Positions 1 to 32,015 of a stretch of 32,015 nucleotides of DNA are shown here, piece after piece. How positions within the stretch are numbered: position 1 is the stretch's first letter; every line of letters starts with the position of its first letter. A model generated the notes under the pieces. That model had not been told where the DNA came from and searched no databases. It saw nothing but the letters and a program-made list of their open reading frames with translations. The position numbers and the translations under genes are program-made. Source of the DNA: Flavobacteriales bacterium (lineage in GTDB: Bacteria; Bacteroidota; Bacteroidia; NS11-12g; UBA955); NCBI GenBank assembly GCA_947487055.1, contig CANKVN010000018.1:1-32015 (forward strand). Direction: 5' to 3'.

Positions 1-633
1 GGCATTGAAGCGACCATCTGTGGTATTGGACATTTTATTGAATGAAACACCTGACGCGTTGGTACTCTTGTACAACCCGTTGCCTAAGAAGGCAGGAGAA
101 CCGTTTCGCGTACCTGAAAGGTTGGTGAATCCACCTTCGCCGGTACCGTAATAGATGGTACCATCATCGGTTTGCGCGATGCAGGTTACGTTTAGGTTTT
201 CTTGTTTATCATTGATTGGATACCAGCTTGAACCGGAAGTGTTGCTGCGAAATAAGCCGCCACTTACACCACCCATGAACCACAGGTTGGTAGAATCTTT
301 GTGCAAAAGCAGGGCGCGGCAACGGCCACCGATATTATCCGGACCCATGTTGGTCCAGGTGAGTGAGGCGCGACGCAGCACCTTCAGCCTGTCGGCCTGG
401 CTAATTGCAGATTCAACCCATTCCTGCTCAATGGTACCTGTTTGGGTATTGGCCCTTAACAGCTTGAGATATTCCAGTGCGGGACCGATTTCTTCTTCTT
501 CTTCACCGGCAAATTCACCAGTAAGTAAGTGTTTCAAAGAAGGCTTATCTTCGGAAGGAAGAGAAGCAAACCAAGCCGCGCCTGTCATCAGACAAAGCGC
601 AGAAGACAATACCAATGTGTTTTTAAAGTTCAT
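1..633 (-). CDS. Secreted BNR/sortilin-like beta-propeller protein, N-terminal part (runs off left edge)
   Basis: The frame is open from an ATG at 633 down to base 1 with no stop, so 211 N-terminal residues are present and the C-terminus is missing. Residues 1-24 look like a signal peptide (hydrophobic LVLSSALCLMTGAAWFA). An acidic run EEEEE follows at 44-48. At 93-104 comes a WTNMGPDNIGGR motif, then blade-like text (LWFMGGVSGGLFRS, about 118-130), as in the large secreted Bacteroidota proteins with VPS10/sortilin or BNR repeats. In this phylum such proteins often end in a type IX secretion sorting domain, which would lie outside the window. The role is unknown; surface adhesion or hydrolase scaffolding is only a guess. 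It is read in the same direction as lipA, about 110 bases downstream of it. Confidence 0.75.
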   Translation of the reverse strand, partial: MNFKNTLVLSSALCLMTGAAWFASLPSEDKPSLKHLLTGEFAGEEEEEIGPALEYLKLLRANTQTGTIEQEWVESAISQADRLKVLRRASLTWTNMGPDNIGGRCRALLLHKDSTNLWFMGGVSGGLFRSNTSGSSWYPINDKQENLNVTCIAQTDDGTIYYGTGEGGFTNLSGTRNGSPAFLGNGLYKSTNASGVSFNKMSNTTDGRFNA

Positions 634-705
634 AAAAGTGAATGATACTAATATTTTGCTGCAAATTACAACGGGTTTAGCAAAACTCCTCTAATTAAGG
701 TATCA

Positions 706-728
706 TTTTTTACAATGATTGCAAAAAA
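706..728. repeat. AT-rich dyad downstream of lipA
   Basis: Two 11-base arms, TTTTTTACAAT and ATTGCAAAAAA, flank a single central G, with one mismatch that becomes a G-U wobble in the minus-strand transcript. It lies 15 bases past the lipA stop and 73 bases before the start of the next minus-strand gene. It could be a weak hairpin ending lipA transcription or an operator for the next gene. The stem is almost all A-U, so neither role is secure. Confidence 0.3.
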
Positions 729-742
729 TTGACAGGAAGAAC

Positions 743-1621
743 TTACCTGACGTGCTTTTCTGCATGGTAGGAGCTGCGCACCATTGGTCCACTTTCCACG
801 AAGAGGAAGCCTTTTTGCAACCCTGCTGATTCCCAGGCTTTAAACTGATCCGGGTGAACGTATTCTGCAACCGGCAGGTGCATTTTGGTTGGTTGCAGGT
901 ATTGGCCCAGGGTAAGGACATCGCAGCGGTGCTCGCGTAGATCATCCATAAGTTGAATAACTTCCTCGTGGGTTTCACCGCAACCCATCATGGCTCCGCT
1001 TTTGGTACGAAGTCCATATTCGGCGGTGCGCTTTATTTGTTCGAGGCTTCGCTGGTATTTGGCCTGCGGACGCACGACGCGGTAAAGCCTTTCGACGGTT
1101 TCCATGTTGTGGCTCACAACATCCGGTCTTTCGTCCAAAACCATGTAGAGCAAATCCCATTGGGCTTTAAAATCGGGAATGAGGGTTTCTATGGTTGTTT
1201 GCGGATTCTGGCGCTTCACCTCACGGATGGTTGCAGCCCAAACACTGGCTCCCTTATCTTTTAATTCATCCCTGTTTACCGAGGTGATAACACAGTGCTT
1301 AACACCCATCAATTTCACGGCTTCCGCAACGCGGAACGGTTCGTCCACATCATATTCCGTAGGCCTTCCGGTGGCCACAGCACAAAAAGAACAGCTGCGG
1401 GTACAAATATTCCCCAGAATCATGAAAGTAGCGGTCCCGGCTCCCCAGCATTCGCCCATATTGGGGCAACGGCCATCTTCGCAAATGGTGTGCAGCTTAT
1501 GCTCTTTAACAATACGCTTAACCTTGGTGTAGTTTTCGCCGGTAGGCAAATCTATTTTTAACCAAGAAGGCTTGCTGGGCTTTCGCTTTTCCTGGGCAGC
1601 AACAATGGGAAGTTCTAACAC
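743..1621 (-). CDS. lipA: Lipoyl synthase (radical SAM)
   Basis: LipA inserts two sulfurs into octanoyl groups on lipoyl domains of 2-oxoacid dehydrogenases and the glycine cleavage H protein. The auxiliary [4Fe-4S] cluster motif CX4CX5C is present (C47, C52, C58), and the radical-SAM CX3CX2C motif is at C73, C77, C80. The C-terminal RSSYHA (282-287) holds the conserved serine ligand. The 292-residue length is normal for the family. The start is a GTG at 1621: the only upstream in-frame codons before the stop at 1658-1660 contain no ATG, GTG or TTG. The gene lies 36 bases after the stop of the upstream membrane-protein gene and is probably co-transcribed with it. No lipB is seen in the window. 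Confidence 0.97.
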
Positions 1622-1657
1622 AATGAGCGGTTTAATGGATAATGGACGGGCGGCTAT

Positions 1658-2398
1658 TCAACTGCCCAATCCGAAGGCAAAATTAAGGTAAAAGGAGGAA
1701 AAAATACTTTTGTTAAAAGCGTTATGGTATAAGATTGGTAATTTTTTAGAATAGGTATCCATCCTTGCTCCCAGGGTAAGTGTGTTGACATCGGAACGAT
1801 AATTTCCCCAGTGAAAACTAAATCCACCTTGCAGCGATAGGGCAGGAATGACACTACCCTGAGAAAAACCCTCTGAAAAACCTGATCTACCGGCTATTTC
1901 TGTAGGTTTATGAACCTCGGGATTGTACTTAACATTGGCAAAATATTCATTTCCGGAAGCATCTACCTGCAGGGTGGTTACGAAAACAGGCCAGCAGTAT
2001 GCGGCCGCTATTCCGGGACTCATCAGCAAATCAACACCGATGGCGCGCCTGTCTTTTCTTTCACTCAAGGACAACCGATACATTGCACCGGGGCGAAGCA
2101 CCCATACATAATTTATTTTATCGAGCTTGTAGGAGCCCGCATTTTGAAACACGGTATTGACCACTGCAATTTCTTTGGGATGCTGAATATTGCCCAAATC
2201 CAAAGACCAGCCCAATGGCTTGCGCAGGTTGATGGACGGACTGGACTGAAATGCAGTGCGGTGGTATGAAAACCCAATGCCATAGCGGTTTAACCCAATA
2301 CCCAGGGCATTGTTTGAAAGGGATTGCGATTGCAGCCCCAGAAACCAAGACAACAGTATAAATATTGAAAGCCGCTTCAACGGATACAAATTTAACAC
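1658..2398 (-). CDS. Putative outer-membrane beta-barrel-like protein upstream of lipA
   Basis: This 246-residue protein begins with a cleavable-looking signal segment (RLSIFILLSWFLGLQSQS, about 9-26). The rest alternates polar and aromatic/hydrophobic residues and ends in an aromatic-rich stretch (SSFYLNFAFGLGS), as in outer-membrane beta-barrels. I recognise it only as a conserved Bacteroidota hypothetical; its function is unknown. The start is uncertain: the frame has no ATG near its 5' end. A GTG at 2398 is the longest option, with TTG codons a few residues later, and an in-frame stop lies at 2423-2425. It is divergent from mraZ, sharing the 273-base gap, and lies directly upstream of lipA in the same reading frame. 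Confidence 0.7.
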   Translation of the reverse strand: MLNLYPLKRLSIFILLSWFLGLQSQSLSNNALGIGLNRYGIGFSYHRTAFQSSPSINLRKPLGWSLDLGNIQHPKEIAVVNTVFQNAGSYKLDKINYVWVLRPGAMYRLSLSERKDRRAIGVDLLMSPGIAAAYCWPVFVTTLQVDASGNEYFANVKYNPEVHKPTEIAGRSGFSEGFSQGSVIPALSLQGGFSFHWGNYRSDVNTLTLGARMDTYSKKLPILYHNAFNKSIFSSFYLNFAFGLGS

Positions 2399-2495
2399 AT
2401 CGGTTACCTCAATCCCACCACTTCATATCATAAAGTATACAACCGGACCAAAATCATGTTTTGAATCCCCACTTCAACCCACTTTTTGTAAAACA

Positions 2496-2525
2496 TTGTA
2501 TTAATAAGGCTTTTAGCTATATTTG
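2496..2525 (+). promoter_or_regulatory. Bacteroidota-type promoter of the dcw cluster
   Basis: A TTG (-33 element) at 2496-2498 is followed after exactly 19 bases by TATATTTG at 2518-2525, a perfect match to the -7 consensus TAnnTTTG. Transcription would begin near 2530, giving a leader of about 140 bases before mraZ. It is the only element of this quality I found on the plus strand in the gap. No equally good promoter is seen inside the dcw cluster, though I did not search coding regions exhaustively. Confidence 0.6.
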
Positions 2526-2620
2526 CTGAAAATTTAATCATCCTTTTGCGCATTTTAAACACAATATAACGCCCAGTTATCCCGTTATGTGGATAATTGG
2601 TGTTTAAAAAAGGTAAAATG

Positions 2621-2635
2621 TGGGAAAAAGTGGGA
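2621..2635 (+). promoter_or_regulatory. MraZ operator (two TGGGA repeats, 10-base period)
   Basis: TGGGA at 2621-2625 and TGGGA at 2631-2635 are separated by 5 bases. In E. coli, MraZ binds TGGGN direct repeats with 5-base spacers upstream of its own gene and represses the cluster. The match in sequence, spacing and position (38 bases before the mraZ start) supports autoregulation here. Only two repeats are seen, against three in E. coli. They lie downstream of the predicted start of transcription, so binding would block elongation, or a second closer promoter exists. Confidence 0.65.
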
Positions 2636-2672
2636 TTTTTGATTTTTATTTAGCAGACGGAATTTCAACCTT

Positions 2673-3140
2673 ATGTCCGGAATGATTGGCGAGTATGTAT
2701 GTAAACTTGATGAGAAAGGCAGATTGTCTTTACCAGCAAGGCTTCGTGCGCAGTTTCCCGAAAGCGCGGGAAGCAGCCTTGTCGTTAACCGGGGATTTGA
2801 GAAATGCCTCGTTCTGTACACCCAAGAAGACTGGTTGCAAGAAACCAGCAAGCTGACTGCGGTAGATGATTTTCTGAGCCCTGAGATTCGCCGGTTTAAG
2901 CGAATTTTCACCAACGGTGCAAACCTGGTTCAGATTGACAATGCCCAGCGGGTTCTGATTCCTAAAAAATTGTGCGAGTACGCAGGCCTCACCGACGAGG
3001 TGGTGCTGAGTGCTTATGGCAACAAAGTAGAAATCTGGAGCCGTTCTAACTACGATACCGAATTATTGGTAGACGCAGAAGAACTCAGCAAGCTGGCGCA
3101 AAACTTCCATAAGCAAGTGGGTGGCAGCAAAGAGGCATGA
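2673..3140 (+). CDS. mraZ: Transcriptional regulator MraZ
   Basis: MraZ is a DNA-binding repressor of the division/cell-wall cluster, made of two AbrB-like half domains that assemble into a ring. The first half shows IGEYVCKLDEKGRLSLPARL (residues 5-24). The second contains the repeated core QIDNAQRVLIPKKL (about 91-104) and ends in VEIWS. The length, 155 residues, is normal. An ATG at 2673 and another at 2682 (MIGEYV) are both possible starts; the second would fit many family N-termini equally well. It is the first gene of the cluster, 22 bases before the rsmH start, and an MraZ-type box lies just upstream. Confidence 0.96.
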   Translation: MSGMIGEYVCKLDEKGRLSLPARLRAQFPESAGSSLVVNRGFEKCLVLYTQEDWLQETSKLTAVDDFLSPEIRRFKRIFTNGANLVQIDNAQRVLIPKKLCEYAGLTDEVVLSAYGNKVEIWSRSNYDTELLVDAEELSKLAQNFHKQVGGSKEA

Positions 3141-3162
3141 TTGGAACAACACCGACTGCCAT

Positions 3163-4065
3163 ATGCAAGCATATCACGTACCCGTATTATTAGACCAAAG
3201 TGTGCACGCACTGGTTTACAACCCTGATGGGGTTTATGTAGATGCCACATTTGGAGGCGGCGGGCACTCCCGCGCCATTTTGCGGCAGCTTAGCAGCAAG
3301 GGCAGGCTTATTGCATTTGACCGGGACGACGACGCATTGGCAAATGCCCCCGACGATGAGCGGTTCAGCCTCATCAACCACAATTTCCAATACCTTAAAC
3401 AATTCCTAGCCTACACCGGATCCATTCCTGTATCTGGAATTTTGGCAGACCTTGGAATCTCATCCCACCAAATAAATGAGGGCAGCCGCGGATTTGCTCA
3501 CCGACTGGAAGGGCCTCTGGATATGCGCATGGACAGGCAGTCTAAATTAACCGCCGAACACATCATCAACGAATACTCAGAAAGCCAGCTAAAGCAAATG
3601 TTCTGGAAGTGGGGCGAAATTCCAAATGCCGGAAAATTATCTGCTATTCTTTGCAGCAACCGGAAAGGAAACCGCATTGCAACCTCTGAGCAGCTAAAAA
3701 ACATCATTGCTCCATGCACTCCGAAACAAAGTCCGGCCAAATACCTTAGCCAGGTTTACCAGGCCTTGCGAATTGAAGTAAACGGCGAAATGCAAGCACT
3801 GGAAACCCTTTTAAATGTTGCTGATGATTGCCTTGTAAGCGGCGGCCGCCTGGTCACAATAAGCTACCACAGCCTGGAAGACCGATTGGTAAAGAACTTT
3901 TTACAAACCGGCAACACCGCTGGCAACAAAGAAACTGACTTGTATGGCAACATCCTTAGGCCTTTTGACCCGGAGCCCAACAAAGCCATCGTGCCGGATG
4001 CCGGAGAAATTGCGATAAACAACCGTGCGCGCAGCGCCAAAATGAGAATAGGAGTAAAACGATGA
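3163..4065 (+). CDS. rsmH: 16S rRNA (cytosine(1402)-N4)-methyltransferase RsmH (MraW)
   Basis: RsmH methylates N4 of C1402 in the decoding centre of 16S rRNA with S-adenosylmethionine. The family N-terminus YHVPVLL is at 4-10. The SAM-binding loop DATFGGGGHS is at 27-36, an acidic FDRDDDAL at 52-59 and DLGISSHQ at 96-103; YHSLEDRLVKNF lies towards the C-terminus. I chose the ATG at 3163 (300 residues) because alignment with the family starts there; the frame could open at a GTG at 3121 inside mraZ, but those extra residues look non-homologous. It ends in ATGA, overlapping the next gene by 4 bases. Confidence 0.96.
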   Translation: MQAYHVPVLLDQSVHALVYNPDGVYVDATFGGGGHSRAILRQLSSKGRLIAFDRDDDALANAPDDERFSLINHNFQYLKQFLAYTGSIPVSGILADLGISSHQINEGSRGFAHRLEGPLDMRMDRQSKLTAEHIINEYSESQLKQMFWKWGEIPNAGKLSAILCSNRKGNRIATSEQLKNIIAPCTPKQSPAKYLSQVYQALRIEVNGEMQALETLLNVADDCLVSGGRLVTISYHSLEDRLVKNFLQTGNTAGNKETDLYGNILRPFDPEPNKAIVPDAGEIAINNRARSAKMRIGVKR

Positions 4066-4421
4066 ATACCGACCAAGAACAACAACCTACCACACCCCAG
4101 GAAGCCCCGGAAACCACCGAACAGGCTACAGAATCAGCGGCAAGCAGTGCCTGGGCATGGGTTAGGTTTGGATTGGTGGCTTTTGTCCTTATGGTGTTTT
4201 ACATCTACAACCAGCATCATGCCAATAAAGCTTTGCGCACCAAGGAAAAGCTCAATAAAGAACTAAAAGAACTACACAGCGAAAAAATTAGCCTAGAGAG
4301 CGAAATAACCAATGCCAGCAAACAGAGTGAAATGGCCAAAAAGCTTGAGGCCAGCGGACTCAAAGAATTGAGGGTTCCACCGATCAAAATTGAAAACCAT
4401 GTCGAAACAGGAAAACGTTAA
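4062..4421 (+). CDS. ftsL: FtsL-like cell division protein
   Basis: This is a small bitopic membrane protein of 119 residues. It has a polar Gln/Glu/Thr/Pro-rich cytoplasmic tail (1-30), one membrane segment (about 31-49) and a heptad-like charged coiled coil (about 55-100: EKLNKELKELHSEKISLESE). Size, topology and place between rsmH and ftsI match the Bacteroidota FtsL-like family. FtsL joins FtsB/FtsQ and helps activate the septal synthase FtsW-FtsI. It is coupled to rsmH by an ATGA overlap and overlaps the ftsI start by 23 bases. Primary sequence of FtsL is poorly conserved, so the call rests mainly on topology and position. Confidence 0.88.
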   Translation: MNTDQEQQPTTPQEAPETTEQATESAASSAWAWVRFGLVAFVLMVFYIYNQHHANKALRTKEKLNKELKELHSEKISLESEITNASKQSEMAKKLEASGLKELRVPPIKIENHVETGKR

Positions 4422-6519
4422 GGTAAATACCCGCCGTGCCATTTTGCTGAGGGCTTATCTCGTTTTCGGGATTGTGTTGGTTTTTGGCATTTCTGTATTG
4501 GTAACTGCCGCCAAATTGCAGTTGGGAAGCGACAAGGAATTCAGCAAAGCATTGCAGCAAAAAAACACCCGCGTAATTGAAGTAAAAGCCATACGCGGCA
4601 ATATCTATGCAGCAGACGGCAGCTTACTGGCAACCTCTGTTCCGCGCTACGACCTGGTTTTTGACGCTTATGCAGACGGACTTACCCCAGAATACTTCAA
4701 ATCCCGCTTAGACAGCCTGAGTAAGCTGATGGCAGGCACGTTCCCGGAAAAAGATGCAGCAGTCTGGAAGGCCTACTTCGCCAACCTGCGCAACAAAAAA
4801 ATCCGTTATGCCATGGTGATGAAAGACCTGGGATACGACGTGGTAAAACAAATGAAAACCTGGCCTATGATAAACCAGGGAAAGTTTAAAGGTGGTTTTT
4901 GGTATGAAGAACGTGGCAAACGCCTTTATTTCATGGGAGACCTGGCACGCAGAACCATCGGCTACAGCAGAGAAGGCGTATATGTTGGGCTGGAAGGTGC
5001 ATTTGACAGCATGTTGCGTGGATCCGACGGAAGAAGGATGGAACAGCGCATGCCCGGAAACATTTGGAGGCCCTTGAACGTGGGCAACATGAAGGACCCG
5101 ATAAATGGATATGACATTGTAACCACCCTGGATGTGAACCTGCAGGACGTGGCACAAAACGCATTGCAGCGGGTTTTAACTGAAAATGAAGCAGATCACG
5201 GCTGCGCGGTGGTAATGGAAGTGAGCACAGGCGCCATCAAGGCTATGGCCAACCTAAAGCGCAGCAAAGAAGGCAATTATGTGGAAGTGCTGAACTACGC
5301 CGTTGATGAATTCGAAGAACCGGGATCCACCTTCAAACTGGTATCTGCAATGGCATTGCTGGAAGACGGCTACGCCAAACCCAGCGACAGCGTTGATGTG
5401 CAGGGTGGTGAAACCAAGTTTTATGGTGAACCCATGAAAGATGCAACCAAACCCAATAAACGCATCCTGACCTTGCAGGAAAGCTTCGAAAAATCAAGCA
5501 ACGTAGGTATTAGCAAACTGGTGGTAAAGCACTACAGCAAGCAGCCCGAGAAATTTGTGAACCATGCCTTAAGGTTGGGATTAAACATCAAACCCGATTT
5601 TGATGTTCGCACAGCCAGCAACCCATTGATTAAGACCAAAAAACTAAGAACATGGTCAAACACCACCCTTCCCTGGATGAGCATTGGCTATGAAACCAAA
5701 ATATCTCCCCTGCAAATGCTGATGATATACAATGCAGTGGCCAATGGCGGAAAACTGATGAAACCATACATGGTAAACGAAATTCGCCATGAAGGGAAAA
5801 CAATCCAGAAAATCAATCCGGTGGTGCTGAATGAAAAAATATGCAGCGATCAAACCCTTGGCGCACTCAAAACCATGATGGAAGGCGTTGTTGACCATGG
5901 AACTGCCACCAACCTCAAGAACGACAATTACCAGGTAGCCGGAAAAACCGGAACAGCTAAAATTGCCAAGGGCAGAAAATACGAGGAGGGAAGTTACAAG
6001 GCATCTTTCGCCGGATATTTCCCGGCCTCCAACCCTAAGTACACCATAATCGTGGTGATCAATGAACCCAGAAAAGGGGTTTATTATGGCGCCAGTGTTG
6101 CCGGTCCTGTGTTCAAAGACATTGCCGATAAAATTTACAGCAGCTCGCTTAAACTGCAGCCAGTAGCGGCAAAAGCAGCAGACCCACAGGTTCCCACAAT
6201 CCTAAAAGGAGACTTCAGGAAAACCAAAACCGTGCTCAATGCCTTAAACATCAGTTCATCGCAAGACAGCGGCAAGCAAACCGAATGGATTGAAGGCCAC
6301 AAAAAAGGCTTTGCCATAGGATTGAAACCGGTGGCTGCATCGGACAGCAAGTTTCCCGATTTCAGGGGCGTAGGACTGCGGGATGCCATGCTATGGTTGG
6401 AGAAACACAATGTGGTTGTTAGCAGCGAAGGCTATGGACGCATTGTATCTCAATCAATCACTGTTGGAACCACCATCATTCCCGGAACCAAAATTCACCT
6501 TAAGCTGGAACCCTTTTGA
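4399..6519 (+). CDS. ftsI: Septal peptidoglycan transpeptidase FtsI/PBP3 with C-terminal PASTA domain
   Basis: FtsI is a class B penicillin-binding protein that cross-links septal peptidoglycan together with FtsW. The chosen ATG at 4399 gives 706 residues; a TTG at 4390 is less likely. A membrane anchor lies at about 14-36, followed by the PBP dimerisation region. The transpeptidase domain carries all three motifs: STFK (catalytic S310, K313), SSN (366-368) and KTG (516-518). The last 65 residues (FPDFRGVGLRDAMLWLE onward) form one PASTA domain, normal for FtsI in this phylum. It overlaps ftsL by 23 bases, and its TGA stop overlaps the TTG start of murE. Confidence 0.97.
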   Translation: MSKQENVKVNTRRAILLRAYLVFGIVLVFGISVLVTAAKLQLGSDKEFSKALQQKNTRVIEVKAIRGNIYAADGSLLATSVPRYDLVFDAYADGLTPEYFKSRLDSLSKLMAGTFPEKDAAVWKAYFANLRNKKIRYAMVMKDLGYDVVKQMKTWPMINQGKFKGGFWYEERGKRLYFMGDLARRTIGYSREGVYVGLEGAFDSMLRGSDGRRMEQRMPGNIWRPLNVGNMKDPINGYDIVTTLDVNLQDVAQNALQRVLTENEADHGCAVVMEVSTGAIKAMANLKRSKEGNYVEVLNYAVDEFEEPGSTFKLVSAMALLEDGYAKPSDSVDVQGGETKFYGEPMKDATKPNKRILTLQESFEKSSNVGISKLVVKHYSKQPEKFVNHALRLGLNIKPDFDVRTASNPLIKTKKLRTWSNTTLPWMSIGYETKISPLQMLMIYNAVANGGKLMKPYMVNEIRHEGKTIQKINPVVLNEKICSDQTLGALKTMMEGVVDHGTATNLKNDNYQVAGKTGTAKIAKGRKYEEGSYKASFAGYFPASNPKYTIIVVINEPRKGVYYGASVAGPVFKDIADKIYSSSLKLQPVAAKAADPQVPTILKGDFRKTKTVLNALNISSSQDSGKQTEWIEGHKKGFAIGLKPVAASDSKFPDFRGVGLRDAMLWLEKHNVVVSSEGYGRIVSQSITVGTTIIPGTKIHLKLEPF

Positions 6520-7976
6520 ACTGCCCATTAAACCATATCATTCAAGCCATTAATCCAGCTTCGGTAATTGGAAATGCAGACAAAAGCATTTGTGGCGTAG
6601 CCATAGACAGCCGCAAAGTAGAAAAAGGGTTTTTGTATGCAGCGATGCCCGGGACCATAACCGATGGACACGCATATATTGATCAGGCCATTGCTGCAGG
6701 CGCTACGGTTATCCTTTGCCAGCACATTCCCAATGAACATCCCGATGTGACCTTTTTGGTGGTATCACATGTTGCCAAAGCCATGGGCGTGGCTTGTCAT
6801 CTCTTCTATGGCGAACCCACCAAAAAACTACAACTGGTAGGAACCACCGGCACCAATGGCAAAACCACGGTAAGCACCTTACTGTATGAACTTTTCAGCA
6901 GTATGGGCCATCGCTGCGGATTGATTTCAACTGTTGAAAACCGCATTGCGGGCAGCATTATCCCCAGCACCCACACCACACCGGATGCATCAGGACTGAA
7001 TGCACTGCTTGCACAAATGGTGGATGCAGATTGCACTTATTGTTTCATGGAATGCAGTTCGCACGCCATCCACCAGGACAGGATTGCCGGATTGCACTTC
7101 ACCGGTGCAGTCTTCACCAATATCACCCACGACCATCTCGATTATCACCACACCTTTGACAACTACATTCAAGCCAAGAAACAGTTTTTCGACCAGTTGC
7201 CATCTACCGCTTGGGCACTAACCAATAAAGACGACCGAAATGGCATGGTGATGCTGCAGAACACCAAAGCAGCGCGCTACACCTATGCCATGAAAAACGG
7301 TGCTGATTTTACCGTGAAAATTGTTGAATCAGATTTTCAGGGCATGCACCTAAAGTTAGACGGCAAGGAAGCCTGGGTGAATCTGGTAGGCGCTTTTAAC
7401 GCCTATAACCTCATTGCTGTTTATGGAGCAGCTTTTTTACTAACCTCAGGCGAAGAAGAAATACTGATACCATTAACGAGTGTGCCCCGCGTAAACGGTC
7501 GATTTGAATCCATTGCAGGGCCGCAGCGTATTACTGCCATTGTAGACTACGCACACACTCCTGATGCGCTGGAAAATGTGATAAAAACCATCAATGACAT
7601 TCGCGGCAACAACGCACAGCTCATTACCGTGGTAGGATGTGGCGGCAACCGCGATGCTGCAAAAAGACCTGAAATGGGAGCCATTGCAGCAAGGTTGAGC
7701 AACAAAGTGATACTCACCAGCGACAATCCCCGAAACGAAAATCCCGAAGAAATCATTCGGCAGATGGAAGAAGGCGTTGAAGGCCAATACTATAAAAAAT
7801 TGCTAAAAATTACGGATCGGCAGGAAGCCATACGCACAGCGGTGATGCTTGCGCAACCGGGAGATGTAATACTGGTGGCAGGCAAGGGGCACGAAACCTA
7901 TCAGGAGATTATGGGCATCAAACATCCATTTGACGACAAAGCCATTCTAAAAACCATTTTCAACCAACACCAATAA
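6516..7976 (+). CDS. murE: UDP-MurNAc-L-Ala-D-Glu:meso-diaminopimelate ligase MurE
   Basis: MurE adds the third amino acid of the peptidoglycan stem in the cytoplasm, using ATP. The three Mur-ligase domains are visible: an N-terminal UDP-binding part with VAIDSRKVEKG, the ATP loop GTNGKTT (112-118), and a C-terminal part containing DNPR (403-406). DNPR is the diaminopimelate-selecting motif, so the substrate is inferred to be meso-DAP rather than lysine. Length is 486 residues. The start is a TTG at 6516 inside TTGA, overlapping the ftsI stop; no ATG exists before residue 40 or so, which is too late for the family. Confidence 0.96.
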   Translation: MNCPLNHIIQAINPASVIGNADKSICGVAIDSRKVEKGFLYAAMPGTITDGHAYIDQAIAAGATVILCQHIPNEHPDVTFLVVSHVAKAMGVACHLFYGEPTKKLQLVGTTGTNGKTTVSTLLYELFSSMGHRCGLISTVENRIAGSIIPSTHTTPDASGLNALLAQMVDADCTYCFMECSSHAIHQDRIAGLHFTGAVFTNITHDHLDYHHTFDNYIQAKKQFFDQLPSTAWALTNKDDRNGMVMLQNTKAARYTYAMKNGADFTVKIVESDFQGMHLKLDGKEAWVNLVGAFNAYNLIAVYGAAFLLTSGEEEILIPLTSVPRVNGRFESIAGPQRITAIVDYAHTPDALENVIKTINDIRGNNAQLITVVGCGGNRDAAKRPEMGAIAARLSNKVILTSDNPRNENPEEIIRQMEEGVEGQYYKKLLKITDRQEAIRTAVMLAQPGDVILVAGKGHETYQEIMGIKHPFDDKAILKTIFNQHQ

Positions 7977-9109
7977 TGCTATACTACCTATTTAAATATC
8001 TGGACAGCATCAACGTAGCCGGGGCCGGGGTGTTTCAATACATTTCCTTTAGGGCCAGCATGGCAGGAATTATGAGCTTGCTTATAGCCTTACTGATTGG
8101 CAAACGCATTATTCGCTGGCTGCAGAAAAAGCAAATTGGCGAAGAAATCCGCAATTTGGGACTGGAAGGTCAATTGCAAAAAAAAGGCACACCTACCATG
8201 GGCGGCATCATCATATTGCTGGCAATTATTATCCCAACCTTATTGCTGGCAAAGATTGACAATATTTATGTGCTTTTGATGCTAATTAGCACCATCTGGA
8301 TGGGCACCATTGGCGCCATCGATGATTACATTAAGGTTTTCAAGAAAAACAAGGAGGGCATGAAAGCCACCACCAAGCTCATCGGACAACTCTTTTTGGG
8401 TGCTGTAATTGCCATTGCCATTGACTATGCGCACAAGAAGGCAAACATTCCATTGGAGACCAACTTACCCATTACCAGCCACAAATTCAGTTATTCAGAC
8501 CTCATCCCCGGCGAAAACAATGCCTGGTTCATATACCTTCCATTCATCATATTCATTTGTATGGCGGTAACCAATGCGGTAAACCTTACAGACGGCATAG
8601 ACGGACTGGCAGCCGGAACAACTGCCATTGTAGGCGTGGGACTTGGAGTACTGGCATACGCAGCCGGAAACGTAAAACTGGCTGAATACCTCAACATTAT
8701 TTATGTGCCGCAAAGTGGAGAAGTGGTGGTGTTTTTAGCCGCCGTTATTGGCGCATGCCTTGGCTTCCTCTGGTACAATGGTTATCCGGCCCAGATTTTC
8801 ATGGGCGATACCGGTAGCCTTGCTTTGGGTGGAGCAATAGCCGCTGTTGCCATCATCATTAAAATGGAGCTGCTGATTCCCATTTTGTGCGGCGTATTCT
8901 TTGCCGAAAGCCTCAGTGTGGTTTTGCAGGTTGGCTGGTTTAAATACACCAAAAAGAAATATGGTGAAGGAAGACGCATTTTCCTCATGAGCCCGCTGCA
9001 CCATCATTTTCAAAAATTAAACATCCCGGAAAGCAGGATTACCCTTCGGTTCTGGCTGGTAACGATCATTCTAGTACTTATATCCATTGCATTGCTAAAA
9101 CTGCGTTGA
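7976..9109 (+). CDS. mraY: Phospho-N-acetylmuramoyl-pentapeptide-transferase MraY
   Basis: MraY moves phospho-MurNAc-pentapeptide from UDP onto undecaprenyl phosphate, forming lipid I in the inner membrane. It is 377 residues long with about ten membrane segments. Signature residues are D116-D117 (AIDDYIK), D206 in NLTDGIDGLAAG, D278 in GDTGSLALGG and the HHH cluster 342-344 (PLHHHFQ). The motif GTPTMGG is present near residue 71. It starts with ATG in TAATG, sharing one base with the murE stop, and ends in TTGA, overlapping murD by 4 bases. Confidence 0.97.
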   Translation: MLYYLFKYLDSINVAGAGVFQYISFRASMAGIMSLLIALLIGKRIIRWLQKKQIGEEIRNLGLEGQLQKKGTPTMGGIIILLAIIIPTLLLAKIDNIYVLLMLISTIWMGTIGAIDDYIKVFKKNKEGMKATTKLIGQLFLGAVIAIAIDYAHKKANIPLETNLPITSHKFSYSDLIPGENNAWFIYLPFIIFICMAVTNAVNLTDGIDGLAAGTTAIVGVGLGVLAYAAGNVKLAEYLNIIYVPQSGEVVVFLAAVIGACLGFLWYNGYPAQIFMGDTGSLALGGAIAAVAIIIKMELLIPILCGVFFAESLSVVLQVGWFKYTKKKYGEGRRIFLMSPLHHHFQKLNIPESRITLRFWLVTIILVLISIALLKLR

Positions 9110-10443
9110 GTAAAAAACTGGTCATATTGGGAGCAGGCGAATCGGGCACGGGCACCGCTGTTTTGGCAAAAGCCAAAGGGTGGAATGTGTTTGTTTCCGA
9201 TTTGGGTCAGATCCAGGAAATTTACCAGCAAGAATTGAACGACAATAACATCCAATGGGAAGAAGGCAAACACACAGAAGCCCTGGTACTCGATGCTGAT
9301 GAGATTGTAAAAAGCCCAGGCATACCCGATAAAGCACCAATGGTTGTGGCTGCAAGAGCAAAAGGCATTCCCATTATTTCCGAAATCGAATTTGCCGGAC
9401 GATATACGCAGGCAAAAATGATTTGCATTAGCGGAACGAATGGCAAAACAACCACTACCCTGCTAACCTTCCACATCCTTAAAAATGCAGGGCTTAACGT
9501 AGGGCTTGGAGGCAATATTGGCAAGAGCTTTGCGCGGCAAGTTGCACTGGAAAATCACGATATCTACGTGCTGGAAGTAAGCAGTTTTCAACTGGATGGA
9601 AATTTCAATTTCCGCGCCCACATCTCCGTACTCACCAACATCACCCCCGATCACCTGGATCGGTATGATTACGAAATAAGCAAATACGCAGGCAGCAAAT
9701 TCAGGCTCACGCTGAACCAGCAAGCAGAAGATTATTTTATCTACTGTGCCGACGACTCAATAACACAGGAATACATGCACCTAAAAACAGGAAATGCAGC
9801 ACTATTGCCATTTTCGGTAAAAAACAGCTACGCTCCCGGGGCATATGTAACCAACAACACACTTCACATTCAACACAACAAACAAAACATCACCATCAAT
9901 ATGGAAGAAATCTCACTTCGTGGTATCCACAATACCTACAACAGCATGGCAGCCGCAGTAGTGGCCAGCCTACTTGACGTTCGCAAGGAAAGCATCCGCG
10001 AAAGCCTCTGCAATTTTCAAAATGCAGAACACCGCCTGGAATTTATCAACCGCGTGAACGGCGTGGAATACATCAACGATTCCAAGGCAACCAACGTAAA
10101 CAGTGCCTGGTATGCGCTTGAAAGCATGGAAAAACCGGTGGTTTGGATTGCAGGCGGCGTAGACAAAGGAAACAACTACAAAGAACTGAAAGCGCTGGTA
10201 AAGGAAAAAGTCCGCTATATCATTTGTCTGGGCTTGGACAACATCAAAATACATCAGGCTTTTCAGGATGATGTGGACATGATTATCAACACCATGAGCG
10301 CCAAAGAGGCAGTGCATGTAGCCAGCAGGCTTGCTCAGAAAGGCGATTGCGTACTGCTTTCTCCTGCATGTGCCAGTTTCGACCTGTTCGACAATTACGA
10401 AGACCGTGGCAGACAATTCAAAGAAGCCGTAAGGAACCTCTGA
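9106..10443 (+). CDS. murD: UDP-N-acetylmuramoyl-L-alanine:D-glutamate ligase MurD
   Basis: MurD adds D-glutamate to UDP-MurNAc-L-Ala. The N-terminal nucleotide-binding text VILGAGESGTGTA is at about 6-18, the ATP loop GTNGKTT at 110-116, and NITPDHLDRY plus the C-terminal YINDSKATN and LLSPACASFD blocks are intact. Length is 445 residues. The start is a TTG at 9106 in TTGA, overlapping the mraY stop, the same arrangement as murE. The family N-terminus fits this start directly and no alternative upstream start exists without entering mraY. Confidence 0.96.
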   Translation: MSKKLVILGAGESGTGTAVLAKAKGWNVFVSDLGQIQEIYQQELNDNNIQWEEGKHTEALVLDADEIVKSPGIPDKAPMVVAARAKGIPIISEIEFAGRYTQAKMICISGTNGKTTTTLLTFHILKNAGLNVGLGGNIGKSFARQVALENHDIYVLEVSSFQLDGNFNFRAHISVLTNITPDHLDRYDYEISKYAGSKFRLTLNQQAEDYFIYCADDSITQEYMHLKTGNAALLPFSVKNSYAPGAYVTNNTLHIQHNKQNITINMEEISLRGIHNTYNSMAAAVVASLLDVRKESIRESLCNFQNAEHRLEFINRVNGVEYINDSKATNVNSAWYALESMEKPVVWIAGGVDKGNNYKELKALVKEKVRYIICLGLDNIKIHQAFQDDVDMIINTMSAKEAVHVASRLAQKGDCVLLSPACASFDLFDNYEDRGRQFKEAVRNL

Positions 10444-10445
10444 AC

Positions 10446-11627
10446 ATGAACGCAGAAAGCAGCAAGTTCGGTAAAATATTCCGCGGTGACCCATGGATAT
10501 GGGCCATTGTAATCATCCTGTCATTGGTGGGGATTTTGGCTGTTTACAGCTCCACCGGCGGTCTCGCATTCAGCAAACAAGGCGGGAACACCGAATTTTA
10601 TTTTCTGCGTCACACCGGTTTTCTGCTTATTGGTTTTGGATTTCTGTATCTCTGTCATTTAATCAATTACCAGTATTTTTCGCGGCTATCCCAATTGTTT
10701 CTCTGGATATCCATTGTATTGCTGGTGGTAACCCTGGCGGTTGGAAGTGAGATTAACAACGCCACACGGGTACTGCCAATTCCCGGATTGGGCATTACCT
10801 TCCAGACAAGCGACATGGCCAAGCTCTTTCTAATTATGTATATCGCGCGCTACCTGAGTAAGAAACAAGAGGAGATTGACAGTTTCAAGGTGTTCAGAAA
10901 CATTATGGCCGTAATTCTGATTGTGGTAACCCTGATTGCTCCGGAAAACCTAAGCACAGCCCTGGTGGTGTTTGTAACATGCTGTTTGCTTTTGTTTATC
11001 GGCCGAATAAACTTCAAATACCTTGCCTTGCTCGGCTTTGCCGGTGCCGCAATTATCAGTTTACTGGTGGTTATTCTGCTGAACATTAATGTAGAAAACA
11101 TGAGCAACAGCAGGATTCCCACATGGAAAAAACGCATAGAAACCTTTGCAGGAAAAGATCAGGGAGAAAGTAATTATCAGCAATTGCAATCAAAAATTGC
11201 CGTTGCAACAGGCGGTATATTTGGAAAAGGACCCGGTAACAGCACCCAGCGCAATTACCTTCCCCACCCCTATTCTGATTTCATTTATGCCATCATTATA
11301 GAGGAATATGGCTGGGTTGGCGGCGCCGGTATGGTGTTGCTGTTTTTGCTGCTGATTTTCAGGTGTTTAAAAATCGTTTATGACAGTCCGCGTGCATTTG
11401 GAGCGCTTATCGCACTCGGACTTTGTTTCAGCATGAGTTTTCAAGCGTTCGTAAACATGGGCGTAGCCGTAGGTTTATTGCCCGTTACCGGATTAACCAT
11501 TCCGTTGGTGAGTATGGGAGGAACAAGCCTCGTGTTTAACAGCATAGCCTTTGGCGTAATTCTTAGTGTGAGCAGAACCATTCAGGAGGAAAAACAAAAC
11601 AAAGCAAGCGAGCATGCAGCAGCGTAA
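10446..11627 (+). CDS. ftsW: Septal peptidoglycan glycosyltransferase FtsW (SEDS family)
   Basis: FtsW polymerises lipid II at the septum in complex with FtsI. The ATG at 10446, two bases after the murD stop, gives 393 residues with about ten membrane segments. Family text includes a first segment with GILAVYSSTGG, the extracellular block ATRVLPIPGLGITFQTSDMAKL, GKGPGNSTQRNYLPHPYSDFIYAIIIEEYG and GLLPVTGLTIPLVSMGGTS near the C-terminus. The last 14 bases overlap murG. RodA is the paralogue to consider; the place in the cluster decides for FtsW. Confidence 0.95.
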   Translation: MNAESSKFGKIFRGDPWIWAIVIILSLVGILAVYSSTGGLAFSKQGGNTEFYFLRHTGFLLIGFGFLYLCHLINYQYFSRLSQLFLWISIVLLVVTLAVGSEINNATRVLPIPGLGITFQTSDMAKLFLIMYIARYLSKKQEEIDSFKVFRNIMAVILIVVTLIAPENLSTALVVFVTCCLLLFIGRINFKYLALLGFAGAAIISLLVVILLNINVENMSNSRIPTWKKRIETFAGKDQGESNYQQLQSKIAVATGGIFGKGPGNSTQRNYLPHPYSDFIYAIIIEEYGWVGGAGMVLLFLLLIFRCLKIVYDSPRAFGALIALGLCFSMSFQAFVNMGVAVGLLPVTGLTIPLVSMGGTSLVFNSIAFGVILSVSRTIQEEKQNKASEHAAA

Positions 11628-12696
11628 ATTCCTCATATCGGGTGGAGGCACCGGAGGCCATATTTATCCGGCCGTTGCCATTGCAAAGGCATTGCAAATG
11701 GAATATCCAAACTGCGCCATTTTGTTTGTGGGCGCAAAAAACCGCATGGAGATGGAGAAAGTCCCACAGGAAGGTTTTGACATTGTTGGACTGGACGTAT
11801 TGGGCTTAAAACGGGCCATTAGCCCTGCCAACCTCCTTGTTATCTGGAAATTTATCAAAAGCTACTTTAGCGCAAAAAAAATCATAAAGAAATTTCAGCC
11901 GGATTGTGTAATTGGCACCGGCGGATATGCCAGCTTGGCCGTAATGATGGCCGCTGCCAGAATGCACAAGAAAACACTCATCTGGGAAGGCAACGGATAT
12001 GCAGGACTAACCAATAAAATATTGGCCAGCCGCGTAAATATTATTTGTACTGGCTTTCCGGGCATGGAAAACGTATTTCCTGAAGATAAAGTAAGGTTTA
12101 CGGGGAATCCTGTTCGCCAATCGCTGCAAACACCACCAGACAAAGCCCTTAGTTGCCAGCATTTTGGACTGGATCCACAAAAACCAGTCATCTTCATCAC
12201 CGGCGGAAGCCTCGGTGCAAGAAGCATCAACACGGCCATTCAGGCGGGATTAAAAACCTTTACCGACCAGGGAATACAGCTGATTTGGCAAACGGGCAAG
12301 CAATTTGAAGCCAACACACAAAACCTCACCGGCATCCATGCAACAGCTTTTCTGCGTGAAATGGATCTGGCGTATGGCGCAGCCGATCTGGTAATATCCA
12401 GGGCCGGCGCCCTTAGCATGTCGGAAATTGCTGTTTGCGGCAAACCATCGCTGCTGGTGCCTTCACCAAATGTCACCGACGACCATCAGACCAAAAATGC
12501 ACTTCAGTTCAGTGACCGAGGAGCAGCAATCGTTATCAGGGACCAGGACGTAGCCGAAAGCCTGATTTCCTCCGCCATAGCGATACTAAACAATCCGGTA
12601 AAATTATACGAAATACGTGCTGCACTGGCATCCATTGCCAAGCCACAGGCAACAAACAGCATCATTCAGGAAATCAATAAATTGTTGCAATCATGA
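11614..12696 (+). CDS. murG: UDP-GlcNAc:lipid I N-acetylglucosaminyltransferase MurG
   Basis: MurG adds GlcNAc to lipid I on the inner face of the membrane, giving lipid II (GT28, GT-B fold). The glycine loop GGGTGGHIYPA is at 10-20, with the catalytic-region histidine H16. GTGGYAS, GNPVR, and the UDP-binding block SRAGALSMSEIA with the following GKPSLLVPSP are all present. Length is 360 residues. It starts inside ftsW (14-base overlap) and ends in ATGA, overlapping murC. Confidence 0.97.
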   Translation: MQQRKFLISGGGTGGHIYPAVAIAKALQMEYPNCAILFVGAKNRMEMEKVPQEGFDIVGLDVLGLKRAISPANLLVIWKFIKSYFSAKKIIKKFQPDCVIGTGGYASLAVMMAAARMHKKTLIWEGNGYAGLTNKILASRVNIICTGFPGMENVFPEDKVRFTGNPVRQSLQTPPDKALSCQHFGLDPQKPVIFITGGSLGARSINTAIQAGLKTFTDQGIQLIWQTGKQFEANTQNLTGIHATAFLREMDLAYGAADLVISRAGALSMSEIAVCGKPSLLVPSPNVTDDHQTKNALQFSDRGAAIVIRDQDVAESLISSAIAILNNPVKLYEIRAALASIAKPQATNSIIQEINKLLQS

Positions 12697-14111
12697 ACCT
12701 AACCGACATCAAATACGCGTATTTCCTGGGCATTGGCGGCATCGGCATGAGTGCTATTGCCCGGTATTTCAATTCCATAGGCATTTCAGTATCCGGATAC
12801 GACAAAACCCCAAGTCCTTTAACAGAAGAACTGATTAAAGAAGGCATCAGCATTACATTTGAGGATAGTGTAAACAGCCTTCCCAACTTCATTACAGCAT
12901 ATACCGCAGAAACACTGCTCATTTACACCCCGGCCATTCCTAAGGATCACCAGCAATTTAATTATTTAATATCCAAGGGATTATCTATTTATAAACGCAG
13001 CGAAGTGTTGGGCATGATTAGCCAGCATGCCTTTTGCATTGCGGTGGCGGGCACGCACGGAAAAACAACAACATCCACCTGGATAGCCCATTTGCTCAAC
13101 GAATGCGGCATCAATTTTACCGCATTTCTGGGCGGAATATCGGCCAACTACAACACCAATTACCTTCACAAAATCGATGGGCGGTCGCCATTTGCGGACA
13201 AACCCATTGTGGTGCTGGAAGCAGACGAATTTGACAGAAGTTTTCACCGGTTAAACCCCGATATCGCCATCATCACCGCCATTGATCCGGACCACCTGGA
13301 CATTTATGAAAACGAGGAAGCCTTCCGGGAAGCTTTTGGAATTTTTGCCACCAAAATAAAATCCGGCGGCACTTTGATATACCACCACTCGCTAACAGAA
13401 CATTGGCCCGAAAACCTTACCTGCATTCCTTATGGAACCAATGCGAAAGAACCAAAGGCCATGTCATGCAGCAATGTAAAAGCAGAAAACGGGCACTTCA
13501 CCTTTGACCTAAATGGCCATTTCAAATACGGAGAAACCAAATCCATCCAACATTTAAAATCCGGCTTACCCGGCTTTCACAACATCGAAAATGCGACCGC
13601 TGCATCAACGGCATGTTTACTGTTGCCCGGCGTGGAGCCGGAAATGTTGCGAACCGGAATAAGCACATACCGCGGTGCCAAACGCCGGTTTGAATATATC
13701 ATCAACACCGAAACACATGTGGTGATTGACGATTACGCCCACCACCCGGAGGAGCTGAATGCCATCATTGGTTCCGTAAGGGCGTTGTATCCCAACCGCA
13801 CGATTACGGGCATTTTCCAGCCCCACCTTTTTAGCCGCACACGCGATTTTGGCGATGCCTTTGCCAACAGCCTGGACCAGCTGGATTATCCCATTTTACT
13901 GGACATTTATCCTGCGAGGGAACTCCCAATCCCGGGCATAGACGGACAATGGCTGCTGGACAAAATGAAAAATCCAAACAAGCAATTGCTTAGCAATGAC
14001 GCTTTACTCGAATTGATTAACCAAACAAAACCATCACTACTTCTCATTCTTGGGGCAGGCGACATAGACCGTCTGGTACCCAAAATAAAAACAATGTATC
14101 ATGGGATTTAA
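12693..14111 (+). CDS. murC: UDP-N-acetylmuramate:L-alanine ligase MurC
   Basis: MurC attaches the first amino acid, L-alanine, to UDP-MurNAc. The N-terminal GIGGIGMS loop (13-20) binds the UDP part, GTHGKTT (120-126) is the ATP loop, and EADEFDRSF, IDPDHLD and DDYAHHPEE are all intact. Length is 472 residues. It is linked to murG by an ATGA overlap and overlaps ftsQ by 11 bases. MurB, which often accompanies it in other phyla, is not in this cluster. Confidence 0.97.
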   Translation: MNLTDIKYAYFLGIGGIGMSAIARYFNSIGISVSGYDKTPSPLTEELIKEGISITFEDSVNSLPNFITAYTAETLLIYTPAIPKDHQQFNYLISKGLSIYKRSEVLGMISQHAFCIAVAGTHGKTTTSTWIAHLLNECGINFTAFLGGISANYNTNYLHKIDGRSPFADKPIVVLEADEFDRSFHRLNPDIAIITAIDPDHLDIYENEEAFREAFGIFATKIKSGGTLIYHHSLTEHWPENLTCIPYGTNAKEPKAMSCSNVKAENGHFTFDLNGHFKYGETKSIQHLKSGLPGFHNIENATAASTACLLLPGVEPEMLRTGISTYRGAKRRFEYIINTETHVVIDDYAHHPEELNAIIGSVRALYPNRTITGIFQPHLFSRTRDFGDAFANSLDQLDYPILLDIYPARELPIPGIDGQWLLDKMKNPNKQLLSNDALLELINQTKPSLLLILGAGDIDRLVPKIKTMYHGI

Positions 14112-14937
14112 CCTAAGAAATATCAGCAAATCAAGGGCCTGGATGTTCAGCATTCTGGTAGGCCTGCTTGTTGCGCTAGGCATTGTTTGGGGCGCGTTGA
14201 AATACTCAGGATCTAACCGCCTGGTTGAAAGCATCGAGATTGTTATTTTACCGGACAGTGGTGTATTTTTCATCAACGAGCAGGATGCATTGAACATCAT
14301 CACCAAAAACTGCGGCAATCCCAAAGGAAAATCCGCAGCAGACATTTCCCTAACTCGGCTGGAAACCACATTTAAAAAGTTGCCTTACATCCACAGCGCA
14401 CAGGTATTTATCAGTCTGGATGGACTGCTTAAGGTGCAATTAACCCAGCGCACCCCCATTATCAGAATTACCAATATGCACGGCGAAACATTCTTTCTGG
14501 ATACCGCAGGCATCAAAATCCCATATCATGGCAACCATGCACCGGATGTATTGCCTGCAACAGGCAACATTGAAGAAAAACTGGGTGATTCGGGCAGGAT
14601 AAAAACACCGGTTTTGCAGGATTTATTAAAGACTGCAACCTTTATAAGCGCAAATCCTTTGTGGAACGCGCAATTTGAACAATGCTATGTAGATAAGTAT
14701 AACGACCTAATATTGGTTCCGCGTGTAGGAAAACATAGCATTGTATTAGGAAACTCTGAAAATCTACCCGAAAAGTTCGCAAACCTACGCCAGTTCTACG
14801 AGAAAGGCTTGCGAAACACAGGCTGGGAAAAGTACCATACCATCAGCCTGAAATTCCGCGGACAGGTAGTCGGAGTGAAGAGCGTCAATATTACTGAACA
14901 GAAAAAAGATAAAAATGTCCAAAAACCACAACACTAA
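14101..14937 (+). CDS. ftsQ: Cell division protein FtsQ
   Basis: FtsQ is a bitopic inner-membrane protein that gathers FtsL and FtsB and links early to late division proteins. The 278-residue product has a short cytoplasmic tail, one membrane segment (about 14-34) and a POTRA-like region beginning near 42 (VESIEIVILPDSGVFFINEQDALNII in two halves), followed by LPYIHSAQVFISLDGLLKVQLTQRTP, typical of FtsQ/DivIB. The start ATG lies inside murC. The protein is poorly conserved overall, so position between murC and ftsA adds weight. Confidence 0.93.
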   Translation: MGFNLRNISKSRAWMFSILVGLLVALGIVWGALKYSGSNRLVESIEIVILPDSGVFFINEQDALNIITKNCGNPKGKSAADISLTRLETTFKKLPYIHSAQVFISLDGLLKVQLTQRTPIIRITNMHGETFFLDTAGIKIPYHGNHAPDVLPATGNIEEKLGDSGRIKTPVLQDLLKTATFISANPLWNAQFEQCYVDKYNDLILVPRVGKHSIVLGNSENLPEKFANLRQFYEKGLRNTGWEKYHTISLKFRGQVVGVKSVNITEQKKDKNVQKPQH

Positions 14938-16327
14938 CACAATTCATCCACATATGGCTTCAAAAAATGATATTATCGTAGGTCTCGACATTGGCACAAC
15001 CAAAATTTGCGCCATCGTGGGACAACTGGCCGAGAATGGCAAAATCAATGTACTGGGCATGGGAAAAGCCGCCAGTGCAGGGGGAGTTTCCCGTGGCATG
15101 GTAGCCAATATCCGCAAGGCGGAAGTGGCGATCAGGGAAGCGGTAGAAGAGGCACAACGCCAAAGTCAGGTGGCCATAAAAAACGTCTTTGTTGGCATTG
15201 CCGGACACCATATCCGCAGCATGCAACACCGCGGTACCCTATCCAGAAGGAATGCTTTTGAGGAAATCCGCAGGGAAGAACTCGACAAACTCGAACAGGA
15301 AATGCAATACCTTGCCTTGGAACCGGGCATGGAAATCCTGCACGTGTTGCCACAAGACTACCGCATTGATGATGAGGAAGGCGTAAAAGATCCAGAAGGC
15401 CGCATGGGCGTGAGGGTTGAATGCAACTACCACATCATTACCGGACAAACTGCCGCTGCCCGTCACATTTTTGAAGCTGTGAAAAGGGCCGGACTGGAAG
15501 TAGCCGACCTGATTGTGGAGCCATACGCATCTGCATCCGCCGTTTTGTCGCAAGCCGAAATGGATGCCGGTGTTGCCCTAATCGATATTGGTGGCGGTAC
15601 CACAGACATCTGTATTTTCGAGGACGGCTCAATACGCCACACTGCCATTATTTCCATTGGTGGTGACCGCATTACCAAAGACATCAAAGAAGCATTTGGT
15701 ATCCTTGCCGAGCAGGCAGAAATTGTGAAAGTAAATTACGGAAGCTGCTACCCCACCGAAAGCATGAAAAATGAAGTGGTGGTGGTACCCGGACTTCCCG
15801 GTCGCAAACCTAAAGAAATAAGCAGGTTTGCTATTGCGCAGGTTATCCAGGCCCGCATGGAGGATATCATTGAGCACATCAATTATGAAATTGAGGTTTC
15901 AACCCTTAAAAATCGTTTGGCCGGCGGCATCGTGCTCACCGGAGGCGGCTCATCACTTGCCAATATTACACAACTCGTTTCCTACCACACTGCACTAGAG
16001 GTTCACATCGGCACACCCGGACAACGCCTTGGTCGCGGCATGGTTGACGAAGTAAGAAACCCCATGTTTGCAACCGGTATCGGATTGGTATTGCGCGGTT
16101 TTGAAACTTCAGCTAGGTTTGAAGTTCCCGAAAATGCTCCGCTGGAAACCCTCCAGTCAAAATCGGTTCCTCAAAATCCTGTTCCTGCGCCAGTGGAAAA
16201 TATTGTAGAACCAGAAAAAGAAGAAAAGCAATCGGGCTTTAAACCCTGGCCCGGCAATTTTGGCGATAAATTCATGAAAGAATTCAAGAATTGGATTAAA
16301 GACGGAGAAGATTTTACGAACGAATAA
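14915..16327 (+). CDS. ftsA: Cell division protein FtsA
   Basis: FtsA is an actin-like ATPase that anchors FtsZ to the membrane. Actin-fold motifs are DIIVGLDIGTTKICAIVG near the N-terminus, the ALIDIGGGTTDICIFEDG phosphate-2 loop in the middle and GGIVLTGGGSSL later. The C-terminal tail after the core is acidic/polar with a final amphipathic-looking helix (FGDKFMKEFKNWIKDGED) that could be the membrane-targeting sequence. ATG 14915 overlaps ftsQ by 23 bases and gives 470 residues. ATG 14954 (MASKNDII) would remove 13 non-conserved residues and is an equally good start. Confidence 0.95.
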   Translation: MSKNHNTNTIHPHMASKNDIIVGLDIGTTKICAIVGQLAENGKINVLGMGKAASAGGVSRGMVANIRKAEVAIREAVEEAQRQSQVAIKNVFVGIAGHHIRSMQHRGTLSRRNAFEEIRREELDKLEQEMQYLALEPGMEILHVLPQDYRIDDEEGVKDPEGRMGVRVECNYHIITGQTAAARHIFEAVKRAGLEVADLIVEPYASASAVLSQAEMDAGVALIDIGGGTTDICIFEDGSIRHTAIISIGGDRITKDIKEAFGILAEQAEIVKVNYGSCYPTESMKNEVVVVPGLPGRKPKEISRFAIAQVIQARMEDIIEHINYEIEVSTLKNRLAGGIVLTGGGSSLANITQLVSYHTALEVHIGTPGQRLGRGMVDEVRNPMFATGIGLVLRGFETSARFEVPENAPLETLQSKSVPQNPVPAPVENIVEPEKEEKQSGFKPWPGNFGDKFMKEFKNWIKDGEDFTNE

Positions 16328-16353
16328 ACAAACAACCAAAGAATTAAAAGAAT

Positions 16354-17694
16354 ATGCCAGTAAATTTTGAACCTGATGTAATCCGCATGACCGGAGCAAT
16401 CATTAAGGTAATTGGTGTGGGCGGTGGCGGAAGCAATGCTGTAAACCACATGTTTCGCCAAGGAATAGAAGGAGTTGAGTTTTATGTATGCAATACCGAT
16501 GCACAGGCCCTCCTGGACAGCCCGGTTCCCAACCGCATACAGCTTGGACTGCAATTGACAGAAGGACTTGGAGCCGGATCAGAACCAGAAATGGGAAGAA
16601 TGGCGGCTTTGGAAAGCCAGCAACAAATCAATGATTTGCTGACCAACAACACCAAAATGGTATTTATCACAGCCGGTATGGGCGGTGGTACCGGTACCGG
16701 TGCAGCTCCCGTGATTGCCAAAGTAAGCAAAGAAATGGGTATCCTAACCGTGGGAATTGTAACCATTCCCTTCGATGATGAAGGACCAGACCGTATAGAG
16801 CAAGCCATGAGTGGAATCGACAACCTGAAGCCCCACGTGGATGCATTGTTGACCATCAGCAATGACCGTATTGTGGAAATGTTTGGCGACCTTCCCGTAA
16901 GGCAAGCTTTTGCGCAAGCCGATGAGATTCTTTGCACTGCGGCAAAAGGCATTGCGGAAATCATCACCAAAGCGGGTATCATCAATGTGGATTTCAAGGA
17001 TGTACAAACGGCCATGTCTTCCAGCGGAAGGGCCATCATGGGAACAGGTGTTGCCAGTGGCCCCGAACGCGCAGAAGAAGCGGCAAGAAAAGCCCTGGAC
17101 AGCCCGCTGCTGGACAATACCCGCATCAACAAAGCCAAGCATTTGCTGGTAAATTTCACCTATGGAACGAAAGAACCCACCATGGGCGAAACTGCGCGTG
17201 TAAAAAGATATTTGCAGGAAGAGGCGGGCAACACCGCACACCTGAAAATGGGAATTACCCACGATTCACGACTTGGGGACGAAATCTCCATCACTGTGAT
17301 TGCTACCGGTTTTGAAGTGCCTGGCACATCCACATCGCACGTGGTGGTATCTGCGCCCGAGGTATTTGCGCAACCACAAGAAATACAAGAAGATGGATTC
17401 GGTAAAATGCCCGAAGCATTGTCTTTTGATGATGTTGTAATGGCGCCCCCACCTGCATTTGAACCCAAACTGGAGAACCATGACCAATTCAGAAACCTGG
17501 AGCCCTCGCGCATGACACGTGAAAATGCGCTTGAATCTTTGGAAACACCTGCCTACCTGCGCAGGGATAAGGTATTATTCCAGGCTCCTTCCAGCGATAA
17601 CAATCAAGTTTCTCGCATTACCATTGCAGAACAGTCCGAAGAGGTTGACCATGTGGTTAAACCCAACAGGCACCTGCATGATAATGTAGATTAA
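16354..17694 (+). CDS. ftsZ: Cell division protein FtsZ (tubulin-like GTPase)
   Basis: FtsZ polymerises with GTP into the Z ring. The GTPase domain shows VIGVGGGGSNAVNHM, the tubulin signature GGGTGTG at 110-116 and a T7-type loop (NVDFKDVQTAMSSSGRAIMG). After about residue 330 the sequence becomes a variable linker ending in TPAYLRRDKVLF, the Bacteroidota form of the conserved partner-binding peptide, followed by about 40 extra residues. Length is 446 residues. It is the last gene of the cluster, 26 bases after ftsA, and a hairpin terminator follows 25 bases after the stop. Confidence 0.97.
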   Translation: MPVNFEPDVIRMTGAIIKVIGVGGGGSNAVNHMFRQGIEGVEFYVCNTDAQALLDSPVPNRIQLGLQLTEGLGAGSEPEMGRMAALESQQQINDLLTNNTKMVFITAGMGGGTGTGAAPVIAKVSKEMGILTVGIVTIPFDDEGPDRIEQAMSGIDNLKPHVDALLTISNDRIVEMFGDLPVRQAFAQADEILCTAAKGIAEIITKAGIINVDFKDVQTAMSSSGRAIMGTGVASGPERAEEAARKALDSPLLDNTRINKAKHLLVNFTYGTKEPTMGETARVKRYLQEEAGNTAHLKMGITHDSRLGDEISITVIATGFEVPGTSTSHVVVSAPEVFAQPQEIQEDGFGKMPEALSFDDVVMAPPPAFEPKLENHDQFRNLEPSRMTRENALESLETPAYLRRDKVLFQAPSSDNNQVSRITIAEQSEEVDHVVKPNRHLHDNVD

Positions 17695-17719
17695 CCTACC
17701 CACCGTGAGTTTATAAATG

Positions 17720-17739
17720 AGGCAGCCCAATGGCTGCCT
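17720..17739. terminator. Bidirectional terminator between ftsZ and the convergent glycosyltransferase
   Basis: An 8-base perfect stem, AGGCAGCC / GGCTGCCT, closes a CAAT loop. On the plus strand it is followed by TGTTTATTTT, a U-rich tract suited to ending the ftsZ transcript. On the minus strand it sits 4 bases past the stop of the convergent gene and is followed by TCATTTATA. Confidence 0.8.
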
Positions 17740-17742
17740 TGT

Positions 17743-18996
17743 TTATTTTAATACGCTTTTGTAAAGTTCAGCATAGCGCCTGGCTACATGCTCCTGATCG
17801 TAATGGGCAAAAGCTGACAGCCTCGATTTTTCGCGCATCTCCAACCTTTTGGAATCATCATCTGAAAGGTATTCCAAAATCCCTTTAGAAAGGGTTTCCA
17901 CGTCAAATAAAGTAGAAAGCCAGCCAGTTTCCCCATCCACAATCATCTCCGGAATTCCACCCACAGCAAAAGCCGCAACCGGCGTGCCGCAAGCCAGGCT
18001 TTCCATGATGGTGGTAGGCAAATTTTCTTCATGGGAAGTGGTTACATAAACCGCAGCTGCCTGATAGCAATCCACCATGGCGGTTTCATCGGAAATGTAA
18101 CCGGTAAACGTATGCGGAAATGGCAAATCAAACGCCTTCCCATCTTTATTTTCACCAATCAGCAAAATGTGGATGTTCTCAATATTTGCTTCTTTTAAGC
18201 GTTTCAACAACGCAGTAAATTCATGAAAACCCTTTTTGGGGTTGCTGAGGTTTGCAGCAGCAAAAGCAATGACCCTGGATGTTGCAGGTATGCCCAACCT
18301 CGCCATTGCCTCAGTGGCATTACCGGGTGTAAAAACCTTGGTATCAATGGCATTGGGTATAACCGCAATTGACTTTTCCGCAGCAATTGGCGAACCCTTA
18401 GCCTGCAATGAGAGCCAGGCACTGGGGGTTACAAAATGAATATTTTCGGGCTCAAAAAGGCGTTGTTTTTGCCTGAATTTCCTTGCCGATAAATCATTGG
18501 GCGCAGGTTTTTTCAGGTATTGGCAATCACCGCAACCGGTTTGAAAATGGTTGCAGCCACGGTTGTGATAACAACCACCCGTAAAGGGCCACATATCGTG
18601 GCAAGTCCACACCACAGGCTTGCCGCTGCGGATAATTTGTTCCAGGCCTTGCAGGCTGATAAATCCTTTGTTAATCCAGTGAAGATGGATGATATCGGCA
18701 TCTTTAAATGCCTGCCATTGGGAAACATCTACGCCGCAAAGGCCGTGGGAGAATGCAAAGCGAACCGATGCATTTTTTTCATACCGCACAAAATCCAGTT
18801 TTTCAATAGCGTGGCCTGCGAATGCCAGCATACGCTTCAAAAATCCATCGGCCCAAACCTGATAACCCGGTCCGGGATTGCCGGAGAATACCAGATGCCG
18901 GCACTGCCCCCCCACTTGAGACAAAGCCGTAGAAAGCCTGTTGGCGGCAGTAAAAGCGCCCCCGGCACTGTTGGCGTTGAGGTGCAATACGTTCAT
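17743..18996 (-). CDS. GT4-family glycosyltransferase
   Basis: This is a GT-B retaining glycosyltransferase of 417 residues. The N-terminus (MNVLHLNANSAGGAFTAANR) and the middle block PVVWTCHDMWPFTGGCYH with nearby cysteines resemble the exopolysaccharide/LPS sugar transferases of family GT4. The C-terminal domain has SHEENLPTTIMESLACGTP containing the EX7E pair E324 and E332, then VGGIPEMI. Donor and acceptor cannot be told from the sequence. It begins 4 bases after the MFS gene stop, so it is the last member of a four-gene minus-strand unit, ending at the shared terminator. Confidence 0.9.
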   Translation of the reverse strand: MNVLHLNANSAGGAFTAANRLSTALSQVGGQCRHLVFSGNPGPGYQVWADGFLKRMLAFAGHAIEKLDFVRYEKNASVRFAFSHGLCGVDVSQWQAFKDADIIHLHWINKGFISLQGLEQIIRSGKPVVWTCHDMWPFTGGCYHNRGCNHFQTGCGDCQYLKKPAPNDLSARKFRQKQRLFEPENIHFVTPSAWLSLQAKGSPIAAEKSIAVIPNAIDTKVFTPGNATEAMARLGIPATSRVIAFAAANLSNPKKGFHEFTALLKRLKEANIENIHILLIGENKDGKAFDLPFPHTFTGYISDETAMVDCYQAAAVYVTTSHEENLPTTIMESLACGTPVAAFAVGGIPEMIVDGETGWLSTLFDVETLSKGILEYLSDDDSKRLEMREKSRLSAFAHYDQEHVARRYAELYKSVLK

Positions 18997-19000
18997 CCGG

Positions 19001-20239
19001 TTAATTATCTAAGGGAACTGCAGGTTCTGGGATGTGGTTTTGGGGACTTTCCTTCAATTTGCCACTCAGTTTGATGGCCAGTAATAAGGTTATCATCATC
19101 AGCACTCCCGCACTGAGGTATGGCAATTTAAAATTAAAACTATACAGGATGCCACTGCATACCGGACCTACCGAACGGGCCAGCGAACCGGTACTTTGCA
19201 ACAATCCCAGGGTTTTTCCCTGATCGTGGCCGGAAGTATTTACCGAAATCAATGAATTGATGGCAGGCATCAGCATTCCATTTCCTGTAGCCAGCAGCAG
19301 CACGGCTATTATCTGGTTAACCACAAACCATTCCTGCGAAGGCAAGGGAATCATGGATAAACCAACAGCCACAAGCGGACAGCCAAACAACAACATGCGT
19401 TTTAAACCCACATGCTTTTGGAAAACGCCTATCAACCCACCTTGAACGATTGCGCTGCAGATGCCAATAAAACCAAACATATAGCCCACTTGCTTGCTGT
19501 CAAGGCCAAAATGCTCGTTCCATAGCACCGAAGCATTCACCTGCATCATGCTGAACGCTGCGATATAGATGAAGTTGATGATAAACAACTCCCCAATTAT
19601 TTCAATACTCCAAACCCGTCCGAGGCCCTGAAAAGAGCCCACAAAAGAGCGTCTTTCGGCATTCTTTTCGGTTAAACTCTCGGGTAAACTAAACCAGGCA
19701 AGCACGAAATTAAACAAGCACAATCCTGCTGTAGCAAACCCAACCAGGGAAAGCCCTCCGGCTTCAAACAAGGCGCCGCCAATGGGTGGACCAAAGACAA
19801 ATCCAAGGCCAAATGCGGCTCCGATTAGTCCCATTTTTTTAGCACGATCTGCGGGTGGTGTAATATCTGCGATGTAGGCCTGAGCTGCAGAAATATTGGC
19901 GCTTCCAATACCAGCCACCAAACGGGCGAAAAAAAGTATCATTAAAGAACTGCTGAATCCAAGCAACACATAACCGGCTGCTGTAGCCAAAATGCTGCCC
20001 AGAATAATAGGCCGGCGGCCAATTCTGTCGCTCATCGAACCCCACAAAGGGGCAAAGAGAAACTGCATTACCGAAAAAACGCCTGCAATGACGCCGGTGG
20101 TAATGTCCGGGTTTATTCCCAAACCGGATTGGCTGACCAGCTCTTTGGTGATAACCGGCAAAATGGGTATGGCTATTCCAAACCCAAGCAAATCAATGAA
20201 GATGGTTAGAAACAGGGTTAGGAGGCGTTTGTCTTTCAT
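19001..20239 (-). CDS. MFS transporter, Tet (TCR) family-like
   Basis: This 412-residue protein has about twelve membrane segments. The major-facilitator motif A is GSMSDRIGRRPIIL (67-80, with D71 and R72), and the first segment FIDLLGFGIAIPILPVI plus FARLVAGIGSANISAAQAYIADIT are typical of the TCR/Tet drug:H+ antiporter group. Proteins of this type are widespread chromosomal exporters of unknown substrate; nothing here proves tetracycline resistance. It lies 3 bases after the upstream gene and 4 bases before the glycosyltransferase. Confidence 0.9.
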   Translation of the reverse strand: MKDKRLLTLFLTIFIDLLGFGIAIPILPVITKELVSQSGLGINPDITTGVIAGVFSVMQFLFAPLWGSMSDRIGRRPIILGSILATAAGYVLLGFSSSLMILFFARLVAGIGSANISAAQAYIADITPPADRAKKMGLIGAAFGLGFVFGPPIGGALFEAGGLSLVGFATAGLCLFNFVLAWFSLPESLTEKNAERRSFVGSFQGLGRVWSIEIIGELFIINFIYIAAFSMMQVNASVLWNEHFGLDSKQVGYMFGFIGICSAIVQGGLIGVFQKHVGLKRMLLFGCPLVAVGLSMIPLPSQEWFVVNQIIAVLLLATGNGMLMPAINSLISVNTSGHDQGKTLGLLQSTGSLARSVGPVCSGILYSFNFKLPYLSAGVLMMITLLLAIKLSGKLKESPQNHIPEPAVPLDN

Positions 20240-20242
20240 TTT

Positions 20243-20725
20243 TTAACCAATTGCGTTGAACATCCAATGCTCGTTAAAATACTGGGTTGGATGGGCATTG
20301 AACCCACCAAGTTTTTGGTGCAGCACGTTTGCAACCATGGTATCCGGCAGAAGCTGTGCGCTATCCACTGCTTCTTTTGCAGCCTGCTGGGTATAAATAA
20401 TGCAGGAATGCTCATTCGTGGGAACCAGCAAAAGCAGTCTGTTGAAAAAATCCAGGTGGTTTTGGCTGCCAAACTCCTGCAACAATTTAAAAACCTTATC
20501 GATACTGCAACCCGTGGGCATTTCTATCGATTCATCCACAGCCACAACAACCAGTGCATTCCAAAAAATGCCAAACCCTGCACTCAGGTCTTTCCCATGG
20601 GCTTGCCATTGGCCTACAAAGCCATGTAACTGCCCCGATAATGCATTTGCCTCTTCCGATGTGAGTGGGCGGTTACTGATGAAAAACCAAACCCTGGAAT
20701 TCGGAGACAAATGCTGTAAACTCAT
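20243..20725 (-). CDS. Conserved Bacteroidota protein of unknown function (family often labelled 'ABC transporter ATPase')
   Basis: The 160-residue product has the N-terminal VWFFISNRPLTSEEA (12-26), then FVGQWQAHGKDL (36-47), VDESIEMPTGCSIDK (63-77) and a long helical tail. I recognise this as a Bacteroidota family frequently named ABC transporter ATPase in databases, but there is no Walker A or signature motif, so that name is misleading. The GCSIDK block with one cysteine is its most distinctive feature. It overlaps the upstream Fe-S gene by an ATGA, suggesting that the two act together. Confidence 0.8.
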   Translation of the reverse strand: MSLQHLSPNSRVWFFISNRPLTSEEANALSGQLHGFVGQWQAHGKDLSAGFGIFWNALVVVAVDESIEMPTGCSIDKVFKLLQEFGSQNHLDFFNRLLLLVPTNEHSCIIYTQQAAKEAVDSAQLLPDTMVANVLHQKLGGFNAHPTQYFNEHWMFNAIG

Positions 20726-21507
20726 GCGTTGGTAATGCTTTGGTTAACCAATTCCGCTATATCCAACACCTGAATGTCATTCTCCTTTTCAAAGTGTTTG
20801 GTACCATCGCGCATCATGGTCATGCAGAAAGGACAATTAACAGCCAGCACTTCTGCACCTGAAGCAATGACATCTTCAGTGCGTTCAATATTCACTTCTT
20901 TATTGCCGTGTTCAGCTTCCTTGAACATTTGCGCACCGCCTGCACCACAGCAAAGCCCATTGGTTCTGCAACGTTTCAGTTCCACCAAATCGGCGTCCAG
21001 GCGCTCAATAACCATTCTTGGCGCTTCATAAACCCCGTTTGCACGACCAAGGTAACAGCTATCGTGATAGGTGATTTTTTTGCCTTTGAACGGTCCACCC
21101 TCGATGGACAAGCGGCCATCTTCCAACAGCTGATTGATAAACTGGGTATGGTGAATAACCTCATAGTGGCCGCCTAAGCCGGGATATTCATTTTTTAAGG
21201 TATTGAAACAGTGCGGGCAGGCTGTCACTATTTTTTTGATTCCGTAACCATTCAGCACCTCAATATTCTGCATGGCTTGCATCTGGAAAAGAAATTCATT
21301 TCCGGCCCGCTTCGCGGGATCGCCTGTGCAGCCTTCTTCCGTGCCTAAAATAGCAAAGCGGATACCTGCTTTTTCCAAAATGGCAGAAAAAGCCTTCGAC
21401 ACCCGCTGGGCGCGCTCATCAAAGCTTCCGGCGCAGCCTACCCAGAAGAGAATTTCCGGCGTTTCACCGGCATTAATATAATCTTGGATGGTTTTAATGT
21501 TGGTCAT
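20722..21507 (-). CDS. CCG-domain (Fe-S)-binding protein, heterodisulfide reductase subunit B-like
   Basis: The 261-residue protein has two cysteine-rich CCG-type repeats. The first includes C25, C60 and C97/C100 (ACPHC). The second includes C151 (HDSCYLGR), C180, C186-C187 (LCCGAGGAQMF) and C225/C228 (NCPFC). Such domains bind a non-cubane or [4Fe-4S] cluster and are found in HdrB, GlpC and LutA-type proteins. A membrane or ferredoxin-like Fe-S partner is usually encoded next door, but none is seen here. It is the first gene of the minus-strand unit and has a good promoter just upstream. Confidence 0.88.
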   Translation of the reverse strand: MTNIKTIQDYINAGETPEILFWVGCAGSFDERAQRVSKAFSAILEKAGIRFAILGTEEGCTGDPAKRAGNEFLFQMQAMQNIEVLNGYGIKKIVTACPHCFNTLKNEYPGLGGHYEVIHHTQFINQLLEDGRLSIEGGPFKGKKITYHDSCYLGRANGVYEAPRMVIERLDADLVELKRCRTNGLCCGAGGAQMFKEAEHGNKEVNIERTEDVIASGAEVLAVNCPFCMTMMRDGTKHFEKENDIQVLDIAELVNQSITNA

Positions 21508-21568
21508 GATTACGCTTGCAATTTCACCATATTTAAGGAAAATTCACACACGGTTTTTACACATCAAA

Positions 21569-21600
21569 CAAATATATCTGAAACATCCTATTTTCGCCAA
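21569..21600 (-). promoter_or_regulatory. Bacteroidota-type promoter for the Fe-S/MFS/GT4 unit
   Basis: Read on the minus strand, TTG (21600-21598) is followed after 21 bases by TATATTTG (21576-21569), a perfect TAnnTTTG -7 element. Transcription would start near 21562, leaving a leader of about 55 bases before the ATG at 21507. The -33 element overlaps the first base of the divergent gene at 21600. Confidence 0.55.
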
Positions 21601-22676
21601 TGATCATGCGCTTACCCATCTTCATTTTTATCTGCTTTTACACCCTGTTTGCCAACGCACAAAGCTACCGCGGCATGTCGGTAACAGGGCGCAACTCCGC
21701 GTGGATTTCAGGCAGCAAGGGTATGGTTCTGCGAACCAATAACGGAGGTAAGCGCTGGGATACCATTGGTCCGAAACATTTTCAGGGAAAAGATTTTCGT
21801 GACATCCATGCATTTAACCACAGGAAAGCCATTATTATGAGCAGTGGAGACAGCGGTGTTGTGTTGCAAACCGGCAATGGCGGCCAAAGCTGGGATACCC
21901 TATACACCGATTACCGGCCAGGGGCTTTTCTGGATGCTTTCGATGTGAGAAAACACAGGCTCCTGATGGTTGGAGACGGCATTCCTTCCCAAAAAATGTA
22001 CATTTACCAGTCGTTGAACATAAAAAGCAACAACAGCTTTACACCCCTGACAATATTTGCCAAAACCAGGTGGGAATACTTCCACAACGGATATGCGCCT
22101 GATAGCACATCTTCCTATTATGCGGCTTCGGGCAGCAATGTGCAATGGTGTGGTAAAACCCAATTTTACGCCATCCCTATTATCGACAACAACAGTATTT
22201 TCATCTCCGCACGCGGAAACTTAATCAGGTTTTTCAGGCAGCTGCCATTCCAAAAACAAAAGGCGGGAGGTGCTTATGGATTCCACATGTCGGGGAAAAA
22301 TGGCGTTGCAGTAGGTGGTTCCTTTTACAAGCCAGAAGCAAGGGATAGTGTGGCCTGCTACACCAACGATGGCGGAAAAACATGGACACCCTGCAGCACC
22401 ATGCCGGGCGGTTACCGAAGCGGCGTTTGCAGCAACAAATCCGGGAAAATTTGGATTTGCACCGGGCCCAATGGCAGCGATTACAGCACCGATGGCGGAA
22501 AAAACTGGAAACCCCTGTTTTATGTACAAGGATTTAACGTTTGCAGCATCCGCGGCAATTATCTCTGGATTAGCGGAAAAGCATCTGCACGCATTCGGTT
22601 AAAAGACTTGCTGAAAGTGCAGCGTGAAGCCGAAATCATTCGCTCTTCGCCTCGTGGTATTCCTCCTCGGTATTGA
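21600..22676 (+). CDS. Secreted YCF48/BNR-like beta-propeller protein
   Basis: This 358-residue protein has a signal peptide (about 1-20, ending ANA). It carries four Asp/Asn-box repeats of the form (T/S)xxGGxxW: TNNGGKRW (46-53), TGNGGQSW (91-98), TNDGGKTW (255-262) and STDGGKNW (296-303). This matches YCF48-like or BNR propellers that Bacteroidota annotators call oxidoreductase or photosystem assembly factor; neither enzymatic role is supported here. The start may be ATG 21600 or ATG 21606. It is alone on its strand, divergent from the Fe-S gene. Its last 41 bases overlap the 3' end of the convergent FAD gene. Confidence 0.85.
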
Positions 22677-24216
22677 TTTCCCAAAGATTGTCCTTGCTGT
22701 GAATCCCCGTTAAAATATTGTCTACCGCTGTCATGGCGGTGAGCATGCTGTGGTCACTGTTGTTGTATTTGTGCATGCCATTTCTGCCAATCGGGAATAA
22801 ATTCCCTACCTGATTGAGGTATTGCATCACAGCCGGAAACTCGCTGTAAGAGCCCGTGTAGGCCGGATAGGTTTTTTCCATTCGAATGATGGTGCTGTCC
22901 AGCACCTCTTCCTTATCAATGATTCCGATGGCCTGCAGCTCATCCATGGCCATGGCCATAAAATCCGGGTCGGACAAAGACCACAATTCATCGCCAACAT
23001 TGCAGAAATACTCCAGTCCAAGCCATGTTGTAGAGGGGTCTGCTACCAAATACGGGCTCCAGTTATTGAAAACCTGCAAACGCCCCAGTTTCACATTGCG
23101 CTCCTGTATATAAATCCAGTTGTCTTTGATACCCACACCTGTTTTCTGCTCCCGGTCACCAATTTTCAGGCTTTTGCACAACAAACCCACGGTAATAAAA
23201 TCCCGGTAAGGCAATGCCGTAGCGATGGCATGAACCTTTGAATCCACTTCAAATGAAAAAGCCTCAAACAGGTCTTTCACCGGCATGGTGCTAAAAACCA
23301 GATCTGCAGCAAAAACAACCTTTTCAAGGCCATTATTGGCAGCAACCACCTCGGTAATTTGCTTTTCATTGCCGTTTAACTGCACCACGGGATGGTTCAA
23401 TAAAATCTGACCGCCCATTTCCTGCACACGCTGCGCCACCAATTCCCACATTTGGCCGGGTCCCAGTTTCGGATACAGAAATTTTTCAATCAAAGAGGTT
23501 TCCGTACCCTTTTGCCCAATGGCATTGGGTCCCTGCTTTTGAAAAATCTGTTTTACGGCATGCGCAATGGTTTTGCTTACCGACAAGCCTTTCACACGCT
23601 GTGCGCCCCAATCTTTGGAAATCTGGTTGCACTTAAATCCCCATACCTTTTCGGTGTAATCCTTGAAAAACGTGAGGTAAAGCGCTTTACCAAACCGGTT
23701 GATGATGAAATCTTCCAGGGTCACTTCCGGCTTTTTGGGAAACAAACGGATGTAGGCGTAGGAAAACAAAATATTCAACATGCGCACCACACCGAGGTTG
23801 CGGATGGTTTGCATACTTAGGGTAACGGGATAGGCAAAGAATTTACCCAGGAAATAAATGCGGCTCAGGCGATTCCGGACCAGCATCACAGCCTCCACCT
23901 TTTCGGGGTCTGCTTCAACGCCGTCTATTTCCCTTGTTTTTCCGTGATAATGAATGTGGGCATGCGCAGCACCTTGTTCCACGGGCATCATGGACATCCA
24001 CCATTCCATCACGCGGTCGCTTTTGCTAAAAAACCGATGACCGCCAATATCCATGCGGTTTCCTTTATAATTTACCGTTCGCGATATGCCTCCAATGCAA
24101 TCGCCGGCCTCCAGAACAACCACCTCATATTCGCTGCTTCGTGACAATAATTCAAATGCCGCAGTAAGTCCGGCCGGGCCGGCACCGATGATGACTGCTT
24201 GCTTTTTATTGCCCAT
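22636..24216 (-). CDS. NAD(P)/FAD-dependent oxidoreductase, UDP-galactopyranose mutase / amine oxidase-like
   Basis: The 526-residue protein opens with an FAD-binding Rossmann loop, [13 protein letters not shown] (8-20), an acidic residue ending strand 2 ([11 protein letters not shown]) and then [13 protein letters not shown], typical of the flavoprotein group containing UDP-galactopyranose mutases and protoporphyrinogen-oxidase-like enzymes. A block [24 protein letters not shown] lies near the middle, and [22 protein letters not shown] near the C-terminus closes the FAD site. It lies 33 bases after a GT2 glycosyltransferase, suggesting a glycan or glycolipid pathway. The exact substrate is not known. 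Confidence 0.85.
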
Positions 24217-24249
24217 TGTTGGTAGCGAAACGAAGTTGATTCGCTGCTT

Positions 24250-24966
24250 TTATTTGCTGAAAAAATTATATTTCAGGATGCACCAAATGGCCCTGAAACC
24301 ATCTTTCCAGCCAATTTTCTTTCCTTCTTCGTAGGTTCTGCCGTAGTAGCTTATCCCTACCTCATAGATGCGCACATTGGGCACCCTCGATATTTTGGCG
24401 GTCACTTCAGGTTCAAAACCAAAACGCTTTTCACGCAAGGCAATTCCCTGGATAATCTCACGGCGAAACAACTTGTAGCAGGTTTCCATGTCGGTGAGGT
24501 TTAGGTTGGTGAACATATTGGACAAAAAAGTGAGCATTTTATTGCCAATAGAATGCCAGAAAAACAAAATCCTGTGAGGATTTCCACCCATAAAACGGCT
24601 GCCGTAAACAACATCCGCAAAGCCATCCAAAATGGGCTTAAGCAACACATTATATTCATTGGGATCGTATTCCAAATCCGCATCCTGAATAATCACATAA
24701 TCTCCGGTAGCTTTGGTAATACCCGTATGCAATGCAGCTCCTTTTCCCTGGTTAACTTCATGTTTAAAATACTGAATATTAATCTCGGGATGCTGCGCCA
24801 TGTATGACCTAATGGCATCCTCGGTATTGTCCTTGGAACAATCGTTTACAATAATGATCTCCTTGGCGATACCATTGATCAATGATACCGCTTTCACTTT
24901 GTCCAGAATGAGGTGAATGGTTCTACCCTCGTTGTAAGCAGGTATTACGATAGAAAGCGTTGACAT
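24250..24966 (-). CDS. GT2-family glycosyltransferase, dolichol-phosphate mannosyltransferase-like
   Basis: This is a GT-A enzyme of 238 residues. The start [25 protein letters not shown] (41-48), [12 protein letters not shown] (72-83) and the metal-binding DAD at 95-97 match the DPM1-like branch that transfers a sugar from a nucleotide donor to a polyprenyl phosphate. There is no C-terminal membrane domain, as in soluble DPM1-type enzymes. It lies directly upstream of the flavoenzyme gene and is probably co-transcribed with it. Confidence 0.9.
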
Positions 24967-25005
24967 AAAAAAGCAAAACTAATCAATACGGAACAATGAG
25001 CGGGA

Positions 25006-25623
25006 TTATATTTTCAACCGGCAATTCATGAGGCCGGGAACCAGGAACACCTTGCCCGAAGCCTCTTCCACGCAGCGATAGCGGGTGCGCATGCGCTCTC
25101 CTTTGATGAACGTGCGGCCATCTTTGGTGGAAAACGGAGTGTTGTAAGGCACTTCTTCTACCAAAACCCAGGTGGTATCGGCATCGTATTTCCGCAAGGT
25201 CCTCACCAGCTGCGGACTGCTGCAACTGCTCGCTTTGGGGTTACCCAAATACTGATTCAGCGAAACGTGCACATCCGCCGGCAAAACCGATTGTTGAAAA
25301 ACCGGCAAACTCACTTCTTTAAAAAACAATTTCCATTCCTGGCCATGCGGAAACACACGGCCACGGTGTTTTTCAAAATTAAGCAAATGAGCAACCTCGT
25401 GGAGAAAGGTGATCAGAAAGGCGTATGGATTTAAATCCTTGTTTACGCTGATGCGGTGGTTTTCGCCGGGCATGGGAGGACGGTAATCGCCATATTTGGT
25501 GGCCCTGGGTTTTTTGATGTACAGGTGAATGCGGTGTTGAAGCAGCAAATCAGCGGCATAATCTTCCGTACCTACGGGTAGGTATTTCTTCAGAACCACA
25601 AGCAGCTGTTGCCTTTCAGACAT
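25006..25623 (-). CDS. SprT-like zinc metallopeptidase-fold protein
   Basis: The 205-residue protein has HEVAH at 75-79 (zinc ligands H75 and H79, catalytic E76) and a third histidine in FPHGQEW (H93), the SprT/Spartan arrangement. The C-terminal part (about 160-205) looks like a small beta-rich domain (TRYRCVEEASGKVFLVPG), but the four cysteines of the zinc ribbon found in many SprT proteins are not there. Cellular SprT-like proteins in bacteria are little studied; a role in proteolysis of DNA-bound proteins is known only for the eukaryotic relative. It overlaps the lhgO stop by one base. Confidence 0.85.
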   Translation of the reverse strand: MSERQQLLVVLKKYLPVGTEDYAADLLLQHRIHLYIKKPRATKYGDYRPPMPGENHRISVNKDLNPYAFLITFLHEVAHLLNFEKHRGRVFPHGQEWKLFFKEVSLPVFQQSVLPADVHVSLNQYLGNPKASSCSSPQLVRTLRKYDADTTWVLVEEVPYNTPFSTKDGRTFIKGERMRTRYRCVEEASGKVFLVPGLMNCRLKI

Positions 25624-26819
25624 CAGAAGTTTTTCAGCGCCAATTCGCTAACGGTTTCGCCAATGCTTAAACTGCTGGTGGCTGCCGGCGAGGGAGCATT
25701 CAACACATGGATGCAACCAGAGGCCTCTTTGATGTAGAAATCGTCAATCAATCCGCCATCTTTGTCGCAAGCCTGGGCGCGCACACCAGCACCTGCGGGC
25801 TCAAGGTCTTCCTCCTTAATTTCTGGCACCAGCGTTTGCAAAGCACGTGTAAAAGCCGCTTTGGAAAAACTGCGGTAATATTCACCCATGCCTGTTTTCA
25901 AGTATTTCAGCGCCACCTTGCGAAAACCGGGCCAGGAAATACTTTGCCAAAACTCGGACCAGTTGAAGGATGTGCGCTTGTAGCCTTCACGCTTAAACGC
26001 AAAAACGGCATTGGGACCCGCCTCAATTTCGCCGGTAATCCTGCGCGTGAAGTGCACGCCCAGAAAGGGGAAATTGGGATCAGGAACCGGATAAATCAGG
26101 TTTTTTACCAGGTAGGCTTTTTCCGGCTTGATGCTATAGTATTCTCCACGGAACGGAATGATGCGCACATCCAGGTTTTGACCGGCCATGCCGGCAATCT
26201 TATCGCAATACAAACCGGCGCAATTGACCATGAGCTTGCAAACCAAGGTGCGCCCAGGGGTTACCACTTCCACCCTTCCCTGCTGAACATCGATATCGGT
26301 GACCATGTGGCCAGTGAGAATTTCGCCACCCAGCTGCGTAAACCTGTCGGCTATTTTTTCAGCCACCAGCCGATAATTCACAATGCCGGTTTGGGGCACC
26401 CAAATTCCTTTAATGCCGCTGCAATGTGGTTCTATCGCCTTAATTTCTGTATCTGTGAGGTATTTGAGGCCGGCAAGGCCATTGTCCACACCCCGCTGGT
26501 AAACCTTTTCCAGCTGCCCCAGTTCATCTTCCTTGATTGCCACGATAACCTTTCCGCATAAATCAACAGGGATATCCTTTTCCTTGCAAAAATCCAGCAG
26601 CATGTGGTAGCCACGGATGCAATTTTCCGCCTTCAGGCTGCCCGGCTTGTAGTAGATTCCGGAGTGAATGACACCGCTGTTATTCCCGGTCTGGTGGTTT
26701 GAAATGCGGTTTTCCTTTTCCAAAACCACCACTTTTAGATCAGGACGTTTTTCCTGAATCTTAAGGGCCGTGGCAAGCCCCACGATTCCCCCACCAACAA
26801 TAACAATGTCTGTTTGCAT
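25623..26819 (-). CDS. lhgO: L-2-hydroxyglutarate oxidase/dehydrogenase LhgO
   Basis: LhgO is an FAD enzyme of the D-amino-acid-oxidase fold that oxidises L-2-hydroxyglutarate to 2-oxoglutarate and passes electrons to the quinone pool. The 398-residue product has the FAD loop VGGGIVGLATA (8-18), and NNSGVIHSGIYYKPGSLKA, RGEYYSI and FLGVHFTRRITGEIEAGPNAV, all typical of the LhgO/L2HGDH group. The C-terminal VLNAPSPAATSSLSIGE fits as well. The start is the ATG at 26819, 33 bases after the DUF2851 gene stop. No 2-hydroxyglutarate pathway partner is visible nearby. Confidence 0.92.
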   Translation of the reverse strand: MQTDIVIVGGGIVGLATALKIQEKRPDLKVVVLEKENRISNHQTGNNSGVIHSGIYYKPGSLKAENCIRGYHMLLDFCKEKDIPVDLCGKVIVAIKEDELGQLEKVYQRGVDNGLAGLKYLTDTEIKAIEPHCSGIKGIWVPQTGIVNYRLVAEKIADRFTQLGGEILTGHMVTDIDVQQGRVEVVTPGRTLVCKLMVNCAGLYCDKIAGMAGQNLDVRIIPFRGEYYSIKPEKAYLVKNLIYPVPDPNFPFLGVHFTRRITGEIEAGPNAVFAFKREGYKRTSFNWSEFWQSISWPGFRKVALKYLKTGMGEYYRSFSKAAFTRALQTLVPEIKEEDLEPAGAGVRAQACDKDGGLIDDFYIKEASGCIHVLNAPSPAATSSLSIGETVSELALKNF

Positions 26820-26852
26820 GGATTAAAGTGGCAAAATAATTCCAGAAAGGCA

Positions 26853-28145
26853 TTAAGTTGTCGTGATTTTTTCCTCATTTCTGATGATTTTTTGCCCGAC
26901 ACTGCATTCCAGGCATCGCTGCCGGCTGCAATACAAAGCCTGCAAACCCATACAGGCCTGGCTGTCATAGGCCGAACTGTTGATAAATCCCATGGATTGC
27001 CAATATCTGGTAATGCTGTTGTTTTCCGGTGGAATTGCGGTCAGCAAATCAATGGACCGCTCCTGCAATTCCTCCGCTCCCAGGTGTTTGCCATAGGTAA
27101 ACATCATCGGCAAAATGGCGTTCACTATAATGCCATTGATGGTATCCGGCCCGGGAGCCGCATTGCGCTCCGCACAAACAGCACCAAAACGAAAATGGGT
27201 TTGCCAATAAGGATGCGCTGGATAGGACAGCAATCCTTGCAGTTCGCTCAGCGACCTGGCCTCCATCAACCTCACAAACAGGCTGTCCCAATTGCACAAA
27301 ATGGCGAGAAACTGGGCAATGCGAAGCGATGGGAAATTTGGAGGCCTCAACCGACCAAACTTCCAGGCGGCAGGATTCATGGGCTTTATCTGGTGTTTTG
27401 CCTGCAAAAATTGATATTCTTTCCAAAGCGCTTTGGGATAGGCCTCTGTAAAATCCGGCGACAGCATTCCTGATTGCCCAAACAGCAGGGCTTCCAGCGC
27501 GGGTGGATTGTGCCGGTATTTTTTTACCAGGGCAAACGGGCAAGCATCCGTGAGCATTTCCATGGCATCATCGTTTACTTTTCTTCCAAGATACCTTCCC
27601 ATCATTTTGTACATTACCTCCTCCCAGTGATTCATGGTTTTTTCGGCCATGGAAGCCGCTTTTTCGGCCTTTTGGATCATGCGCTCCGTGAGCACACGGT
27701 GTTTCATTTGCAGCATTTCCCTTTCAAACGAAACCGGATTGTGTGCGGCGCAGGGCACCTTGCTGAGGTTTTTGCTAAGCGTTTGCCAGGCATTCAGGTA
27801 ACCTGCAGGAATCTTATCATACAGCTCCAAACAGGGAATTACGGTGCCATCCGTGCGGGCAATATTGGCATCGTTGCGGTAAACCACGTGCAGAATTACC
27901 GTATCGTAGGCCTTATCGACCTGGTGGTTGTGTTTTTGCCAATCGGAGGCAAACACATGGATTTCCACATGCCCGCTCCAGGCCATTTCCCCAATCCGGA
28001 TGCGCGCCTCAGAAAAATCGGGGCCGCTGTTTGTGTTGGCGCTTCCCCGGTTTTCCAACACCAGCGGCAAGCCGTCTGTGGTTTGCAGTTGCTGCGTATT
28101 GAACAGCCCATATTTCCATAAAAAATGCAAAAAATATTCCTGCAT
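26853..28145 (-). CDS. DUF2851 family protein
   Basis: This 430-residue protein is typical of a Bacteroidota family of unknown function. The N-terminal part contains GPDFSEARI (41-49), WSGHVEIH (56-63), SDWxKHNHQxDxAY and VILHVVY. The C-terminus carries four cysteines, C398, C406, C411 and C414 (YCSRQRCLECSVG). The PD...ExH spacing in the N-terminal block and a cysteine cluster at the C-terminus recall nucleases with an iron-sulfur clamp, but this is inference. It is followed by lhgO and preceded by a 26-base dyad that may control it. Confidence 0.88.
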   Translation of the reverse strand: MQEYFLHFLWKYGLFNTQQLQTTDGLPLVLENRGSANTNSGPDFSEARIRIGEMAWSGHVEIHVFASDWQKHNHQVDKAYDTVILHVVYRNDANIARTDGTVIPCLELYDKIPAGYLNAWQTLSKNLSKVPCAAHNPVSFEREMLQMKHRVLTERMIQKAEKAASMAEKTMNHWEEVMYKMMGRYLGRKVNDDAMEMLTDACPFALVKKYRHNPPALEALLFGQSGMLSPDFTEAYPKALWKEYQFLQAKHQIKPMNPAAWKFGRLRPPNFPSLRIAQFLAILCNWDSLFVRLMEARSLSELQGLLSYPAHPYWQTHFRFGAVCAERNAAPGPDTINGIIVNAILPMMFTYGKHLGAEELQERSIDLLTAIPPENNSITRYWQSMGFINSSAYDSQACMGLQALYCSRQRCLECSVGQKIIRNEEKITTT

Positions 28146-28165
28146 AAATGCGCTATTTCATTTGG

Positions 28166-28191
28166 CAATATACTGTTTTTTGCGTATATTG
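28166..28191. repeat. 26-base dyad upstream of the DUF2851 gene
   Basis: CAATATAC and GTATATTG form perfect 8-base arms around a 10-base spacer. The dyad ends 21 bases before the DUF2851 ATG on the minus strand. Its two half sites are about 18 bases apart centre to centre, so it could be a dimeric repressor site; it could also be a leader hairpin. No regulator gene is adjacent. Confidence 0.5.
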
Positions 28192-28228
28192 TAGATTTTA
28201 ATTGATTTTGACGGGTGCTATGGATCAT

Positions 28229-28252
28229 CGCGGCCCCGTTTACGGGGCCGCG
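28229..28252. repeat. GC-rich perfect hairpin
   Basis: CGCGGCCCCG and CGGGGCCGCG form a perfect 10-base stem around a TTTA loop, between the NTF2-like and DUF2851 genes. For minus-strand transcripts the U-run (TTTTTT) comes before the stem, not after it, and the plus-strand copy is followed by A residues. It is therefore not a classical intrinsic terminator, though the stem is very strong. It may be a REP-like element or a processing/attenuation signal. Confidence 0.6.
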
Positions 28253-28336
28253 AAAAAACAACGTCGAAACAAAAAACACAGCTATTGCCACGACATCCGA
28301 TTACCCTAAAATCTCCGTACCTGAGGGGAAAAATCC

Positions 28337-28735
28337 CTATCTCGGCACCTCGCCTGTTAATCGGGCAGATTCGGGTTCGGGAATGCCGCAGACATCTATT
28401 TGTTTTATAAAGCCGTTTTCGGCTTTAATCAATATCGTTACTTTGTTCGTTTTCCCATCAATGGTATGGGCCAGCACAATGCAGGGTTTATCCGGTTCCA
28501 TTTGTGTGCAACAGCCAATTGCTGCCTCTATCCGATCGCCGTTTTGCGCAATGCCATCGCGTATCCGCTGGAATTTGACATCCATATGCTGCAGGTATTT
28601 TTCTTTCCCCACCATTTCCTCAAACACCCATTGCGATGTGTATTTAAAGCCATCGTGCAGCAAATTTGCTATGAAGTAGGTATCCTGATTGTTCCAGGCT
28701 TTTGCGAGTTGAATTATGAGGTCTTTTTCGTTCAT
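28337..28735 (-). CDS. NTF2-like (SnoaL-type) protein
   Basis: This small single-domain protein of 132 residues begins LIIQLAKAWNNQDTYFIANLLHDGFKYTSQWVFEEMVGKEKYL in two adjacent blocks (about 6-48), the helix and strand order of the NTF2-like cone fold. Proteins of this kind serve as small-molecule binding or isomerase-like domains; no catalytic residues can be assigned with safety. It is the last gene with core-like base composition before the AT-rich block, and its upstream region is the structured repeat at 28765-28904. Confidence 0.7.
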   Translation of the reverse strand: MNEKDLIIQLAKAWNNQDTYFIANLLHDGFKYTSQWVFEEMVGKEKYLQHMDVKFQRIRDGIAQNGDRIEAAIGCCTQMEPDKPCIVLAHTIDGKTNKVTILIKAENGFIKQIDVCGIPEPESARLTGEVPR

Positions 28736-28764
28736 GGTGTAGGGTTATACGTTATTGTTTTAAG

Positions 28765-28904
28765 GTTTTGCAGCTACAAGAAGTTGGCGATTTTTTCCAT
28801 CTCGGTTGAACCGAGATTGATGCGGAGAACCAAACTTTGATTAACCACAAATGTGTCTTCGGAGCACTGAACCGCCAAATTCTTGCAGGTGCTGTTAGTG
28901 GCTG
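28765..28904 (-). repeat. Cassette-boundary structured repeat, copy A (attC-like, one end box missing)
   Basis: Read on the plus strand, this runs from GTTTTGCAGCT (28765-28775) to GCTGTTAGTGGCTG (28891-28904). The arms 28769-28789 and 28873-28893 pair at 17 of 21 positions, and an inner perfect hairpin lies at 28799-28817 (ATCTCGGTT-G-AACCGAGAT). The 11-base start and the 14-base end box (12 of 14) are shared with copy B. The GCC(A/G)CTAACG box that opens copies B and C is absent here: GTTTTGCAGCT is preceded by ATTGTTTTAAG. The SulP stop codon lies inside the end box. The layout resembles an integron attC site, but a MITE or structured RNA is not excluded. Confidence 0.6.
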
Positions 28905-30289
28905 GTTTCCTTTTTTATCCTTTTGCTGAAAGCATATTTTGCCACAAAATAAATAAACAGTGCAGAAAGTACTCCAGTCAAAAAGTCCGTCATTGGAACC
29001 ATTACTGCAGTATAAATCATCATCGAAAATTCGAATTTCCCTGCATGTTTGATTTCTTTAATTTCAGATAGTTTTATCATATTGCTGGCAACCCAAACCA
29101 AAATCCCACCAATACAAGCCATAGGAATTAACTCCAAATATTGAGCTAAAAAATAAGCCATTGATAATTTTAGAATGGCTTTGAAATAACCCGCTAGCGG
29201 AGTTGTTGCCCCTGCTTTTATGCTTGTAGCGGTTCTTGCTAAAGCGCCTGTGCAAGGAAAGCCTTGAACCAATGGTGTAATGATCTGAACTAAACCTTGA
29301 CCAAAGAATTCTTTGTCAGGATTAAATGGCGTTCTATCATTTTTTGCTAATCTATCAGCCATCGAAGAACACAAAACACTTTCTACGCCTGATACGAATA
29401 CGATACTAACCACGAAATATACAATATCAAGCATTACACCTCCATTCATTGAAGGCAACAATGGCATTTGTAATTTAAAAAAATTGTTAGGAATGGAACC
29501 AAATAAATCTCGAACCAAAATTAATTTTTTATCGGCCAGCAAAGTAGCTGCTAATAAGGTAGATGTTCCCATCGCAATTACTGGCCCTGGTATATAAATA
29601 GATATTTTAAGCAGATATTTTGCTAAAACAAAAGTGATTACACCTATTAAAACCGACCAAATATTGATTACACCTAAATTGCTAAAAGCTAAGTATAAAT
29701 TATGCAAAAGACCACCTTGAATATCTTCATCTTGCCCAAGGAATTCCTTGAAATTTTCTATACCTAAAATATCTTCAAAATTAGTAAGAGCAATAGATAC
29801 AGCAATACCCACAGTAAACCCAACAATAATTGAATTGGGAACAAGTTTAGCGTATTTGCCTACACCATATATTCCCATAACAATAAGAATGATTCCCGAA
29901 ATAATAGAAACCAATACGAGGAAACCATGTGCTTGTTCAAAAGTTCCACCATTTGCAGGGTCACTATACTTTGCAATCAAGGCAGCAATAACCGGAATAA
30001 AAGCCGCTGTTGGTCCATATACTTGATATTTTGAACCACCAAAGGTTCTACCCACTACACACGCCAATGCACCTGCTATAATGCCATGTTCAGGTCGCAT
30101 ACCCATAGCCATAGCAAAACCCATAGCCATTGGGATAGCTGTCATTGCTACGATTAAGCCAGCACTGAAATCTTTGTATATTACCTTTAACCAATTTTCT
30201 TTGGTTAAGTCCTCCCATCTAGAATCAAAAAAGGTAAAAAATAATTTTATTCGCCCCATAGGGGTAGTTGGAAATTTTGATTTATTCAT
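28895..30289 (-). CDS. SulP-family anion transporter lacking a STAS domain
   Basis: SulP proteins carry sulfate, bicarbonate or other anions across the inner membrane. The family motif near the first membrane segment is seen (DFSAGLIVAMTAIPMAMGFAMAMG, in two parts, about 40-63), with GPTAAF at 92-97 and PCTGALARTATSIKAGATTPLAG further on. The 464-residue protein stops right after the last hydrophobic helix (LFIYFVAKYAFSKR), so the cytoplasmic STAS domain usual in this family is absent. It ends TSH with its TAA inside a repeat box. It lies one base after a Usp-like gene and downstream of a carbonic anhydrase gene; this makes bicarbonate a plausible substrate, by inference only. Confidence 0.9.
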   Translation of the reverse strand: MNKSKFPTTPMGRIKLFFTFFDSRWEDLTKENWLKVIYKDFSAGLIVAMTAIPMAMGFAMAMGMRPEHGIIAGALACVVGRTFGGSKYQVYGPTAAFIPVIAALIAKYSDPANGGTFEQAHGFLVLVSIISGIILIVMGIYGVGKYAKLVPNSIIVGFTVGIAVSIALTNFEDILGIENFKEFLGQDEDIQGGLLHNLYLAFSNLGVINIWSVLIGVITFVLAKYLLKISIYIPGPVIAMGTSTLLAATLLADKKLILVRDLFGSIPNNFFKLQMPLLPSMNGGVMLDIVYFVVSIVFVSGVESVLCSSMADRLAKNDRTPFNPDKEFFGQGLVQIITPLVQGFPCTGALARTATSIKAGATTPLAGYFKAILKLSMAYFLAQYLELIPMACIGGILVWVASNMIKLSEIKEIKHAGKFEFSMMIYTAVMVPMTDFLTGVLSALFIYFVAKYAFSKRIKKETSH

Positions 30290-30290
30290 T

Positions 30291-30689
30291 TTATATTATT
30301 GTTAATTTTGATTTAGTGATGAATTTATTAGGATTTACACCAATTTTATACTCAAGATTCTTAGGCACAAAACAGTTAGAAATGTCATTACCTTCAAGAA
30401 AATTTTTGAAAGCATTAGTTGTAAAACCATGAAACGGTAGAATGTTTATTCTGCATTTTGCAGCATATTTTACTTTGATTTCCTCAAACATAGCTTCAAA
30501 TTCCTTAGGCATTTTTTCTTTCAAAAACTTTGTCTGACTATAAAACAGTAAGTCTGTAATTGAATCGTTCAAGAAATCAGAAAACATCAATACACATTCA
30601 AAACCTTCTCCTTCATAGTTTTGAATAAAAGTGTCAAGTTGTTTTAGTGAGTTCTCACTAAAATCTGTTGGAATTAAAACTTTACTCAT
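30291..30689 (-). CDS. Short universal stress protein (Usp)-like protein
   Basis: The 132-residue protein starts SKVLIPTDFSENSLKQLD (2-19), the classic Usp N-terminal strand and loop, but the ATP-binding GxxGxxxxGS C-terminal motif is not found. It is therefore a diverged or non-nucleotide-binding Usp. It sits between the carbonic anhydrase and the SulP gene (46 and 1 bases away), so it is likely to regulate or accompany that pair. Low GC matches its neighbours. Confidence 0.65.
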   Translation of the reverse strand: MSKVLIPTDFSENSLKQLDTFIQNYEGEGFECVLMFSDFLNDSITDLLFYSQTKFLKEKMPKEFEAMFEEIKVKYAAKCRINILPFHGFTTNAFKNFLEGNDISNCFVPKNLEYKIGVNPNKFITKSKLTII

Positions 30690-30735
30690 TTTTATTCAAT
30701 TTGAATTGTGCAAGGTAGTATGTTTCATTGCTTTT

Positions 30736-31377
30736 TCATACAATGAAAGTAGTATCTGCATAGTAAGTAACTTGTCCTGTGGTTAAATCGTGCATTCCTC
30801 CAATAATGCCAATTTCTCCGCTTTCTATCATGTGTTCAAGAATAGTACTTCTCTCCATAATAGCTTTTACGGTTCTTTTTACATTAATGGCGGCCACATT
30901 TTCTACAAAAATGGCATTTTTAGAGGTGCGATTATCTTTTGTTTCTAACTCGTCATCTACAGCTGGTCTTATTTTTGCAAGCAAGGCAGTTAAATTACCC
31001 ATTTCGGCATGGTCGCAAGCTCCTTTTACTGCCCCGCACTTACTGTGGCCCAAAACTACTATTATTTTTGAACCAGCCAATTTACAGGCAAATTCCATGC
31101 TACCTAATATATCTTCGTTAATGACATTCCCGGCAATTCTTACACTGAAAATGTCACCAAGTCCTTGGTCAAAAATAAGCTCAGCAGAAGTTCTGCTATC
31201 TATGCAGCTTAAAACCACAGCGAATGGATGTTGTCCGTCAGATGTTTCATTAGCCTGTTGTAAAAGGTTGCGATTTGCCTTTAAATTATTGACAAACCTC
31301 TTGTTTCCTTCTTCTAGCAATTTCAAAGCCATTGCTGGTGTAATTGCTTCTTGTAATTTCTTTGTCAATGTCTTCAT
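30736..31377 (-). CDS. Beta-class carbonic anhydrase
   Basis: This enzyme interconverts CO2 and bicarbonate. The zinc site is complete: C58, with D60 and R62 in SCIDSR (the Asp-Arg pair that gates the zinc), then H111 and C114 in GHSKCGA. Length is 213 residues, with a leading helix (about 10-35) that in beta enzymes helps dimer formation. It is the first gene of a three-gene unit with a Usp-like gene and a SulP transporter, and follows the structured repeat at 31412-31548. The context suggests bicarbonate supply or pH handling. Confidence 0.94.
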   Translation of the reverse strand: MKTLTKKLQEAITPAMALKLLEEGNKRFVNNLKANRNLLQQANETSDGQHPFAVVLSCIDSRTSAELIFDQGLGDIFSVRIAGNVINEDILGSMEFACKLAGSKIIVVLGHSKCGAVKGACDHAEMGNLTALLAKIRPAVDDELETKDNRTSKNAIFVENVAAINVKRTVKAIMERSTILEHMIESGEIGIIGGMHDLTTGQVTYYADTTFIV

Positions 31378-31411
31378 TTTTTTATTATTTTTTATCGTTG
31401 TCGTTTTAAAC

Positions 31412-31548
31412 TTGCCACTAACGTTTTGCAGCTTAGCTCAGTGGCGGCAACTTTATAGTTAGTTGTAAATATATACATTTTTCCTTTTGAGCGGTTTCCG
31501 GCTTAGAAAAATTAACCAGCTATTGCGCTAAACCGCTGTTATAGGCTG
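31412..31548 (-). repeat. Cassette-boundary structured repeat, copy B (attC-like)
   Basis: The element begins TTGCCACTAACG (31412-31423), which runs through a shared G into GTTTTGCAGCT (31423-31433). It ends with GCTGTTATAGGCTG (31535-31548), a 12-of-14 match to copy A's end box. Inner arms AGCGGTTT (31490-31497) and AAACCGCT (31530-31537) are perfect complements. The two ends are themselves roughly complementary (GCCACTAACG against GCCTATAACAG read on the minus strand), as R' and R'' are in attC. The last 27 bases of the gene at 31520-31981 lie inside it. This is the only complete copy in the window. Confidence 0.6.
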
Positions 31549-31981
31549 TTTCTTTACGATTAATTTTATACAGTATCTTCGTGATTAACACAACTTGAAT
31601 TAACAATGTTGGAAAACTAGCTATTAATGCACTACTAAACATTTCCTTTTCGGTAAATGTACTCCAAGCAACAATTCTATCACGAAATAATAATAAAGTT
31701 ACTTTGTAAAATGATAATACCGCAAATGGAATTCCAATTAATGCATACTTTATTAATGAATTCCAATTTATTATTTTGAGTAATAAATATAATATTATCA
31801 ACGGTATAGCAATGTAAAACAAAGAAATATAAAAGGTTTGTTGAAGTATAAAGCAGTCCAAACAACTGGCAGCAGGTCCATATTGAAGCAATAATAATAT
31901 GTCAAAAAAAGGCTGAAAGATTGACACAAATAGAATGAAGAGTATTGATTTTAATAGCTTGCTTTGTCTTATGTTTTCCAT
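31520..31981 (-). CDS. Small four-helix membrane protein with a CxxC, unknown function
   Basis: The 153-residue protein has four likely membrane segments (about 11-32, 46-69, 76-98, 117-137). The loop between the first two holds C40-L-D-C43, the position of the DsbB redox CxxC. The second periplasmic cysteine pair of DsbB and its Arg after the CxxC are missing, so a disulfide-exchange role is only a possibility. The final residues AYNSGLAQ are encoded inside repeat copy B. GC is about 25 % by hand count, much lower than the adjoining cassette genes. The ATG at 31981 lies 24 bases after the CGTTAGCGGC box at the right edge. Confidence 0.7.
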   Translation of the reverse strand: MENIRQSKLLKSILFILFVSIFQPFFDILLLLQYGPAASCLDCFILQQTFYISLFYIAIPLIILYLLLKIINWNSLIKYALIGIPFAVLSFYKVTLLLFRDRIVAWSTFTEKEMFSSALIASFPTLLIQVVLITKILYKINRKETAYNSGLAQ

Positions 31982-32003
31982 GTTTCAGCTTAGTGTGTTG
32001 AAA

Positions 32004-32015
32004 TTGCCGCTAACG
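32004..32015 (-). repeat. Cassette-boundary repeat, copy C (cut by right edge)
   Basis: TTGCCGCTAACG matches the first 12 bases of copy B (TTGCCACTAACG, 31412-31423) at 11 positions and in the same orientation. It lies on the 5' side of the single-gene unit, where an attC of the preceding cassette would sit. The rest of the element would lie outside the window. Confidence 0.5.

Follow-up and report, generated by a model that had tools for sequence, protein, structure and literature searches.

Introduction

In an integron, the bases with which a cassette begins, directly after G|, are the complement of the R'' box found at the other end of that cassette. A cluster of attC sites is called a CALIN where at least two sites lie within 4 kb and no integrase is present. 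The I2 region is described as integrase-specific and as required both to capture cassettes and to recombine single strands (PMC4792948, PMC7790495, PMC9668308). In Bacteroidetes proper, IntegronFinder 2 names one complete integron, in Salinibacter (PMC9024848), and integrons and attC sites have been described in phages in an account that leaves Bacteroidota unmentioned (PMC9892861). The open full-text literature returned no description of an integron variant whose integrase is I2-less; subscription papers and preprints were mostly outside this search, and priority is unproven.

Here we analyze a stretch of 32015 bases (the window), which is the whole of contig C18 in a 2.34-Mb, 95% complete assembly, and we compare the repeats at its right end with integrons and related systems.

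Results

The right end of the window is an AT-rich block, with a GC content of 0.35 and 0.28 in its two cassettes compared with 0.47 in positions 1-28735. Because the genes between the repeated elements all lie on the minus strand (28895-30289, 30291-30689, 30736-31377, and 31520-31981), this strand is the better one for reading the elements, which there take the form 5' NNNTAACAGC...hairpin...GCTGCAAAACGTTANNNGGCAA 3'. The strings by which the first-pass annotation had defined them are found where it placed them: TTGCCACTAACG at 31412-31423, TTGCCGCTAACG at 32004-32015, GTTTTGCAGCT, common to A and B, at 28765-28775 and within B, and GCTGTTAGTGGCTG and GCTGTTATAGGCTG as the closing strings of A and B. 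Site A (28756-28903, minus strand) stands at the distal limit of the array and has the R'' box GCCACTAAC (28902-28894) and the 3' end GCTGCAAAAC followed by C|TTA. Site B (31414-31547, minus strand) has R'' = GCCTATAAC and R' = G|TTAGTGGC, with a crossover presumed from the sequence to fall between 31422 and 31421. Site C (32004-32015, minus strand) is recognized from its sequence as the last 12 bases (CGTTAGCGGCAA) of another attC-like site, and it is this short because the contig stops at 32015. Contigs also end inside such sites in other genomes (L172, L173, and L187).

Cassette 1 (31422-32013, minus strand), bounded by C and B, holds one gene, which encodes a 153-amino acid hydrophobic, membrane-like protein without a family match (31520-31981, minus strand). 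Cassette 2 (28764-31421, minus strand), whose start box TTAGTGGC is complementary to the R'' of the cassette itself, contains three genes, all on the minus strand: a 213-amino acid carbonic anhydrase family protein (Pro_CA; 30736-31377; Pfam Pro_CA E 6.6e-39; NCBIfam NF011765 above cut-off), a 132-amino acid protein without family match that appears universal-stress-like (Usp-like) by eye (30291-30689), and a 464-amino acid SulP-family anion transporter (28895-30289; Pfam Sulfate_transp E 9.3e-61; weak BicA match), of which bicarbonate is possibly a candidate substrate. A second 132-amino acid protein (28337-28735, minus strand) lies in the flank just past the distal array end and is not part of a cassette; it was not found in six other genomes of the genus.

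The exact 20-mer GCTGCAAAACGTTAGYGGCA at the 3' end of B is found in 36 genome_contigs stretches, almost all of which belong to Bacteroidota sensu lato or allied groups (including Flavobacterium, Algoriphagus, Pedobacter, Runella, Chryseobacterium, and many MAGs), and in 9 viral contigs. An alignment and a covariance model, R1, were built from 50 copies from elsewhere, with the window copies excluded. The aligned copies are near-constant in length, contain TAAC in 50/50 and GTTA in 47/50 cases, and share an 18-pair stem in which 17 pairs show compensatory, two-sided change. Paired cells amount to 94%, the four TAAC/GTTA pairs included; shuffles give 70%, and sliding the partner gives 25-42%. 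We count 219 double changes in the stem versus 66 in shuffles. As in attC sites, the hairpin is imperfect and its structure is kept more than its sequence. One-sided wobble changes are rare except in two columns, an argument, and no more than that, for DNA rather than RNA. The boxes depart from RYYYAAC / GTTRRRY, as the first-pass annotation had noted: each box fits this consensus in 2 of the 50 copies.

Although no copy from the window went into model R1, its scores for A (80.1 bits, E 2.7e-17) and for B (61.3 bits, E 7.8e-13) are high. The elements lie well outside what chance would produce, and we consider A, B, and the 12-base stub C confirmed as real attC-like sites. The inner arms had been described as foldable; this holds for A (single-strand DNA z -3.9) and not for B taken alone (z -0.4). 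Site A lacks the core G at its 3' end, with AAAACCTTA in place of AAAACGTTA, and the stem of B contains broken pairs in the R1 alignment, so these two copies may be inactive. We infer that the cassettes of the window are still mobile.

R1 matches six sites in the source genome, and sites are present in 74/108 genomes of the order and in 177 of the 395 sampled genomes of the phylum (45%; 99/171 genera). The hundreds of copies in relatives answer the first-pass call for further copies, and their placement is not random: all six sites of the source genome directly follow same-strand gene ends. Hairpins immediately after stop codons, in many copies per genome, could also be dispersed non-coding repeats at gene ends, such as MITE-like elements, transcription terminators, or structured RNAs. 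An Rfam search of the window and five carrier loci gave no match, which speaks against this explanation, as do the boundaries of the units described next.

Since the start of an integron cassette is complementary to its own R'', the R' box of a site should match the R'' of the next site and not its own. Adjacent pairs show a 6/6 R'/R'' match in 23/30 cases in a first set and in 61/89 cases in a larger, model-placed set, compared with 5.5 on average and at most 14 in permutations; the observed mean match was reached in 0/20000 permutations. Pairing of R' with R'' inside one copy was rejected as the rule, a 6/6 match within a single copy being found in only 2/124, and the match joins neighboring copies. 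In the window, the R' of B, GTTAGTGGC, is the exact complement of the R'' of A, GCCACTAAC, over 9 bases. Pairing between C and B is imperfect because the start box of cassette 1 (AGCGGC) and the reverse complement of the R'' of B (ATAGGC) agree at only 4/6 positions. Units are mostly 0.2-2.3 kb long. A link between the 3' end of one copy and the 5' end of the next is predicted neither by a MITE nor by a terminator, and homology between units stops at the box, not at the hairpin; we give the explanation by dispersed repeats next to no chance.

Cassette 2 recurs in a complete platform in G083, a genome of another genus in the same family. Its SulP gene is 85% identical in G083, where an integrase gene (9089-10210, plus strand), an attI (TATATAATCTAG|TTAGTGGCAAG), the carbonic anhydrase, the Usp-like gene (at the place equivalent to that in the window), the SulP gene, and an attC (6480-6346) are followed by another cassette with an attC of its own (2839-2702), the whole being flanked by ordinary chromosomal genes. 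The three genes form the first cassette at this attI. By blastn, DNA homology between G083 and the window covers window positions 28892-31422 only (83%), and both limits are cassette ends. Homology with G102 likewise stops at 31422; no site of the attC-like family of the window was found in G102. In G073, from the genus of the window, a SulP cassette with a different terminal site lies close to the same gene of the chromosome, with synteny over window 22097-26970, and the retrieved flank of the SulP gene in G074 shows no synteny to the window. Conserved synteny without the repeats, named in the first-pass annotation as a reason to doubt the array, was not what we found: the three-gene unit lies elsewhere between like boxes and beside other neighbors. 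As in integrons, the cassettes are exchangeable and open with bases that match the R'' of the cassette itself (61/89, and the cassette of G083). The cassette rule and the recurrence of cassette 2 in G083 both support the original proposal, either an array of cassettes in Bacteroidota or a related system of site-specific recombination.

Genomes that carry the sites encode IntI-like tyrosine recombinases. The integron integrase model TIGR02249 matches them in two parts (about 2-179 and 238-315) with a score under its cut-off, leaving positions 180-237 unmatched, and residues 186-245 of the PDB entry for IntI4 are likewise unmatched. Their best NCBIfam match is NF040815 (L080, 230 bits; L088, 221 bits; L086 just below the cut-off of 220), and a profile of the linked integrases, searched in the order, sets them sharply apart from XerC/D. 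The distance from GxR..E to HxxRH is 127 amino acids in 22/22 canonical IntI proteins and 91-93 in Xer. Most linked integrases have 85-86, which means that they lack the insertion specific to IntI (I2 region). The suspicion that the recombinase might be unusual was well founded: the associated integrase is not canonical IntI, and the IntI-clade integrase with the additional I2 domain that characterizes integrons is not what the arrays carry.

Sites lie within 10 kb at 24/40 loci of I2-less integrases, and in 14 of the 16 loci without sites the contig breaks off on the side of the array. Downstream sites nearly always share the strand of the integrase, upstream sites mostly have the opposite strand, and the arrays therefore read away from the integrase, with L163 and L196 as exceptions. 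An IntI-model search of the source genome returned Xer-level matches only and no linked-type integrase, so that the recombinase sought there was not found; the contig stops inside the array. Such a result would be expected if host XerC/XerD moved the sites, in the manner of Xer-exploiting mobile elements (IMEX), with the linked integrase present only incidentally. Sites, however, lie near 0/19 Xer loci as opposed to 24/40 loci of the IntI-like integrases (Fisher P = 3e-6), and attI sits at a fixed distance from the IntI-like integrase gene, so that we consider movement by the host enzymes very improbable.

Canonical IntI is present in 105/395 genomes of the phylum, and attC sites of canonical integrons are very variable in sequence (PMC9024848). 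The repeats could accordingly be ordinary attC sites on which canonical IntI from other parts of the phylum acts, with the I2-less integrase as a bystander. R1 sites were, however, found within about 10 kb of 0/20 canonical IntI genes, many genomes combine sites and a short integrase with no match above the IntI cut-off, and the R boxes rarely follow the canonical consensus (2/50). We regard ordinary integron sites as a very unlikely reading. In a tree of 92 proteins, which is midpoint-rooted and has moderate backbone support, canonical IntI forms one clade (100/99) among the short integrases, and Xer lies on a long branch. With such a root and backbone, descent of canonical IntI from the I2-less group is possible, not demonstrated.

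To locate attI, the complement of the R'' of the first site was sought on the integrase side in 14 readable loci. An exact complement occupies a fixed place in 12 of them, and a thirteenth has one mismatch. The predicted attI lies 94-109 bp past the integrase stop in the co-oriented type; in the others it is about 154-156 bp from the integrase, toward the array. The sequence ahead of the putative crossover is similar in most of 33 loci, TATA(T/A)A..AG|TTA, several with one mismatch. Like integrons, these platforms would thus have an attI beside the integrase with a crossover at G|TT.

Most array-linked integrases have an extra N-terminal domain of about 75 amino acids with the motif W(S)xxLKxWxxP. 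Pfam HARP matches 6/20 of them at a loose threshold (best E 2e-4). Among PDB entries there is a weak hit to a SMARCAL1-type protein, in its HARP domain; we take the HARP identity as a lead only. In a second phylum-wide sample, sites are nearby for 9/9 integrases with the extension and 0/6 without it (P = 2e-4), where the read-through extension of L280 was scored absent by judgment and some of the nine have weak sites only. Our guess is that this domain replaces I2. In viral contigs, searches returned one distant relative of the linked integrase and no match to the carbonic anhydrase of cassette 2.

Discussion

Read from sequence, the sites, the covariation of their stem, the cassette boundaries, the position of attI, the linkage to an integrase, and the presence of cassette 2 in a complete platform strongly support the view that the repeats serve as hairpin sites for recombination in a cassette-capture system that is widespread in Bacteroidota and would work like an integron. 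The system is not a canonical integron: two defining features that we tested, an I2-bearing integrase and the R-box consensus, are absent. The window very probably holds the distal end of the cassette array of such a platform, with at least two cassettes that an IntI-related recombinase would move. The array head is beyond the contig end or lost.

A cassette would be a unit that can be circled, of the form TTANNNGC - gene(s) - GCNNNTAAC - hairpin - GCTGCAAAACG. The platform would be served by an IntI-related tyrosine recombinase encoded beside attI (TATAnnnnnAG|TTA). This enzyme probably recognizes one folded strand of the hairpin, and strand exchange at G|TT, presumably catalyzed by the integrase, would lead to cassette insertion or excision.

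More tentatively, Bacteroidota may hold a second kind of integron, in which an I2-less integrase acts on folded attC-type sites, perhaps by means of the HARP-like domain, and IntI may descend from within this group. In that event the group would be the missing intermediate in integron evolution. Phylum-wide platforms with attI, attC-type hairpins, cassettes, and an I2-less integrase make the origin of integrons directly testable. If our reading is true, a large mobile-cassette reservoir has gone unnoticed, with one integron named (PMC9024848) as against sites in 45% of the sampled genomes of the phylum.

Several known systems resemble the locus in part. NCBIfam NF040815 (site-specific tyrosine recombinase/integron integrase, XerA_Arch), which the linked integrases match best, is silent on cassettes, attC-type sites, and an N-terminal domain. 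Like a CALIN (a cluster of attC sites lacking an integrase), the window has attC-type sites and cassettes, A and B being 2.5 kb apart, and no linked-type integrase is found in the assembly. Unlike in a CALIN, the site family is not of the canonical attC type. The contig ends inside C, an integrase may lie beyond it, and a contig break may account for the missing head as well as decay. Xer-exploiting elements such as CTX phage and IMEX have a folded single-stranded site recombined by a Y-recombinase without I2 (PMC4792948, PMC7790495), as the platforms would; they differ from these platforms, which have a dedicated integrase and attI together with an array of gene cassettes.

Chromosomal (sedentary) integrons, for example the superintegron of Vibrio cholerae, resemble the platforms in their tyrosine integrase, adjacent attI, co-oriented cassettes, attC hairpins, crossover at G|TT, and cassette starts complementary to the cassette's own R''. 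In contrast to these integrons, the linked integrase lacks the IntI-specific insertion (85-86 versus 127 amino acids) and usually has a HARP-like N terminus, the sites have NNNTAAC / GTTANNN as R boxes, an unpaired spacer of 1 nt instead of 5 nt, and A.C mismatches in the stem, and the integrase is often co-oriented with its array.

Results

Outside the window, its own genome contains four more attC-type sites, all single, 100-117 bp long and directly 3' of a gene on the same strand (contig C30, 20541-20644; C37, 17893-17992; C41, 3508-3607; C64, 6882-6998). These are likely lone cassettes or remnants. In the window, the genes for carbonic anhydrase and a SulP transporter (28895-31377, minus strand) share one presumably mobile cassette, a combination that suggests a portable bicarbonate-handling module.

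Nine viral contigs (L064-L072) also carry attC-type sites of the window's family. In L064 (for example, the site at 5571-5707), the sites lie on the strand opposite to that of the neighbouring genes, and one reading frame seems to start within a site.

Most of the array-linked integrases at the loci around IntI-like integrases devoid of the IntI-specific insertion I2 (L159-L198) have a HARP-like N-terminal domain, which is apparently present three times at locus L073. In another sampled genome, G019, two of these integrases (L184 and L185) are found at widely separated positions of one 2.4 Mb contig (C1) and are identical across the tree region; the integron-like platform thus seems to have been duplicated inside this genome.

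Discussion

Canonical IntI, scoring above the curated cut-off, is encoded by 105 of the 395 sampled genomes of the phylum (e.g. L220-L244), far more frequently than the open literature suggests.
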